DNA of 64,000 bases from Rhodohalobacter sulfatireducens (GTDB lineage Bacteria; Bacteroidota; Rhodothermia; Balneolales; Balneolaceae): assembly GCF_022012475.1 (NCBI RefSeq), contig NZ_JAKLWS010000025.1, positions 1 through 64,000 of the forward strand, given 5' to 3'. Below the pieces are notes generated by a model that saw nothing but the letters and a program-made list of their open reading frames with translations, was not told the DNA's origin and searched no databases. Positions 1-64,000 of this stretch are shown piece after piece. The first letter of the stretch is position 1, and every line of letters begins with the position of its first letter. A program made the translations under genes and the position numbers.

Positions 1-2
1 AA

Positions 3-87
3 TAGGCTGAAAGCCTAAGATATATCAGCCCGGGGCATCGCCCTGGGTTTTAGGAGTAAGTATCCTCAAGGCAGGCTGAAGGCCTGC
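3..87. repeat. Cluster of three short palindromes (REP-like)
   Basis: Three hairpins follow each other. At 3-17 the stem is TAGGCT/AGCCTA with loop GAA. At 29-47 the stem is CCCGGGGC/GCCCTGGG (one G-T pair) with loop ATC. At 71-87 the stem is GCAGGCT/GGCCTGC (one G-T pair) with loop GAA. All have three-base loops and lie outside genes. This looks like a dispersed intergenic palindromic element of the REP type. That assignment is inference, since copy number elsewhere cannot be seen. Confidence 0.55.
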
Positions 88-232
88 AAGAATCTGAGTT
101 AGTTCAAACATGTGATTGACTATCGAACAGCATGCAGAATTTGTCCATAGGATCAGATAATGAAAATATGCGTGCAGTTACAGAAATGCATTGGAATTAT
201 GAGTTGATTTCTGATAAATAGTGTAATGATTC

Positions 233-249
233 AGTAGAAGCGGAGCTTC
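233..249. repeat. Dispersed 17-bp repeat, copy 1
   Basis: The sequence AGTAGAAGCGGAGCTTC occurs here and, identically, at 8853-8869. Its core GAAGC-GGA-GCTTC can form a small hairpin with a three-base loop. Both copies are intergenic. Confidence 0.6.
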
Positions 250-371
250 GGATTGGCGTGCCAAAAGATACTTTGCGCCCCTCTACGCTCTTGACGGTTT
301 AAAATTCGGTAGTTCAAGTTGGGTGACTCTATGCTGTCAGCCCCTTTGTTTATTCTCTCCCAAAATGCTCA

Positions 372-1337
372 ATGAATCGTTATGATGTGAATATACCAGA
401 ACTTTTTGAGGCTCAACCCATCCTGGAGCAGAGGCTTGGTCCCGAACTATTTGCCGATATTCCACAGGAGCCGGGAATCTATCGCTTCTATGATGAGGAC
501 GGACAAATTCTTTATGTTGGAAAAGCAAAAAATTTAAGGAGAAGACTTTTTACCTATAAACGAGCCAGGCCGGGAAGAACGTCGAGGAAAGAATCGAAGT
601 TAATCAGCCGGATTCAACGGTTTGATTATGATCTAACGGAATCCGAAGAGGAAGCTATTCTTCAAGAGAACTATTGGATTCGCAAGCACCGCCCAGAATT
701 CAATCATGCTAATAAGCATACTGAAACATACTATTTTATTACAGTTCAGCGATCGGAGAAGGCACTAATCTTTGGCCTTTCCATGAACCCATCCGGGCAA
801 TTATTCCCTGAAGAGGAGAAACCACTCTATCAAAAGTTTCCTCCTTCATATAACAATCATGTTGATTCAAAAACTTATGGGTGTTTTAAAGGACACAGAA
901 CAGTTCGAAGTTCGCTTGGGTCACTCCTCCAACTGATGTGGATGAGTGAATTTGGATCCCTCTCACCACATTTTTTGCCGGTTCAGCTCAGCCGAAACTT
1001 GACACCCATGCGGTTTCAACTTCCGCTCCAAAATCAAATCAATTCCGGAACAGAAAACCTGGAATCGATGATAGACCATTGGTTTTTGGGAAACTCAAAA
1101 GATCTTCTCAGTTACCTGAAAGAAACTGTTGAACCGAAAGATGGCTCTGTATTTACCAATAATTTTATTGATGAGAATGTTGAGATCCTAGAAACATTTT
1201 ATCAACGAAACCTCCATCGCTATCGAATGATGAGAGAATTAAAAGAAAACGAAGAGTCCCATTTGATTGATCAAACCGAACTCGATGATTTAATAACGCG
1301 ATTTAACAACAACCAACAACAAACTATCGTCAACTGA
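372..1337 (+). CDS. UvrC/Cho-like GIY-YIG endonuclease domain protein
   Basis: A 321-residue protein whose N-terminal third is a GIY-YIG nuclease domain of the UvrC type (about residues 30-115). Visible are GIY at 35-37, YVG at 48-50, the Arg-rich helix AKNLRRR at 52-58, and the EEAILQE stretch near 93-99 that carries the metal-binding Glu. The remaining 200 residues match nothing I recognise and contain no UvrB-binding or RNase H-like segment, so this is not UvrC itself (about 600 residues). By analogy with Cho it may nick DNA 3' of lesions, but the substrate is unknown. It stands alone, with no operon partner. The call is firm for the domain and weak for the role. Confidence 0.75.
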   Translation: MNRYDVNIPELFEAQPILEQRLGPELFADIPQEPGIYRFYDEDGQILYVGKAKNLRRRLFTYKRARPGRTSRKESKLISRIQRFDYDLTESEEEAILQENYWIRKHRPEFNHANKHTETYYFITVQRSEKALIFGLSMNPSGQLFPEEEKPLYQKFPPSYNNHVDSKTYGCFKGHRTVRSSLGSLLQLMWMSEFGSLSPHFLPVQLSRNLTPMRFQLPLQNQINSGTENLESMIDHWFLGNSKDLLSYLKETVEPKDGSVFTNNFIDENVEILETFYQRNLHRYRMMRELKENEESHLIDQTELDDLITRFNNNQQQTIVN

Positions 1338-1482
1338 CAAAAGAGCTCTATTGCTATTCATCTATTTTTCTGTTTTTTTAATTCAGGTTATTTCAATTTA
1401 CACAGAATAATGACAGTTAAGCTGTATGAAAATGTACTTTGAAAAATCAAACTAAAAATTGAAACCACATTAAAGGTAAATT

Positions 1483-2247
1483 ATGTCTCCTTTCGTAGCA
1501 GAAATTATTGGAACGGCAATACTCATATTGTTTGGGGGCGGCGTTGTTGCTAATGTTGTGCTCAACAAAACCAAAGGCTATGACAGCGGATGGATTGTCA
1601 TCACCTGGGGATGGGGGATGGGAGTTTTTATCGCTGTATTTACAATGGGCCAGTTTAGTGGTGCTCATATCAATCCTGCAGTAACGGTCGGTTTAGCCGT
1701 AGCCGGTTTGTTTGAATGGGGATTAGTGATTCCGTACATCATTGCACAAACGATTGGGGGCTTTTTGGGAGCAGTACTGGTTTGGTTGGCATATAAAGAT
1801 CATTTTGAAATAACTGAAGATGGCCCAACCAAATTGGCAATTTTTTCCACCGCACCCGAGATAAGAAACTACCCCGCTAATTTTCTTACGGAGGTAATTG
1901 GTACATTTATTCTTGTTTATGGTATTCTTCTTCTGCCGGAAGCAGGCTTTATTGGTTCGAATGGTGAACTACTCACAACGATTGTGATTGAAGGGCAGGA
2001 AGTCGGGTTTGGTTTAGGAGCTATTTCAGCTCTGCCGGTTGGACTTCTGGTTTTGGGAATAGGTCTGGCACTAGGTGGTCCCACTGGTTATGCTATCAAT
2101 CCTGCACGGGACCTTGGGCCACGAATTGCCCATGCTATTCTTCCATTTTCAAATAAAGGAAGTAGTGACTGGGCCTATTCCTGGGTTCCTGTTATCGCCC
2201 CGCTTGTTGGTGCGGCAGTAGCAGCCGGATTGCACCTTCTTTTTTAG
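1483..2247 (+). CDS. Aquaglyceroporin (MIP family), arsenic-island associated
   Basis: A 254-residue channel of the major intrinsic protein family. Both half-helix motifs are intact: NPA at 64-66 (AHINPAVTVG) and NPA at 206-208 followed by Arg209 and Asp210 (NPARDLGPR). The Asp after the selectivity-filter Arg is typical of glycerol-type channels, which also pass arsenite. Six hydrophobic segments are visible. It converges on acr3 with a 4-bp tail-to-tail overlap, and the neighbouring genes are all arsenic genes. In other bacteria, channels in ars operons (AqpS) let arsenite leave the cell, so that role is likely here. Unlike the rest of the island it reads rightwards from its own promoter region (1338-1482). 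A general glycerol facilitator is the alternative. Confidence 0.88.
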   Translation: MSPFVAEIIGTAILILFGGGVVANVVLNKTKGYDSGWIVITWGWGMGVFIAVFTMGQFSGAHINPAVTVGLAVAGLFEWGLVIPYIIAQTIGGFLGAVLVWLAYKDHFEITEDGPTKLAIFSTAPEIRNYPANFLTEVIGTFILVYGILLLPEAGFIGSNGELLTTIVIEGQEVGFGLGAISALPVGLLVLGIGLALGGPTGYAINPARDLGPRIAHAILPFSNKGSSDWAYSWVPVIAPLVGAAVAAGLHLLF

Positions 2248-3284
2248 TTGTAAGATGCCCTCTGTTTATTCGCGAATCGAACCAATGAGAGCATCACCGG
2301 TACCTCAATAAGAACACCTACCACGGTTACTAATGCCGCCCCTGATTGTAATCCAAACAGTGCAATGGCTACAGCTACAGCCAATTCAAAAAAATTACTG
2401 GCACCGATCATTGAACCGGGAGCACAAACCTGGTATGGCAGTCCAATTTTCCTCCCACCGTACCATGCTAATACAAAAATAAAATAGGTTTGAAGGGTTA
2501 GAGGAATCGCGATTAACAAAATGTCAATCGGCTGGTCTATGATTCGTTCTCCCTGGTATGCAAACAATAAAATCAGAGTAATTAATAAGGCTGAAATAGA
2601 AACCGGTTTGAATTTTGGCAAGAATTTAGACGTGTACCACTCCTGCCCTTTTCGGCTGATTGCAATCTTGTGCGTGAGATATCCTGCAACCAATGGAATC
2701 ACAACAAACACAATGATGGAAGCTGCCAGCGTATTCCACGGAATAGTTATGTCGGTGATACCAAGTAACAATCCTACAATGGGAATAAATAAGATCAGTA
2801 TTAGCAGATCATTAACCGAAACCTGAACCAATGTGTAATTGGGATCTCCATCCGACAAATACGACCAAACAAACACCATAGCGGTACAAGGAGCGGCACC
2901 CAATAATATCGCTCCGGCTATATATTGATCGGCAAGTTCAGGTGAAAGCCAGGCCGAGTAGATCTGATCAAAAAAGATCCATGCAAAAAAGGCCATGGTA
3001 AATGGTTTGATGGCCCAGTTAATGATCACCGTCCACACTACACCTTTTGGGGATTTGCCAATCTCTTTAAGAGAAGCGAAATCCACTTGCAACATCATCG
3101 GATATATCATCAGCCAGATTAATATAGCTACAGGAATATTCACCCTGTAGATTTCCCAGTCGCTGATAACCTCTATCGAATCCCCTGCCAGGTACCCAAC
3201 TCCGATTCCAATTCCTATACAGAGAAGTACCCAAAGTGTGAGGTACCTCTCAAAAAAGTCCATCTGTTTTTTTGATTCAGGCAT
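2244..3284 (-). CDS. acr3: ACR3-family arsenite efflux permease
   Basis: A 346-residue inner-membrane protein with about ten hydrophobic helices. It matches the ACR3 family in length and motifs: the fourth-helix signature GAAPCTAMVFVWSYL with the essential Cys133, and the conserved stretch LIYPMMLQVDF-type near residue 60. ACR3 expels As(OH)3 (and sometimes Sb) using the proton gradient. It is the last gene of the leftward ars operon, starting 43 bp after the DUF6428 gene, and ends in a 4-bp overlap with the convergent aquaporin. Expression should follow the ArsR-controlled promoter near 6040, unless an internal promoter exists. I am confident of the family. The exact substrate range is inferred. 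Confidence 0.93.
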   Translation of the reverse strand: MPESKKQMDFFERYLTLWVLLCIGIGIGVGYLAGDSIEVISDWEIYRVNIPVAILIWLMIYPMMLQVDFASLKEIGKSPKGVVWTVIINWAIKPFTMAFFAWIFFDQIYSAWLSPELADQYIAGAILLGAAPCTAMVFVWSYLSDGDPNYTLVQVSVNDLLILILFIPIVGLLLGITDITIPWNTLAASIIVFVVIPLVAGYLTHKIAISRKGQEWYTSKFLPKFKPVSISALLITLILLFAYQGERIIDQPIDILLIAIPLTLQTYFIFVLAWYGGRKIGLPYQVCAPGSMIGASNFFELAVAVAIALFGLQSGAALVTVVGVLIEVPVMLSLVRFANKQRASYN

Positions 3285-3327
3285 CTTTAATTTTTTTCGA
3301 TTGATAAATTTCGTTTTCCGAATGTAC

Positions 3328-3774
3328 TTAACAACAAGTAACTAATTCCTTTCCAACATTCAATTTAGGCTTACAAACCGTTGGTTTTACATTCAATTGA
3401 AGTGATACTGATTCAGTGGTACTATCAAAAGACTCAATGGAATACCGAATAGTAGGAAAATTGGAATCCCCAAATTCAATAAACAGTTCAGCATTATCTT
3501 TGTAGGACTTTTCCTGGCCCACAATATCAATGATTTTGATTGCTTTGTCGGTTGTCCAGTCAGCAACTGTATCTGACCATTCATTGACTGAAAGCTGGAT
3601 AACAGTTTCGTCATAGGAGTGGGGATTGCCACCACAATCAACCGAATCAACCGAGTGGTGCTGAATTTCTGTGATATGGAGGTCACCCGAGATCACTGTC
3701 TGATCCGGTAAGACAAATTGGAGTTTCTTGCCAGAGTTGGAGATAAGTTTATGTATAAATGTAGCAGTATTCAT
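3328..3774 (-). CDS. DUF6428-like protein of arsenic operon, C-terminal Cys-Cys
   Basis: A 148-residue soluble protein without signal peptide or membrane helix. It resembles the DUF6428 family, short proteins found in Bacteroidota ars operons; I make this link from memory of the family, not from a search. It is rich in predicted beta strands, and carries a Cys-Gly-Gly near residue 47. The tail holds CKPK near residue 134 and ends in Thr-Cys-Cys. The vicinal Cys pair at the very C-terminus could bind trivalent arsenic. It sits between arsC and acr3 in the same orientation, so a chaperone or sensor role in handing arsenite to the pump is possible but unproven. No catalytic motif is visible. Confidence 0.7.
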   Translation of the reverse strand: MNTATFIHKLISNSGKKLQFVLPDQTVISGDLHITEIQHHSVDSVDCGGNPHSYDETVIQLSVNEWSDTVADWTTDKAIKIIDIVGQEKSYKDNAELFIEFGDSNFPTIRYSIESFDSTTESVSLQLNVKPTVCKPKLNVGKELVTCC

Positions 3775-3964
3775 CCTATCGTATTTTTGCGATTAATATT
3801 GGTAAATTTTTTTTGATACTCATTAAGATGTTTATGCTATTCTGATTTTTCTCATTAAATAATGAATTTAATCAGCTTTTCCATCTATCAGATCATTTGC
3901 TCAGCTATTCGTGGTTCTCCGGTTAAGAGGGATTATCGAGATGTCGAATCTAAATTTTTTGATG

Positions 3965-4588
3965 TTATTTTAAATTTCTATTTGTCAAACTCATCATATA
4001 AAACATCTGCGTTGCGATCTGTTTGCAGCGTTCATCATAAGTTTCAGTTTCTTTTTCGGTTCCGTCTGATTCTTTGGGATCGCGATAGGTGATCGGCTTC
4101 CTGAATTCAGCACCCGGCACAAACGGACAGTTTTCATCGGCATCGGAGCAGGTCATAATTGCAGCAAAACCTGAGTCGGGATTTACAGGGTCATCAAATG
4201 TTTTTGAGAAGCAGATCATCGGGTCGGAGTCCTCATCAAACCGAACTTTGTACCTTGGATTTTCGCCCCCTGGGTTTTCAATTTGAAATCCGGCTCGTTC
4301 CAGTGCTGCAACGGCTCGTGGATTAAAAGCCGTGGCTTCTGTTCCACCGGAATAGGTTTCTATATCATTTACGTTATAGTGGCTAGCAGCAACCGCTGTC
4401 CAGATCTGGGCTAAATGACTCCGCCGGCTGTTGTGTGTACAGATAAAATTCAATTTAGCGGTCTCATCGTGACCAAGTTTCGAACCGGCATAATCTGCTA
4501 CCTTTTCTAAATCATTTTTTCGGGATGTTGGAATGGAATCAAAATTTGATTCCAGGTTTGATAAATAGGTTTTTAATGTTGTATACAT
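3965..4588 (-). CDS. arsC: Arsenate reductase, thioredoxin-coupled LMW-phosphatase type
   Basis: A 207-residue protein of the low-molecular-weight tyrosine-phosphatase fold. The P-loop CTHNSRR (Cys50 to Arg56, a CX5R motif) is preceded by a roughly 45-residue N-terminal extension not present in the short ArsC of pI258. The second half contains CSDADENCP (Cys147 and Cys154), matching the resolving Cys pair of thioredoxin-linked ArsC enzymes. Together these three Cys support reduction of arsenate to arsenite rather than protein dephosphorylation. It lies between arsM and the DUF6428 gene, separated from arsM by 166 bp that contain an imperfect stem-loop. Many databases call this family protein-tyrosine-phosphatase; the intact Cys triad argues for ArsC. 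Confidence 0.85.
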   Translation of the reverse strand: MYTTLKTYLSNLESNFDSIPTSRKNDLEKVADYAGSKLGHDETAKLNFICTHNSRRSHLAQIWTAVAASHYNVNDIETYSGGTEATAFNPRAVAALERAGFQIENPGGENPRYKVRFDEDSDPMICFSKTFDDPVNPDSGFAAIMTCSDADENCPFVPGAEFRKPITYRDPKESDGTEKETETYDERCKQIATQMFYMMSLTNRNLK

Positions 4589-4646
4589 GATGGTTTCAGC
4601 AATTCATTCAATTTTTCGTAGGGTAGTTCATTATATGATCAGCGAT

Positions 4647-4704
4647 CTGCCAGAGTACTCGGGGTTGGCAGTGTCACGCCGATGGAGAATCCGGACTCTG
4701 ACAG
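4647..4704 (-). promoter_or_regulatory. Imperfect stem-loop between arsM and arsC
   Basis: Arms CTGCCAGAGT (4647-4656) and ACTCTGACAG (4695-4704) pair at nine of ten positions. A small GGC/GCC stem is nested inside. It lies 51 bp behind the arsM stop in the leftward operon and could be an RNA-processing or attenuation site, or a degenerate repeat. No T-run follows on the minus strand, so it is a poor intrinsic terminator. Confidence 0.35.
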
Positions 4705-4754
4705 GTTCTCAATTGAATTATCTTTCGACTAATTAAAAATTGGATGGAAAAAAT

Positions 4755-5663
4755 TTAACAGCAACCCGATCCTGGTTCACAACTAGCAGAGTTATTTTCT
4801 GAAACCAATTCAGTAACTTGGTTTTGATATGATACATTGGTTTTGCCAGGTTTTTGAGCAAAGACAGTGATACTGTAGATGCCGGTTCCACCTGAATTGA
4901 ACTCATTGATCTCTTCATGATTGAGATACTGACTCAAAATATCATCCGGTAGTTCAATCGGCTTTTCTTTTTGAATGGTGATATTTTCAAAACCAACCTC
5001 ATGAATGTGATTCAGATACTTTTCTTTTTGAATGGCTCCGGCTACACATCCGGCATACATTTCGGCATCTTGCCGAAGAGACTTCGGCAGATCTCCCTCC
5101 AGTACGATATCAGAAATGCTGAAATGTCCACCCGGTTTTAAAACACGATGGATTTCCGAGAACACTTTTGGCTTGTCGGGGACCAGGTTTAGTACACAAT
5201 TACTTACAACTACGTCCGCTATATTATCGGAAACGGGCATCTCCTCGATATCGCCGAATCGAAACTCTACATTATTGTAACCCAATTTTTCTGCATTCTG
5301 CCGAGCTTTGCTAATCATCGATTCAGTGAAGTCAATACCCAGAACCTTGCCTTCGGGCCCTGTTTCATGGCGAGCTACAAAACAGTCGTTTCCTGCACCC
5401 GAACCGAGGTCGATAACCGTATCACCTTTTTTAATTTTGGCAAATTGAGTAGGGAGACCACAGCCGAGCCCGAGATCAGCATCAGAATTGTATCCCTCCA
5501 GTTCACTATAATCATCAGTCATGATATTATAGACTTTTTTGGATTCACCACCGGCTCCACAGCATGAACGGGCATTGTAATCGGCACCCTGGTCACTGAT
5601 TTGGCTGTATTTGTTTCGAACCGTTTCTTTAAGTTCCTCAGAAGTTTTTTGGTTTATGCTCAT
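4755..5663 (-). CDS. arsM: Arsenite S-adenosylmethionine methyltransferase
   Basis: A 302-residue class I SAM-dependent methyltransferase. The SAM-binding loop DLGSGAGNDCF is near residue 90, followed by VLGIDFTESMI and the SNCVLNLVPDK segment characteristic of ArsM. Conserved Cys are seen in RSCCGAGG near residue 33, in LGLGCGLPTQ near 68, in NCVLN near 159 and in the YAGCVAGA motif near 205, as expected for binding As(III). The tail ends CEPGSGCC, with a terminal Cys pair. The product converts arsenite to mono-, di- and trimethyl arsenicals. It starts one base after the arsR stop (TAATATG), so the two are translationally coupled. Confidence 0.94.
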   Translation of the reverse strand: MSINQKTSEELKETVRNKYSQISDQGADYNARSCCGAGGESKKVYNIMTDDYSELEGYNSDADLGLGCGLPTQFAKIKKGDTVIDLGSGAGNDCFVARHETGPEGKVLGIDFTESMISKARQNAEKLGYNNVEFRFGDIEEMPVSDNIADVVVSNCVLNLVPDKPKVFSEIHRVLKPGGHFSISDIVLEGDLPKSLRQDAEMYAGCVAGAIQKEKYLNHIHEVGFENITIQKEKPIELPDDILSQYLNHEEINEFNSGGTGIYSITVFAQKPGKTNVSYQNQVTELVSENNSASCEPGSGCC

Positions 5664-5664
5664 A

Positions 5665-5997
5665 TTAACAGCAATTAGAATGTTGAGTTGAAAGATTTGT
5701 TAAAAAATTCTTCATGATCTCCTGCAGATCGGAAATTGTTTCTTCGTCCAGGCAATAGCAGGTTCGAACGCCGTCAATCTCACCTTTAATAATGCCTGCT
5801 GATTTCAGGGCTTTCAGATGTTGAGAAACCGTAGATTGAGCGAGTGGCAGCTGTTCTGTGATATCTCCACAGATGCATGTGTCCCGTTTCGCCAGGATTT
5901 CAAGAATTGCAATCCTTGCGGGATGTCCTAATGCTTTTGCAAACTCCGCGGTTTGAACCTGCTTTTTGTCAAATAGTTCTGCTTTTGTAATTGCCAT
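5665..5997 (-). CDS. arsR: ArsR-family As(III)-responsive repressor
   Basis: A 110-residue winged-helix regulator. The core shows the metal-sensing segment RDTCICGDI (Cys-x-Cys near residues 39-41) followed by the recognition helix AQSTVSQHLKAL. The tail ends SNCC, giving a second possible As(III) site. I place the start at the ATG at 5997. A frame open to 6051 would force the promoter and the palindromic operator to be coding, so the 18 extra residues are rejected. ArsR should bind the operator at 6006-6021 and release it when arsenite is bound, controlling the whole leftward operon including itself. Its stop is one base from the arsM start. Confidence 0.93.
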   Translation of the reverse strand: MAITKAELFDKKQVQTAEFAKALGHPARIAILEILAKRDTCICGDITEQLPLAQSTVSQHLKALKSAGIIKGEIDGVRTCYCLDEETISDLQEIMKNFLTNLSTQHSNCC

Positions 5998-6005
5998 AAT
6001 CGTAT

Positions 6006-6021
6006 ATCGTAAATTTACGAT
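6006..6021 (-). promoter_or_regulatory. Palindromic operator for ArsR
   Basis: A perfect 16-bp palindrome, ATCGTAAATTTACGAT, lies between the -10 box and the arsR start codon and would cover the transcription start. Position, symmetry and size fit an autoregulatory ArsR/SmtB-family operator. Binding is inferred from position only. Confidence 0.75.
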
Positions 6022-6022
6022 G

Positions 6023-6051
6023 AATATAAACGGATTTGTCTTTGTTGTCAA
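6023..6051 (-). promoter_or_regulatory. Sigma70-like promoter of the ars operon
   Basis: On the minus strand, TTGACA (6046-6051) and TATATT (6023-6028) are separated by exactly 17 bp. The predicted start falls inside the palindrome at 6006-6021, and the arsR ATG follows about 20 bp later. An 11-bp palindrome, ATGATTATCAT (6051-6061), sits just upstream of the -35 box. Confidence 0.7.
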
Positions 6052-6271
6052 TGATTATCATGAATAAAATTTTGAGTTCTCTCACCACTTGCGCCAGTTA
6101 GGAGATTTATCCAGGGGAGTGGCAATAAAACTGAAAAGTGCTATCGGCACGGCCTATCTCAGGCTGACCAACTTTAGGGAAATTAAACTGCAGAAAAGCC
6201 CGTAATTACAGTTCCGGGTGTTTCATCTTGCAAATCTGCGACGTCGCAAAATGATTCAATGTCAATTTAAT

Positions 6272-6284
6272 TGAAACGGTTTCA
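6272..6284 (+). promoter_or_regulatory. LacI-like operator candidate upstream of GMC oxidoreductase
   Basis: TGAAAC-G-GTTTCA is a perfect odd-centred palindrome 73 bp before the GMC start codon. The half-site TGAAAC is typical of LacI-family carbohydrate regulators, so sugar-responsive control of the oxidoreductase pair is plausible. No regulator gene is nearby, hence the modest confidence. Confidence 0.4.
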
Positions 6285-6356
6285 TTTTTTATCGAAAATA
6301 TTGTAATCTGTTCACCGAATTGAACGTTACTCTCCAAATAAATCGAATAGCAGTAT

Positions 6357-8096
6357 ATGAGTTTTCAAATCCAAACCTCTGGTGATAAGTATGATGTTGC
6401 AATTGTGGGATCCGGAGCCGGTGGCGGGATGGCTGCTAAGATCCTCGCTGAATCCGGTCTGTCCGTAGCGGTTTTAGAAGCCGGTGGATATTTTGATCCC
6501 GCCCAGGAAGAGTACAGGACTCAACTGCGCTGGCCATGGGAATCCCCCCGAAGAGGAGCCAGTACCGTTCGGGATTTCGGAGATTTTGATGCCGCCTGGG
6601 GAGGCTGGGAAATTGATGGTGAACCTTACACCAGAAATGATGGAACCGAATTCGACTGGTTTCGATCCCGTATGTTGGGTGGGCGAACCAATCACTGGGG
6701 ACGAATCTCGCTTCGGTTTGGTCCGGAGGATTTCAGGAGAAAAGATATTGACGGGCTGGGTGATAACTGGCCCATCGGCTACGAAGATATCAGCCCTTAC
6801 TACGACAGGGTAGATAAACTGATTGGAGTATTTGGGACGAATGAGGGATTGCCAAACGATCCTGATGGCTATTTTCTGCCCCCACCCAAGCCGAGACTTC
6901 ACGAGCTCTATATTCAAAGAGCTGCTGAACAGGCCGGAGTTCCTGTAATTCCATCACGGCTTTCTATATTAACCCGTCGGGTGAGTGAGCGCAGAGGGGC
7001 CTGTTTTTATTGCAGCCAGTGTAATCGGGCTTGCAATGCTTATGCTGATTTTTCGGCCGGTACATGCCTGGTTCAGCCAGCCATGGAACGTGGTAAAGTG
7101 GACCTCTATACCAATGCAATGGTCCGCGAAGTCACTACCAACGGCGACGGATTGGCAACCGGCGTTGTTTATATCAACAAAGAGGATATGCAGGAATACC
7201 AGGTGAAAGCTCGTACAGTTGTTTTGGGAGCCTCGGCATGTGAAACTGCTAGAATTATGCTGAACTCCAAATCAGCACAACACCCCAATGGATTGGCAAA
7301 CGGAAGTGGTGTTCTCGGTCGATATCTTCACGATTCAACAGGAACATCAAGGTCTGCAATAATTCCCGAACTGATTGATCGCAAGCGATACAATGAAGAT
7401 GGTGTGGGGGGTATGCATGTTTATACTCCCTGGTGGGGAGATAATTCACAACTCGACTTTCCGCGCGGCTATCATCTCGAATATTACGGTGGGATGGGAA
7501 TGCCGCTCTACGGTACAGGATTTGGAATGGACTCGGCGCGACAGTATATCAAAGATGAAATGGGTAACCCTTCACCCAATGGAGGCTACGGTAAAGGCCT
7601 GAAACAGGATATTCGAAAATTATACGGTTCAACAGTTGGAATTTCGGGTCGAGGTGAATGTATCGCCAGATACGACAACTATTGTGAGATCGATCCGGAT
7701 ACAGTCGATAAATACGGTATTCCCGTGCTCCGATTCAATTATACATGGAGTGAACACGAGATTAACCAGGCAAAGCATATGCATGATACATTCGAGGAGA
7801 TTTTGACCAATTTGGGTGGGATTTTGCTGGGTGATAAACCGGGCCCCGAAACCGACTATAATCTTGCGGCTCCCGGGCGAATTATCCATGAAGTTGGAAC
7901 TACAAGAATGGGAGATGATCCCTCAACATCCGTTCTGAATGAGTACTCTCAGGCTCATGAGTGTGAAAACCTGTTTGTGGTGGATGCCGGAAGTTTTGTA
8001 TCGCAGGCGGATAAAAATCCAACATGGACCATCATGGCACTTTCCTGGAGGACCTCGGATTACATTGTCGATCAAATGGAAAAAGGAAATCTCTAA
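6357..8096 (+). CDS. GMC-family FAD-dependent oxidoreductase, large subunit
   Basis: A 579-residue flavoprotein of the glucose-methanol-choline family. The FAD-binding loop VGSGAGGG is at 17-24, with the acidic end of the second strand at EAGG near 41. A Cys-rich stretch (ACFYCSQCNRAC, about 215-226) and the C-terminal KNPTWT catalytic segment resemble gluconate 2-dehydrogenase-type large subunits, which oxidise polyols or sugars and pass electrons to the respiratory chain. No signal peptide is visible. Export with the Tat-targeted partner (8108-8842, 11 bp downstream) is the usual arrangement. The substrate cannot be told from the sequence. Possible sugar control is suggested by the LacI-like palindrome upstream. 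Confidence 0.88.
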   Translation: MSFQIQTSGDKYDVAIVGSGAGGGMAAKILAESGLSVAVLEAGGYFDPAQEEYRTQLRWPWESPRRGASTVRDFGDFDAAWGGWEIDGEPYTRNDGTEFDWFRSRMLGGRTNHWGRISLRFGPEDFRRKDIDGLGDNWPIGYEDISPYYDRVDKLIGVFGTNEGLPNDPDGYFLPPPKPRLHELYIQRAAEQAGVPVIPSRLSILTRRVSERRGACFYCSQCNRACNAYADFSAGTCLVQPAMERGKVDLYTNAMVREVTTNGDGLATGVVYINKEDMQEYQVKARTVVLGASACETARIMLNSKSAQHPNGLANGSGVLGRYLHDSTGTSRSAIIPELIDRKRYNEDGVGGMHVYTPWWGDNSQLDFPRGYHLEYYGGMGMPLYGTGFGMDSARQYIKDEMGNPSPNGGYGKGLKQDIRKLYGSTVGISGRGECIARYDNYCEIDPDTVDKYGIPVLRFNYTWSEHEINQAKHMHDTFEEILTNLGGILLGDKPGPETDYNLAAPGRIIHEVGTTRMGDDPSTSVLNEYSQAHECENLFVVDAGSFVSQADKNPTWTIMALSWRTSDYIVDQMEKGNL

Positions 8097-8107
8097 TCAA
8101 CAGAATT

Positions 8108-8842
8108 ATGGACAGAAGAGAACATCTTAAATTATTATTAGCAGGCGGAGCGGGAGCTGCACTTTTCATGTCAAGTTCCTGTACTCCGGAAGATCAACGA
8201 CGAAGTGAAGAGATTATCGCCGAAAATGGCGGTGGGCCGGGATATGGCCGGACGGAAGAAGAAGAGGAGAGAGATGCCCGTTTGAGGTCGGAAACATTTT
8301 TTACCGATCATGAAATGGCTACAGTTGCCGTTTTAGCGGATATCATTATACCAGCAGATGAAGAATCGGGAAGTGCGACTGACGCCGGAGTACCTGACTT
8401 TATCGAGTTTATGATGAAAGATTACCCGCCGTTCCAAAACCCAACGCGTGGCGGTTTGATGTGGCTGGATAGTCAGTGTAATGAACGATTTGGAAGCAGA
8501 TTCGTCGACTGTACTGAAGAAGAACGGATAGAGATGGTGGACCTGATCGCCTGGCCCGATGATGCCGATCCTGATATGATGTATGGAGTTCGATTTTTTA
8601 ACCGGATGCGTGATCTCGTTTCAACAGGATTTTTTACTTCTGAGATGGGAGTTGAGTACATGGACTACAAAGGAAATACGCCCGGTTTTTGGGATGGCGT
8701 ACCACAGGAAGTTCTGGAAGAACACGGCTTTTCCTATGACGAAGAGATGATGGATAAATACATCAAAGAGGAGGAGCGGTACGTATTAGCTGAGTGGGAC
8801 GAAGATGGAAATGTGATCAATCGATCCGGGGATAGCGGGTAG
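8108..8842 (+). CDS. Gluconate 2-dehydrogenase subunit 3-like lipoprotein, Tat-exported
   Basis: A 244-residue partner of the GMC protein. I start it at the ATG at 8108, 11 bp after the GMC stop. A longer frame beginning inside the GMC gene would bury the export signal. The N-terminus MDRREHLKLLLAGGAGAALF is a twin-arginine signal, followed by a lipobox-like SSSC with Cys25. The body carries the subunit-3 hallmark VLADIIIPADE near residue 80 and is strongly acidic. In homologous dehydrogenases this small subunit is needed for Tat export and assembly of the flavoprotein. The combination of Tat signal and lipobox implies the complex is tethered to a membrane in the periplasm. Confidence 0.82.
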   Translation: MDRREHLKLLLAGGAGAALFMSSSCTPEDQRRSEEIIAENGGGPGYGRTEEEEERDARLRSETFFTDHEMATVAVLADIIIPADEESGSATDAGVPDFIEFMMKDYPPFQNPTRGGLMWLDSQCNERFGSRFVDCTEEERIEMVDLIAWPDDADPDMMYGVRFFNRMRDLVSTGFFTSEMGVEYMDYKGNTPGFWDGVPQEVLEEHGFSYDEEMMDKYIKEEERYVLAEWDEDGNVINRSGDSG

Positions 8843-8852
8843 TTTTTTTGAT

Positions 8853-8869
8853 AGTAGAAGCGGAGCTTC
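8853..8869. repeat. Dispersed 17-bp repeat, copy 2
   Basis: Identical to 233-249 (AGTAGAAGCGGAGCTTC). It starts 10 bp after the stop of the subunit-3 gene and just before the tandem array. Confidence 0.6.
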
Positions 8870-8873
8870 ATAC

Positions 8874-8936
8874 TAGGTGTAGTAGGTGTAGTAGGTGTAG
8901 TAGGTGTAGTAGGCGTAGTAGGCGTAGTAGGCGTAG
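8874..8936. repeat. Tandem array of seven 9-bp units
   Basis: Four copies of TAGGTGTAG (8874-8909) are followed by three copies of TAGGCGTAG (8910-8936), all without interruption. The single T-to-C difference is sorted into two blocks, as expected from slippage within each block. The array runs into the hairpin at 8935-8953. It is non-coding and has no spacer structure, so it is not CRISPR. Confidence 0.9.
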
Positions 8937-8953
8937 CGAAGGAGACCTTCGCT
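8935..8953. repeat. 8-3-8 mini-hairpin
   Basis: AGCGAAGG-AGA-CCTTCGCT is a perfect 8-bp stem with a three-base loop, overlapping the last two bases of the tandem array. No T-run follows, so it is not a standard terminator. It has the same geometry as hairpins at 29, 20303, 38830, 43268 and 43387. Confidence 0.6.
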
Positions 8954-9172
8954 AATCAACAAACCTGACAGCACCTACCGGATCTGTCAGCGTTATATGT
9001 CAAAGACAATTGCCTTCAAAGCTAAGATGAGATCGGAAAAGGCACCTAGCAAGATGTCAATTCGCTAAACACGTTTAGACTTTTGCAACAAGTAAGAATA
9101 TAAATTACCGTCTGCTTTAGCTTACGGTTAGAGAAGATTCACAATTAGTGGCTTCAGCCCCATTCTTCACGA

Positions 9173-10216
9173 TCACCCTTCAGATCTTCTCACCCGAATG
9201 CCATACGCCTCTTGTGGGTTTTGAATTAGAAGCTGATTGATCTCCTCATTCGAAAAACCTCTCTCTTTCAGTTCCGGAATCAAGCTTTCAAAAATATCGG
9301 TGTAGCTCCTGAAGTCTCCTCCGTTTTCGGTATCCGCTTCGTAAAACCCGGCATCATGTGAGATTAGGACCTGGTTCAGAAAACCAGCTTCTTTGAGTTC
9401 TTCAATTCGATCTGCAGTCCACTCAATATTTCCGCCGTCATTGCCTTCATCATTTACATTATCAAGAGAGATCCATGCACCCTCTGCAGCAGCCTCTAAA
9501 TTCCCTTCAAGAGTACCTGATTGGGCATGAGTCCAAACCCACGCTGCAGGAGATACACCGCTGCTGGTCAAGCGTTCAACTTGCTCAAGAGCAGGAACAT
9601 CCCCGATCGTGTGTGAAGTAATGGTCAGCCCTGTTTCGAGATGAGTTTTGATGGCTGCATCTACAATTTTTTGGTGCAGATTAGAAAGTGGTTGCTCACT
9701 CCCGACAGAAATTTTCATGAAGCCCGGCCGTATGTCACTTCCTTCAATACCGTTTTCAAACTCATCAATCCAGATTTCAGCAATTTCATCCGAACTGTTC
9801 TCGTAAGCTAACTGAGGCATAAAGTTATTATCAACTGCCCCGTAAAAACCGGTGTTGGTAACCACGTTTAATCCGGATTGGTCAGAAAGTTCAGCGAGAA
9901 TAAACGGGTCTCTACCGAGATAGGCAGGACTCAAATCAAAAAAGGTATTGAGACCCAACTCTTTAACTTCCAGCAAGTAGGGGAGAACCCTTTCCACTAC
10001 ATCTTCACGATCCCAGCGGTGGTAGCCGGTACTGTCCGCCCCAATCCAATCAACCATTACATGTTCGTGGACAAGCGTGGTATCCATTTCTGAAGCATTG
10101 ATTGGGCCTTTTACAGTCATGATCGTTCGCCCCTCATCTGCAGAATCTGACGTACAGGAGAAGCCGGTGATCAAAGCTGCGATAAGAACGGGTAGAAGAA
10201 GTCTGTTTGAGTGCAT
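9173..10216 (-). CDS. Phosphotriesterase-family metal hydrolase, lipoprotein
   Basis: A 347-residue amidohydrolase-superfamily protein of the phosphotriesterase (PHP/PTE) branch. The signal peptide ends in a lipobox (LITGFSC, Cys21), so it is probably anchored in the periplasm. The binuclear metal ligands of the family can be placed: His50 and His52 in HEH, a candidate carbamylated Lys168 in GFMKISVGS, His202 in TSHT, His230 in VWTHAQ and Asp288 in SHDAG. Family members hydrolyse lactones or phosphoesters, and which applies is unknown. It is followed on the opposite side by the PBP1A gene in the same orientation, 91 bp apart, with a terminator-like inverted repeat between them, so it is probably transcribed alone. 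Confidence 0.85.
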   Translation of the reverse strand: MHSNRLLLPVLIAALITGFSCTSDSADEGRTIMTVKGPINASEMDTTLVHEHVMVDWIGADSTGYHRWDREDVVERVLPYLLEVKELGLNTFFDLSPAYLGRDPFILAELSDQSGLNVVTNTGFYGAVDNNFMPQLAYENSSDEIAEIWIDEFENGIEGSDIRPGFMKISVGSEQPLSNLHQKIVDAAIKTHLETGLTITSHTIGDVPALEQVERLTSSGVSPAAWVWTHAQSGTLEGNLEAAAEGAWISLDNVNDEGNDGGNIEWTADRIEELKEAGFLNQVLISHDAGFYEADTENGGDFRSYTDIFESLIPELKERGFSNEEINQLLIQNPQEAYGIRVRRSEG

Positions 10217-10242
10217 GATTGAAATATTGGAATTTGAAGTCT

Positions 10243-10309
10243 AAAAAATAACTCCTATCAAATTAATACTTCAATCGGAAATAGCAATACTTTTAAATAG
10301 GAGATATTT
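10243..10309 (-). terminator. Inverted repeat behind the PBP1A gene, probable terminator
   Basis: Arms 10246-10258 and 10297-10309 match at 12 of 13 positions, and the right arm abuts the PBP1A stop codon. On the minus strand the hairpin is followed by a run of T (10243-10249). The spacer of 38 bases is long for a standard terminator. Confidence 0.45.
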
Positions 10310-12653
10310 AGTTATCTGAATTACTTTCATCATCATCTTTTGTAAAAATGCTGCGTATTCTCCCAAAAATTGATTTTTTCTCTTCATCATCTTTTACAAC
10401 AGGTTCGTCATCATCCCGACCCTGGAAAAAATCCTTGAGACGGTCACTGAGCTTATCAGGCCGAAAATCCGGACAGTTCAAACGGTAAGACAAGCTGGTT
10501 TGGTTCGAGTAAAAACGGTCTGCCTGTTCAAGCTCAGGGTAGTCTTGGATATTTTGAAGAAAACGACCCACAATGGGAAGAGCTGTCTGTGATGCATATC
10601 CCATAGAGCCATCAAACCGAACCCGGTAGTTCCATCCGCCGACCCACGTACCAAATACCATTTCGGGTGTCATGCCCACAAACCATCCATCGGTGTAATT
10701 TTGGGTGGTTCCGGTTTTTCCGGCGAGTGCATGATCAATTCCAAACCTGGATCGAAGCCTGTAACCGGTTCCCTCATTCACAACTTTTTCAAGCATTCGA
10801 ACCATAGTGGCTGCCGTTCGGGGTGAGAGAGAGTTATCATCCATAGCTGACGCCACCTGCTCATTGTACCCGGGAGTTTCATTTTCGGGCTGATAAATCA
10901 CTTCCCCCTGGGCATTTTTTATGGATGTAATCAAAATGGGAGTTGCCGGTCGGCCCTCATTTAAAAAGGAGGTGTAGGAGGTGACCAGTTCCATCAGGGA
11001 AACTTCAGCTGTTCCCAATGCGATAGAGGGTTCTGACGGTATATACGATTGAATTCCCATTTTTTGTGCGGTGCTTTGGACTTCCGGAATACCGGTATCC
11101 ATCAGAAGATCCACTGCAATTGTGTTGTAGGAATTCGCCAGCGCTGCTGATATTGAATATCGTCCGCCATACTCATCGGCATGGTTTCTGGGGGTCCACT
11201 CTTCATACTCTTCGTAAGTAGTAAGAATATTTCTTCGATAATCGCAGGGACGCATTCCCGATTCAAGAGCAGCTGCATAGACGATCGGTTTGAAGGCCGA
11301 GCCCACTTGTCTTTTCGATTTTACATGATCGTACTTAAAATGTTTATGATTGATTCCGCCAACCCAGGCCACTACATGTCCGTTTTGAGGTTTCATCGCC
11401 AAAAACCCAGAATTCAGAAAGGATAAATAATGTTTCAAAGAATCATACGGTGCAACTGATCTCTGTTCATATCCATCCCATGTAAAGAGCTCCATTTGTC
11501 TTGGAGTGTGTAGAACACTGTCGATTTCGGAGTCCGTTCGGCCTGCATTCTTTAACTGTTCGTACTGGTCCGTTTGTCTCCATGCATAATGAATAGTCGA
11601 ATCATTTCTATCTGCAAAGATGGGACTGCGTTCAATTTGGCGATTGAGAAAATCCTGTAGCTCCTTCATTTGTGCATCCACAGCTTTTTCAGCCGCTATT
11701 TGTACTCTCGAATCAACCGTGGTTTGGATCTCAAGGCCATCTGTATAGAGGTTATATTTTTTTCCATCTGAACCGGTTCTTGATTCAAGTATTCTCGACA
11801 CCTCTTGCCGAATGTGTTCTCGAAAATAGGGGGCAGGTCCTTCATTGGAGGTGATACGAGTATAGGTCAATTGCGTAGGCAGAGCCATCACCGAATCTGC
11901 AACTTCTGAAGATAGGTTTCCATATCTCACCATTTGATTGAGGACTACATTACGTCTCTCTTTAGCTCTTTCGGGATGATTTTTAGGGTTATACCAGGAG
12001 GTCCCCTTCAGCATGCCTGTTAGCGTAGCGGCTTCCTGCAGATTCAGGTCGGAGGCATCCTTGCCAAAAAATCGAAGGGCAGCCATCTCAACACCGTAAA
12101 TTTCCTCTCCAAAAGAGACGCTGTTCAGGTAGAGGGATAGAATCTTCTCTTTTGAGTACACCCGTTCCAGTCTTCGAGCGATAATCATCTCTCTGAATTT
12201 ATCCCCTACAAGGTGAAACCAACCGGTTTCATCCCTCGGATAGAGATTTTTTGCAAGCTGTTGGGTGAGAGTACTTCCACCGCCGGTGTCCTGACCTAAT
12301 AAAATGGTTTTAAAAAGAACACGGGCAAGTGCTCGTTCATCAATACCGTTATGTTCATAAAAACGTGCATCCTCTACAGCAATCAGGGCCCGTGTCATTA
12401 ACGGGTTGATCTCCTCGAGGGATACTTCCGTTCGGTTTTGCAGGTAATAGGTACCAAGAAGTTTTCCATCAGAGGAGAATACCTGGGAGGCCTCGTAATT
12501 TTGAATGGATGAGAGTTCGTCCGTTCCGGGAACAGGGCCAAAATAGCCACCGTAAACCATAGATATAAAAATAATGACAAGAGCCAGTGGCAAGGCACAA
12601 AAACCAATGAGAATTCGCTTTTTGGTTTTACTCAAATTGATCTGTTTATTCAC
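10308..12653 (-). CDS. mrcA: Bifunctional penicillin-binding protein 1A
   Basis: A 781-residue class A PBP. A short cytoplasmic head and one membrane helix (about 13-34) lead into a GT51 glycosyltransferase domain with catalytic Glu94 in EDARFYEHNG and the GGSTLTQQLAKNLY helix. The transpeptidase domain has the serine motif SAFK near residue 452, SYN near 508 and KTGTTQNYTDGW near 643. It polymerises lipid II and cross-links peptidoglycan at the outer face of the inner membrane. The C-terminus is a charged tail rich in Asp, Glu and Lys (from about 738). No partner gene is adjacent. An LpoA-like candidate activator lies elsewhere in the window at 35264-36955. Confidence 0.95.
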   Translation of the reverse strand: MNKQINLSKTKKRILIGFCALPLALVIIFISMVYGGYFGPVPGTDELSSIQNYEASQVFSSDGKLLGTYYLQNRTEVSLEEINPLMTRALIAVEDARFYEHNGIDERALARVLFKTILLGQDTGGGSTLTQQLAKNLYPRDETGWFHLVGDKFREMIIARRLERVYSKEKILSLYLNSVSFGEEIYGVEMAALRFFGKDASDLNLQEAATLTGMLKGTSWYNPKNHPERAKERRNVVLNQMVRYGNLSSEVADSVMALPTQLTYTRITSNEGPAPYFREHIRQEVSRILESRTGSDGKKYNLYTDGLEIQTTVDSRVQIAAEKAVDAQMKELQDFLNRQIERSPIFADRNDSTIHYAWRQTDQYEQLKNAGRTDSEIDSVLHTPRQMELFTWDGYEQRSVAPYDSLKHYLSFLNSGFLAMKPQNGHVVAWVGGINHKHFKYDHVKSKRQVGSAFKPIVYAAALESGMRPCDYRRNILTTYEEYEEWTPRNHADEYGGRYSISAALANSYNTIAVDLLMDTGIPEVQSTAQKMGIQSYIPSEPSIALGTAEVSLMELVTSYTSFLNEGRPATPILITSIKNAQGEVIYQPENETPGYNEQVASAMDDNSLSPRTAATMVRMLEKVVNEGTGYRLRSRFGIDHALAGKTGTTQNYTDGWFVGMTPEMVFGTWVGGWNYRVRFDGSMGYASQTALPIVGRFLQNIQDYPELEQADRFYSNQTSLSYRLNCPDFRPDKLSDRLKDFFQGRDDDEPVVKDDEEKKSIFGRIRSIFTKDDDESNSDN

Positions 12654-12823
12654 CGATAAATTAGTATAAGTTCTTTAGAAAAAGAGTGTCTGAAGATAAT
12701 TTATACAACGTTCAGATAAATCAGTTCCATTCAAAAATTCTAAGGTTTCAAATGTTCAACATTCCGTTGAAAACCATATATTTGCAGCCGAACAATTTTA
12801 AAAATTAATCAGAAGATACCACT

Positions 12824-13258
12824 ATGCCGAAAGCAATCATAAAAACTGAGAAAGGAGACATGAAAGTAAACTTCTTCTCTGAAGACGCTCCCAATACGGT
12901 TGATAATTTTGTAGCACTTTCAAATAAAGGATTTTACGATGGGCTTACGTTTCATCGTGTTATCCAGGATTTTGTGATCCAGGGCGGATGCCCCAAAGGA
13001 GACGGTTCCGGTGGGCCCGGATACTCCATCGACTGCGAACTGGATGGCGAGAATCAATACCACGAGCGAGGGGTGTTATCGATGGCTCATGCCGGACGAA
13101 ATACAGGCGGCTCCCAATTCTTCATCTGCCATAGTCGAAAAAACACTGCTCACCTCGACGGAAATCACACTGTATTCGGAAAAGTTGTAGATGGACTGGA
13201 TGTGATTGATGAGATTGAGCAGGGAGATAGGATTGAAGCGATCGAGATTGTTGAATAA
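12824..13258 (+). CDS. ppiB: Peptidyl-prolyl cis-trans isomerase, cyclophilin type
   Basis: A 144-residue single-domain cyclophilin without signal peptide, so cytoplasmic. The family core is intact: [13 protein letters not shown] (active-site Arg and Phe, about 45-57), GTGxGGPGYS-like [10 protein letters not shown], then [15 protein letters not shown] and the late [12 protein letters not shown]. It catalyses proline isomerisation during protein folding. It is transcribed alone. A strong hairpin begins 11 bp after its stop, and the following 200 bp are unusually rich in inverted repeats. Confidence 0.94.
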
Positions 13259-13269
13259 AAGAAAGTGCG

Positions 13270-13304
13270 AGATCCGCGAAGTCTTTTTGAAACTTCGCGG
13301 ATCT
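13270..13304 (+). terminator. Strong hairpin behind ppiB
   Basis: AGATCCGCGAAGT (13270-13282) and ACTTCGCGGATCT (13292-13304) are perfectly complementary, with a 9-base loop. It sits 11 bp after the ppiB stop, where a terminator is expected. No clear T-run follows, so it may act as a 3' end stabiliser. The CGCGAAGT motif also occurs at 22017 and, as CACGAAGT, at 38598. Confidence 0.55.
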
Positions 13305-13327
13305 TGTAAAGAAGTTTACTTATTTCT

Positions 13328-13422
13328 AAACATGGTATGTCTGATCAGCGGCTTTAATTTAACAAATTCCATAATGATTGTTAGGAGAGTTGTGGAAATC
13401 TTGCAAGAGACATACCATGTTT
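13328..13422. repeat. Perfect 15-bp inverted repeat, 65-bp spacer
   Basis: Arms AAACATGGTATGTCT (13328-13342) and AGACATACCATGTTT (13408-13422) are exact reverse complements. No gene lies between. It is the second of three consecutive inverted repeats between ppiB and the DUF445 gene. Confidence 0.7.
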
Positions 13423-13434
13423 TCTCGTTACTCA

Positions 13435-13497
13435 AGTCATCGGATGAGTATTCAATTAGGATATCATGTAAAAGCTGAATAGACTCATCCGATGACT
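13435..13497. repeat. Perfect 15-bp inverted repeat next to DUF445 stop
   Basis: Arms AGTCATCGGATGAGT (13435-13449) and ACTCATCCGATGACT (13483-13497) are exact reverse complements, with further pairing ATTCA/TGAAT inside. The right arm lies 7 bp from the end of the leftward DUF445 gene, so it may also be that gene's transcript end. Confidence 0.65.
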
Positions 13498-13504
13498 CCT
13501 TGAT

Positions 13505-14635
13505 CTACTGATACAACCACCAGTCGATCAGGTAAACTGCTCCGAATATAATACTCAGTCCAATTAAGCTGATAATCGGTTCCCATATCACAAATCCACC
13601 AATCGTCCCCAAAACAGCACCGAGATACTGAATAGTCTTCAGCTGTTCGTTGGTGGCATTGCGAATCATCATTTCGAGGCGCTGCTCATCATATTTTTGG
13701 AGATTTTCCTCCACCAAATTCTGCACATTAAGCTGGTTAATCAGTTTATAGAGAAGAAGCGTGATGACCTCGTCAATCTTGTCACTGTTGCGGTGGATCT
13801 TTTCAGGGAACTCATCTAGGTACTCTTCAATGTACCCGATATTTCGCTCTGCGGTGACCGGTAATCGCTCTAACAGGTTATTGATGAACTGGTGGAGTGT
13901 TTGACCACTGAGAAACGAATACGTTTTTAAAGCAGCTTTTTCCAGTGCCCGGTTCTGTAGTGCATCCTCAATTTCCAATAAAATGTGATCGGAAACTTTC
14001 TTTCGGAATTCAGGATTTTGAACCATAGAGTCAATGTACTCGAGTAACCAGGTTTTTAAATCTTTCCGAAAATCTTCCCGTTCGGTAATCTGCTCAATAT
14101 GATCTATCGCCTGTAGTCGGTAGTGGCTAATCGCCTTCGATTCCCGAATTTTCTGTTTGATTAGTTCCGGGTTGATAAGATCTTCCGAAACAGCATGCGA
14201 GAGTCGATATGCAATCCGATCCTTGTGTGCGGGAACCAATCCCTGCCCAAGCAGTGGCCGTTTCTTCACCGGCCTGAAAAGCATTGTAATGGCAATCCAG
14301 TTGGTCAGGAAACCGATCATACCACTAACGGAGATGATGCGTATGATCCCTTCAAATTGGAGAGAAAGGCCGAAAATCTCAGCTCCGAATCCCTGGAAAT
14401 CCCAAAGGAACGAGAACGCAAACAGGGCACAAAGAATCCAGGGAATCGGTTTTAAAACTTGAAGAATCGGTAATTTTGCAATCGTGGGAGCAGATGTAGC
14501 CCGGATATCTTTAGAGGTACTGCCGGAATCAAACTCAAGATACTTGGAGATGATCTCCCCGAGTTTTTTAAAATGACTCTCTTCCCCGGATGAATCCGTA
14601 TTCGTAGTCACAGGTTTTTTTTCTTCTACTTCCAT
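13505..14635 (-). CDS. DUF445 family membrane protein
   Basis: A 376-residue membrane protein of the DUF445 (YheB/YjiN-like) family. Two hydrophobic helices lie at about 62-108, followed by the family signature GFLTNWIAITMLFRPVKKRP and GLVPAHKDRIAYRLSH. A long helical, charged central part (150-335) precedes one or two helices at the C-terminus. Function is unknown; the family is linked to membrane or envelope integrity only loosely. The first 45 residues are a soluble, charged head. It stands alone, between an inverted-repeat-rich region and the topoisomerase-like gene 186 bp upstream. Confidence 0.85.
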   Translation of the reverse strand: MEVEEKKPVTTNTDSSGEESHFKKLGEIISKYLEFDSGSTSKDIRATSAPTIAKLPILQVLKPIPWILCALFAFSFLWDFQGFGAEIFGLSLQFEGIIRIISVSGMIGFLTNWIAITMLFRPVKKRPLLGQGLVPAHKDRIAYRLSHAVSEDLINPELIKQKIRESKAISHYRLQAIDHIEQITEREDFRKDLKTWLLEYIDSMVQNPEFRKKVSDHILLEIEDALQNRALEKAALKTYSFLSGQTLHQFINNLLERLPVTAERNIGYIEEYLDEFPEKIHRNSDKIDEVITLLLYKLINQLNVQNLVEENLQKYDEQRLEMMIRNATNEQLKTIQYLGAVLGTIGGFVIWEPIISLIGLSIIFGAVYLIDWWLYQ

Positions 14636-14821
14636 CGGTTGATAGACATCTTATAGATCAAATATTTATAAAAGTATTCGCGCGAGCATCCTCGCTCAAC
14701 GATCCTTTAGCGTAGTTGACTCACTCGTGCCCGTAATGAGGGCATAAACATGGTGTAAAGCAAGTTAGCTCCTTGAATCAACTTCTGTTAACACTTTCGC
14801 CCTTCGTAGGGGAATTTCTCA

Positions 14822-16186
14822 CTAAGACGTTATTACATCAACAGCTGTTTCAATTGTTAGTGTAGGTTCTTCTTTTATTCGATTCAACTCCGAAAGTTTT
14901 TTTCGGGTTGAATCTGCCAGATCCAGTTTCTGCAGGACTTCTTTCCCCGGCGCGACCACCGGTCCGTCCAGGTGAACCCATCCTTTCGAAATAAATTCAT
15001 CAACTGTTTTTCCAAAATTGGAAGGTTTGATGACTCCCAAATCATCGAGTAGTATTCCAAGTTCACTCATAGTCAAACAGGGTCTAAGAGATTGTGCGTT
15101 CACCCTGTTTTTGGATGATTTTGGAAAGAACGCTACATCCGGGTTCAGATCACTTACCAAAACTTTATCAATGGGTTCAGGCATGGAAAGGCTTCGTATT
15201 GTTTGATCGTAAATCCACTTGTACAGCTGACCGATATTTTTCGATAACTCACCAGAAATAGTACCCGGATCCAGGGACAGATCAATAGGATGGATGCTCT
15301 CATGCGGGCTGTCAGAATCGGCAATTTCTTGTAAATAAGTGGGTTTCAGATCATTAACCGAACCCCGTTTTAAATACTGCTTTCTCAAATGTGTCCAGGT
15401 ATCACTGTAAAAAGCCTGTGCCGAGGTGCGCGGATAACTGATGAGAGACTCCTCAGAAAAAGGTAAAATAGTTTGAAAAAGCTGGTTCAATAGCAGTTGA
15501 GCGTCATACCCACTTTCAGGAGATTTTTGAGTGATCAGAAACTCAAGAACTTCAAATGTGGAAAGCGGTTTTACAGTTCTGAACTCGTTGGAATTCGATT
15601 CACTTCTTACTCCGATCCACTCATCAATTGGGCATTGTACGGGGCTTGTGCTTCGATATAAATGGTTGTTTTCATCCAGGAAGGAATGAAACTGATGATG
15701 GGCCCCAAATACAGATACTAAACCCGCAAGTTGGAGGTCTGAAATCTCTGCATGCTTTGGCCAGACGTTTTGAATGAGTAAACGGTTTTTGAGACGATTT
15801 TCAAGCATTGATTCATCCAGTTCCGTTGTATCGCTCAGCATGTTATGAATGCTCTCCCGGCTGAGGCTTTGTAGCTGTCCTCTCTTAACATTGGAAGATT
15901 TGATAAATTTGTTAACAGACCACGCGATAAAATCACCCGAAGGGTCAGAGTCGACCCCCACAACAATGGTATTGGCAATTTGCGATTGTTCTTTCATCTC
16001 CTTCCGGATCTCACGTTTATCCGGATCGGCAATAGCTTTCATTTTATGACGGGTCGCATCATATTTGGGTCGCCAGCAATATCCATCCGTGGAAAGCACA
16101 TACACCGAAGGCGGACAAAGTTTTTGAATGATTCCCGCAATCGTAGGAGATTCAACAATTAGCAATGTGTAGACAGAGAGATCCAT
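14822..16186 (-). CDS. Divergent type IA topoisomerase paralogue, no zinc fingers
   Basis: A 454-residue protein with the order of a type IA topoisomerase core. The TOPRIM start LLIVESPTIAGII has Glu12, and the second TOPRIM motif VVGVDSDPSGDFIAW has Asp79 and Asp81. The 5Y-type active site LISYPRTSA has candidate Tyr251 and Arg253. SPHESIHP near 293-300 matches the HEAIRP motif, and LGVIKPSNFGKTVDEFISKGWV near 384-405 matches the GIGRPSTYA region. TopA has DxDxE at the metal site; here the third acidic residue is Ser83. It is shorter than TopA (about 590 for the core alone) and lacks C-terminal Cys4 fingers. It starts 2 bp after ybeY. It could be a reduced-activity DNA or RNA topoisomerase. 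Family is likely; activity is uncertain. Confidence 0.72.
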   Translation of the reverse strand: MDLSVYTLLIVESPTIAGIIQKLCPPSVYVLSTDGYCWRPKYDATRHKMKAIADPDKREIRKEMKEQSQIANTIVVGVDSDPSGDFIAWSVNKFIKSSNVKRGQLQSLSRESIHNMLSDTTELDESMLENRLKNRLLIQNVWPKHAEISDLQLAGLVSVFGAHHQFHSFLDENNHLYRSTSPVQCPIDEWIGVRSESNSNEFRTVKPLSTFEVLEFLITQKSPESGYDAQLLLNQLFQTILPFSEESLISYPRTSAQAFYSDTWTHLRKQYLKRGSVNDLKPTYLQEIADSDSPHESIHPIDLSLDPGTISGELSKNIGQLYKWIYDQTIRSLSMPEPIDKVLVSDLNPDVAFFPKSSKNRVNAQSLRPCLTMSELGILLDDLGVIKPSNFGKTVDEFISKGWVHLDGPVVAPGKEVLQKLDLADSTRKKLSELNRIKEEPTLTIETAVDVITS

Positions 16187-16188
16187 GA

Positions 16189-16668
16189 TCAGTCTTTCAA
16201 CTGTTCCAGGTAGTGATTTTCGAGTTGCGTCATAATATTTTTTTCATCCTTTGAAGTATCATTGTACCCTGCAAGGTGTAGCAACCCATGAATAAATATA
16301 CGATAAAATTCCTGTTGAATATTGGATGCCATTTCGCTGCTCTGTTCAGCAATTCGAGGGGCACAGCAGTATAAGGTCCCTTCGATTTCTTCTTTTGATG
16401 GGCTTGAGTCTTGCTCATCATTATAATTGAAGGATATAATATCAGTTACGTAGTCTCTCTCGAGGTATTTTTTATTGATTTCAATGATGCCTTCCTCATC
16501 GACGTAGACAAGTTCAACCAGTTCGAAGGTAATGTTTTCTCCTGATTGGATAAGCCCGATGATACTCTCCAGATCATGTAACTCTACGGGCAGATCGAAA
16601 TTAGAGGGATTATAAACTGATAGAACTGATTCGTTTAATTCGCCGGGAAAATCAGGAAACGTTGTCAT
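16189..16668 (-). CDS. ybeY: Endoribonuclease YbeY, rRNA maturation factor
   Basis: A 159-residue YbeY/UPF0054 protein. It shows RDYVTDIISFNY near 71-82 (the TDVLSF motif) and the metal-binding HGLLHLAGYND at 127-137, with His127 and His131. The third ligand, His in proteobacterial HGxLHLxGYDH, is Asp137 here, a variant I associate with Bacteroidota homologues. YbeY trims the 3' end of 16S rRNA and takes part in ribosome quality control. Its start overlaps the preceding 155-codon gene by 17 bp, and the topoisomerase-like gene follows 2 bp after its stop, so the three are almost certainly one transcript with coupled translation. The common neighbours phoH and era are absent. Confidence 0.92.
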   Translation of the reverse strand: MTTFPDFPGELNESVLSVYNPSNFDLPVELHDLESIIGLIQSGENITFELVELVYVDEEGIIEINKKYLERDYVTDIISFNYNDEQDSSPSKEEIEGTLYCCAPRIAEQSSEMASNIQQEFYRIFIHGLLHLAGYNDTSKDEKNIMTQLENHYLEQLKD

Positions 16669-17119
16669 CGTCGAAAGAGAAATCGTCGATATCGAGAGTG
16701 TCGGACAACGACAGGGCTACACCGCACATCATCATATCTTCAGGAAGTTGTGTAAAATCGCCGGTGAGTACGGAATCATCTACGTTGGAATACAAGCTGC
16801 AACCGGCACCCTGTTCAATAATCAGCCCGGAGGTAATTCCATTTTGCTTTCCGAAAAAAGTAACCTGCTTCAGCATTTCACTAGCTATGAATGCTGTACA
16901 GTTGTGTAGCTGTAAAAATGTATTCCCGGAGTAAACGGATACCATGTTCATGCGCTTTTCATCGACTTCAAGCCCAAGATGTATTTCAAGCGCTAGTTTT
17001 CTGCCATCTTCCTGGTTATCCATTTCGAGCCTGTAAACATCGTTACCGAGTCTTTTGGGTGTAGATTCCAACACTTTTCCAATGGACAAAATATTGTCTT
17101 CCGTAAATTCGTGTATCAT
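16652..17119 (-). CDS. Hypothetical protein, first gene of ybeY operon
   Basis: A 155-residue cytoplasmic-looking protein that I do not recognise. It has no signal peptide or membrane helix. The sequence alternates short strands with one helix, contains two separated Cys (HNCTAF near 94 and GAGCSLY near 126), and ends in a very acidic tail (DIDDFSFDDDNVS). The gene overlaps ybeY by 17 bp, so it is translationally coupled to it. Codon use and composition do not stand out from the neighbours. A role connected to ribosome maturation can be suspected only from position. Confidence 0.7.
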   Translation of the reverse strand: MIHEFTEDNILSIGKVLESTPKRLGNDVYRLEMDNQEDGRKLALEIHLGLEVDEKRMNMVSVYSGNTFLQLHNCTAFIASEMLKQVTFFGKQNGITSGLIIEQGAGCSLYSNVDDSVLTGDFTQLPEDMMMCGVALSLSDTLDIDDFSFDDDNVS

Positions 17120-17185
17120 AGAGTACTCAATTGTAACATTTATTGACCAGTAATATACGATCTGAAAGAATCATATTAAATAATA

Positions 17186-20100
17186 TCAGTTGCCGAGCCC
17201 GAATTGACTGATTCGCTGGCGACTTTCCTCGACAGAATCAGGCAGAGCCAAGCGGCCGTTTGTGATTGAATTAACTTCAAAACGGAGCTGATCGGCCGCA
17301 TCGATATCGTCATTTTCATAAAAGATATTTTGTAAAATCGTTAAGCGGCTCACCGAAAAGCTGATATTCTGGACAATCGATTCTCTTCTGCTTGAAAGCT
17401 GCTGCTGACGACTTTGCAATGCACGAGCTTCCTCGGTTTGTGCCCGGGACCGTGCCATTTGGATATCTTGCTGAAGTTCCTGCAATTGACTCTCAAGTTC
17501 ATTCAGATCCTCCATATCGTATTGAAGTTCCCGCTTGAGTTGGTTGCCTACAAATGAGCCGAGTTCTTTAGCTCGTTCGATTTCACCTGCACGCATATAT
17601 TTATATGCATAAAGGGTTGCCACGGTCCAGTCGTGCTCTATCTGTCGAAATGGAATATTATCCTCGCCATAGGACAGCCATTTTGCTGCACTTGTGGAAT
17701 CACCGCGTTCCATGTAGGCATCTGCCAGTTGTGAGAAACTATACCGGTAATTACCAAGCATTCGTCGGATATTTTCATCAAAATAGACATCCGGTGAATT
17801 CCAGTTTTCAAATCTGAAGTTTTCAAGTCGCTCGGCGTGAACATCTGGATCTACATACCCAAACGGCCCACTATTTCGTTTCTTCGGTACTACTCGAAAT
17901 GCCTTTCCTTCAAACTGGAAAAAATCCTGCAAGCCAAGCTGACCTGAATTCGAAACTGTGTTCGCAAAATAGACAGGTCTCAGCCACCTGTTATTCCTCA
18001 ACATGTGGAGAATCATTTTATCTTGTGTTTGAAGGTAGAAACGTTCATTTCCGGCGCGATCTAGTCCCGCTGAGCGTCCCTCGAGGTACCAACTAACTTC
18101 TTCATCAAGCTCCTCAACCGGCATGGAAAAAGGTTCAGCCATTTGCAGTTGATTGTACAGCATTGGAGTTAGTTCAACATCCTCTGGGAGACCTCCTTGC
18201 CTGAAAAATTGATTGGTAGAATCTTCGAGTTGAGTGGGATCGGCCTCAAATACCGAATTCAGGAAATCCTTTTCAACCGGAATCGAAATCTGTTCCGGAT
18301 CATACAACTCGAGCTGAGATGTCATCTGGTCGATCTCTTCATCGGTTAGAGTAATCGGGAGTGGCAGCGATTCGTGCGTTTTCCGATCCCGAAGCTGCTT
18401 AATATACCAGTCTGTATTCAACAAGCTGAGGTTTACAACCCTAACATCGGTTCGGACACCTTCAACTTCCTGGATATACCAAAGTGGGAATGTATCATTA
18501 TCCCCGTTCGTAAAAACGATGGCATTTTCTTCGAGAGAGTTGAGCAAATTATAAGCATAATCACGGGCTACATAGCGTTCGCTTCGGTCGTTGCTGTGCC
18601 AGTTTTGCGTCAGCATCCAACCTGGAACTGCTAAGAACATGAGTGTAAGAGAGGCAAATACAACCTGTTTACTTTTCCCGGTCGCCTCTTTTATGATCTC
18701 AACTATACCCGTCAGTCCAAGGCCGATCCAGATCGTAAATGCAAAAAACGATCCCACGTAGGCGTAGTCCCGCTCGCGCGGTTCAAAGGGGGTTTGGTTA
18801 AGATAAAATATGATTGCAAGCCCGGTAAGTATAAAAAGGGCTAAAATTGAGAATGCACGTTTCCAATCGTTCTTGAAATGGTAGAGAAATCCAAAAAGCC
18901 CGAAAAGTAGAGGCAGGTAAAAATAACCGGTATTTGCTGGGTTGTTTGCATGCCTGGTGTCTGAAAAACCGGCGTACCAACCTGCATCCTGAACATCCGC
19001 TTCACGGCCAATAAAATTCCAATTTAAGTACCGTACATACATGTGGTTGACCTGGTAGTTCAGGAAGTAGGAGAGATCAGAATCGAATTGCGAATAATAC
19101 TGTAAGTGTTGTGGTTGTGCAGAATGCCGTCGTGGAAAGAGAACCTCTTCATCGCGGTCGATAGCTCCAATGGAATTATCATAGGTGTTACCCATTAAAA
19201 GCGGGGATTGACCATATTGATCACGACTAAGGTAGCTCACAAAATCTTCTACGGTCGAAGGATCATTTTCGTCGATGGGAGGTTCGGCCTGTGACCGGAT
19301 GATAATCAGGGCATAACTGGAATACCCGATCATAATCATAGTGATTGCCAGCATTACAATATTGGCAATTCTGTGGCTGTGTTTATGAGTGTAATATACC
19401 CCGTAGCCTATAGCTGCAACCACGAGAATTACGAAAGTAATCGGGCCAATCAAACCATAGGTATATGATCCAATCTGTCCGGCAATATCAGGCATCCAGA
19501 TAACAGTGACCGGGTAAACAGTAAAAAATCCGAGAATAGAAATTCCGGTCATGATCAAGAAAGTGGAAATAGAAAATTCAATCTTCTTGAAGTAAATGAT
19601 CAATGCTACAAAAAACAGAGCCAGGAGGTTCAGCAGGTGAACACCAATTCCAATTCCAAAAAGGTAAGCGATGACAATGAGCCATCGTTCTGCATAGGGC
19701 TTCTCATGATTGGCCGACCATTTCAGCGACAACCAGACAACGAGTGCAGTCAGGCACATTGAGGAGGCATACATCTCAGCCTCGGTAGCGTTAAACCACT
19801 GTGTATGGGTAACTGTAAAAGTAAGTGCGCCAAACAATCCGCCTGCATATAATCCCACCTGGTCCATAAAATCCATTTCATCGGCAGGCCCACGCCATTC
19901 TTCAATTAGCCTGACAATGATTAGGTACATTAACATAATGCTGACTGCAGATGCCGTAACACTTATTAAATTAATGCTTAATGCTACATAATCTGTTGGC
20001 ATGAACATTGAAACCAATCGGCCTAAAATTGCAAAAAACGGAGAGCCGGGAGGATGGGCAATCTGAAGCGTATGCGAAATAGCAATATACTCGGCAGCAT

Positions 20101-20221
20101 CCCAAAAAGAGGTGGTAGGCGCTACTGTTAGTGAATAGACTACAAAAGCATATAAAAAGCTGATAGCAGCAAAGAAAATATTTCGCTTCCGATGATTAGC
20201 GAACATTGACGATAAATCCAT
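17186..20221 (-). CDS. DUF2723 membrane protein, GT-C glycosyltransferase-like
   Basis: A 1011-residue protein of the DUF2723 family, related to the GT-C mannosyltransferase superfamily (and eukaryotic TMEM260). The N-terminal half has about a dozen membrane helices. The first loop shows the family signature APTTSFWDAAEYI followed by IAHPPGSPFF (about 31-60), where the Asp would be the lipid-phosphosugar catalytic residue. The second half is periplasmic. It contains EENAIVFTNGDNDTFPLWY (about 565-583), then a helical repeat-like part and a coiled coil at about 930-965. It probably transfers a sugar to exported proteins from a lipid carrier. The substrate is unknown. It stands alone. Confidence 0.85.
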   Translation of the reverse strand: MDLSSMFANHRKRNIFFAAISFLYAFVVYSLTVAPTTSFWDAAEYIAISHTLQIAHPPGSPFFAILGRLVSMFMPTDYVALSINLISVTASAVSIMLMYLIIVRLIEEWRGPADEMDFMDQVGLYAGGLFGALTFTVTHTQWFNATEAEMYASSMCLTALVVWLSLKWSANHEKPYAERWLIVIAYLFGIGIGVHLLNLLALFFVALIIYFKKIEFSISTFLIMTGISILGFFTVYPVTVIWMPDIAGQIGSYTYGLIGPITFVILVVAAIGYGVYYTHKHSHRIANIVMLAITMIMIGYSSYALIIIRSQAEPPIDENDPSTVEDFVSYLSRDQYGQSPLLMGNTYDNSIGAIDRDEEVLFPRRHSAQPQHLQYYSQFDSDLSYFLNYQVNHMYVRYLNWNFIGREADVQDAGWYAGFSDTRHANNPANTGYFYLPLLFGLFGFLYHFKNDWKRAFSILALFILTGLAIIFYLNQTPFEPRERDYAYVGSFFAFTIWIGLGLTGIVEIIKEATGKSKQVVFASLTLMFLAVPGWMLTQNWHSNDRSERYVARDYAYNLLNSLEENAIVFTNGDNDTFPLWYIQEVEGVRTDVRVVNLSLLNTDWYIKQLRDRKTHESLPLPITLTDEEIDQMTSQLELYDPEQISIPVEKDFLNSVFEADPTQLEDSTNQFFRQGGLPEDVELTPMLYNQLQMAEPFSMPVEELDEEVSWYLEGRSAGLDRAGNERFYLQTQDKMILHMLRNNRWLRPVYFANTVSNSGQLGLQDFFQFEGKAFRVVPKKRNSGPFGYVDPDVHAERLENFRFENWNSPDVYFDENIRRMLGNYRYSFSQLADAYMERGDSTSAAKWLSYGEDNIPFRQIEHDWTVATLYAYKYMRAGEIERAKELGSFVGNQLKRELQYDMEDLNELESQLQELQQDIQMARSRAQTEEARALQSRQQQLSSRRESIVQNISFSVSRLTILQNIFYENDDIDAADQLRFEVNSITNGRLALPDSVEESRQRISQFGLGN

Positions 20222-20302
20222 AGATCCGATTTAAAGTTACTTTAGTTTTTTAATCTACACTTTTGAATACTCCTTAACGAAAGAGCCCACATGTTATTTG
20301 CA

Positions 20303-20321
20303 AATATCTTGCTAAGATATT
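20303..20321. repeat. 8-3-8 mini-hairpin upstream of NSS transporter
   Basis: AATATCTT-GCT-AAGATATT is a perfect 8-bp stem with a three-base loop in the 272-bp gap between divergent genes. It is AT-rich but matches the geometry of the GC-rich mini-hairpins in this window. Confidence 0.45.
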
Positions 20322-20453
20322 CAAGATCATCATTGAATGGGCAAAGATACCGAATCAGGCTTTGAAAGCACAATTGAAAATATATTGAAAGGGTCATTGA
20401 TGAATGAATTCCAATTTGACCGAATGAAATGCTTGCCAAAGACTGGAAAAATG

Positions 20454-20490
20454 GTTATCAACAGAATCGTGTTCGGGAAAGTTATCAACA
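20454..20490 (+). repeat. Direct repeat GTTATCAACA, two copies
   Basis: GTTATCAACA occurs at 20454-20463 and 20481-20490, 27 bp apart, the second ending 3 bp before the transporter start codon. It could be a regulator or translation-control site. It resembles, but does not match, a DnaA box. Confidence 0.4.
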
Positions 20491-20493
20491 ATA

Positions 20494-22002
20494 ATGGATC
20501 TTAAGACAAAGCAAGGTTCTTACTCAAAAGAACGGTTTAGTACGAAATGGGGACTTATTCTCAGTGTTTTGGGGATCGCTGTAGGTACGGGTAACATTTG
20601 GCGGTTTCCAAGGATTGCAGCTCAAAATGGTGGTGAAACCGGTGCAGGTGCTTTCCTGATTGCCTGGGTAACATTTCTCTTTATCTGGTCGATTCCTCTC
20701 ATTATTGCTGAATATGGAATTGGTCGGAATGGACGAAAGGGTGTTATCGGGTCGTACATAAAAATGGTCGGAAAAAACTCTGCCTGGATGGGAAGTTTTA
20801 TAGGCTTTGTGGCTACAGCCATAATGTTCTATTACAGTGTAGTGGCGGGTTGGTGTGCGTACTACCTGATTGAGTCACTCTTTTCAGCTCTTCCTGAGAG
20901 TTTAGATCATGCGGAAATGGTCTGGGCGGGATTTCAAAGTTCAACCTTGCCATCCATATTTCATGCATTAATGATTTTCCTGGGAGGTTTAATCATTCTG
21001 AAAGGCGTGAAAAGCATCGAGCGCATCAATTTGATCTTGATTCCATCCCTTCTGCTTGTGCTGGTTATTTCTCTGATAAAAGCCCTGACTCTTTCTGGAA
21101 GCGGAGCGGGGATCGCCTATCTTTTTACGCCGGATTGGTCAACTTTAAAACAGCCCGGCCTATGGCTCGAAGCTCTCACACAAAATGCCTGGGATACGGG
21201 TGCCGCATGGGGTTTGATTTTAACCTACGGTGCTTATATGAGATCTAGAGACGATATCACAATTAGTGCCTTTCAAACCGGTATTGGGAATAACCTGGTA
21301 TCGCTAATGGCCGCAGTCATTATCTTTTCAACTGTATTTGGGACTTTGGGATCATCTATGACGGATGGAGAGATACTAGAAGTGATGCGGACTTCAGGCC
21401 CGGCTTCAACGGGACTCACCTTTATGTGGATGCCTCAGCTTTTTAATGAGATGGCGGGGGGACGAATTTTTGCCATTCTCTTTTTCCTTGGGCTTACGTT
21501 TGCTGCATTCAGTTCACTTATCTCCATGATAGAACTGGCAACAAAAGTTTTTGTAGATATGGGTGTTACACGAAAAAAAGCAACGATTGGTGTTTGTGTT
21601 GTGGGATTTTTGTTCGGTATGCCATCCGCTATCTCTGTAGATGTTCTTGCAAACCAGGATTTCGTTTGGGGAGTTGGACTGATGATCTCCGGGGGCTTCA
21701 TCTCATTCGCAGTGATTCGATTCGGAGCTGACAAATTCAGGAAAACACTGGTAAATACCGATGAAAGCAGGGTTAAACTTGGCTATTGGTGGTCGCTTAT
21801 TATCAAATACGTGATTCCGGTTGAAGTGGTGACCCTGCTGGTTTGGTGGATCTATCTTAGTGCATCCGTTTACGCACCAGACACCTGGTACAATCCGCTC
21901 AGTCCTTTCTCAGTGGCAACAGTATTCCTCCAGTGGGGAGTGATGATGATTCTGTTCAAGGTCTACAATAAGAAGATTGCTGATAAGACGATTTTGAATT
22001 GA
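20494..22002 (+). CDS. Sodium-dependent transporter, NSS/SLC6 (LeuT-like) family
   Basis: A 502-residue, roughly twelve-helix inner-membrane symporter. The first helix carries the family signature GIAVGTGNIWRFP (about 27-39), where Na+ and substrate bind in LeuT. Further conserved parts are the ITYGAYM-like LTYGAYM near 245 and the sixth-helix region. Members import amino acids or related amines with Na+. Its length exceeds the second NSS gene in this window (41842-43188, 448 residues), with an added C-terminal helix. It stands alone, preceded by a direct repeat and facing a degenerate inverted repeat downstream. The substrate is not predictable here. Confidence 0.92.
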   Translation: MDLKTKQGSYSKERFSTKWGLILSVLGIAVGTGNIWRFPRIAAQNGGETGAGAFLIAWVTFLFIWSIPLIIAEYGIGRNGRKGVIGSYIKMVGKNSAWMGSFIGFVATAIMFYYSVVAGWCAYYLIESLFSALPESLDHAEMVWAGFQSSTLPSIFHALMIFLGGLIILKGVKSIERINLILIPSLLLVLVISLIKALTLSGSGAGIAYLFTPDWSTLKQPGLWLEALTQNAWDTGAAWGLILTYGAYMRSRDDITISAFQTGIGNNLVSLMAAVIIFSTVFGTLGSSMTDGEILEVMRTSGPASTGLTFMWMPQLFNEMAGGRIFAILFFLGLTFAAFSSLISMIELATKVFVDMGVTRKKATIGVCVVGFLFGMPSAISVDVLANQDFVWGVGLMISGGFISFAVIRFGADKFRKTLVNTDESRVKLGYWWSLIIKYVIPVEVVTLLVWWIYLSASVYAPDTWYNPLSPFSVATVFLQWGVMMILFKVYNKKIADKTILN

Positions 22003-22021
22003 GATTCAATAAAATCCGCGA

Positions 22022-22052
22022 AGTTTTTTCAACGGATAACATCAAAAAAACT
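22022..22052 (+). terminator. Possible weak terminator behind NSS transporter
   Basis: AGTTTTTT (22022-22029) and AAAAAACT (22045-22052) can pair around a 15-base loop, 19 bp after the stop codon. Just upstream lies CCGCGAAGT, the motif shared with the hairpin behind ppiB, so this may be a decayed copy of that element. Confidence 0.35.
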
Positions 22053-22087
22053 ACATCTGTTTTACTTCAAATAATCTTAAATAGCAG

Positions 22088-22642
22088 TTAAATCTTCTTC
22101 TCAATGCGCTGAAGAGTTTCAAGAATGGCTTGAAGAGTTTCTTTTGATTCTCCATCACCGGAAGATGATGGAGTTGAAGAAGAGGTTTTTGAACCAAGGT
22201 CCGTAATCTTATCTCTTTGGTCGATCACCTGCTCCCGAAATTCTCTGGAATCCACAATCCCGATCAAAGACATATCTGTTCCGCCAGTAGTACTTTGTCC
22301 CGCAGTTTCAATTTTCAACGTGCTTAAACCGAAATATCTTAGGATTGGGCCTTCGCGAAACGTCAAGTCCTGGATTTTATCCAATGGAATGGTCCGTTCT
22401 ACCTGGAACAGTACTCCTTTTCTGAAATTCAATGATCGAGTAGTGAGTTCACAAAACAAGCTGTCGAAATATTTGTTGAGATAGTATCTGCCAAAAATTA
22501 GCCAGAAGGGTATAATCACAATTCCAAAAACAGTGAGAACACAAGTTCCTACAACAATTGCCGTGATGTAAGTTTTAATTCGAGGATTAAATTGGGCTTC
22601 GACAAGGGTTTGTGCTTTTGTACTTGAAGGTTGTTCTTGCAT
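22088..22642 (-). CDS. PH (bPH2/YdbS-like) domain membrane protein
   Basis: A 184-residue protein with one hydrophobic hairpin (about 25-57) followed by a bacterial PH domain of the bPH2/YdbS type. The core reads NFRKGVLFQVERTIPLDKIQDL, then GLSTLKIETAG. A Ser-rich linker (about 145-160) leads to a short C-terminal helix that ends LERIEKKI-like. I chose the ATG at 22642. The frame stays open to 22789, but the extra 49 codons would read straight through the msrB terminator hairpin, so they are not part of the gene. Function is unknown; YdbS-type proteins are membrane-associated. Confidence 0.8.
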   Translation of the reverse strand: MQEQPSSTKAQTLVEAQFNPRIKTYITAIVVGTCVLTVFGIVIIPFWLIFGRYYLNKYFDSLFCELTTRSLNFRKGVLFQVERTIPLDKIQDLTFREGPILRYFGLSTLKIETAGQSTTGGTDMSLIGIVDSREFREQVIDQRDKITDLGSKTSSSTPSSSGDGESKETLQAILETLQRIEKKI

Positions 22643-22702
22643 AATTTTGTAATCAAGTTTTTTGTCTCTCAGAAAGGAATAGAATCTTGGGGAAAAGTCC
22701 AA

Positions 22703-22742
22703 TAAAAAAAACGACAGTTTAGATAAGTAAACTGCCGTTTTA
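22703..22742 (-). terminator. Intrinsic terminator of msrB
   Basis: On the minus strand AAAACG-G-CAGTTTA (from 22742) pairs with TAAACTG-T-CGTTTT around loop CTTATC (13 pairs and one internal mismatch), followed by an unbroken T-run to 22704. It is 69 bp behind the msrB stop. It is the clearest terminator in the window. Confidence 0.88.
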
Positions 22743-22810
22743 GAAGGTAATGGATGTGGGAACAAACGGGCGAAAAATTTTTTCGCCAAAGATCAAACAA
22801 TCAGAAATAA

Positions 22811-23389
22811 CTATTCGCTGGATTCAGCGGTTTGTTCAGAGTCTTTGGGGACAAAATGTAAAGCTGCTGAGTTCATGCAATAACGTAGGCCGGTTGGTTG
22901 AGGCCCATCATTAAACACATGCCCAAGATGCGAATCACACCGGCTGCAAACGATCTCGGTTCGTGTCATAAAAAAGCTGTTATCTTCTTTCTCTTCAACA
23001 GCATCTTCATCGATTGGTTTGTAGAAACTCGGCCATCCGGTTCCGCTTTTATATTTGGTTTCAGAATGGTAGAGCGGTTGGCCGCAGGCTTTGCATACAT
23101 AAACACCTGTCTCTTCATTACTGTTGTATTCGTTAATGAAGGGGATTTCTGTTCCTTTTTTACGCAGAATTCTAAACTCTTCAGAAGAGAGTCTGTTTTT
23201 CCATTCCTCTTCGGTTCGAACTACTTTTTCTTTGTCTTTTGAGTCACTCATAGCTTCAGTATATGTGATATTGTTCAAAAAATGTTGATGATCTTCCTCC
23301 GTCACTTCCTGGTTTTGTGCAAAAGAGTTACAGGAAATTAATAGTATCGACAGCAGAAGGCTTGATATCGAAATAATTGGTTGTTTCAT
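22811..23389 (-). CDS. msrB: Peptide-methionine (R)-S-oxide reductase, exported
   Basis: A 192-residue MsrB with an N-terminal export signal. The hydrophobic stretch at 8-20 is followed by a possible lipobox (LLISC, Cys20) or a Sec cleavage site at SFAQ. The catalytic domain (about 60-182) has the two structural zinc pairs CKACG and CSRCD, the SGTGWPSF motif and the catalytic Cys in LRYCMNSAAL. It reduces methionine-R-sulfoxide in proteins, here in the periplasm. It is a single-gene transcript ending at the hairpin near 22720. Confidence 0.94.
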   Translation of the reverse strand: MKQPIISISSLLLSILLISCNSFAQNQEVTEEDHQHFLNNITYTEAMSDSKDKEKVVRTEEEWKNRLSSEEFRILRKKGTEIPFINEYNSNEETGVYVCKACGQPLYHSETKYKSGTGWPSFYKPIDEDAVEEKEDNSFFMTRTEIVCSRCDSHLGHVFNDGPQPTGLRYCMNSAALHFVPKDSEQTAESSE

Positions 23390-23577
23390 AGCATTTTAGT
23401 TTTCATTAGCAACAAATCCATACATGATTGCATTCGGTCATGATGAATGACTTATTGAAAAGTCCTAACACCAAACACCATGAAGGATTAACTTCATTCG
23501 GATTGATTTCGTGCATATTAAATAAAAATGTTATAAAGATGTTAGGATTGGCAACGGTGTGTCAATAAAACCGGGAA

Positions 23578-23901
23578 TTATGCTGAATAGTTGTGTACAT
23601 AATATGCCACACCCCAAATAAAAACCCATCCTGCTGCCATTATATAAAACATCCCAAAAACCAGGAAAGCTACATTTAGTAAATACAAAACGTGATACAT
23701 CCAGTTTGGAGCACTCTCAGTTTTCCTTTTGGTGATTGACCTGAAGTTTTGATTGAAAAGCGTAAAAAGACGAGCCATTACCATCAAAACAGTATATACG
23801 TATAGCACGTATTCCAAGACAACTGTCGTATCAAAGAAAACAACAATCGCGATTACGAGAGTGGTTATCAGATCAACGGTGATATGTTTTAACCACTGCA
23901 T
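23578..23901 (-). CDS. Small hypothetical membrane protein
   Basis: A 107-residue protein with four hydrophobic segments (about 8-25, 28-45, 68-85 and 88-105), the two halves joined by a basic loop (RSITKRKTE). I recognise no family. It lies in the same direction as the cold-shock gene, 39 bp downstream of that gene's stop, and could be cotranscribed with it. Confidence 0.6.
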   Translation of the reverse strand: MQWLKHITVDLITTLVIAIVVFFDTTVVLEYVLYVYTVLMVMARLFTLFNQNFRSITKRKTESAPNWMYHVLYLLNVAFLVFGMFYIMAAGWVFIWGVAYYVHNYSA

Positions 23902-23940
23902 CTAAATCAGGAGAGAAAAAAGCTGACAAATATTAAGGAT

Positions 23941-24153
23941 TTATTGAAGTTGAATTACCTCTTTGGCCTGAAGACCCTTTTCGCCGTCGGCAATCGTAAA
24001 TTCAACTTTTTCTCCTTCAGTCAACTTTCGAAATCCATCGCTTTGAATCTCTGAATAATGCACAAATACATCTTCACCATCTTCTCGGGTAATAAATCCA
24101 TACCCTTTACCATTATGAAACCATTTAACAGTTCCTACTTCACGGTTTTCCAT
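23941..24153 (-). CDS. cspA: Cold-shock domain protein
   Basis: A 70-residue single cold-shock domain with both RNA-binding motifs: [11 protein letters not shown] (RNP1, 14-24) and DVFVHYSEI (RNP2, 27-35). It binds single-stranded RNA or DNA and acts as an RNA chaperone. I chose the ATG at 24153, which gives the family's usual length. A frame open to 24264 adds 37 residues unlike any CspA. The sequence between 24154 and 24270 is therefore best read as a long 5' leader, as is common for cold-shock mRNAs. The induction condition is unknown. Confidence 0.93.
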
Positions 24154-24430
24154 AAATAAATCCCATCTAACTAAGTTCCCATTGATAGTTATAACAGCTT
24201 CATTTTGCAAAGCAAAACCAAAACCATCATTCGCTAAAATACTTTGTTCGAACCTTTTTAGCAATAATCATTATAAGTTCAAAAAAATCAATAAGAAATA
24301 GTCTAAAATGTTGCGAGAGAGCTGTTAAAAAAGGTAAATAATTATACAAATTCAGCTAAAGATCGATCTATTGTTTAACCGGCCTTCAAAAGTTTGCCTT
24401 ACATTTTATGTCTATAACTGTATTAATGAA

Positions 24431-26467
24431 TCAAAATAAACTGAGTTGTAGGCCCGCTCTGAAATTACGGCTGCTGCCAGGTTCAAAATACCGGTTACCA
24501 AAAGCGTTCACAAAAACAGATGAATTATAACGAGTGTTAAATAGATTATTTACAGCAATAAATGGGCGAATAGTACCCTCTTCAAAGAGTTGTGGTACTC
24601 GAACCGTCCAACGAAAATGAAGCAATGCGTAGGCACTATTTTCAGCACTGTTTTCACTATCGGCGTAGTAGCTGCTTATCCATTCGCTGTCGAGGCTAAA
24701 CTGGTGATTGCCGGGTGTGAAATCCACTGCTGCACCTGCTCTGAAAGGAGCAACTCCCGGCAGATCATTTCCATCGTAATTGCCGCCATCGAATTTGGCT
24801 TGCAGGTAATTGAGCATCAGTCGAAAATCGATGTTGGCAGTGGTATTATATGCTAGTCCAATTTCGATACCGTAATGATTTGTTTGCCCTTCGTTCTGGA
24901 AATAAACGGGGCCGTTTTCGAGTTCAATGGGAACCAGGATATCCTCAACCTTCATTCCGTAAACTGCAAAATCATAACTGAAACTGTTATTCCTGCCGCG
25001 TATCCCCGTTTCAAGACTTAAAGTTTTTTCCGGTTCAATAGATTGATTAAATCCTGATCCTCCCGTAGGTCTGTTTACCAACTCGGTAGTTGTCGGTGAT
25101 TCAAAAGAGGTACTAAAGTTTGCAAAGATAGATGAGTTGGCCAGATCATACAACAAACCGAAACTCGGGTTAAAGGAGAAGAAATCTCGTGAACCTTCAG
25201 CTTCGTTGTCTAATGAGTTTGGTGTTTTATACATCAACCAATCGGCCCGGGCTCCGGCGCTTACAGAAAATTGGTCAGAAATCGGGATGGAAATTCTAGA
25301 AAATAGAGCCTGGTTTGTTACCTGTTCTTGTTGTTCCAAACTTATTTCATTACCGGGTTCACCGTTAACGTTATTGGTTTCAAGCCGGTCATCATCCTGG
25401 ATTTTTAGTTCGCCGCCAACTTGCAAATCAAATGGCAGTTCATTGAACTGGTAGGTTGATCGGACTCCACCTGCATACCGCTCAAGATTTATCACTCCAA
25501 ATGTCAATGGATTCTGAACATCTCTGTATGTGCCATGGGCTGAAATATCCAGAATTCCTGAACTGAACTGATGGATATAGGACGTTCCAATCATCGCCTG
25601 GTCGATTGTTTTCCCTGCCTTGTTCTCTACAAAACTTGGTGTGGCATTTTGGGGAATATCTTGAGAATCTTCTTTTGTTAGGGAACCGGGATGTTGTGCT
25701 TTCGGCATTCCTGTGTATGCTACTCGAACGCTGAAATTTCCATTATCTGAAACAGGACGTTCCAGTCCAAGGCTGCCCCTGTATAATCGAGCAGCACTGT
25801 GATCACGATATCCATTGGTTTCGAAATAAGTTCCATACCCATAAATACGGGTTCTTCCGATGGATGAGTTTAATTCAAGCTCTTGTTTGACCGTACTAAA
25901 TGAGCCGCCATAACCACGGTACTGTAGAGTGGGGGCATCCGGTTGGGGCTCGGTTGACAAATAGAGGACACCGCCACTGGAATTCCCCCAAAACGTACCA
26001 GCCGGCCCGCGTAAAAGTTCAATGCGCTTTACTGCGGCAGGGTCAATCATATTCATTATTGTTTGTCCGTCAGCAACAGTCAGTGGCATTCCATCAAGAA
26101 TCACTTGAGTGCCGCGTACCCCAAACTGTGTTCTCCACCCTAAACCCCGGATTGTAAGTCGCTCACCCAGTGCGTAGTTTTCACGATTGCTGATAAAAAT
26201 CCCCGGCATGGTGTAGGTGAGTTCATCCATCGTAGCTGATGGTTTCGATGCAAGATCCGCAGAATTGCGTATCATGTATGTTAAAGACATCGGTGCTTCA
26301 CCAACGGTTATAGAGGAGTGTGTAGCCTCAACCTGGATCTCATCCAGCTCAACAGAAAGTGTATCACCTGAAATAACCTGGGCTTGAGAAATTGGTACAG
26401 CAATGAATGAAAGTAAGAAGAAAATCCAATAAACTTTTTGAAGCTCTTTTCGTATTGTAGAGTGCAT
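24431..26467 (-). CDS. TonB-dependent outer-membrane receptor
   Basis: A 678-residue outer-membrane transporter. A signal peptide (about 1-30, ending SQAQ) is followed by a TonB-box-like segment (LDEIQVEAT) and a plug domain (about 55-165) with NYALGERLTIRGLGWR and LRGPAGTFWGNSSGG. The 22-strand barrel fills the rest and ends with aromatic residues (LQLSLF). There is no N-terminal carboxypeptidase-like (CNA/SusC) domain, so it looks like an iron or vitamin-type receptor of the FecA/PupA class rather than SusC. No substrate-binding partner, siderophore gene or Fur box is seen nearby. The substrate cannot be assigned. Confidence 0.9.
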   Translation of the reverse strand: MHSTIRKELQKVYWIFFLLSFIAVPISQAQVISGDTLSVELDEIQVEATHSSITVGEAPMSLTYMIRNSADLASKPSATMDELTYTMPGIFISNRENYALGERLTIRGLGWRTQFGVRGTQVILDGMPLTVADGQTIMNMIDPAAVKRIELLRGPAGTFWGNSSGGVLYLSTEPQPDAPTLQYRGYGGSFSTVKQELELNSSIGRTRIYGYGTYFETNGYRDHSAARLYRGSLGLERPVSDNGNFSVRVAYTGMPKAQHPGSLTKEDSQDIPQNATPSFVENKAGKTIDQAMIGTSYIHQFSSGILDISAHGTYRDVQNPLTFGVINLERYAGGVRSTYQFNELPFDLQVGGELKIQDDDRLETNNVNGEPGNEISLEQQEQVTNQALFSRISIPISDQFSVSAGARADWLMYKTPNSLDNEAEGSRDFFSFNPSFGLLYDLANSSIFANFSTSFESPTTTELVNRPTGGSGFNQSIEPEKTLSLETGIRGRNNSFSYDFAVYGMKVEDILVPIELENGPVYFQNEGQTNHYGIEIGLAYNTTANIDFRLMLNYLQAKFDGGNYDGNDLPGVAPFRAGAAVDFTPGNHQFSLDSEWISSYYADSENSAENSAYALLHFRWTVRVPQLFEEGTIRPFIAVNNLFNTRYNSSVFVNAFGNRYFEPGSSRNFRAGLQLSLF

Positions 26468-26514
26468 TAATTCTGCGTTATTTTTTTCAAAGATAATTAC
26501 ACTGAAATATAATC

Positions 26515-26841
26515 ATGTCTGGCAGAGAACCATTCAAATATTACTTTTTTTTTCATTTCGAATGGGTCGTTCTGTTGTCAGGTTTAATTTTGGTTGCGAT
26601 TTTGGATCCTTTTAGCCAAGTAGCCTCTATATGTCCGATTGATCGAATGGGATTTGATTTTTGCCCGGGATGTGGTTTGGGAAGATCAGTAGCTTTCGCT
26701 GCAAGAGGGGAGTTGGCGGCTTCCTTACAATCTCATCCGCTTGGATTATTTGCAATAGTGGTCATTGCCGCAAGAATTGGAGCAATATTTCGCCGAAATC
26801 ACAACATAAATCAAGAAAAAAATCATGAAAAAGATATTTGA
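26515..26841 (+). CDS. DUF2752 family membrane protein
   Basis: A 108-residue protein with two hydrophobic segments (about 17-34 and 71-88). Between them is the DUF2752 signature CPIDRMGFDFCPGCGLGRS, with three Cys that could bind a metal. The role is unknown. It overlaps the following TM2 gene by 17 bp and reads divergently from the TonB receptor. This pairing with a TM2 protein recurs in Bacteroidota, which supports both calls. Confidence 0.8.
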   Translation: MSGREPFKYYFFFHFEWVVLLSGLILVAILDPFSQVASICPIDRMGFDFCPGCGLGRSVAFAARGELAASLQSHPLGLFAIVVIAARIGAIFRRNHNINQEKNHEKDI

Positions 26842-27172
26842 ATACCTGCCGGAACTTGAAGGTGATGAATCTGAATATGTGGGTCGTATTATTGAGGATA
26901 TGCCTGATGAAAAAGCAAAAATGTTCTCAAATATTTATCGCTCCCGACGTAAAGATCCGATTTTATTTATGGCATTAGCTGTATTGGGAATTGTGCCGGG
27001 GGTAGCCGGTATCCACCGTTTTTTCGTAGGACAAATTGGGATGGGAATACTCTACCTGCTGACAGTTGGGCTCTGTTTTATCGGAACGATTGTAGATATG
27101 ATCAACTATAAAAATTTTGCATTTGAATACAACCGGAAAATTGCAAAAGACCTTTTAAGAGAATTCGACTGA
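26825..27172 (+). CDS. TM2 domain-containing protein
   Basis: A 115-residue protein. A soluble acidic head of 45 residues precedes a TM2 domain: two membrane helices joined by the motif GIHRFFVGQ-x-GMGILYL, then GTIVDMINY. The function of TM2 proteins is not established. It overlaps DUF2752 by 17 bp and is followed 8 bp later by the HD-domain gene, so the three form one short operon. Confidence 0.88.
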   Translation: MKKIFEYLPELEGDESEYVGRIIEDMPDEKAKMFSNIYRSRRKDPILFMALAVLGIVPGVAGIHRFFVGQIGMGILYLLTVGLCFIGTIVDMINYKNFAFEYNRKIAKDLLREFD

Positions 27173-27180
27173 TGAGTTAA

Positions 27181-27732
27181 ATGGATATAACACGCAAACA
27201 ATCCGAAGATTTACTGAAGAAATATATCGATTCAGATAATTTAATACTCCATTCGCACATGGTAGCAGATGCCATGGAAGGCTATGCAGATGAATTGGGT
27301 TTGCCGGATCAGGAAAAAGAAAAATGGTGGACAGCCGGCTTATTGCATGATCTGGACTGGGAAAAATACCCCGATGAGCATCCCAATAAAGCTCTGAATG
27401 ATATTTTGCCACCTTTGGGATATCCTGAAGACGTGTTATCAGCTATTGAAGCACATGCCCCGGGCCGAACCGGAAAAGATCCTGAAACTACAATTGAACG
27501 CTATCTGTTTGCTTGTGATGAACTGTCTGGATTCATGAATGCTGTAGCGTTGATGAGGCCAAACAGATTCTCAGATATGAAAGTAAAATCGGTTACAAAG
27601 AAGCTGAAGGATAAACGATTTGCAGCAAATGTATCGCGTGAAGACATTCGTAAAGCAGCAGAACTTATTGAAAAACAATTAAGTGATCATATACTTTTCC
27701 TGATCGGGATTTTTCGTGCAAAAACTTATTAG
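27181..27732 (+). CDS. HD-domain phosphohydrolase-like protein
   Basis: A 183-residue cytoplasmic HD-superfamily protein. The metal site can be traced: His24/His26 in LHSHM, the HD doublet His56-Asp57 in GLLHDLDWEK, and a later His (EAHA) near residue 96. It resembles the small HDIG hydrolases annotated as HAD- or nucleotide-hydrolase-like. The substrate is unknown. It is the third gene of the DUF2752-TM2 operon. The 110 bp after its stop contain a weak hairpin but no clear terminator. Confidence 0.8.
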   Translation: MDITRKQSEDLLKKYIDSDNLILHSHMVADAMEGYADELGLPDQEKEKWWTAGLLHDLDWEKYPDEHPNKALNDILPPLGYPEDVLSAIEAHAPGRTGKDPETTIERYLFACDELSGFMNAVALMRPNRFSDMKVKSVTKKLKDKRFAANVSREDIRKAAELIEKQLSDHILFLIGIFRAKTY

Positions 27733-27842
27733 GTAGTGCAACTCACTGCAAAAAGATGGCGTATTGAAGATACATAGCGGAGCGATTTCGTTATGCAAGT
27801 GTCGATAATTTATTTGGATGCTACATCACTACCATTTGCTGT

Positions 27843-28856
27843 ATGACATTATTTAAACCAATATCTTTTTTAACGGCTCTGTTCTTGTTCTCAGGTATTT
27901 TTACCAACATTGTTGCTCAACAAGTTGCCTACAAGAGTACCGATAAGATCATTTCAGAAACCAGTTTCACATCATCAGAATCAGAGAAAACACAGGATAA
28001 ACCCTATAAAACCGAATTCTTCAGAGTTCGCGGAATTCCAAAAGTTACTGTTCATACAACCACAGGAAATGTTGAGGTGTTTCAAAATCCGGATATCAAC
28101 GGTGTAAGGGTAGACCTGTTCCTGGAGAGAAGCTTTTCGCTATGGTCCGGCCGTACCAGCCTCGATAATTTTCGAATCATTTTACAGCAGCAGGGCGATC
28201 ATATCATTGCATCAGTTGAGGATAAAAAATCGGGTCATGTGCCCGCTGGGAGCGACATTAAATTTCATTTTTTAGTACAAACACCTCAAAAAGTAACGAC
28301 CAATCTCCGTACTTTTAATGGTGATATAATTCTTGAGAATGTTGAAGGACATCACTTTATCCAAAATCAAACGGGTAACATCAGTGTAAATAATACCAGA
28401 GGAGAGATTAGGGTTGTATCCACCACCGGAAATATTGATCTGACAAGTTTAGAGGGCAATGTGTACGCTAAAACAGTGAATGGTAGTGTAAATGTCTTAT
28501 CAAATTATGGAGAGGTTCGTGTCCGATCGGTTTCAGGGAATATTACAGCGTCAGATATTACGGGGACATTGGTTTCAGCGACAACGAGTGGAAATATTTA
28601 TGCGGATTTTATGGATGTATCAAAAGGAATTTACCTGGAGACATTAAGCGGTGATATCGAACTTTTTCTTCCGGGAACAAGCGGATTTAACATTGAAGGC
28701 AGCGCGATGAGCTACGACTTAAGGGGGTTAAGCGAGTCTACAATAACGGAACGGCATCAAAACCAACGAGATCTCAATGTCGTCATAAGAGAAGGTGGTT
28801 TACCGGTTCATCTTTCAACTATGTCGGGACGAATACGGGTATCTGAATCTCAATAG
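27843..28856 (+). CDS. DUF4097-type exported beta-helix protein
   Basis: A 337-residue protein with a Sec signal (about 1-25, ending VAQQ). The mature part repeats a short beta-strand unit of the form G-N-(I/V)-x-V-x-x-x-x-G (for example TTGNVEVFQN, TGNISVNNT, TTGNIDLTS, NGSVNVLS and SGNITASD), which is the DUF4097 pattern, likely a right-handed beta-solenoid. It is probably periplasmic or surface-exposed. A role as anti-sigma-associated sensor or adhesin has been suggested for relatives, but I cannot choose between them. It is followed 11 bp later by the SpoIIE-phosphatase gene, suggesting an envelope-sensing pair. Confidence 0.8.
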   Translation: MTLFKPISFLTALFLFSGIFTNIVAQQVAYKSTDKIISETSFTSSESEKTQDKPYKTEFFRVRGIPKVTVHTTTGNVEVFQNPDINGVRVDLFLERSFSLWSGRTSLDNFRIILQQQGDHIIASVEDKKSGHVPAGSDIKFHFLVQTPQKVTTNLRTFNGDIILENVEGHHFIQNQTGNISVNNTRGEIRVVSTTGNIDLTSLEGNVYAKTVNGSVNVLSNYGEVRVRSVSGNITASDITGTLVSATTSGNIYADFMDVSKGIYLETLSGDIELFLPGTSGFNIEGSAMSYDLRGLSESTITERHQNQRDLNVVIREGGLPVHLSTMSGRIRVSESQ

Positions 28857-28867
28857 CGAGTTCAAAC

Positions 28868-30946
28868 GTGCATAAGCTGGGAATCATTAATATAATTTTT
28901 TGGGGCATATTTCTTTTAATGGGTGATTCTGTATCTGCCCAGGATGAGGATATTTTTCAATTTCCCGAGCCGGAAGTTGAGGAAATAACCCCAAACATGA
29001 TGCTGAATGAGAGCAAGATTATCTACATTCAAGACCTGTGGAAATTCAGGGTTGGCGACAGCATGGACTGGGCCGATCCGGAATATGACGACTCGGATTG
29101 GGATTATTTAAGTACGAATCTATCGCAGGCAGATCTCTCTTTTATGGATTGGTCGGGTATCGGTTGGTTTAGAAAACAATTTCGGGTTCATGAAAACCTG
29201 AGAGGCAAACCAATTGCCCTGATTGTTGAACGTCATCTTGGTGCATCAGAGATCTATCTGAATGGTGAAGAAGTCTATGAATTAGGAGATTTTTCCACCG
29301 ATCCGGAATCTGTGGTTTCATACAACAGCAACAGGCCACTGGCACTTGTATTTTCTGACCAGGAAATTCAAACAATGGCTGTTCGCTTCATCAACCCAAA
29401 TTACTCTGAAACGGAGTTGATGATGGGCTACAACGGCTTTCGATTTCTTTTAGGGGATTGGGAAACTCACCAGGCTGATACCTATTCATTTATTTCTCAG
29501 TGGACCGGGCGTAATCTATTCTATATTGGAGCCTTATTGGCATTTGGTATCATTCACTTTCTGCTTTTTGTTTTTTACCCGGCCGAAAAAAGGAACCTCT
29601 ATTTTGCAATTTTTGTAGGCTTCCTGGGGATCCTTTCATACCTGATTTACAAAGTTGAGTTGCTTGAGAATACCACCGGTACACTTCAATTTTTACGATT
29701 TATTTTTGTAACAGAGGTGCTGGTTCTCACTTTTGCAACCCGTTTTACCCACAGCATCGATAAAAAAATTACTCCCTTTTACTCCAATTTCCTGGTTGCC
29801 GGAGGTATTATCATAAGTTTGTTGATTTGGTATTATCCCACGCAAACAATCTGGTTAAGGGAGTTGGCGATTTTGATTTACGTTGCTGAAATACTTCGAA
29901 CCGTTATCGTGATGTTTTACAGAAACCGCGGTGGTGTTTGGTTACTGGGAATGGGTGTGTTGGTATATGTTTTTTCGCTCATTTACAATGTGATGGTCAA
30001 TTTCGAAATACTATCGGGAAGTGTGCAACTGGCAAATATGATCGGGTCGGGATTCCTGGTCATGTCGATGTCTGTATTCTTGTCGCGCGATTTTGCAATT
30101 ACTCAGAGAAAGCTTGAACAGAAGCTGATGGAAGTAAAACATCTTTCAAAAAGATCTTTGGAACAGGAGCGAATAAACAAGGAGCGTGAAATTGAAAAAC
30201 GGCTTCTGGAGGCTGAAAACGAACGAAAAACCACAGAATTGGAGGAAGCTCGTGCCCTGCAGCTTTCCATGCTCCCGAAAAAAATGCCTTCACTTCCCGG
30301 TTACGATATGGCAGTTTTCATGGAAACGGCTACAGAAGTCGGCGGTGATTACTACGACTACAGCGTTTCGCCCGATGGAACATTGGTTCTTGCTTTAGGA
30401 GACGCCACAGGACATGGAATGAAAGCTGGCATTATGGTGGCTGCTGCGAAAAGTTATTTTCATACCCTGGTTCATGAGATGAACAACCTCACCATGCTGG
30501 AGAGAATCTCATCAGGCTTACGGAATATGAATATGAGAATGATGTATATGGGCCTTATGCTTGCCAGGTGTAATGGAAGTGAAGTTGATATCGCCACCGC
30601 GGGAATGCCTCCGGCACTTCATTTTAAAAAAGAAGCGAACTGTGTGGAAAGAATTACTCTGAAAGGATTACCACTTGGTGGAAAAGTGCAGTATCCATAC
30701 GAAAATAAAAAGCTAACAATGAAAACCGGCGATGTTCTCTTGATGATGAGCGATGGCCTGACCGAACTGTTTAATTCCAAACGAAAAATGCTTGGTTTGG
30801 AAAAAGTGGAAGATTTGTTGTCGAACACTGAGGGGATGAGTGCAAATGATATTGTAAATCAACTCACTCAATTGATGAATACTTGGTCCGGTAGCCGTGA
30901 GCCTCATGATGATATCACCATTATGGTATTAAAGATGCAAAACTAA
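28868..30946 (+). CDS. 7TM receptor with SpoIIE/PP2C serine phosphatase domain
   Basis: A 692-residue signalling protein beginning with GTG. A signal peptide (1-25) leads to a periplasmic jelly-roll domain (about 45-195; WFRKQFRVHE and EIYLNGEEVYELG resemble a beta-galactosidase-type sandwich). Seven membrane helices follow (about 215-410), then a coiled coil (about 415-465) and a PP2C/SpoIIE phosphatase with EVGGDYYDY, GDATGHGMKAG, MSDGLTE and PHDDITIMVL metal motifs. It would dephosphorylate an anti-anti-sigma factor or similar target in response to an extracellular ligand. No STAS or RsbW-like gene is adjacent. The DUF4097 gene ends 11 bp before it. Confidence 0.9.
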   Translation: MHKLGIINIIFWGIFLLMGDSVSAQDEDIFQFPEPEVEEITPNMMLNESKIIYIQDLWKFRVGDSMDWADPEYDDSDWDYLSTNLSQADLSFMDWSGIGWFRKQFRVHENLRGKPIALIVERHLGASEIYLNGEEVYELGDFSTDPESVVSYNSNRPLALVFSDQEIQTMAVRFINPNYSETELMMGYNGFRFLLGDWETHQADTYSFISQWTGRNLFYIGALLAFGIIHFLLFVFYPAEKRNLYFAIFVGFLGILSYLIYKVELLENTTGTLQFLRFIFVTEVLVLTFATRFTHSIDKKITPFYSNFLVAGGIIISLLIWYYPTQTIWLRELAILIYVAEILRTVIVMFYRNRGGVWLLGMGVLVYVFSLIYNVMVNFEILSGSVQLANMIGSGFLVMSMSVFLSRDFAITQRKLEQKLMEVKHLSKRSLEQERINKEREIEKRLLEAENERKTTELEEARALQLSMLPKKMPSLPGYDMAVFMETATEVGGDYYDYSVSPDGTLVLALGDATGHGMKAGIMVAAAKSYFHTLVHEMNNLTMLERISSGLRNMNMRMMYMGLMLARCNGSEVDIATAGMPPALHFKKEANCVERITLKGLPLGGKVQYPYENKKLTMKTGDVLLMMSDGLTELFNSKRKMLGLEKVEDLLSNTEGMSANDIVNQLTQLMNTWSGSREPHDDITIMVLKMQN

Positions 30947-31003
30947 AAGTTTTTAGTTGATCTGAGTGTAACACAAACAGTAACAGATCGTAGTGAATAA
31001 AAA

Positions 31004-32383
31004 TTGAATAGAATGAATAAATATCTAATAATTTTTATCGCTTTCCTGGTTGTTCCCGCTGGAATATATGCTCAAAGCCAGAATCAGGATGATCCTTTTG
31101 AGAGAGATCCTATTTTTAGTAAATCTCTGGATGAGTTATTTGGCCGAGAGGATTCTACGAAAGAAAATAGTAGCAAAGATAATATGGACTCCGCCGTTCA
31201 GCAACTTTCACGAACCGGTGTAGATCTTGGCGGAAGTATTGAAGCCGGCCCCTATTTCAGCAGTGATCTTTACAGTTTGTATCCAAATCTTCCTACAGTT
31301 CACTTTAACAGGGTAAATGGCTTATTTATCGGGTATCGAAAAGAACGGATGCAGTGGCATCGGTATGGTTCATTTCTCGATATTCCGCAAATTCAACCCC
31401 ACGGACTGATCGGTTGGGGAACAGCTTCTAAAGATTGGGAGTACGCAATTGGCCTTGAAAAAGTGATTGGAGAGAACAGGAGTATGCTGGTGGGTGGTGA
31501 ATTTCATAACGCTACGGCCACTGAAGATTATAAACGCGTTGGACTTGTTGAATCATCACTGACATCGTTTTTTGCCGGATATGATTTTCCTGATTATTAC
31601 AACATGGAAGGATTTGGTTTCTATGGAATTGTACGAACCCAACGGTGGCTGGAAGCTGGCTTTTCATACAACAGGGATACTTTTTCAACCCTCCAAAGAA
31701 ATACAAAATTTTCGCTATTCGGCAAATCAAGCACCTATATGCCGAATCCTCCAATTGATGCAAATGCCGATGAAATAGACCTCGATATCTATGGAATGTC
31801 GCTTTCTATCAATCCCCGAAATGTATTGATTGCCAACAAATTTACTATGGCGGCATCTATTAAGGCAGAGTTGGCTGAAAACAGTGCAAGCGACGAGAAT
31901 TACAGGTTTAATAAATATCTTACTGAGCTCAGGTTGTATTATAATTTTGAACCGGGTTCCGTCTTCCGATGGAGAGTGCAGGCTGGTGGAATCACTGGTA
32001 ATGTCCCCGATTTTAAGGATTTTTACCTGGGTGGAATTGGGACTCTCAGAGGTTCACCCTACAAAATCTTCCAGGGAAACCAGATGGTATTAAGCAACCT
32101 TGAAGTTCAGTTTGGAAGTCCCTCGGGATATTCCGGAGAATGGATCGCTGATTATAACTTACACCTGCTGTTATTCCTTGATTCAGGGTGGGTTCAGCAA
32201 ACTCCTGATTTGATTAACTCAAACACACCATTTACAGGATTTGACTCTTTTTCTATTTCTGATATGCAACATGATGCCGGGTTTGGGATTGGATCCGGGG
32301 CATTTCGTCTTGAGATGGCCTGGCCTCTCAAAACATTTGATAAATCGCCAACCTTGTGGATTCGATTCAATCCAACATTTTAG
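31004..32383 (+). CDS. Omp85-type outer-membrane barrel protein
   Basis: A 459-residue protein with a signal peptide (about 1-24, ending IYAQ) and then a predicted 12-16 strand beta barrel with no obvious POTRA domains. The segment GGIGTLRGSPYK (about 343-354) matches the Omp85/D15 barrel motif around the LRG(Y) loop. The final residues WIRFNPTF end in an aromatic, as required for barrel insertion. It could be a secretion or lipid-export barrel in the surface-antigen family, but cargo is unknown. The first 65 residues are charged and unusual. It is 57 bp downstream of the phosphatase gene, so the DUF4097, phosphatase and barrel genes are probably cotranscribed. Confidence 0.75.
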   Translation: MNRMNKYLIIFIAFLVVPAGIYAQSQNQDDPFERDPIFSKSLDELFGREDSTKENSSKDNMDSAVQQLSRTGVDLGGSIEAGPYFSSDLYSLYPNLPTVHFNRVNGLFIGYRKERMQWHRYGSFLDIPQIQPHGLIGWGTASKDWEYAIGLEKVIGENRSMLVGGEFHNATATEDYKRVGLVESSLTSFFAGYDFPDYYNMEGFGFYGIVRTQRWLEAGFSYNRDTFSTLQRNTKFSLFGKSSTYMPNPPIDANADEIDLDIYGMSLSINPRNVLIANKFTMAASIKAELAENSASDENYRFNKYLTELRLYYNFEPGSVFRWRVQAGGITGNVPDFKDFYLGGIGTLRGSPYKIFQGNQMVLSNLEVQFGSPSGYSGEWIADYNLHLLLFLDSGWVQQTPDLINSNTPFTGFDSFSISDMQHDAGFGIGSGAFRLEMAWPLKTFDKSPTLWIRFNPTF

Positions 32384-32410
32384 TCAAATTCAAAAACAAT
32401 TATCAGCCCA

Positions 32411-32451
32411 AAAAAATAGTCTCAGACCGGTCAAAGCCTGAGACTGTTCTT
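32411..32451. terminator. Intrinsic terminator after the Omp85-type gene
   Basis: AGTCTCAG (32418-32425) and CTGAGACT (32438-32445) form an 8-bp stem. An A-run (32410-32416) precedes it and GTTCTTT follows it, so it can work on either strand. It lies 35 bp after the barrel-gene stop. Confidence 0.65.
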
Positions 32452-32588
32452 TAGGGCATTTGGCACCTTTCGGTTGCCAAAAATCAAAAAAAATTGGGTT
32501 TTGAATCTATACGCTCACTTTTCTCTATTGTTTCGATATCTTAGATATCTAATATTAACTTTCGATAAACAATAAAATTCTTCTCTGG

Positions 32589-32620
32589 TTGACATAAAAA
32601 TCTTTAATAAACGTTATATT
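32589..32620 (+). promoter_or_regulatory. Possible promoter of mltG
   Basis: TTGACA at 32589-32594 precedes the AT-rich GTTATATT at 32613-32620. The spacing is 18 bp to GTTATA but 20 to TATATT, so the -10 box is uncertain. The start codon is about 33 bp further on. Confidence 0.35.
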
Positions 32621-32652
32621 ATTGCCTTTTCATCTGCATAAACAGTACTTAT

Positions 32653-33714
32653 ATGCACCATTTTTCTAAGAAAGAGATAACTGCACTGTTTTTACTCCTT
32701 GTTGCAGTATTTATTAGCACGCTTCTGTCCAGGCACACAAGATTATACAGTACAAGTATAATCACTACTTCGGGTTCATTCGAAGTTTTTCTCGATGAAA
32801 CGACTCGGGTAGAGGGGTTAATTGAAGAGCTAAAAGGCCTTGAGATTGACTTTAGACAGGAAGAATTGGTTTGGGCTGCGAATACATTAGGATGGAGAAA
32901 TTATCAATCCGGCAGATATCTTTTGTCAAGTGAAGATTCTTATTCAGAGTTTCTATCCAAACTTGGTCGGGGCATTCAGGATCCGGGACCTGTTACGATA
33001 TTACCTGGATTGGATGCAGATCGCTTGTCTAGAAATTTATCCAGGCAGCTCAGGTCAGATAGTCTGCTATTTCGTCAGATATTTCAAGATAGTTCCGAGA
33101 TTGCACTTGAATTCGGTTTAACCGGAGAGCAGCTTTTTTCAAGAATGTTACCCGAAACATATGAAATGTACTGGACCTCCTCGCCGGAAAGGGTTGTTAG
33201 GCGAATTTATTCAGAATTCGAGAGGGCAGTCGTTGAACGGTATGAAAATGAAATTGAAGAAAATCCTTTAAATCTGGATGAAATTATAACGCTGGCATCC
33301 ATCGTAGAATGGGAAGCTCGGTTTAATGAGGAAAAACCGAAGATTAGTGGCTTATATTTAAATCGGTTGGAGCGAAATATGCGTCTTCAGGCAGATCCCA
33401 CAGTACTTTATGCGTTAGGTGAACGCCGAAGACTTTTGTATGAGGATTACGAGTTTGATCACCCTTATAACACATATCAAATCAGTGGATTACCGCCCGG
33501 TCCTATTACCAATCCGGATCTGAACTCTATACAAGCTATTCTCTTTCCGGAAGAACACGACTATTTGTATATGGTTGCTACGCCGGAGGGAACGCATCGA
33601 TTTTCTGAGAGTTTTAGTGAACATCAACAAGCCAGTGAGGAGTGGAGGCGGTGGTTGAGGGAGCAGTACAGGATCAAAAGAGAGAGGGAGCAGGAAGCGG
33701 CCTCTGATACCTGA
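32653..33714 (+). CDS. mltG: Endolytic murein transglycosylase MltG
   Basis: A 353-residue inner-membrane protein of the YceG/MltG family. A membrane helix (about 10-26) is followed by a LysM-like domain and the catalytic domain. Glu219 sits in ASIVEWEA, where E. coli has the catalytic Glu in ASIVEKE. Downstream motifs YLNRLERNMRLQADPTV and YNTYQISGLPPGPITNP are intact, as is the terminal HRFSESFSEHQQA segment. It cuts nascent glycan strands near the membrane and sets their length. It is transcribed alone and converges with the APC permease. Confidence 0.95.
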   Translation: MHHFSKKEITALFLLLVAVFISTLLSRHTRLYSTSIITTSGSFEVFLDETTRVEGLIEELKGLEIDFRQEELVWAANTLGWRNYQSGRYLLSSEDSYSEFLSKLGRGIQDPGPVTILPGLDADRLSRNLSRQLRSDSLLFRQIFQDSSEIALEFGLTGEQLFSRMLPETYEMYWTSSPERVVRRIYSEFERAVVERYENEIEENPLNLDEIITLASIVEWEARFNEEKPKISGLYLNRLERNMRLQADPTVLYALGERRRLLYEDYEFDHPYNTYQISGLPPGPITNPDLNSIQAILFPEEHDYLYMVATPEGTHRFSESFSEHQQASEEWRRWLREQYRIKREREQEAASDT

Positions 33715-33829
33715 ATTACATAGACTGTAATAGTACAAATTGCTCAGTTCAACATTTAGAAATAAACTAAATAGGGAATGTGGATTGAAGAAAGGGGAGG
33801 ATTTTAAGATAGATTTTGACCTTCTTAGA

Positions 33830-35116
33830 TTAACTATCAGCCTTTTTCAGTTTTGAAGTAATAACGTGCCAAAGAAGGCCGACTGCAATTAATGCTACTC
33901 CACTGATCCAAATTTTTGGTTCAATCCAGAAAGCCAGGAAAAGACATCCGAATAAGCCCAGGGCCGGTATCCATCGTGGATAGAGTCGAAATTCTTTAGG
34001 CATCACAAAAGCCGAAAGATTTGTAATTGCATAATAGATAAGCACGGTAAATGCACTGAAAGACCATGTAAATACTACATCACCACTAAGAACCAATAAG
34101 CCGATAATAATTCCCGTCATCCAAACCGCAGGAGCGGGACTTTGAGTATCCGGATTTACTCTTGCAAGACTCCAGGGCAAGTCTCTTCTTCGGGCCATAC
34201 TGAGCATTACACGAGATAAACCAAGAATTAAATTCAAGAGTACACCCAGCATAGCTGTTATTGCTGCAATGGTGATAACCGGCCCTATTACCGGTACGGA
34301 TAACGCCTGAGCAACAGCCATGAGCGGTGCTGCTTCGCCATCAACGGTTTTACCAAAAGCATCTGCTCCCAAAGCCTGTAGTGCAGTCAGTGAAACAGCC
34401 AGGTACAGTATCACAATGTACACCATGGTTAATATAATAGCTTTTGGAATGGTAGTACGTGGTTCAGCTACTTCCTCACCAAGTGTTGCGATACGTCCAT
34501 AACCGGTATAGGCTACAAACATCAGTGCGGATGCGTATAGAACCGATGAAGTTGAAATATCAGTAAATGCATCGGTAATTGGCTGAGTGGGTAACCCATT
34601 GAAAAATAAACCTGCACCAACAAGTGAGGCCAGACCAATAATTGTGACTGATACAATATATTTATTCGCGGTATTACTTCTGCTGATTCCCCCGGATACC
34701 AGGTATGTTACTACCAGGAGTAAAACAAGACTTGCTGCTACAATGCCCCAATTTGAGGCATCAATATCAAAAGCGTAAAAAAGGTATCCCACACAGCCCA
34801 AAACCGCCGTGGCAGCTGAAGCTGACTTGGCAACCAGAAACATCCAACCGGCTGTAAAACCAAAGTAGGAGTTGATAAATCGATTTCCATATTCGTATGT
34901 GCCACCACTCACCGGATGAGCAGCAGCGAGCTGGGCGCTGCTCAGACCGTTAAATGTTGCGAGCAGAGCTGCTATAACTACAGCAATAATAATTCCATTG
35001 CCCGATACCTGGGTTGCAATGGCGATACTTACAAAAATACCCGTGCCAACAATTGATCCCATTCCCATTAGTATGGCACCGGGGGTTTTAATGGCTCTCT
35101 TCAGTTCCTTCGTCAT
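33830..35116 (-). CDS. APC-superfamily amino acid permease
   Basis: A 428-residue, twelve-helix membrane transporter. The first helix has the unwound substrate-binding motif GMGSIVGTGIFV (about 17-28). The conserved AHPVSGGTYEYG stretch after helix two and the helix-six YTGYGRIATLGEEV segment are also visible. The family imports or exchanges amino acids, often with H+. The substrate is not predictable. It is a single gene that converges with mltG, and the intervening 115 bp hold no clear terminator. Confidence 0.88.
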   Translation of the reverse strand: MTKELKRAIKTPGAILMGMGSIVGTGIFVSIAIATQVSGNGIIIAVVIAALLATFNGLSSAQLAAAHPVSGGTYEYGNRFINSYFGFTAGWMFLVAKSASAATAVLGCVGYLFYAFDIDASNWGIVAASLVLLLVVTYLVSGGISRSNTANKYIVSVTIIGLASLVGAGLFFNGLPTQPITDAFTDISTSSVLYASALMFVAYTGYGRIATLGEEVAEPRTTIPKAIILTMVYIVILYLAVSLTALQALGADAFGKTVDGEAAPLMAVAQALSVPVIGPVITIAAITAMLGVLLNLILGLSRVMLSMARRRDLPWSLARVNPDTQSPAPAVWMTGIIIGLLVLSGDVVFTWSFSAFTVLIYYAITNLSAFVMPKEFRLYPRWIPALGLFGCLFLAFWIEPKIWISGVALIAVGLLWHVITSKLKKADS

Positions 35117-35263
35117 ATTATTTTAATCTTCGGGGAATAATGAGTCACTTTTTGAGGATGATTTTTTGAATATAGAATTGGCAAAAAAACCGAAGTTTTA
35201 CTGGAGGGTTTGGTTTTAATTTACCAGACCTTTCTATTTAGCTTTGGAAGCTATCTACAAACT

Positions 35264-36955
35264 CTACTCGGAAAAAGATCGAATAAACAGATGCTGATTG
35301 ACTCTTTCCCCATCAAAGAAAATGCGATAGGCTAACCCGTTAAAGATAGACCCATTTCGGATTGCCCGACTAAGGTAATCAGGATTTCCGGCCGTTTCGA
35401 GGCTTCGAAAAAGGTAGTTAGCCGTGTCGTAACCAATACGGGAAAAGCGATCGGGTTCAGTCCCAAATCGCGTTTCATAATCATCTGTAAAGAAATTAGC
35501 TGATGACGAATCGGGATTTTGAACCATTGATTGTGTGTAGTAAACATCAAAGAATCGTTTTTGGTAATCGGTTAACGGGGCGAATTCCCATTGTTCCGTT
35601 CCAAGGACAGTTACATTGCTATCCATTGCCTCCAGGTTATTCATCAGCAAGTTCATCATAGTGGTAGACGCCTGCCCGGTGAACGGTGCGAATACAGCAT
35701 CAGATTGGCGGATATTCAGGGAATCGATCAAAGCCGGATCGGATGTAAAAACATCAGTAACCTCGCTAAAATCATACCCGGTTGCTGCAAAATCCTGCTC
35801 AATATAGTAGGAGATGGTTGCCCCGAGTCTTTCAGCTTCGTGACGAAAAGCAAGGGCGGAATTTCGTCCCAGGGAACCCTCTTCCGTAATAATGCCAAGT
35901 GTATCCATCCGTAACTCCTGCACGGCAAACTGAGCCATTTTTTTCCCGTGCATTTCGAATGTAGGATTCATCTGAAAGGTGTAATTGTAGTCCAGGTTCA
36001 GGCTGTCTGAGTTGGCAAGAGGAGCCAGCATGGGGATTTGGTACTCTTCAGAAAGTTGAGCCAGTCTTGACGCCGGTTCTGAGAACAGGGGACCAATAAC
36101 GGCATCTATTTTCTTTGTCCATGCCAATTCAGAAAAAACAGCGGCGGTAGTATCCGCATTTTCTGCAGAGTTTCTGAAAATTAAATTTACTTTCTGATTC
36201 CGGTTCCGTTCGTTGAAGTCATCCGCCGCCAAGACCATACCGTAGTACAAGTTTCTCGGGATCGTAAAATCAGGATCGTTTTCGTCAAAAGTTGGAAGAA
36301 TGACACCGATGTTATACACCATCCCTTCTGGAGGTGCCGGATATTCAATGCGGTTAGTTTGAGATCGCAGATTAACCAGGAGTTCCCGTTCAATTTCCTG
36401 CCTGCTGAAAGCTTCACCGGTAGTTTTTACAAGTTCATTAACTAAAACCCGGAAGGCTTCTGCATCCATAAAAGGCTTTGAACTTCGAACAAGGTCGAAT
36501 TGAATGACGGGTGATTGTAATTTGTAAAGTGTTTCATACCGATCTTGAATACTCAGGTAGTTCAATATTTGATTATAAAACCGCTGAGCATCAGATCTTA
36601 ATCCTGTTCGGTTATCACCGGAGGCCAATTCATATAGATGCTCAAGACTAACATCGTAATTTTTCAGGATAAAATGTGCAATTGCCAGGGAGTAAAGTGC
36701 CTCTTGGCGAATATTCTCTTGCGTGCTTTGTGATGCATTCCGCAGGTGATTGATAGCAGTAGAGTAATCCGTTAAAGCCAGGAAACTCTTTCCTGCGAAT
36801 AGTTGTGAGCGATCGTCATCAGAATTCAGAAAAAGCTCTGCTGCCTGCTGATAATTTTCATCCTGATACATCTCCATCGCTTCAGAGAAGGATTGAGCAG
36901 ATGTTTGAGCATGAATGAATGTAAAAAGTAGGAGTAATGTCAGAAATGCTTTCAT
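35264..36955 (-). CDS. LpoA-like TPR plus periplasmic-binding-fold protein
   Basis: An exported protein of about 563 residues. I favour the ATG at 36955, which gives a clean Sec signal (MKAFLTLLLLF, cleavage near SAQS); a start at 36985 adds ten neutral residues. The N-terminal part (about 20-150) has TPR-like helix pairs (YQDENYQQAAELF and DYSTAINHLRNA). The C-terminal part (about 210-560) is a type I periplasmic-binding fold (NIGVILPTF, NLYYGMVLAADDFNERN, VIGPLFSEPASRLAQ). This order is that of LpoA, the outer-membrane activator of PBP1A, but there is no lipobox Cys. It may equally be a branched-chain amino-acid receptor-like protein. It follows guaA in the same direction after a gap of under 60 bp. 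Confidence 0.72.
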   Translation of the reverse strand: MKAFLTLLLLFTFIHAQTSAQSFSEAMEMYQDENYQQAAELFLNSDDDRSQLFAGKSFLALTDYSTAINHLRNASQSTQENIRQEALYSLAIAHFILKNYDVSLEHLYELASGDNRTGLRSDAQRFYNQILNYLSIQDRYETLYKLQSPVIQFDLVRSSKPFMDAEAFRVLVNELVKTTGEAFSRQEIERELLVNLRSQTNRIEYPAPPEGMVYNIGVILPTFDENDPDFTIPRNLYYGMVLAADDFNERNRNQKVNLIFRNSAENADTTAAVFSELAWTKKIDAVIGPLFSEPASRLAQLSEEYQIPMLAPLANSDSLNLDYNYTFQMNPTFEMHGKKMAQFAVQELRMDTLGIITEEGSLGRNSALAFRHEAERLGATISYYIEQDFAATGYDFSEVTDVFTSDPALIDSLNIRQSDAVFAPFTGQASTTMMNLLMNNLEAMDSNVTVLGTEQWEFAPLTDYQKRFFDVYYTQSMVQNPDSSSANFFTDDYETRFGTEPDRFSRIGYDTANYLFRSLETAGNPDYLSRAIRNGSIFNGLAYRIFFDGERVNQHLFIRSFSE

Positions 36956-37013
36956 AAACAGATTGTGTCCATTTTGCATGTTCATATATCAATTCTCAAA
37001 GGCTTTGTTCCGC

Positions 37014-38564
37014 TTATTCCCACTCGATTGTGGCTGGTGGTTTCGAGCTAACATCATAAACAACCCGGTTCACCCCGCGCACTTCGTTAATAATTCTATT
37101 GCTTACTTCTGAGAGGAATTCGTACGGCAATCGGGCCCAGTCGGCTGTCATTCCATCAACGCTGGTAACGGCTCGCAGTGCGACTGTGTACTCATAGGTT
37201 CTTTCATCGCCCATGACCCCGACTGATTGAACGGGAAGTAAAACTGCCAGAGCCTGCCAAACATTATCATATAAACCGTACTCTCGAAGTCCCTGTATAA
37301 AAATGGAGTCAGCTTCCCTGAGCAGATCCAGCTTTTCTTTAGAGAGTTCACCTAAAACCCGAATTCCCAGTCCCGGACCCGGGAAAGGGTGGCGTCCGAT
37401 AAAAGATTCAGGGATTCCAAGTTCTCTTCCAACACCGCGAACTTCATCTTTAAAAAGCTCACGAACCGGTTCAATCAGGTCGAGATTCATCTTTTCCGGC
37501 AATCCGCCTACATTGTGATGTGATTTAATAGTAGCTGAAGGCCCTTTGAAGGAGACGCTTTCAATCACATCGGGATAGAGAGTTCCCTGTGCGAGATATT
37601 TGAAATCGTTCTCCTCGGCAATTGCTTCATCAAAAACTTCTATGAAGGTGTTTCCGATAATCACTCGTTTCTCTTCAGGGTCTGAAATTCCTTCAAGATT
37701 ATTAAGGAATTTACCAGATGCATCAACACCTTTTACGGGCAGATGCAGATGTTCTTTGTAGGTGTCCAGGACTTCATTAAACTCATTTTTTCTCAGAAGT
37801 CCGTTATCCACAAATATGCAGAGCAGCTGATCGCCAATGGCTTTGTGAATTAGCGTGGCAACCACAGTTGAATCAACGCCACCGGAGAGTCCGCATAGCA
37901 CTTTTCTGTCGCCTACCTGTTCCCGAATACTTTGAATTTCGGTTTCTATAAACGAAGATGCGGTCCAATCTCCTTCGCAGTTTGAGATGTTAATTACAAA
38001 ATTATGCAGGATTTCTTTCCCCTTTTCGGTATGAACCACTTCGGGATGAAACTGAACTCCATAAATATGTTTCTCTCTGTGGCGAACCGCAGCAACAGGG
38101 GCATTCGAAGTGTGTGCGATCACTTTATACTGTTCAGGCAGATCGTGAATGTGATCGCCATGACTCATCCATACAACTGATCCGTTTTGTACATTTTTTA
38201 ACAGGCCGGAATCATCATCTACAATGAGTTTAGCGCGTCCGAATTCTCTTTTTTCCGCTTTTTCAACACTCCCGGGAACCAATGTATGCGCCAGCGATTG
38301 TAATCCATAGCAGACACCTAAAACAGGTTTATCAAAGTTGAAATAGTCAAGATTCAGTACCGGAGCTTCTTTATCATAAACACTTTTGGGGCCTCCGGAA
38401 AGAATAATTCCATTGGGAGGGTGATCACTAAATTGTTCGGGCGGGGTGTTGAAGGGATGAATTTCGCAGTACACATTCAGTTCACGAATACGTCTTGCAA
38501 TAAGCTGTGTGTATTGAGATCCAAAATCAAGGATGAGTATCCACTCATCATGATGAGTATGCAT
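37014..38564 (-). CDS. guaA: GMP synthase (glutamine-hydrolysing)
   Basis: A 516-residue bifunctional enzyme converting XMP to GMP with glutamine and ATP in purine synthesis. The glutaminase domain has Cys85 in GVCYGLQ and the His173-x-Glu175 pair in QFHPE. The ATP pyrophosphatase loop SGGVDS is at 227-232. The C-terminal dimerisation domain ends PPATIEWE, as in known GuaA. The length is standard. The LpoA-like gene follows directly. Upstream, an 18-bp inverted repeat at 38592-38675 lies 28 bp before its start codon. Confidence 0.97.
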
Positions 38565-38591
38565 ATGAAAAATCTGTGTTAGAAATTATAT

Positions 38592-38675
38592 AAAACCCAC
38601 GAAGTTTCTATTTAAACGAAATCCATCTCTACGTTTGAGATCAGGAACTTTTTACCAAGAAACTTCGTGGGTTTT
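38592..38675. repeat. Perfect 18-bp inverted repeat between gcvH and guaA
   Basis: AAAACCCACGAAGTTTCT (38592-38609) and AGAAACTTCGTGGGTTTT (38658-38675) are exact reverse complements around a 48-base spacer. It could end the leftward gcvH transcript or lie in the guaA leader. The CGAAGTTT core recalls the hairpin behind ppiB. Confidence 0.7.
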
Positions 38676-38829
38676 TAAAATTGAAGAGGGAATATAAAAA
38701 GATCTGGGTTTCCAATCTTATGTAAATCGGAAGCCTGACCGATATCTCAAAACCCTGTTTCAGTACAGTCTATTATATGTTGGATAAAAACTACTTCTGC
38801 AATATCCAGACTGTTTTACGGATTGAGGA

Positions 38830-38848
38830 GCCGGACAGGCTGTCCGGC
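38830..38848. repeat. 8-3-8 mini-hairpin at the gcvH stop
   Basis: GCCGGACA-GGC-TGTCCGGC, a perfect 8-bp stem, lies 6 bp beyond the end of gcvH. The flank GTACCACTA reaches into the stop codon and is nearly the same as that of the hairpin at 43387-43405. Confidence 0.65.
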
Positions 38849-38854
38849 GTACCA

Positions 38855-39235
38855 CTACTCTACAATTTCTTTATAGTCCTCAACCGAAAGCAGAGAATCC
38901 AGGTCAGATCCATCGCCCATTTTTATTTTTACCATCCATCCTTTGCCATACGGATCTGTGTTTACCAGTTCTGGTTCATCCTCTAAAACTTCGTTAATTT
39001 CAGTAATTTCGCCGGCGATCGGGCAAAAGAGTTCAGAGACAGTTTTTACAGCCTCAACGGTTCCAAATACCTCATCCTGGTCGAATTCAGATCCTTCCGG
39101 TTCCAACTCAACAAAAACAATATCTCCCAACTCACCTTGTGCAAAGTCGGTAATTCCAACGGTTGCCGTACCGTCTCCGTTATCACGAACCCATTCATGC
39201 TCTTTGGTGTATTTCAGATCTTCAGGAAATTTCAT
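38855..39235 (-). CDS. gcvH: Glycine cleavage system H protein
   Basis: A 126-residue lipoyl carrier protein. The lipoylation site is Lys64 in VEAVKTVSE. KEHEWVRDNG and VGITDFAQGELGDIVFVELP-type segments are typical of GcvH, and the C-terminal KGWMVKIK is intact. I chose the ATG at 39235. The frame is open to 39304, but those codons overlap accC, whereas 39235 lies 10 bp after its stop. It carries the aminomethyl group of glycine between the P and T proteins. No gcvP, gcvT or lipoyl-ligase gene is adjacent. Position behind accB-accC suggests one operon of swinging-arm carriers. Confidence 0.94.
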   Translation of the reverse strand: MKFPEDLKYTKEHEWVRDNGDGTATVGITDFAQGELGDIVFVELEPEGSEFDQDEVFGTVEAVKTVSELFCPIAGEITEINEVLEDEPELVNTDPYGKGWMVKIKMGDGSDLDSLLSVEDYKEIVE

Positions 39236-39245
39236 AGTTGTTGTA

Positions 39246-40598
39246 TTAGTTTTTGTCAGGATTAAATTTAAAGGATTTTTCGAGGTATTGTGTGTTGAAA
39301 TCACCCGAGATAAAATTGGGATCTTCCATCAGTTGCAAGTGATAAGGAATTGTCGTTTTAATTCCTTCGATAACAAACTCTTCCAGTGCTCGCTTCATAC
39401 GTTTGATCGCTTCCTCGCGGTTAGAGGCACTTACTATCAGTTTGGCGATCATAGAATCGTAATGAGGCGGCACCTTATAGCCAGCATAAGCATGCGTATC
39501 CACCCGTACACTTCGGCCTCCGGGGATATTAAACGTTGTGATGGTTCCGGCTGTTGGCCGAAAGTTATGCTCGGGGTCTTCAGCGTTAATTCGACACTCA
39601 ATGGCGTGTCCCCGAAAGTTAAACGATTTTGTATCCAGTTTCTCACCGGCCGCTGCTAAAATTTGTTGCTCTACTAAATCCGTGAAATAGATCTCTTCGG
39701 TAACGGGATGTTCCACCTGGATGCGGGTATTCATCTCCATGAAGTAGAAATTGAGATCTTTATCTACAATAAATTCAACAGTTCCGGCACCTTCATAATT
39801 AATAGCTTTCCCGGCGTTTACGGCCGCTTCTCCCATTTTCTTTCGAACCTCGGGTGTCATAACGGGGGAGGGTGCTTCTTCCAATATTTTTTGATGTCGT
39901 CTTTGAAGAGAACATTCACGCTCACCAAGATGAATGACATTACCATGCTGATCGCCTAAAATTTGGATCTCAATATGGCGCGGATCTTCGATAAATTTCT
40001 CGATATAAACTTCGGCATTACCAAAGGCAGCTTCCGCCTCATTTCGGCAGGTATTAAATGCATTTTTAAAATTCTCCTGTTTATGAACGACTCGCATTCC
40101 GCGTCCGCCACCCCCGGCTGTTGCTTTTATAATCAGGGGGAAATCGATCTCTTGGGCATATTTTTCTGCATCTTCCAGGGTTTTTACAATGCCTTCAGAA
40201 CCGGGAACAACCGGGACATTATTTTTCGTCATGGTTGCTTTTGCCGTAGCTTTATCTCCCATGGTGCTGATCATATCAGGAGAAGGGCCAATAAATTTAA
40301 TATCATGCTCGCCACAAATTCGGCTGAATTCAGCATTTTCTGATAAAAATCCGTAGCCGGGATGGATCGCTTCGGCATTGGTAATTTCGGCTGCCGCAAG
40401 GATGGAAGGAATTTTGAGATAGCTTTCTTTACTGGATGGCGGGCCAATGCAAACTGCTTCATCAGCAAATTTCACATGGAGGCTGTTTTCATCGGCGGTA
40501 GAATAAACAGCAACAGATTTAATACCCATCTCCTTACATGTACGAATAACTCTGAGCGCAATTTCACCCCGGTTGGCAATCAGTATCTTGTTAAACAT
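39246..40598 (-). CDS. accC: Acetyl-CoA carboxylase, biotin carboxylase subunit
   Basis: A 450-residue ATP-grasp enzyme that carboxylates biotin on AccB, the first step of fatty-acid synthesis. The N-terminal domain starts [19 protein letters not shown]. The ATP-binding glycine loop [12 protein letters not shown] is at about 159-170, and the active-site [14 protein letters not shown] is near 288-301. The C-terminal part is complete. It starts 8 bp after accB and is followed 10 bp later by gcvH, all leftwards. The length is standard for AccC. Confidence 0.97.
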
Positions 40599-40606
40599 AC
40601 AGGGAT

Positions 40607-41095
40607 CTAATCTTTTTTAATGACAAATAAAGGTTGGTCAAACTCAACCGGAGAAGCATCATCGACCAAAATTTTTTGGACAGTTCCTGAAAATTCTGCT
40701 TCAATTTCATTCATAATTTTCATCGCTTCAACGATACAAAGTGTATCTCCGGCAGAGATGTGATCTCCAACGGTAACGAATGGATCGGAATCTGGCGAGG
40801 AGGCTTCATAAAAAGTACCTACAATAGGTGATTTTACAACTTCACCGTCAGGCTTTGATTCAGATTCTTCAGTGTCCGTTTCCCCCGATTCAACCGAAGC
40901 CGTTGGTTGTTGTGGCTGAGAAGGTTGCTGTGGTGCATGTGGCTGTTGTGGAATTTGGTATTGAACAGCCGGTTGTGAAGAGAGTTCTGAGGTTTTTTTT
41001 ACTTTAATTTTAAAATCACCCTCCTCAATAGAAACTTCATCGACTTCACTTTCAGAGATCAGATCAAGCAGTTTTTTTACAAGTTTTAAATCCAT
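40607..41095 (-). CDS. accB: Biotin carboxyl carrier protein
   Basis: A 162-residue BCCP. An N-terminal domain (about 1-40) is joined by a Pro/Gln-rich linker (about 42-65) and an acidic segment to the biotinyl domain (about 85-162). Biotin would be attached to Lys126 in EAMKIMNE. The APYVGTFY-like [11 protein letters not shown] with the thumb loop is present. It shuttles carboxyl groups between AccC and the transferase. It is the first gene of the accB-accC-gcvH operon. Its start is 107 bp downstream of the efp stop. Confidence 0.96.
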
Positions 41096-41202
41096 TACTC
41101 TAAGTTAGGTTTAAATTTATTTTTGAGGTCTTATAAGTTCGAACAGGCCCCTCATTAAATCTAATTTCAGGGGAGTATGCAAGCTGTGGTAACTCACTGA
41201 GA

Positions 41203-41778
41203 TCAATCAGACTTTACCCGCTCTACATACTCGCTTGTTCGGGTATCCACACGAATCAAATCTCCTTCATTTATAAAAAGAGGCACCTGGACTACGGCTC
41301 CTCCACTTATTGTTGCAGGTTTACTTCCTCCCTGGGCGGTATCCCCCTTAAGCCCCGGATCGGTTTGAACCACTTCCGTATCGATATGGTCAGGTGGTTC
41401 GGCGTACAAAATATTTTCGTTGTCAACGTCAACTACGAGTGTACAGATCATTCCGTCGGAAACAAACTCCGATTTTTCAACCCGCGAACGTTCCAGTGGG
41501 ATCTGCTCATAGGTTTCCTGGTGCATAAAGAAGTATAGATCGCCATCAGAATATAGAAACTGGTAAGGCTGCCGCTCTACACGAATCGATTCTACACTTT
41601 CACCTGAGCGAAATGTTTTTTCAATATTTTTTTCATTGACAACACCTTTCAGCTTCGTACGGACAAAAGCACCGCCTTTACCGGGTTTTACATGCTGAAA
41701 ATCGACAATCGAGTAGATTTCTCCGTCAATAAGAATATTCATTCCTGTTCGGAAATCTGAGGTAGAAACTTTAGACAT
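41203..41778 (-). CDS. efp: Elongation factor P
   Basis: A 191-residue three-domain factor that helps ribosomes through proline stretches. The loop VKPGKGGAFVRTKL puts Lys34 at the tip, the residue beta-lysylated by EpmA in some bacteria. Loop composition here (KPGKGGA) is the Lys type, not the Arg type that EarP glycosylates. The second and third OB domains are complete, ending VDTRTSEYVERVKSD. It is 63 bp from the NSS-transporter gene and 107 bp from accB, so whether it shares their transcript is open. Confidence 0.96.
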   Translation of the reverse strand: MSKVSTSDFRTGMNILIDGEIYSIVDFQHVKPGKGGAFVRTKLKGVVNEKNIEKTFRSGESVESIRVERQPYQFLYSDGDLYFFMHQETYEQIPLERSRVEKSEFVSDGMICTLVVDVDNENILYAEPPDHIDTEVVQTDPGLKGDTAQGGSKPATISGGAVVQVPLFINEGDLIRVDTRTSEYVERVKSD

Positions 41779-41841
41779 AAATTATTTTGATTCTTTTCTT
41801 CTGTGGAAAAATACCACCTGCTTGCTTTGATAACAAAAAGA

Positions 41842-43188
41842 TTACACAAAATTAGAAATAAGGTTATACAGAATAGCAGCAGGACAAATATATTTGATAA
41901 ATATTGGCCAAACTTTTGCAAATAAACTTTTTCGAACTCCGGCATAGCCGCTTTCCATCTCAGTTATCGCTTTGTCAGTTGTCCAGAAATAGCCAACAAA
42001 TATACATATCAAAAATCCACCCAGCGGTAGACCGATACTGCTGAACAGATAATCAAACCAGCCAATGAGTACAGGGAAGTAGGCTACAATAACTGAGATC
42101 ACCAAAATACCCAGACCTACGGACCATGCCGCTTTCTTTCGTTTTACTTCAAATTCATCAATCACATATGAAACAGGAACTTCCAAAAGTGAAATTGTGG
42201 AGGTAAGCGCTGCAATACTGAGGAGTAGGAAAAAAGTAACACCAAGAATCATCCCAACCCCACCGCCAATTGTGTGGAACAGTGCGGGTAAAATTTGAAA
42301 CACAAGATCCGTACTCGAGGCCAGTGATCCACCTGCATCAATACTAATTCCCTGGCTTTGCGCGAGAAACATGGCCGGTACTATTAAAAGTCCTGCAAGG
42401 AAAGCGATACCAACATCAGCAAGTGTAACAAAAGCTGCAGCCTGTGGAATATTTTCTCGTTTACTCAGATAGGAGCCGTAGGTAATCAGCGCTCCCATGC
42501 CCAAAGAGAGAGAAAAGAAGGCCTGGCCCATAGCCGAAAAGATTAAACCGGCGTTTATTCTGCTAAAATCGGGTAGCAGATAGGCTTCAATACCTGCGTT
42601 ACTTCCTGGCTGCCAAAGCACGTATACAATCATTACAATTATAATTCCGATCAAAAGGGGCATCATTGCTTTGGTTGCTCGCTCAATTCCATCGCTTACG
42701 CCGCCCGTAATAATTCTAATGGTAGCAAACATAAACACGGATGCAATCAGCGCATTTTTAAATCCGTTGCCGGTATTTGTAAGCCAGTTCGCTGCATCGG
42801 CCCAACCGAAAAAGTAGAATATCTCTTCAAAAGCAAATCCAAAAGCCCAACCGGCAATTACAGTATAGAAGGATAGAATCATTACACCGCAAATGACACC
42901 CCAAATCCCCACAAGAGGAAAGAATTTATTAGAGCTGATTGCTTTGAATGCTCCAACCGGATTCTTTCCGGCCCTTCGTCCGATAGTAATCTCGGCAGCC
43001 ATTACGGGGAATCCAATAGCAAATGTACAAAGCAGGTAGATAAGCAGGTATGCAGCACCACCTTCGGTTGCAACCTTAGTTGGGAAAGCCCAAATATTAC
43101 CAAGTCCAACGGCAGACCCGGCAGCGGCAAGAATAAATCCAAGTTTTGAGTTCCAGGTTCCTCGGGTTGTTGAAGAAGATGTTGCCAA
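41842..43188 (-). CDS. Sodium-dependent transporter, NSS/SLC6 family (second)
   Basis: A 448-residue membrane transporter with about eleven helices. The helix-one signature AGSAVGLGNIWAFP (about 23-36) binds Na+ and substrate. It differs from the longer NSS protein at 20494-22002, which has VGTGNIWRFP and an extra C-terminal helix; the two are distinct subfamilies. It probably imports an amino acid with Na+. It is upstream of efp in the same direction, 63 bp away. Intergenic hairpins at 43268 and 43387 lie on its upstream side. Confidence 0.92.
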   Translation of the reverse strand: MATSSSTTRGTWNSKLGFILAAAGSAVGLGNIWAFPTKVATEGGAAYLLIYLLCTFAIGFPVMAAEITIGRRAGKNPVGAFKAISSNKFFPLVGIWGVICGVMILSFYTVIAGWAFGFAFEEIFYFFGWADAANWLTNTGNGFKNALIASVFMFATIRIITGGVSDGIERATKAMMPLLIGIIIVMIVYVLWQPGSNAGIEAYLLPDFSRINAGLIFSAMGQAFFSLSLGMGALITYGSYLSKRENIPQAAAFVTLADVGIAFLAGLLIVPAMFLAQSQGISIDAGGSLASSTDLVFQILPALFHTIGGGVGMILGVTFFLLLSIAALTSTISLLEVPVSYVIDEFEVKRKKAAWSVGLGILVISVIVAYFPVLIGWFDYLFSSIGLPLGGFLICIFVGYFWTTDKAITEMESGYAGVRKSLFAKVWPIFIKYICPAAILYNLISNFV

Positions 43189-43267
43189 GTCAAAAAAGGT
43201 TTTAAGTTAGTTTTTGCCAGTTAAAATATTTTGGAACCTCTACAATTCCAATTTTGCTTTTAAGTAA

Positions 43268-43286
43268 AACGGGCAGCTTGCCCGTT
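43268..43286. repeat. 8-3-8 mini-hairpin upstream of the second NSS gene
   Basis: AACGGGCA-GCT-TGCCCGTT is a perfect 8-bp stem with a three-base loop, 80 bp ahead of the leftward NSS gene. Confidence 0.6.
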
Positions 43287-43386
43287 ACTGAGGATCCCAA
43301 GTTTACCAGTACATGCGGAACAGGAGGCCCGAATTTCGCTCAACAACATAACATCCCGTTCTTTTCCAAAATCAAAAAAAGCCAGT

Positions 43387-43405
43387 GCCGGAGAAGCTCT
43401 CCGGC
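43387..43405. repeat. 8-3-8 mini-hairpin at the pullulanase stop
   Basis: GCCGGAGA-AGC-TCTCCGGC is a perfect 8-bp stem, 6 bp beyond the end of the pullulanase gene. Its flank GTACAACTA includes the stop codon, paralleling the hairpin at 38830-38848. Confidence 0.65.
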
Positions 43406-43411
43406 GTACAA

Positions 43412-45403
43412 CTAGTGACGCAACTTTCGCAGCAATATACCGCTTTGAGAAGGTATGTTCACACTTCCACTTGCAATATTCAAAATATGGGAGGATGCAA
43501 TCTCATGATCGGCCAAAATTTCCCAAGTTCCGGCGGGTAAATCATGCTTTTCGATAGCAAATGAATTCCCGTTCATTATAATGTAATAATCATACATATC
43601 ATCAGTGGAATTTCCATTGATGAAAAAACTGATAAGCAGTGGGTTGCCGTAATAATCGAAATGGATCTCCTCTGGCTTACATTTTCTCAGTGCAGGAGAT
43701 TTCTTTCGGATATCAATCAGTCCGCGATAGTATTCATAGAGACCACGATTCAGCTTCAGGTGGTCAAAGTTGAGCCAGTTCGTTTCGTTATCTTTCTGGT
43801 AACTGTTATGATCGATCTTGCTTTCGTCTGGATCATTAACAGGAGTACGGGCAATTACTTTAGACCGTGCAAACTCCTGACCGGCATGAATCATGGTAAT
43901 TCCCTGGGATACAAAAAGACTTAATGCTGCCAGTTTTGAAATTGAAAGCTGATGATCATTTAATTTTGTATGGCTTTCGAGATCCTCAATCGTCTGATCG
44001 TAAAGTTCGGGATTGAGCCCAATTCGAATAAAGTCTCCAAGTGTATACCCGTCATGGCTTTCCAGGTAATTTACACTGTGGGCCGAAGTATTAAAAAGGC
44101 CGCCTTCACCGTGATTTAATGTACCGCGAATAATATTTTCAAGCCTTTCCCGCTTGGTTTCGTGTTGCCAGTCAGAAAATATAAATCCACGATCGTGTTG
44201 TGGATCAGATCCTTTAAAACTATTCCTGATTCGATCATTCCAGGATGCCCATCCATGATTTGAAAATGCATGCGGTGAGTAATGTCCTCCCCAGGGTTCA
44301 GCAATCAACACTGCATTCGGATACTTTTCTTGAACGGCTTTTTTAATTGCATCCCATGATTTTCTGTCGAGAAGGGCGGCCAAATCAAAACGAAAGCCAT
44401 CAATTTTGTACTCTTCCATCCAGTACAGGAGCGAATCGATAATCAATTGTCTTGCTGCAGGTTCTTCGGATTTAAATTCGTTACCGGTTCCGCTTCGGTT
44501 CATCAGGTTGCCATCCTGGTCTCTTCTCAAATAAACATCTGACAGCAGATGGGTAAGTGGATTTTTATCAAAAAGGGAGGTGTGGTTATAGACCACATCC
44601 ATCAAAACTGTAAACCCTTCGGAGTGGAGTGTTTTAACTACTTCCTTAAATTCCGTAACTACCGCAGTTGTTCTCCCGGAATGCCGGTTACTCCAGTCGG
44701 ATGCAAATGAGGATTCAGGCGCGAAAAAGAAGGATGTCATATACCCCCAATAATTCGCCTCGTATGGATTCCATGTATTATGAAAGCCCTCTTTCGTTTT
44801 ACTGCCGTAAGGAGGTTCGACGGGGGCGAATTTTTGAAGTGGAAGAAATTCAATACAATTCACACCCAAATTTTTCAAATGTTGAATCCCGCCGTTTTGA
44901 TTCTGTTCAATGAATTTTTTGAATGATCCCATGCCATCCGCACCACTGCTTGGATGAGCGGTGAGATCTTTGATATGGGTTTCATAAATAATCAGATCTC
45001 TAGGATCTTTCGGAAAAATGTGGTCAGTTTCCTGCCAATCAAAATTGTCATCAAAAATATATGTTTTTGCATCCTGCTGATACGTATTTCGAACCGTAAC
45101 GTGTTTACTGTATGGATCGGCAAAGAGTGATTTTTTGTATGGAGATTTGGGACGTTGATCCGTGCTAAACTCCGCTTTATAGGCATACCATTTGCTTTCC
45201 AGGTTTCGATCGATGGTAAGTGACCAAATACCGGCTTTGCCTTTTTGCATTGGATGTTCTTCACCATTTTTATCATCAGAATGATTAAAAATAATGCACT
45301 TCATCGACTTTGCCCTTGGACAGTATAGGGCGAAGGCAGTTGAGTCATCAGACAGAGTACATCCCAACGAGGTTTTTGTACCGGGCAGTTTTGTAGAGAT
45401 CAT
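43412..45403 (-). CDS. pulA: GH13 debranching enzyme, type I pullulanase
   Basis: A 663-residue alpha-1,6-glucan debranching enzyme without signal peptide, so cytoplasmic. An N-terminal CBM48-like beta domain (about 1-115) precedes the GH13 barrel. That barrel contains YETHIKDLTAHPSSG, VLMDVVYNHTS, the nucleophile Asp near 338 in GFRFDLAAL, the acid Glu near 368 in LIAEPWGG, and the stabilising Asp near 450 in ESHDGYT. YNHTS and the pullulanase-type YNWGYMT-like YWGYMTSFFFAP fit the PulA subfamily. It cleaves branch points of glycogen or pullulan. Its ATG overlaps the metG stop by one base (TAATG), so it is translationally coupled to metG. No other glycogen gene is nearby. Confidence 0.9.
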   Translation of the reverse strand: MISTKLPGTKTSLGCTLSDDSTAFALYCPRAKSMKCIIFNHSDDKNGEEHPMQKGKAGIWSLTIDRNLESKWYAYKAEFSTDQRPKSPYKKSLFADPYSKHVTVRNTYQQDAKTYIFDDNFDWQETDHIFPKDPRDLIIYETHIKDLTAHPSSGADGMGSFKKFIEQNQNGGIQHLKNLGVNCIEFLPLQKFAPVEPPYGSKTKEGFHNTWNPYEANYWGYMTSFFFAPESSFASDWSNRHSGRTTAVVTEFKEVVKTLHSEGFTVLMDVVYNHTSLFDKNPLTHLLSDVYLRRDQDGNLMNRSGTGNEFKSEEPAARQLIIDSLLYWMEEYKIDGFRFDLAALLDRKSWDAIKKAVQEKYPNAVLIAEPWGGHYSPHAFSNHGWASWNDRIRNSFKGSDPQHDRGFIFSDWQHETKRERLENIIRGTLNHGEGGLFNTSAHSVNYLESHDGYTLGDFIRIGLNPELYDQTIEDLESHTKLNDHQLSISKLAALSLFVSQGITMIHAGQEFARSKVIARTPVNDPDESKIDHNSYQKDNETNWLNFDHLKLNRGLYEYYRGLIDIRKKSPALRKCKPEEIHFDYYGNPLLISFFINGNSTDDMYDYYIIMNGNSFAIEKHDLPAGTWEILADHEIASSHILNIASGSVNIPSQSGILLRKLRH

Positions 45404-47433
45404 TAAGTAACGGGGCTTCCGGGTTCGGCATCAGTTTCAACGAAGTGGAGTGTTCCCTTGCTGTCTTCACCCATTAAAATCATTCCATTGCTTTCGATTC
45501 CCATCATCTTTTTCGGTGCGAGATTGGCAACAACACAAACCGACTGACCGACAATATCATCAGCTTCAAAAAACTCTGCAATGCCGGAGAGTATGGTTCG
45601 CTCTTCAAATCCCATATCAACAGTTATCCGGATTAATTTATTTGATTTTTCAACCTTTTTAGCGGCGATAATTTTACCGGCTCTCAAATCGAGTGAGGCA
45701 AAATTTCCGAAATCAATCTCATCTTTCAGAGGGGGAAAATCTTTCTCGGGCTCTTCATTTTTGGACGCCCGTTCTTTGAGTTTATTGATTTGAGCTTCAA
45801 CTTCTTCATCCTCAATTTTCTCAAAAAGAATGTCACCCTCCTCAATAAGCTGACCCGCAGGGAGTATGTGATCATCCACCAAGTCCCACTCAATTGTTTC
45901 GGGTACACCGAGTTGTTCTTTTAAAAGATGCATCTTGTTCGGTAAAATCGGTTCAAAAAGTACTGAAAGTGCTGCAGTAAGTTGAAGGCAAACATACAAC
46001 GTATTACCGCATGCCTCAGGATTTTCCTTGCGTGTTTTCCAGGGTTCGGTCTCTGTGAAATATCGATTCCCGATTCGGGCTAATTCCATCGTTTCATAGA
46101 TCGCTTCACGAAAACGGAAGGATTCGTATGATTTCTCAATCTTTTTTTTCTGGTTGGATATCTCCTTCAGGGTTTTAATATCCAGTTCACTGGGGTTAGA
46201 AAGATCGGGAACGGCGCCATCAAAAAAGCGATGAGTAAAGCTGTGTGTTCGGAAAACAAAGTTTCCGAGAATATCCGCCAGTTCGCTGTTTACCCGATTT
46301 TGAAAATCTTTCCAGGAGAAATCCGAATCTTTGGTCTCAGGGAGTGTTGTTCCCAGTGCATATCGCAGAAGATCGGCCTCAAAATCTTCGAGGTATTCAT
46401 GAAGCCATACCGCCCACCCTTTAGACGTGGATAGTTTTTTTCCCTCCAGATTCAGGAATTCATTGGCAGGTACATTTTCAGGAAGTATATAATCCCCATG
46501 TTGTTTTAGAGTCGCGGGAAACATGATACAATGAAATACAATGTTGTCCTTCCCGATAAAATGGATAAGCGACGTATCTTCATCCTGCCAGTATGTCTTC
46601 CATAGATCAGGATCGCCCTTGATTTCGGCCCACTCTTTGGTGGCTGAGATATAACCGATCGGGGCATCAAACCAAACATAGAGAACTTTTCCTTCGCCGT
46701 CGGGCAGCGGAACAGGAACGCCCCAACTTAAATCCCGGGTTACGGCACGGTCGCCCAAACCGGTATCGAGCCAGCTTTTGCACTGACCCAGTACATTTGG
46801 TTTCCAATTCTTTCGGGATCCAATCCACTCTTCAAGCCATTCCTGGAAATCCCCGAGCGGAAGAAACCAGTGCTCCGTTTCTTTAACGATTGGCTTATTT
46901 CCGGTGATGGCACTGACCGGATCAATCAAGTCGGTGGGAGAGAGCGATGTTCCACAGTTCTCGCACTGATCACCATACGCTTCACCATGACCACAATTCG
47001 GACATGTACCCTTCACGTAGCGGTCGGGCAGGAACATATCAGCTTCTTCATCATAAAACTGTTCCTGCTTTCGCTTGCTGAAAATACCTTGTTCATACAG
47101 ATTCAGGAAGATATCCTGGGACGTTTTTTTGTGCGTTTCTGAACTGGTTCTCCCATAATAATCAAAATCGATGCCGAATTTTCTAAAGACATCTTTATTC
47201 ATGGTGTGATATCGGTCCACAATCTCTTGTGGCTCCACACCCTCTTTTTCTGCAGCGATGGTAATGGGAACGCCATTTTCATCCGATCCGCATATATGAA
47301 TAATATCTTTTCCTCTCAGGCGCTGGTAGCGGGTATAAAGATCCGCCGGTAGGTAGGCGCCTGCAAGGTGTCCAAGATGAATCGGGCCATTTGCGTAGGG
47401 CAGGGCCGAAGTAACTAAAATTCGTTTCGACAT
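45403..47433 (-). CDS. metG: Methionyl-tRNA synthetase
   Basis: A 676-residue class I synthetase. HLGHL at about 18-22 is the HIGH motif and KKLSTSKG near 340 the KMSKS loop. The connective peptide holds one zinc knuckle of four Cys (CPNCGHGEAYGDQCENCG, about 142-159). A helical anticodon-binding domain is followed by a C-terminal tRNA-binding (Trbp111-type) domain at about 565-676 with DLRAGKI and VVANLAPKKMMGIESNGM. It charges tRNA-Met and is cotranscribed with pulA. No T-box or other leader is apparent upstream. Confidence 0.97.
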   Translation of the reverse strand: MSKRILVTSALPYANGPIHLGHLAGAYLPADLYTRYQRLRGKDIIHICGSDENGVPITIAAEKEGVEPQEIVDRYHTMNKDVFRKFGIDFDYYGRTSSETHKKTSQDIFLNLYEQGIFSKRKQEQFYDEEADMFLPDRYVKGTCPNCGHGEAYGDQCENCGTSLSPTDLIDPVSAITGNKPIVKETEHWFLPLGDFQEWLEEWIGSRKNWKPNVLGQCKSWLDTGLGDRAVTRDLSWGVPVPLPDGEGKVLYVWFDAPIGYISATKEWAEIKGDPDLWKTYWQDEDTSLIHFIGKDNIVFHCIMFPATLKQHGDYILPENVPANEFLNLEGKKLSTSKGWAVWLHEYLEDFEADLLRYALGTTLPETKDSDFSWKDFQNRVNSELADILGNFVFRTHSFTHRFFDGAVPDLSNPSELDIKTLKEISNQKKKIEKSYESFRFREAIYETMELARIGNRYFTETEPWKTRKENPEACGNTLYVCLQLTAALSVLFEPILPNKMHLLKEQLGVPETIEWDLVDDHILPAGQLIEEGDILFEKIEDEEVEAQINKLKERASKNEEPEKDFPPLKDEIDFGNFASLDLRAGKIIAAKKVEKSNKLIRITVDMGFEERTILSGIAEFFEADDIVGQSVCVVANLAPKKMMGIESNGMILMGEDSKGTLHFVETDAEPGSPVT

Positions 47434-47853
47434 AAATTATTTTCGATCAGTTTTATCGAGCGGCTGAAGTTAACGATTGTGGCACCAAAATTACCAATTC
47501 AATAGACAAGTTGCAGACGTTAGTTTGGGTTCAAGGTTTAATGTTCAAAGTTTGAAGTAAATCCGTGACGACTTGAGCCAATTTGCAAAAGTCTCCCTTT
47601 GAGGGGAGACAGAGTTTTTCAAAAGTTCTTGAAAAACTCAGAGGGGTGTTAGCACCATGTGGAGTTATCTCTGAGCTGGTGCAAGGTTGTAATTCTTGAC
47701 ATTCGGACCCACCCTCCGGCTCCCTCCCTCTGGCGAAATACACGCCACAAAGAGGGAGAGTATTCATTCAAACATTATCATATTAAAAAAACCTCCAAAC
47801 AAAGTCCCTTCTTATCACGCTCTTTTGCTTGACAGGAACGAATTTAAGATTAG
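47434..47853. other. Intergenic region with structured repeat
   Basis: This 420-bp gap holds the three-hairpin element at 47591-47758. A 78-codon reverse frame across it is Pro/Ser-rich without any motif and is best read as chance. The flanks show nothing further. Confidence 0.7.
47591..47758. repeat. Three-hairpin intergenic element
   Basis: Three perfect stems occur in 170 bp. GTCTCCC/GGGAGAC is at 47591-47610. GAGTTTTTCAA/TTGAAAAACTC is at 47612-47639 with a 6-base loop. CTCCCTC-TGGCG/CGCCA-(CAAA)-GAGGGAG is at 47724-47758. Stems of this CCCTC/GAGGG type recur between genes in many Bacteroidota, so a dispersed repeat is likely. Confidence 0.55.
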
Positions 47854-48375
47854 TCACAAATACTTCTCATAAAATGCATACAACGCAACACCTGATGCTA
47901 CAGATACATTCAGGGAGTGCTTCATGCCAAATTGTGGGATTTCAATGGAGGCGTCTGTTTCACGCAGGATTTCTTCGTCCACGCCGGTAACTTCATTTCC
48001 AAGAATGAGGCAAACCGGCTTACCGGAGAGTTGATACTGATGAATGGGTATACTTTCATTCGTTTGTTCGAGCGCTAAAACCGCATAACCTTCATTTTTA
48101 AGTTGGTGGATTTGCTTAATTACATGTTCAATTTTCTTCCAGGATACGTGTTCTTCTGCACCAATAGCAGTTTTTGTGATTTCCGGGCGGGGAGGAGTTG
48201 GAGTAAATCCCGAAAACCATAGTTCGTGAATTCCAAATGCATCTGCATTTCTGAAAGCGGCACCAACATTATGCAGGCTTCTGATATCGTGAAGCCATAA
48301 AATAAAATGATCACGCAGTAGGGAGTTACGCTGTTGGTTTTTTTGCAGTATTTGCCTTGTAGATAGTTTTTTCAA
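47854..48375 (-). CDS. TrmH/SpoU-family RNA 2'-O-methyltransferase
   Basis: A 173-residue SPOUT methyltransferase. The three family motifs are present: NVGAAFRNADAFG (about 37-49), LILGNEVTGV (about 125-134) and IPQFGMKHSLNVSVASGVALY (about 147-167), which together form the SAM knot and bind the 2'-OH. It transfers a methyl to the ribose of a tRNA or rRNA nucleotide. The length is short (TrmH/TrmL/RlmB class) without an N-terminal RNA-binding domain, so TrmL-like tRNA modification is a reasonable guess. It reads away from the alkaline phosphatase gene. Confidence 0.88.
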   Translation of the reverse strand: MKKLSTRQILQKNQQRNSLLRDHFILWLHDIRSLHNVGAAFRNADAFGIHELWFSGFTPTPPRPEITKTAIGAEEHVSWKKIEHVIKQIHQLKNEGYAVLALEQTNESIPIHQYQLSGKPVCLILGNEVTGVDEEILRETDASIEIPQFGMKHSLNVSVASGVALYAFYEKYL

Positions 48376-48488
48376 TTTATTTGGGTGTTAAGAATTGATT
48401 AAGCTTAGAAATTTTGTGACTATAAAGCCCTGCAAATGTTACTTTAAACATAAATCAAATCAACAAAAATCGTAGAACATCAAAAATA

Positions 48489-49613
48489 ATGAATAGCGTA
48501 AGAAAACTTCTGCTAAACCTTTTTTTATTTGTACTGATTGCATCTTTTGTTTCTTGCCAAAACACAGATAGTCAGAATCAATCTGTCCAGGAATCTACTC
48601 CGAAAAATATCATATTTCTGCTCGGAGATGGTATGGGATATCCTCAAATTACGGCTGCAAAATATGCGCATGGAAATTTGAATATGACTTCCATGCCCTA
48701 TTCAGGAACGGTTTATACCCATTCCCATGATAGTAAAGTCACAGATTCTGCTTCAAGTGCAACGGCGTTTGCTTGCGGGTTTAAAACAATAAATGGCATG
48801 CTGGGTGTTCTCCCGGATGGAACGACGCCGGTACAAAGTATTGCCCACTATGCAAATGAACTTGGAAAATCCACGGCTTTAATGGCAACCTCCCGAATTA
48901 CGCACGCAACACCGGCAGCTTACGCTATCCATCATAATGACCGGGGTGAGGAGTATATTATTGCCGAAAAATTTGTGGATTCAGGTATTGATATGCTGCT
49001 TGGAGCTGGTTCCAACTACTTTCTGCCGGAAAGCGCGGGAGGAACCCGGCCTGATGACCGCAACCTGATTTCTGAAATGGAAGAGATGGGATATTTATAT
49101 CTTGACAGTGAAGAACAACTCTCGCAAATAGCCGGACAGGATCGTGTAATTGCATTTCTGGAAGGGGGCGATCTGGGCCAGGCCGCCGAAAGAGGAGACC
49201 AGGCCGGTCAGTTAGTAGATGCTGCGATAAACCAACTTTCCCAAAATGAAGAGGGCTTTTTTATGATGATTGAGGGTTCACAGATCGACTGGCAGGGCCA
49301 TGCCAACGAAGCAGAGTTAATGATCGAAGAGTTAATTGATTTCGATGGGATTGTTGGGAACGTACTTGATTTTGCAGAACAAGACGGCAATACATTGGTG
49401 ATTGTAACTGCCGATCATGAAACCGGTGGATTAACACTTCCAAGTGCCGGTGACGGTGAGTTCAGTTACAACTACTCTACCGGCGGACATACTGCTGAAC
49501 ATGTGCCGATTTTCAGCTTTGGGCCTTCCGCTGAACAGTTTAAAGGCACATTTGACAACACAGAAATTGCCCGGAAACTGTTCTCAATCTGGGGCAAAGA
49601 GATTCAGGAATAA
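48489..49613 (+). CDS. phoA: Alkaline phosphatase, lipoprotein
   Basis: A 374-residue PhoA-family enzyme. The signal peptide ends in a lipobox (IASFVSC, Cys23), placing it at the periplasmic face of a membrane. Metal-ligand Asp47 is in LLGDGMG, and the nucleophile Ser87 is in VTDSASSATA. SQIDWQGHAN near 259-268 and ADHETGGLTL near 304-313 give the remaining Zn and Mg ligands. It releases phosphate from organic phosphomonoesters. It is shorter than E. coli PhoA (about 470). It is followed after 21 bp by the AGE-epimerase gene, so both are probably one transcript. No PHO-box was recognised. Confidence 0.9.
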   Translation: MNSVRKLLLNLFLFVLIASFVSCQNTDSQNQSVQESTPKNIIFLLGDGMGYPQITAAKYAHGNLNMTSMPYSGTVYTHSHDSKVTDSASSATAFACGFKTINGMLGVLPDGTTPVQSIAHYANELGKSTALMATSRITHATPAAYAIHHNDRGEEYIIAEKFVDSGIDMLLGAGSNYFLPESAGGTRPDDRNLISEMEEMGYLYLDSEEQLSQIAGQDRVIAFLEGGDLGQAAERGDQAGQLVDAAINQLSQNEEGFFMMIEGSQIDWQGHANEAELMIEELIDFDGIVGNVLDFAEQDGNTLVIVTADHETGGLTLPSAGDGEFSYNYSTGGHTAEHVPIFSFGPSAEQFKGTFDNTEIARKLFSIWGKEIQE

Positions 49614-49634
49614 AGATAATACCGAATTGATAAA

Positions 49635-50978
49635 ATGATGAGAAAGGTCACTTCTTTGTATTTGAGATATGCTGCATTAATGGCCTTTCTCGTTCTATAT
49701 GGGTGCAATCCGTCAGATCAACTTACTGAGAACACTGAGGAAAATGTTGCGGGTGAAATTCAAACTGAGCTTAACAATCTTACAGACGTTTGGTATCCGC
49801 GCGTAATTGATAACGATCATGGCGGATACCTGAGCCGGTTTGCCTATGATTGGCAGCCGGAAGATCCACAGGATAAAATGATTGTCACTCAATCCCGCCA
49901 CTTGTGGACACTGTCAAAATTGGGAGAGCACGAACCCGAGAATCAATCCTATAAAGAATACGCAGCGCACGGATTTGATTTTTTGAAGAATCATATGTGG
50001 GATAGTCAGTACGGCGGGTTTTATCAGCTTGTAAATCGCGAGGGAGAACCGATACCAAATAATGGCGAACCGATCGATAAAACTCTTTACGGAAATGCAT
50101 TTGCCCTCTACGGCTTGTCAGCTTACTACCATTACTCCGGGAACCCGGCTGCAATTGAGCTTGCTAAACAAACCTTCAACTGGCTCGAAACGCATTCTCA
50201 TGACCCAATTCATGGTGGTTATTACCAGCCACTTGGCAGAGATGGCACGCCCGATACATCCGGAACTCCCAAAGATTACAATAGCGGAATACACATCCTG
50301 GAAGCATTGACTGAACTTTATACGGTTTGGAAGGACGATTTGGTTAGAGAACGCCTGGAAGAGATGTTCTATATCGTCAGAGATACAATGGTGACCGACA
50401 AAGGGTATCTGAATCTCTATTTTGAAGCCGACTGGACACATCTTTCCTATCAAGATTCATCGAAGGCTGTTATTATGGAAAATATTGGTGATGATCATGT
50501 TACACCCGGTCATGATATCGAAACAGCTTATTTGCTTCTGGAAGCTGCGCATGTGCTGGGGATGGAAGAGGATCAAGAGACACACCGTATCGCAAAAAAA
50601 TTGACTGACCACACCCTTGAAACAGGCTGGGATGATGAGGCCGGTGGATTCTATGATATTGGGTATTATTTTCCCGGTGATCAGGAGTTAACGATTGTAG
50701 AAGACACAAAAAACTGGTGGGCCCAGGCGGAGGGATTGAATACACTCCTGATTATGTCTGATCTGTATCCCAATGATCCACATAACTATTTTGAAAAATT
50801 CTTGAGGCAGTGGGAATACATTCAGAATAATCTGATCGACCCTGAACACGGGGGATGGTATGACAGTGGGCTGGACAAACAACCCGACAGTAAAACTGGT
50901 TTAAAAGCACAAATCTGGAAAGGGAACTATCATACGATTCGGTCTTTACTGAATTGCTTTAATAGGCTGAGTGAGTAA
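49635..50978 (+). CDS. AGE-family sugar epimerase/isomerase, lipoprotein
   Basis: A 447-residue alpha/alpha-barrel protein of the N-acylglucosamine 2-epimerase (AGE) family. A lipobox (VLYGC, Cys24) tethers it outside the inner membrane, which is unusual because most AGE enzymes are cytoplasmic. The barrel contains WYPRVIDNDHGGYLSRF near 51-67, QSRHLWTLSKL near 85-95, GNAFALYGLSAYYHYSG, and PDHGGW-type EHGGWYDSG near 415. Substrates in the family include N-acylglucosamine, cellobiose and mannose. It follows phoA by 21 bp and precedes the GntP permease, fitting extracellular sugar processing. Start alternatives are the two adjacent ATGs at 49635 and 49638. Confidence 0.84.
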   Translation: MMRKVTSLYLRYAALMAFLVLYGCNPSDQLTENTEENVAGEIQTELNNLTDVWYPRVIDNDHGGYLSRFAYDWQPEDPQDKMIVTQSRHLWTLSKLGEHEPENQSYKEYAAHGFDFLKNHMWDSQYGGFYQLVNREGEPIPNNGEPIDKTLYGNAFALYGLSAYYHYSGNPAAIELAKQTFNWLETHSHDPIHGGYYQPLGRDGTPDTSGTPKDYNSGIHILEALTELYTVWKDDLVRERLEEMFYIVRDTMVTDKGYLNLYFEADWTHLSYQDSSKAVIMENIGDDHVTPGHDIETAYLLLEAAHVLGMEEDQETHRIAKKLTDHTLETGWDDEAGGFYDIGYYFPGDQELTIVEDTKNWWAQAEGLNTLLIMSDLYPNDPHNYFEKFLRQWEYIQNNLIDPEHGGWYDSGLDKQPDSKTGLKAQIWKGNYHTIRSLLNCFNRLSE

Positions 50979-51065
50979 GTTTTGTGTAGATCCGGTTTTT
51001 AAAATCAAAAATAATCTGTATTAAGAGATGTAATTCTGACTGATATATGAAATAATATTCTGCAA

Positions 51066-52397
51066 ATGGCTGTTGTCTACCTGATTCTCAGCATTGGTCT
51101 GATCATACTTCTCACTGCCCGGTACAAAATGCACCCGTTCATTGTGCTGTTTTTGGTGGCATTATTTTATGGAATTTGTGTGGGAATGCCTTTTGATGAG
51201 ATCATTACCTCTGTGAATGAAGGCTTTGGTAATACACTTGGCGGCATTGGTTTGCTGATTGTTTTCGGGGTGATTATCGGAGCATTTCTCGAACACTCCG
51301 GCGGGGCTTATAAAATCGCAGAGAAAGTGTTGCAGATGACCGGCCGAAAACGGGTTCCTTCTGCGATGGGTATCATCGGGTGGTTTGTTTCGATTCCCGT
51401 TTTTGCCGACAGTGGTTTCATTCTTCTCTCACCGCTAAATAAAAGCCTGTCCAAAAAAGCGAAAATCACATTGTCAGCTTCTGCAGTTGCGCTTGCTCTC
51501 GGATTGACTGCCTCACACACATTGGTCCCGCCAACACCGGGGCCGATAGCGGCAGCGGGAATATTGAATGCAGATATCGGACTTGTAATGCTGTTGGGCG
51601 TTCCCATTAGTGCGATAGCACTTTTTGCAGGACTGGTTTTTGCCAATAAATATGTAGCCAAAACCTATATCGACCCCATTCCCGAGGTGGACGAGGAAGA
51701 TATGAAACAGCGTATGCAGAAAGCGCCGACTGCATTCAAATCATCGTTGCCGGTTTTCGTACCGATTCTATTGATTGTGCTACAATCCGTCATCAACATG
51801 TATGAGATTGCACCTGGTAATATGTTCGTAAATGTTCTTCTTTTCCTGGGTGAGCCGATGATTGCACTCTTGATCGGGATGTTTCTCGCCTTTTTACTGC
51901 CCAAAAAATTTGAGTGGGAGATGATTTCAACCAGCGGCTGGGTCGGGGATGCGTTGAAAAATGCGGCTTCCATTATTTTGATAACAGGCGCGGGAGGAAT
52001 CTTCGGGAAAGTATTGCAGAATTCAGATATAGCAGCTCTCTTAGGATCAACACTTTCCGATATTAACCTGAGTATTTGGCTTCCGTTTTTGATTGCAGCT
52101 TCCATCAAAACTGCGCAGGGTTCCTCAACCGTAGCGCTGATTACAACAGCGTCGATATTGACTCCTATGATGGGCACCCTCGGCTTTGAAACCGAACTCG
52201 AAAAAGCGATGGTCGTAATTGCGATCGGGGCTGGATCATCCGTTTTCTCCCATGCGAACGACAGTTTCTTTTGGGTTGTAACTCAGCTCTCGGGTATGGA
52301 TACCAAAATGGGTTATCGGTTATTCAGTTTGGGAACTCTTGTCTTAGGGGTAACGGCGGCGAGTACGTTGTTTTTATTGTATTTAATTATTGGATAG
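51066..52397 (+). CDS. GntP-family gluconate/sugar-acid permease
   Basis: A 443-residue inner-membrane symporter with about 12-14 helices. Family segments are GVIIGAFLEHSGGA near 65-78, PVFADSGFILLSPL near 112-125, and the LVPPTPGPIAAAGIL motif near 152-166. The C-terminal half is the internal repeat. Members import gluconate or related sugar acids with H+. In this neighbourhood it could supply the FAH/dehydrogenase pair with pentonates or other aldonic acids. A 460-bp non-coding gap separates it from the PHP-domain gene. Confidence 0.9.
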   Translation: MAVVYLILSIGLIILLTARYKMHPFIVLFLVALFYGICVGMPFDEIITSVNEGFGNTLGGIGLLIVFGVIIGAFLEHSGGAYKIAEKVLQMTGRKRVPSAMGIIGWFVSIPVFADSGFILLSPLNKSLSKKAKITLSASAVALALGLTASHTLVPPTPGPIAAAGILNADIGLVMLLGVPISAIALFAGLVFANKYVAKTYIDPIPEVDEEDMKQRMQKAPTAFKSSLPVFVPILLIVLQSVINMYEIAPGNMFVNVLLFLGEPMIALLIGMFLAFLLPKKFEWEMISTSGWVGDALKNAASIILITGAGGIFGKVLQNSDIAALLGSTLSDINLSIWLPFLIAASIKTAQGSSTVALITTASILTPMMGTLGFETELEKAMVVIAIGAGSSVFSHANDSFFWVVTQLSGMDTKMGYRLFSLGTLVLGVTAASTLFLLYLIIG

Positions 52398-52400
52398 AAT

Positions 52401-52457
52401 TGGTTGGTTGTTAGTTGATTGGTAGTTGGTAGTTGGTAGTTGGTGGTGGTTGGTAGC
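52401..52457. repeat. Short GT-rich tandem repeats (TTGGTAG)
   Basis: Three exact copies of TTGGTAG (52420-52440) are flanked by degenerate copies from 52401 to 52457. It is a simple low-complexity array directly after the gntP stop. Confidence 0.75.
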
Positions 52458-52687
52458 CTGCGATTAAAACCGGGGGTAGTTGAATAGAGAAGGTTAGATT
52501 CGAGGTGAAAAATTTTGAAAGGCGGAAGATGAATTTGAGGAGTTACCGAGAATAATTTTGAAAAGAATACGCATTAATAGTGTAAGTAGAGTTTCATTTG
52601 TGGTAGCCCGAAGAAGCAAAATAGCTTAGGAACGAGTTTGAAACGAAATATCCAAAAATTTATAAGAAAAAATGGTTTAGTTATTTC

Positions 52688-52725
52688 AACCTTTCAAGAG
52701 TTCAATACGTTTGAAGGGTTTTCTT
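52688..52725 (+). terminator. Terminator-like hairpin ahead of PHP gene
   Basis: AACCTTTCAA (52688-52697) pairs with TTGAAGGGTT (52711-52720), 10 bp with one G-T pair, followed by TTCTT. It lies 290 bp after the gntP stop, so its transcript is uncertain. Confidence 0.45.
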
Positions 52726-52855
52726 AAAAAGAAACGAGAAATTGATTAATCTATCATCAAAATTATTTAACCTACTCGTAAAGAAAACTTAAAGAAGTAC
52801 AAGTCAAATATTCTTATATCATATCCATAACATTCAATCTGCCAACAACCAAGAC

Positions 52856-54013
52856 ATGAAAATGAAATCAAAACAAAACCGGATCATTAAAAAACTTCTA
52901 TTAACTCTGTGTTTTGCAATAACTGCAATCCCATTATTGGCTCAACATTCACATGAGCACAATCACGATTACAGAAAGATCGTTTTTCCTGATGTCCCGG
53001 GATATTATACTCTCAGTACCGATCTTCATATACACACCGTGTTTTCAGACGGAAGTGTTTGGCCGAATATTCGATCCGAAGAGGCAATTCGGGATGATAT
53101 CGACGTGATTGCTATTACCGATCACCTTGAACACCAGCCGCATGAAGAGGATATTCCCAACCCCGACCGAAATCGATCATATAATATTGCCCGGGAATCA
53201 ATCCCTGACGATAGCGATTTAATCGTCATTAACGGTTCGGAAATTACCCGCGAGATGCCACCCGGACATTCGAACGCCATCTTTGTGGAGGATGCGAATA
53301 TGCTTTTGCAAGATGACTATATGGTTGCATTCCAAGAGGCGAAAAACCAAGATGCGTTTGTTTTTTGGAATCATCCCAATTGGACAAGCCAACGAAAAGA
53401 TGGAATTGCGAGATTGACTGATCTGCACAGGCAATTAATAGAAGATGAGATGCTGCACGGAATCGAAGTGGTGAATGAGTATACCTACTCAGAAGAGGCC
53501 CTTCAAATAGCATTAGATTATGATCTTACCATTTTGGGAACGTCAGATATTCATGGATTGATCGATTGGGAGTATGATGTTCATCACAATGGCCACAGGC
53601 CGGTAACACTTGTCTTTTCCGAAGAACGAACAAAAGAATCTCTGAAACAGAGCCTGATGGACGGCAAAACCGTAGTTTGGTCGAATGATTTCTTGATCGG
53701 GCATGAGCCGTTTTTGGTACCGCTGATTGAGGAATCTCTCGAACTGTCTGAAATCGGTTATATTGGTGATACCTCTGTTTTGAATGTAAAAATCACCAAT
53801 CACTCCAGTTCAAAATATATCCTTGAGAACAAGAGCAATTTCACATTGCATCAACATCAGGATGTGTTGACTATCGAGCCAATGTCTGTAGAAGTTCTGA
53901 ATATTAAAACGCTGGAGCGAGTGGATTCCATTGAACTTCCTTTTGAAGTTCTGAATGCTGTAACTGCTCCGGACCAGCATCCTCAAATAGCTTTTGATAT
54001 TGATATTGAGTAG
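52856..54013 (+). CDS. PHP-domain phosphoesterase, exported
   Basis: A 385-residue protein with a signal peptide (about 1-29, ending LLAQ) followed by a His-rich segment (HSHEHNHDYR). The PHP metal motifs follow: DLHIHTVFSDGS (His58, His60, Asp65) and ITDHLEH (Asp89, His90), with later NHPNW (His171) and TSDIHG (about 227-232) ligands. The family hydrolyses phosphoesters, and a relative described as Sb-PDE is a phosphodiesterase. Here it would act in the periplasm. The Glu-rich end (about 350-385) is a separate small beta domain. It is upstream of the FAH gene but 193 bp apart, so linkage is loose. Confidence 0.82.
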   Translation: MKMKSKQNRIIKKLLLTLCFAITAIPLLAQHSHEHNHDYRKIVFPDVPGYYTLSTDLHIHTVFSDGSVWPNIRSEEAIRDDIDVIAITDHLEHQPHEEDIPNPDRNRSYNIARESIPDDSDLIVINGSEITREMPPGHSNAIFVEDANMLLQDDYMVAFQEAKNQDAFVFWNHPNWTSQRKDGIARLTDLHRQLIEDEMLHGIEVVNEYTYSEEALQIALDYDLTILGTSDIHGLIDWEYDVHHNGHRPVTLVFSEERTKESLKQSLMDGKTVVWSNDFLIGHEPFLVPLIEESLELSEIGYIGDTSVLNVKITNHSSSKYILENKSNFTLHQHQDVLTIEPMSVEVLNIKTLERVDSIELPFEVLNAVTAPDQHPQIAFDIDIE

Positions 54014-54206
54014 AAATGAAAGTTATTTATGGGTGATCCTGAATCGCATCTTCGTTTTTTCCGAGTAGTCGGGATCGTACCTCCACATTTCACCTGTATG
54101 CCTGTGCTAAGCATCGGCAGAAATACGCAGAGGAGCGAAGACGAAATATGATCCTCAAAACTCATTTATGAGTTCAATAATTAAATAATGAGATAAATAA
54201 AAGCCG

Positions 54207-55046
54207 ATGAAAATTTATAAGATTGAAAGCGGAATTCTTATCAATCACAATGAATCATTTTATATTCTTGAGGATGAAGAGTGGGACTCTTTTATAAACG
54301 ACGATAACCTGTTCAGGAAAACGGAAGAACTTATCGGATCTGAGAACCCGATTAAGAATGCTGAGGATCTGATCGAGAATGAATTGATGCCCCCGATTTT
54401 CAGCCAGGAGATTTGGGCGAGTGGGGTCACCTATTATAACAGTAAATTGGGCCGGCAGGAAGAGTCAAAAGAAGCCGGGGGCGGAGATTTTTATGCGAGA
54501 GTCTATGTCGCAGATCGGCCGGAACTGTTTTTCAAGTCAAACCGGCATCGATGTGTTGGGTCGGGAGATGAAGTTCGAATTCGGAAAGACTCCTCGTGGG
54601 ATGTTCCCGAACCGGAACTCACGCTGGTGATCACATCAAACCAAAAAATTGTGGGTTACACGATTGGGAATGATATGAGCTCAAGGAGTATCGAAGGAGA
54701 AAATCCGCTCTATCTGCCGCAGGCAAAATCGTATGACAGCTCGGCCTCCATTGGTCCTTGTATCTACGTGACGAATGATCCGCTTCCATCAGATACTCAA
54801 ATCGAGTTGAGCATTCATCGGCATGGTGAGGAAGTTTTTGCGGATATGATTGGAATCGACCAGATAAAACGGGAGTTTGAAGAACTGGTTGGATACTTAT
54901 ACCGGGAGTGTACATTTCCGTTTGGCAGTTTCCTGATGACCGGAACCGGAATTGTGCCCGGAAAAGATTTTACACTTCAGCCGGGAGATGAAATTCACAT
55001 TACCATCGAACCCATTGGAACCTTAGTTAACAAAGTTGCAAAATAA
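54207..55046 (+). CDS. FAH-family hydrolase/dehydratase (2-keto-3-deoxy acid type)
   Basis: A 279-residue enzyme of the fumarylacetoacetate hydrolase superfamily. Metal ligands are visible: Glu of PEPELTLV near 132-138, and Asp of GNDMSSRS near 153-160. The GTGIVPGKDF motif near 247-256 supports the same fold. The gene ends one base before the ATG of an aldehyde dehydrogenase (TAAcATG), so the two enzymes are coupled. In non-phosphorylative pentose pathways an FAH-fold dehydratase makes 2-oxoglutarate semialdehyde from a 2-keto-3-deoxypentonate, and the dehydrogenase oxidises it. That reaction is inferred. A decarboxylase or isomerase of aromatic catabolism is the alternative. Confidence 0.82.
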   Translation: MKIYKIESGILINHNESFYILEDEEWDSFINDDNLFRKTEELIGSENPIKNAEDLIENELMPPIFSQEIWASGVTYYNSKLGRQEESKEAGGGDFYARVYVADRPELFFKSNRHRCVGSGDEVRIRKDSSWDVPEPELTLVITSNQKIVGYTIGNDMSSRSIEGENPLYLPQAKSYDSSASIGPCIYVTNDPLPSDTQIELSIHRHGEEVFADMIGIDQIKREFEELVGYLYRECTFPFGSFLMTGTGIVPGKDFTLQPGDEIHITIEPIGTLVNKVAK

Positions 55047-55047
55047 C

Positions 55048-56613
55048 ATGAGTTTACACGGACAAAATTTTATTGGAAACGATAAATCATCGGATAACAA
55101 TGATACGTTCCAGGCGGTGAATCCCGCTACGAAAGATTCATTTGAACCTCCTTTTCATGAAGCTACGGAAGGTGAAGTGAATCATGCGGCGGAAAAAGCT
55201 GCCGATGCATTTCTTGAATACAGTAAGAAAAGTGCATCAGAGAAAGCGGATTTTCTGGATGCCATTGGAGATGAAATCATGGAGCTGGGAGATGCTCTGA
55301 TCGAGCGGTGCATGAATGAATCCGGTTTGTCGGAAGGACGACTAAATGGAGAGCGTGGACGAACAGTAAATCAACTCAAACTTTTTGCGGATGTGGTTCG
55401 CGACGGATCGTGGGTTGACGCCCGAATTGATACCGGAGATCCCGATGTTCGGAGCATGCGAAAAGCACTCGGGCCTGTCGGAGTATTTGGAGCCAGTAAT
55501 TTCCCATTGGCATTTTCAGTTGCCGGAGGAGATACGGCCTCGGCCCTGGCCGCCGGATGCCCGATTGTGGTGAAAGCACATCCATCCCACCCCGGAACGT
55601 GTGAATTAGTGGCCGAAGCGATTATGAATGCCGCCGAAAAAACTGGAATGCCGGATGGTGTATTTTCGATGGTTCATGGCACATCGAATGATGTTGGACT
55701 GGCTATTGTACGTCATCCGAAAATAAAAGCGGTTGGATTTACGGGATCATACGGAGGAGGAAAAGCTCTCTTTGACGAAGGCAACAATCGCCCTGAGCCG
55801 ATTCCGGTTTACGCCGAAATGGGGAGCACCAATCCCGTTTTTATACTTCCCGGCGCCCTGAAAGAGCGAAAGGAATCAATTGCGGAAGAGTTAACCGGAT
55901 CTGTTTCATTGGGAGTAGGTCAATTTTGTACCAATCCCGGGCTTGTTTTTCACGAGGAATCCGACGACGCGACTTCATTCCAATCTTCATTATCTGAGCA
56001 GATGAAAAACGTTGAGTCCGGCGTGATGTTGAATGAAGGCATCCAAAAAAATTATCAATCCGGCCTCGAGAAATTGTCGGAGGTGGACGGTGTGGAAATC
56101 CTTGCTAAAGGCAATGATAATGAGAATGGATATCGTGGTTCAACAGCATTACTTCGGGCATCGGCAACCGTGTACTTTGAAAATCAAGATGTTGAAGAGG
56201 AGGTATTTGGTCCCTCAACGGTGTTGATCACTTCGTCAGGAAAGCATCAGTTGATCCAGGCCGCCCAGCGGTTGCGGGGTCATTTGACGGCCACGATACA
56301 CGGTACCGAAGAAGATCTTGCCGAATATTCCGAATTGGTTGAGATCCTTGAACAAAAAGTGGGGCGAATCATCTTTAATGGCTACCCAACAGGAGTACGA
56401 GTGTGCCATGCCATGATTCACGGAGGACCATTTCCGGCTACAACCGACAGTCGAACAACATCTGTCGGAACCACTGCCATGCGAAGGTTTGCCCGCCCGG
56501 TTTGCTACCAGGATTTTCCCAATATCACATTGCCAGATGAACTGAAAGATGAAAATCCAAGAGGTATCTGGCGATTGCTGAATGGGGAGATTTCGAATAG
56601 TCCGGTTGACTAA
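55048..56613 (+). CDS. Aldehyde dehydrogenase, 2-oxoglutarate-semialdehyde type
   Basis: A 521-residue NAD(P)-dependent ALDH. The catalytic Cys294 is in VGQFCTNPG, and YAEMGSTNPVFIL near 256-268 holds the general-base Glu. FTGSYGGGKALF near 230 is the cofactor loop. The GQFCTNPG and EMGSTNP signatures match the ketoglutaric-semialdehyde dehydrogenases of pentose and hydroxyproline breakdown. I chose the ATG at 55048, one base after the FAH stop, over a TTG at 55036. The likely reaction is 2-oxoglutarate semialdehyde to 2-oxoglutarate, feeding the TCA cycle. Upstream dehydratase and lactonase genes for a full pathway are not in the window. Confidence 0.9.
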   Translation: MSLHGQNFIGNDKSSDNNDTFQAVNPATKDSFEPPFHEATEGEVNHAAEKAADAFLEYSKKSASEKADFLDAIGDEIMELGDALIERCMNESGLSEGRLNGERGRTVNQLKLFADVVRDGSWVDARIDTGDPDVRSMRKALGPVGVFGASNFPLAFSVAGGDTASALAAGCPIVVKAHPSHPGTCELVAEAIMNAAEKTGMPDGVFSMVHGTSNDVGLAIVRHPKIKAVGFTGSYGGGKALFDEGNNRPEPIPVYAEMGSTNPVFILPGALKERKESIAEELTGSVSLGVGQFCTNPGLVFHEESDDATSFQSSLSEQMKNVESGVMLNEGIQKNYQSGLEKLSEVDGVEILAKGNDNENGYRGSTALLRASATVYFENQDVEEEVFGPSTVLITSSGKHQLIQAAQRLRGHLTATIHGTEEDLAEYSELVEILEQKVGRIIFNGYPTGVRVCHAMIHGGPFPATTDSRTTSVGTTAMRRFARPVCYQDFPNITLPDELKDENPRGIWRLLNGEISNSPVD

Positions 56614-56732
56614 TCTTTTTCACTATTTCTCATTTTGGGATTGTCTTCTAAAAGATGATCTGCGAATTCCTTAGTTAATAAAAAGATATGTTCCAGGAAT
56701 CTTAAAGTTAAAAATCAGGCGTTCAGACCTTC

Positions 56733-58148
56733 ATGAAATTCATAAAAACTATTTCGCTTGCTTCAATTGTATTTCTCTTCTCTTTAGGATATTGCTTCGG
56801 TCAACAAGGTGAAAGGCAGGCTGAGCAACCCAATATTATTTTCATGTTTATTGATGATATGGGGTATGCGGATCTAAGTAGTTATGGAAACCGGGAAATG
56901 GAAACTCCCAATATCGATCGTCTTGCGGATGAAGGGATCAAATTTACAAATGGCTATGTAGCTTATCCGATATGTTCGCCGGCTCGTGTGAGTGTGATGA
57001 CGGGTCAGTTTCCTGCGAAGTGGAATATCCACTCTTTTTTAGCCAGTCGTGAGCGAAACCAAAGACGCGGCATAGCCAACTATCTCGACCCCAAAGCGCC
57101 CTCAATCGCCCGGGCAATGCAAGAGGCTGGATATGCTACCGCACATTTTGGGAAATGGCATATGGGCGGTGGCCGGGATGTTGACGATGCTCCGATTCCA
57201 ACGGAGTATGGATTTGACCAATCCCTTGTTTCTTTTGAAGGATTGGGGGACCGGCTTCTGCGAAATGATGGTCATGACCTGTCTGAAGCCAATGCCAAAT
57301 TAGGACAGGGTCAAATTCAGTGGGTGGAAAAATGGAAACGCTCAGGAATATATGCAGACAGTACAATCTCCTTCATTGAAAGACACAAGAACCAACCTTT
57401 TTATATCCATTTTTGGCCGGGGGATGTACACGATCCGTTTATTCCTAATCCGGAGTGGCTGGATCGCTTTAGTGAATTTGATAATCACCATTATAAACGG
57501 GATTTCTATGCCACACTCTGGAATTTAGATAACCAAGTTGGTCGTATTCTTGATAAATTGGATGAACTTGGTTTAGCTGAAAATACCTTAGTGATATTAA
57601 TGAGTGACAACGGACCCACAGACTGGCCCTATTACTACGAGGAATTCTACTGGCCGCCGGGTAGTGTTGATCCTTTTCGGGGTCGGAAATGGGGACTCTA
57701 TGAGGGAGGTATTCGAGTACCATTTTTGGCAAGATGGCCGGCAAAAATCCCTGAGGGAAAGGTTGATTCCACGACAATGATCAACTCAATGGATCTTTTT
57801 CCAACCCTGGCAAACTTTTCAGGGATTTCCAGTTCGGATATGAAGTTTGATGGTCTGGATATGAGCTCAGCGTTACTCGGTAACCCAAAACAGCGAGGTG
57901 AGCCTATGTTTTGGGAATATGGTCGTGAAGATTTTTACCTGTTTCCGGCAAACCCTCGTTTTCGAAGCCCAAACCTTGCTGTACGGCACGGAGATTGGAA
58001 ACTCCTGGTAAATGATGACGGCACTGAACCGGAGCTATACAACCTGAAACGGGATCATGCGGAGACGATGAATGTAAAAGATGAATATCCAGATATAACT
58101 GAAAGATTGCTTGAAGAAGTTCTTGAATGGCGGCGTTCAATCCCTTGA
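56733..58148 (+). CDS. Secreted sulfatase, formylglycine type (CSPAR)
   Basis: A 471-residue type I sulfatase with a signal peptide (about 1-23). The residue to be converted to formylglycine is Cys81 in CSPARVSVMTG, the classic CxPxR motif. Asp41 and Asp42 in FIDDMGY bind calcium, and further ligands appear in the FGKWHMGG stretch near 140 and VILMSDNGP near 290. It would remove sulfate esters from polysaccharides or glycosaminoglycan-like substrates outside the cytoplasm. It precedes a second sulfatase of a different subfamily by 276 bp. The maturation enzyme is not in the window. Confidence 0.93.
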   Translation: MKFIKTISLASIVFLFSLGYCFGQQGERQAEQPNIIFMFIDDMGYADLSSYGNREMETPNIDRLADEGIKFTNGYVAYPICSPARVSVMTGQFPAKWNIHSFLASRERNQRRGIANYLDPKAPSIARAMQEAGYATAHFGKWHMGGGRDVDDAPIPTEYGFDQSLVSFEGLGDRLLRNDGHDLSEANAKLGQGQIQWVEKWKRSGIYADSTISFIERHKNQPFYIHFWPGDVHDPFIPNPEWLDRFSEFDNHHYKRDFYATLWNLDNQVGRILDKLDELGLAENTLVILMSDNGPTDWPYYYEEFYWPPGSVDPFRGRKWGLYEGGIRVPFLARWPAKIPEGKVDSTTMINSMDLFPTLANFSGISSSDMKFDGLDMSSALLGNPKQRGEPMFWEYGREDFYLFPANPRFRSPNLAVRHGDWKLLVNDDGTEPELYNLKRDHAETMNVKDEYPDITERLLEEVLEWRRSIP

Positions 58149-58424
58149 GGATAGAAGAATCAGTGATTTCTTTTAATTTAACCTGCATTCCATTTCACTT
58201 CAAAAGAAGAATTATATTTGTAGTGATGTTTCTGTAAACCTTTATCAAATTAACGTGAGTTCCAGATAAATAATTGACGTTACTCATATTTATCTCGAAC
58301 TAAGGTTTCATTAGATGTTAGTGAGATAAACATAAGGGGGATATCAAATATGGACATGCTGTTTAGCACTCTGAACCAGAAAGATTGAAAGATTAAAAAC
58401 TGAGACTACTAATTTTCAATATTT

Positions 58425-59939
58425 ATGAATTCCCGCATCTCACAAATCCTGTATTCCAAGCCAATCTTATTATTTTTTCTGATAGTATTTATTCAACCCC
58501 TCCACGCCCAGGATCGCCCCAATGTCCTGTTGATCATCTCGGATGATTTGAACACCGATATCGGGCCGTATATGGATATCAAGAACCACACGCCGAACCT
58601 GGACCGGCTTGCGGATGAGGGGGTTTCATTTACCCGGGCTTATTCTCAATATCCTGTCTGTGGCCCGTCTCGTTCATCGTTAATGAGCGGTTTATATCCA
58701 GAAACGAACGGAGTGACAGATAACGGGTTCAAAGGAGTAAGTTATCGGCAGCTGAATCCGGATCTCTCCGACCATCCAACGATAGCGGGTTTTTTTCGCG
58801 AGCAGGGATACTACACGGCAAGAGTCTCCAAGATTTTTCACATGGGAGTGCCGGGTGGAATTGAACGCGGGTCAGCCGGGGACGACGACCCGGACTCATG
58901 GGATTATGCCTATAATGTGATGGGGCCTGAGACGGTCAGTGATGGCAAGTTGGAACAGCTCTCACCGATGAATGATCATTACGGCGGAAACTTTTCCAGG
59001 ATGATCTTGCCAAACGATTTAGCTCACACTCAAACCGATTATTTAGCCGCAAGCCAGGCAATTGCCATTCTTGAAAATCGAGTCGGAAAAATTCCCGAAA
59101 ACGCTACACAACGTCTGAGACTGAAAACCGATTCTCCATTTTTCCTAGCCGTTGGTTTTGTTCGTCCACACGTACCTTTGATTGCTCCGGAGCGGGATTT
59201 CAAACCCTACCCGGAGCAGGAGATGGAACTGCCTGCCGTAAAAGTGGGAGAAAATGTTCCTGAAGAAGCTCTACGGCGGCAAAATGACAACGTGTTTGGA
59301 ATGAGTGACACACAGAAAAAGCAAGTGATAAGTGCATATATGGCCAGCGTTCGGTTTATGGATGCACAGGTTGGCCGGCTGCTGGATGCCCTGGACCGCT
59401 TGGAAGTCCGGGATGAAACGATTGTGATCTTTGTATCAGATCACGGGTACAATTTGGGTGAGCATGATACGTGGTCGAAAATCAGTTTGTGGGAGGGAAG
59501 TATTCGCGTTCCTCTGATTTTTTCAGTGCCGGGAGATGATTTTGAATCAAATTATGGAACTGAATCAGATATCATCACCGAATTGATTGATCTTTACCCA
59601 ACGCTGACCGATCTGGCAAACTTCTCTGATCAATCACCTGAAATCCTTCAGGGAAAAAGCCTGCTCGATCATATCAAAGGAAACCCTCAATCATCAAATG
59701 GAGACATAGCCTACACAATCTCCTACCAAGGAAACGCCGCTTCTATTCGAACGGATCGATGGAGGTATACAAGGTGGGGAGAAGAGATTGAGGATGATAA
59801 TGAAGAGTTGTACGATCACCATAATGATCCCGAAGAGCATGTGAATCTTGCCGATCATTCGAATCATCAAGAAATCCTCGAAAAGTTGAGGGAATTATTT
59901 GACAAAAAGCGGCGTCTTGCTCAAGAATCACCGTTTTAA
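58425..59939 (+). CDS. Secreted sulfatase, iduronate-2-sulfatase-like (CGPSR)
   Basis: A 504-residue sulfatase with signal peptide (about 1-29, ending LHAQ). Formylglycine precursor Cys79 is in VCGPSRSSLMSGL, and Asp40/Asp41 in IISDDLN bind calcium. The long insertion with MGVPGGIERGSAGDDDPDSW near 145-165 and the FVRPHVPLIAPERDF segment near 245-260 resemble iduronate-2-sulfatase and related S1 subfamilies. Its C-terminal part has SDHGYNLGEHDTWSK. It probably hydrolyses sulfate from uronic-acid-rich glycans. It converges on the SLC12-type gene, whose stop is 17 bp away. Confidence 0.92.
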   Translation: MNSRISQILYSKPILLFFLIVFIQPLHAQDRPNVLLIISDDLNTDIGPYMDIKNHTPNLDRLADEGVSFTRAYSQYPVCGPSRSSLMSGLYPETNGVTDNGFKGVSYRQLNPDLSDHPTIAGFFREQGYYTARVSKIFHMGVPGGIERGSAGDDDPDSWDYAYNVMGPETVSDGKLEQLSPMNDHYGGNFSRMILPNDLAHTQTDYLAASQAIAILENRVGKIPENATQRLRLKTDSPFFLAVGFVRPHVPLIAPERDFKPYPEQEMELPAVKVGENVPEEALRRQNDNVFGMSDTQKKQVISAYMASVRFMDAQVGRLLDALDRLEVRDETIVIFVSDHGYNLGEHDTWSKISLWEGSIRVPLIFSVPGDDFESNYGTESDIITELIDLYPTLTDLANFSDQSPEILQGKSLLDHIKGNPQSSNGDIAYTISYQGNAASIRTDRWRYTRWGEEIEDDNEELYDHHNDPEEHVNLADHSNHQEILEKLRELFDKKRRLAQESPF

Positions 59940-59956
59940 ATGTTTGGTTATCCAAC

Positions 59957-62170
59957 TTACGCCAATATATTCTCTTTACCGGAATCTGCCACAAATACGC
60001 AGGCCGATCGGGTCATTTCAACATAGCTTCTCAGATTTTTTAAGTCCGGTTCTTCAGGCAGTCCAAAAATATCAACATCAGCTCTTGGCATATTTTCTAA
60101 AGCCTCCTGAAAAGATCCAATTTCAACGTGTGGTTCGGCATCTTTCAATCGGGCAACTTCCAGCATATTTTCCAGGTAGTTGTAGGCATTTTCAACTTCA
60201 CTTTCTTCAACAACTGTGACGATTCGCAGTTTAGCATCCCAATTAATTTTTAGTTTGTAAGCCATCAAAAGGGCAAGATCTATGTTACCCAGGTCCATGT
60301 CTAAATCCCAATCCGGACCTTTATCACGCATCCATACATTGATGGATGCCGTTCTGCCAAGCTGTGCTACGGTGTCCTCGATGTAGAGTTGAATTCCCAT
60401 ATTATTCATGCGGGCGTTCGCCATAATATTGCTGATTTCCTCATCATATGTTTCATCATGGAGTAATCGCAAAAAAAGAATATTTGGACTAAAAAAGGAC
60501 CCTCGTAAAGTTTGAATGGAGTAGAGAACAGCATCTTGAAAATTATTTGATTTAATAAAAGACCAGCGGGCATACGTATTCTCCCTGAGAAATGAAGAAG
60601 AAAAATTGATTAAAGACTCTGTTAGGTCATCCTCTTCTGTATCTGAAATGCCAATCAGGCTGACTGATCCCCTTGGATAAACCAAATTTTGGATCAGGCT
60701 GAAACTGCCACGTAGCTCACGAGAGGATCGCACAGGCACCAAAATGTTGGCCTTCCAGGCTCTCTCGTTATCTTCGGGTAACATGGAAACCCTTTTGGCT
60801 GCCCATTCAGCAATTGAGACAAATAAACCACTTCTCATATCCCCATATGGAACATCCAGTTTTCGATTACTCAGGTATATGTAAGCTCCCACAACCAGTC
60901 CCATCGCAACTAAACCAAAAACGGCATTAATTATAAACATCGTAATGAGACACCCCAAAGCGCCGATCGCAGAAACAAATTTTGGAATTGGAAACGTAGG
61001 GCGAAAGCTGATCATGTTCATTCGCTGTTCTATGAACACTACGAGATTGATCATCATGTATGTAATCAGGAAGAACATAGTGATAAGGGGAGCTACTGTA
61101 TTTAAATCTCGCAGAAGGAGAGTGAGTAAAACAATAATTCCGGTCATGATAATGGCATTTCGGGGTTCGCCGTTTTTTGCCAGTTCAGAGAATATATCAC
61201 CCTTCGGAAAAATTTTGTGATCGCCGAGAGCCTGCAGAATTCGAGGGGCTCCAACAATAGAAGCCAAGGCTGATGAGAATGTTGCTCCAAGAAGACCGCC
61301 AAGAACAGCCGGACTCCAAAATGCTTTGTCAATCATAATATTGTAGTTGCTGACTAACTCTTCTGTAGTTGCAATTTTTGAAAGCCAATAACCAGCCCCC
61401 ATATACACAATAAAGCTGATAACGATTGCGCCTATCGTACCAATAGGGATGCTTTTCTTTGGGTTTTTCAGCTCGCCGGACATATTCGCTCCGGCCATGA
61501 TGCCTGTTGCAGCAGGGAAAAAAACAGCAAAAACAACCCAGAAACTAATTCCCTCGAAGTTATTCTCGGGAGCTCCGGGATAGTTACCCCACCAAAGAAT
61601 TTCATGCTGCATATCAGCAGTAAAAATACTTGCTGCTACAGAAACCAAGGCGGCTATGATAATGGCTAAAATCAGGTACTGAATTCGAAATGCAAGTTTT
61701 GCACTTACAAATGCTATCAGAAAAAGAATTCCAAAAACTAAAAAGTCTACCAGAAGGGCAGGGTGATCAGGGAATATATACTGCCAACCTTCTCTAAAAC
61801 CAAAGATGTACATCGTGATGGCCAACGTTTGAGCAAGATAGAGAGGAATACCCACACTCCCGCCAACTTCAAGCCCCAACGATTGCGAGATGATCGAATA
61901 AGCACCTCCGGCTTTGATCCGGATGTTTGTTGTAATACAGGACATCGAGAGAGCTGTAAATGTAACGATCAAAAAAGCGATGGAAACGATAATCCAACTA
62001 CCTAAAAGTCCGGCATTTCCCACAACCCATCCCTGTCTCAGAAATAAGATCACTCCTAAAATCGTCAGAAGTGTTGGGACAAAAACACCGGCGAAGGTTC
62101 CATACTTCTGTTTTATTTCTGAAGCGTCTCCTTCAACTTTCTCTTGTAATGTTTTTCCAGGTTTATTCAA
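59957..62170 (-). CDS. SLC12-type cation-chloride cotransporter-like permease
   Basis: A 737-residue membrane protein of the APC superfamily, closest in layout to the Na-K-Cl/K-Cl (SLC12) family. A short N-terminal tail leads to about twelve helices, with GTFAGVFVPTLLTILGVILFLR near 24-45 and the IKAGGAYSIISQSLGLEVG stretch near 86-104. The last 280 residues are a soluble cytoplasmic domain like the SLC12 C-terminal domain. It may move K+ or Na+ with chloride, or an amino acid. The ion set cannot be predicted. It converges with the sulfatase and stands alone. Confidence 0.85.
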   Translation of the reverse strand: MNKPGKTLQEKVEGDASEIKQKYGTFAGVFVPTLLTILGVILFLRQGWVVGNAGLLGSWIIVSIAFLIVTFTALSMSCITTNIRIKAGGAYSIISQSLGLEVGGSVGIPLYLAQTLAITMYIFGFREGWQYIFPDHPALLVDFLVFGILFLIAFVSAKLAFRIQYLILAIIIAALVSVAASIFTADMQHEILWWGNYPGAPENNFEGISFWVVFAVFFPAATGIMAGANMSGELKNPKKSIPIGTIGAIVISFIVYMGAGYWLSKIATTEELVSNYNIMIDKAFWSPAVLGGLLGATFSSALASIVGAPRILQALGDHKIFPKGDIFSELAKNGEPRNAIIMTGIIVLLTLLLRDLNTVAPLITMFFLITYMMINLVVFIEQRMNMISFRPTFPIPKFVSAIGALGCLITMFIINAVFGLVAMGLVVGAYIYLSNRKLDVPYGDMRSGLFVSIAEWAAKRVSMLPEDNERAWKANILVPVRSSRELRGSFSLIQNLVYPRGSVSLIGISDTEEDDLTESLINFSSSFLRENTYARWSFIKSNNFQDAVLYSIQTLRGSFFSPNILFLRLLHDETYDEEISNIMANARMNNMGIQLYIEDTVAQLGRTASINVWMRDKGPDWDLDMDLGNIDLALLMAYKLKINWDAKLRIVTVVEESEVENAYNYLENMLEVARLKDAEPHVEIGSFQEALENMPRADVDIFGLPEEPDLKNLRSYVEMTRSACVFVADSGKENILA

Positions 62171-62334
62171 GACGTTTAAGATTTAATGATATTTAACACG
62201 ATCTGTTCGTCAATCACCCTATAGATGAATGATCATAATTTTTGTCTATAAATTCCATTATCCTTTGTGGAAAGACCTGTTATCCATCCTATTGACAGCA
62301 AAATGGACATCTGTAAAATTGATCTTTCCGTAAC

Positions 62335-63588
62335 TCAAGAGTGATTTAGAATTGAAAAATTTGTTCTTTTGTAAATTTTATACTGATATAGTTCTTTTAG
62401 CCATCTATTTTCAGAATCACAGAGGTATTCTTTAATCGTTTTGAATGCAATCTTTCCATTCAGGTAATCAAGGATCAGAGCATCTCCGGCCAACAGTTCG
62501 ATCGCTTTCTTTTCAGAGCCAAATTCGTAGAACCCCTCTCTCCATTTGAATAAATGGGGGTATTTTTCTTTGATTGAGCGGATCATATATACTGAATGAA
62601 GCAGCGAGTGATAAGGCTTGCCAGTCAGGTGGATTTGAAATCCCTCGCAAATTTCATTTTTCCATTTATGAAAGGTGGGCAGGAAACGAATCGGCCGAAG
62701 CATCGCACCCGGATACTTCATAAAAGAATCGTCATCATTTAGGAGTCTCAAAGGCTTCAGGTAGGGGGCACCAAACTGTTCAAACGGCCGGGTTGTACCA
62801 CGACCTTCACTGAGATTTGTGCCTTCAAGCAGGCACTGACCCGGGTAGATATACGGCGTAGCCAAATTGGGTATATTTGGGGAGGGAGGTATAAATTGAC
62901 TATGAGCCAGAATCTCATTTTTAGAGTTGGATTTATTGTGATCAAAGGGCTCTAAAAGCTGAATATTTTCTGGATGAGCTGTGGTAAAATCAGAACGGAT
63001 ATCCTGGCTTTCAAGTGGCTGGATATAAAGCGGAAAATTCGCATCCAGTTTTTTGTAAAAAAAGAGTGCCAGTTCGGCCATGCTTAGTCCATGGCGATGA
63101 GGCAATCCTGTCCACCCGATAAATGAAGAATATTTTCCGGGAAGTTGACTCCCTTCAACTTGTAACCCGGCAGGATTCTCGCGGTCAATGAACACCATCT
63201 TCAGATTCGGGGCATGCGTCATAATCGATTCTATCATGAGGCCTAATGTGACAGAGTAGGTGAAATACCGAGAACCGATATCTTGCAAATCAACAAAAAG
63301 AACTTCCAAATCTTTTAGTTTTCCGGGATCTGCCAAAAGGCTGGTTTCCCTCTTCCCATAAAGTGAAACAGTTTCTACATCAATGCCGAACTCCTTATAT
63401 AAATTTTCATCTTCAATAGGAACCTGGTCCTGGAATTCGGCAAAAAGTCCATGCTCGGGGAAGAATATTCTGCAGAGGCCGGGAATGGTTTCAAAAGAAT
63501 AGGAACCGGTTTCAGGATCCCAGGATGTATGGTTACACAACAACCCGGCTCTGGCGTTTGAAAGAGTTATAAAAGTTTGATTATTCAT
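62335..63588 (-). CDS. namZ: Exo-beta-N-acetylmuramidase NamZ-like (DUF1343)
   Basis: A 417-residue DUF1343/NamZ-family protein. The Rossmann-like N-terminal half begins at once with ARAGLLCNHTSWD, corresponding to GLVTNPTG in known members. It continues with FFPEHGLFAE, LFVDLQDIGSRYFTYS, VFIDRENPAGLQVEG and LPHRHGLSMAELA. The C-terminal half contains LEGTNLSEGRGTTRPFEQFGAPY. NamZ removes N-acetylmuramic acid from the non-reducing end of peptidoglycan fragments. This protein lacks the signal peptide typical of secreted homologues, so it may act in the cytoplasm on recycled muropeptides. No muropeptide permease or amidase gene is adjacent. Confidence 0.85.
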   Translation of the reverse strand: MNNQTFITLSNARAGLLCNHTSWDPETGSYSFETIPGLCRIFFPEHGLFAEFQDQVPIEDENLYKEFGIDVETVSLYGKRETSLLADPGKLKDLEVLFVDLQDIGSRYFTYSVTLGLMIESIMTHAPNLKMVFIDRENPAGLQVEGSQLPGKYSSFIGWTGLPHRHGLSMAELALFFYKKLDANFPLYIQPLESQDIRSDFTTAHPENIQLLEPFDHNKSNSKNEILAHSQFIPPSPNIPNLATPYIYPGQCLLEGTNLSEGRGTTRPFEQFGAPYLKPLRLLNDDDSFMKYPGAMLRPIRFLPTFHKWKNEICEGFQIHLTGKPYHSLLHSVYMIRSIKEKYPHLFKWREGFYEFGSEKKAIELLAGDALILDYLNGKIAFKTIKEYLCDSENRWLKELYQYKIYKRTNFSILNHS

Positions 63589-63869
63589 GCTTTCTTGGTA
63601 GTCTGTCGAATAATTTGAAAAGATTGATCAGACTCTGTCTGCGTTTTTCATATTCGCTAAACTAAGAAAAGGAATCCATTTTCGGATGATTCAAAAGATT
63701 AAATACATTCTGTTAAGTAATTGCCAATTCAATCTATACTCGAGAAGAGGATAAAAAAAGGGTATAGGAAAGTCCCCTCCTTGCTGCTTTGCTAATCAAA
63801 GGATGGGATCTCTTTTCAAACATTATTATCCCAATCTCAGGTTAATGTAAGACATTTGAAAAATCAGCT

Positions 63870-64000
63870 ATGAAGAAAATACTACAGTTCTCAATTGCCT
63901 TTTTACTATCTCTTTCATTCGCATCTCTACAGGCTCAACAACCGGTGGACAGTCTTTTAACAGTTCGCGGTTTTGCAATCGCTGCACCACAGGTGGATGA
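63870..64000 (+). CDS. Secreted protein, N-terminal fragment cut by window end
   Basis: An open frame starting at the ATG at 63870 runs off the window after 43 codons. Its first 22 residues are a clear signal peptide (a KK-containing start, a hydrophobic run, then LQAQQ). The visible mature part (PVDSLLTVRGFAIAAPQVD) does not identify a family. It may be an exported glycan-active enzyme, but that is a guess from signal and neighbourhood only. Confidence 0.6.
   Translation, partial: MKKILQFSIAFLLSLSFASLQAQQPVDSLLTVRGFAIAAPQVD

Follow-up and report, generated by a model that had tools for sequence, protein, structure and literature searches.

A short type IA topoisomerase homologue occupies the ancestral topA slot behind ybeY in Balneolales

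A short gene encoding a type IA topoisomerase homologue occupies the position of the ancestral topA gene in Balneolales, while these bacteria use a zinc-free TopA encoded at another locus, an arrangement that is new here. The reading that we favour, with a little better than an even chance of being correct, is that the gene is a displaced ancestral topA that was reduced and kept for a new role, its product being a putative tyrosine transesterase retained on a changed substrate. Few known enzymes are as conserved as the type IA topoisomerases, of which almost all free-living cells possess one. The carriers of the short gene belong to a group of mostly salt-loving bacteria. Their short protein is cut to about half the length of topoisomerase I and was apparently kept for a new job. 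Its gene would thus clearly exemplify how an essential gene, once a second version has taken its place, can persist in its original operon instead of being lost. Throughout the family, six active-site residues are kept while groove residues described as strictly conserved have been dropped. This natural sequence set separates the chemistry from the DNA grip, and would allow a direct test of the purpose of the groove and of the turn of the core to RNA. With 454 aa, the protein is also very small for a complete core of four domains, which is of use in structural studies.

The gene was analyzed in a stretch of 64,000 nucleotides of Rhodohalobacter sulfatireducens DNA, hereafter the window; the positions of the features are given in Table 1. 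The first-pass annotation had described an open reading frame of 454 residues beginning 2 bp past the ybeY stop codon, and the coordinates agree with this description. The frame starts with ATG on the minus strand, a detail absent from that description, and 186 bp separate it from the downstream DUF445 gene. The topoisomerase motifs listed in that annotation are all present, with Ser83 at the place of the third TOPRIM acid and without CxxC pairs. Because up155 overlaps ybeY and the gap between ybeY and the short gene is only 2 bp, the three genes are read as a single unit. A phage or mobile origin was rejected: no relative of the short gene was found among the viral contigs searched, a PHROG search gave nothing better than E=0.004, and a defence-system search returned no match.

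Table 1. Positions of the short topoisomerase gene, its active-site codons and the neighboring genes in the window
Feature	Position	Strand	Details
Short type IA topoisomerase homologue, 454 aa	14822..16186	minus	TOPRIM (D1), reduced D4, reduced D2 arch, D3 with Tyr251; no C-terminal domain
DSDPSGD: TOPRIM DxD (Asp79, Asp81) and Ser83 at the third-acid place, codons 79-85	15932..15952	minus	
Glu12 codon, equivalent of E. coli TopA Glu9, invariant	16151..16153	minus	
Tyr251-Pro-Arg-Thr: active-site Tyr and Arg, Y and R invariant	15425..15436	minus	
His295 codon, equivalent of E. coli TopA His365, invariant	15302..15304	minus	
ybeY, rRNA maturation endoribonuclease, 159 aa	16189..16668	minus	Pfam YbeY E=9.2e-26; Pfam and NCBIfam above cut-off
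up155, 155-aa protein, first gene of the conserved block	16652..17119	minus	17 bp overlap with ybeY
DUF445 membrane protein, 376 aa, next downstream gene	13505..14635	minus	Pfam DUF445 E=1.5e-31; position conserved

The short protein is certainly a type IA topoisomerase homologue. The curated Pfam models alone are weak on it and stay below threshold (Toprim, 21.7 bits for a cut-off of 23.1; Topoisom_bac, 25.5 for 35.1), and the NCBIfam bacterial TopA equivalog TIGR01051 scored 46.4 bits, below its cut-off of 456.4. Homology is nevertheless settled because the family profile and hhalign matches are strong. A profile of 23 family members matched the S. mutans TopA (PDB 6ozw, E=1.9e-25, residues 4-405) and the T. 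maritima TopA (2gai, E=1.1e-22), and hhalign of the short family against 21 TopAs gave 100% probability (E=1.1e-41) over 434 columns, covering TopA residues 1-582. The AlphaFold model of the short protein (pLDDT 87.8, pTM 0.87) had E. coli TopA as its best Foldseek match (E=5.5e-21, query TM 0.58-0.63). Each of the 50 PDB matches in the list (E <=1e-13) was a type IA enzyme or a covalent complex of one. Membership in the topoisomerase family, first proposed from motifs, is therefore borne out by profile, alignment and predicted structure; among the HMM searches, it is the family profile and not the Pfam Toprim and Topoisom_bac models that reaches significance.

The best structure and sequence matches, E. 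coli TopA (1cy0, 1ecl, 4rul) and S. mutans TopA (6ozw), extend over almost the whole length, but identity with the short protein is 14-16%, and the latter has shortened loops throughout and no C-terminal domain. In the predicted model and the hhalign alignment, the domains D1-D4 of the toroidal core are all represented, each of them trimmed, and the spacing from DxD to the active-site Tyr is 165-210 in the short family versus 199-245 in TopA. Neither zinc fingers nor Toprim_C_rpt repeats nor any C-terminal domain were detected by Pfam and a CxxC scan. Topoisomerase III (E. coli TopB, human TOP3B) gave a structural match (E about 1e-14) weaker than that to TopA. This class resembles the short protein in comprising core-only enzymes able to function without a zinc tail, but the residue following the catalytic Glu in the short protein is Ser and not Lys.

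Equivalent residues were taken from the hhalign mapping to TopA and an alignment of 23 short-family rows. The equivalents of E. coli Glu9, Asp111, Asp113, Tyr319, Arg321 and His365 (Glu12, Asp79, Asp81, Tyr251, Arg253 and His295 in the short protein) are invariant in all 23 members, as is the equivalent of Ser10. There are 23 invariant positions among the 454 of the alignment, and the probability that all six active-site residues fall among them by chance is about 9e-9. Members sharing as little as 24% identity still all have the Tyr, Arg, Glu, DxD and His, the Tyr and Arg are kept also in the divergent member L095, and loss of the active-site Tyr was seen in none of the short-family members examined. 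In type IA enzymes the Glu serves as general acid and Mg ligand together with the Asp pair, the Tyr is the nucleophile, the Arg lies at the phosphate and the His acts in a proton relay; solved structures show the Glu and the DxD pair at the Mg ion (PMC6101483, PMC10969213). The first-pass annotation had proposed an altered metal site from Ser83. This substitution is real and family-wide, the position of E. coli Glu115 being Ser in 20 and Ala in 3 of the 23 short members and Glu in 21/21 TopAs. However, as the Mg-ion residues are invariant in the short family, Ser83 alone does not amount to a broken metal site, and the proposal was overstated in this respect. A search of the open-access literature for E115A data on E. 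coli TopA found none.

In the alignment, the loss of the residues of the G-strand groove and of Lys13 is a larger change than Ser83. Lys13, reported as necessary for cleavage in E. coli TopA (PMC6101483), is absent from 23/23 members, which have Ile, Leu, Val or Thr instead. A review by Tse-Dinh described Arg168 and Asp172 as strictly conserved and required for cleavage (PMC7587558). The Asp172 equivalent is never Asp in the 23 members, and that of Arg168 is Arg in only 7 of them and replaced in the other 16, including the protein of the window. The segment of Tyr177, a residue whose change to Ser abolished activity (PMC7587558), falls in a gap of the hhalign alignment. The SAGRxQ helix, in which Gly194, Arg195 and Gln197 grip the cut strand (PMC6101483, PMC7587558, PMC10969213), has no counterpart in any of the 23 members, its exact alignment partner being uncertain. 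The 21 TopAs used for comparison were chosen by the SxGRxQ pattern, so that their 21/21 for this motif is by construction; the other columns are unaffected. The Asp323 equivalent varies within the short family; at the position of Arg507, 7 of the 23 members have Arg and 6 have Lys. The overall pattern is that of a chemistry centre retained and a strand groove and tail discarded.

With the loss of R168, D172 and K13, the short protein may be unable to cut. It could thus be a pseudo-topoisomerase, that is, a binding or regulatory protein without cleavage, whose ring fold and active-site pocket would be kept to bind nucleic acid or metal, or which would itself act as a partner of the housekeeping TopA. 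Two points speak for this possibility: cleavage or relaxation by E. coli TopA is reported to depend on K13, R168, D172, the SAGRxQ helix and the Tyr177 segment (PMC7587558, PMC6101483), all of which (R168 usually) are gone here, and the short gene has been lost several times without trace. We nevertheless hold it to be rather unlikely, since invariance of Tyr, Arg, Glu, DxD and His over such divergence is unusual for a dead enzyme, and the tyrosine is lost in no member. A retained transesterase is favoured over a binding-only protein because every residue of the chemistry is invariant. In such a transesterase, Tyr251, aided by Arg253, would attack the phosphodiester, Glu12 would protonate the leaving 3'-OH with Asp79 and His295 in the relay, and Mg held by Glu12 and the DxD pair would support rejoining. 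With the D4 groove residues and the C-terminal tail gone, the protein would not be expected to be an ordinary supercoil relaxase, and it would probably act on another single strand, ssDNA or RNA, or on one presented by a partner.

The distribution of the short gene is restricted. It was found in 42 of 129 Balneolales genomes, representing 8 of 39 genera and three families; extending the search to 245 genomes added none elsewhere in the class, and the genome scan revealed no short form outside Balneolales. Four remote matches outside this order proved to be ordinary full-length TopAs with DREG, and the matches outside Balneolales in a sample of the phylum were TopA-type frames, nearly all of 750-930 aa. 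In the genus of the window (g1, which includes the Rhodohalobacter halophilus locus L026/L081), 26 of 28 genomes carry the short gene, and the two without it are 57% and 64% complete and also without ybeY. The order up155-ybeY-short gene-DUF445 holds wherever the contig is long enough. A survey of the linkage with ybeY, suggested in the first-pass annotation, found the short gene near ybeY in every locus with both genes assembled. Elsewhere in the same family, numerous genera have ybeY and then DUF445, with no topoisomerase between them. The dN/dS of close short-gene pairs ranges from 0.07 to 0.24, showing that the short gene is maintained under purifying selection; these values, together with the homologues in Balneolales, also rule out a chance open reading frame. 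Pairwise distances of the four operon genes correlate with each other (r 0.76-0.91; 0/999 permutations as high), as expected from vertical descent of the short gene; between the short gene and its neighbors, r is 0.81-0.91.

Some loci depart from this organization. In genus g12, locus L104 (G069:C4, 2263-2870) is without the short gene and has about 600 bp with no topoisomerase match between ybeY and DUF445; its congener G070 has the short gene, and this looks like a fairly recent loss. In L108 (G041, 3508-9920), ybeY and DUF445 are about 6.4 kb apart, unlike in relatives, owing to an insertion. In the bin G073, up155/ybeY occurs at two loci, L129 with an f5-type smg and L103 with the short gene, so that this bin is probably a mixed assembly.

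The operon was located outside Balneolales with up155 as a marker. In 15 regions fetched from eight families, up155, ybeY, smg and TopA follow each other on one strand, 14 of these regions being counted as with or without smg. The latter was not found in regions L172 and L178, and its open reading frame is short in L173 and L184. The operon-linked TopA is full length there (750-823 aa), and it is usually followed by a gene for an xerC-like tyrosine integrase, an identification made by eye without a family search. The genes up155-ybeY-smg-topA and the xerC-like gene form an old conserved block of the phylum (L168-L187, L092, L101). Within Balneolales, the short gene comes after ybeY-smg in family f2 and in genus g36 of family f5, and others have ybeY-smg without the short gene. 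Since the slot after up155-ybeY-smg holds a full TopA in eight outside families, the short gene occupies the slot of the ancestral topA. The operon-linked zinc-finger TopA shares with the short protein this slot, the order of the four-domain core and the six active-site residues, but the short protein is about 300-370 aa shorter and lacks the C4 zinc fingers, K13, E115, D172 and SAGRxQ. Most f5 genomes without the short gene (L122-L132) have a glycosyltransferase-like gene directly after smg, followed by the xerC-like gene. This glycosyltransferase-like gene stands where topA or the short gene stands elsewhere.

The genome of the window encodes a housekeeping TopA of 849 aa at a different locus (G000:C50), as the first-pass annotation had expected; the possibility that the short gene is the only TopA of the genome was therefore rejected. 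A search with the Topoisom_bac model found a single full-length TopA in each of the 8/8 short-gene genomes checked and, at the sensitivity of this model, no TopB-like third gene in any of them. Two types of TopA can be distinguished. The operon-linked TopAs have 4-5 CxxC pairs after the core, whereas the Balneolales housekeeping TopAs have none and carry four repeats of the GRYGPY type (Toprim_C_rpt); that of the window genome has no cysteine at all. The housekeeping enzyme resembles the short protein in core fold, active site and absence of zinc fingers, but differs from it in its complete groove residues, its four C-terminal repeats and its locus. The absence of zinc fingers pointed out initially thus sets the short protein apart from the TopAs in the same slot and not from the TopA of its own genome.

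The short gene was initially termed a paralogue. It is indeed a type IA homologue in a genome that has another TopA, but gene order and the different TopA types suggest that it is better called the displaced original than a duplicate of the resident TopA. On gene order alone, descent from the operon topA is very probable. In this view, the phylum's ancestor would have had a zinc-finger topA following ybeY-smg, with the short gene as its in-place descendant. The second, zinc-free TopA with four Toprim_C_rpt repeats would carry the housekeeping load in Balneolales from its other locus. Many lineages would then have lost the original topA, whereas in Rhodohalobacter with its relatives and in a few further genera it would have been pared down to the four-domain ring (about 450 aa). 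Placement by tree was attempted three times and is hampered by the very long branch of the short family, which is monophyletic (100/100). The zinc-finger TopAs form one supported group (96/99) apart from the Balneolales enzymes. In the best trees, the short family stands beside the other TopA type or is unplaced (support 53/28), and a placement with the zinc-finger group, to which it is not joined there, is not rejected (p-AU 0.141) on so long a branch. The lack of such a join would fit a later duplication, or the horizontal acquisition of a topoisomerase fragment, with insertion after ybeY/smg by chance and no relation to the operon topA. This origin is improbable, because eight other families have topA in precisely this position, where an unrelated insertion would be highly coincidental, the distances of the short gene track those of its neighbors, and no relative was found in viral contigs, nor outside Balneolales in the genome scan.

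We infer descent from the operon topA, retained chemistry and a changed substrate. One specific proposal for the function is an RNA transesterase or RNA topoisomerase aiding rRNA maturation alongside YbeY. The short gene is translationally close to ybeY in all loci with both assembled, RNA is an in vitro substrate of type IA enzymes, a role in rRNA processing has been proposed for mycobacterial Topo I (PMC10969213), and the changes in the groove could favour RNA (PMC7587558). However, the link with ybeY is older than the short protein and was inherited from an operon that holds an ordinary TopA in other families; it is therefore not specific and gives weak evidence for a ribosomal role. Moreover, ybeY persists where the short gene was lost, and no RNA-binding domain was found in the short protein, so that we regard this proposal as doubtful. 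Slightly less doubtful, although still unlikely, is the broader possibility of a transesterase without DNA relaxation that, with its intact Tyr/Arg/Glu/DxD/His centre and a rebuilt binding surface, might act on structured RNA (e.g., pre-rRNA near YbeY) or be a site-selective strand transferase.

A search of the available literature found no published link between ybeY and topA and no Balneolaceae topoisomerase. The dprA-smg-topA operon of Neisseria and other bacteria (PMC5817196) likewise has smg directly before topA, but the partner here is ybeY; dprA was considered as an adjoining gene and rejected, since it lies at another place in G000, G003, G075, G092 and G104. The Neisseria study stated that smg occurs only in Beta- and Gammaproteobacteria (PMC5817196); contrary to this statement, smg (PF04361) is clearly present in this phylum. 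The first gene of the block, up155, is present in nearly all Balneolales, and relatives within the genus that carry the short gene share 69-93% identity in it. It also occurs in 93 of the 247 genomes sampled from the phylum and as a rule immediately precedes ybeY. Its product had no match in Pfam, NCBIfam or PADLOC, and its predicted model had no significant match in the PDB. The AlphaFold model (mean pLDDT 76) shows a strand-rich core (pLDDT about 90) and a poorly modelled, disordered tail, and up155 may deserve an entry as a domain of unknown function.
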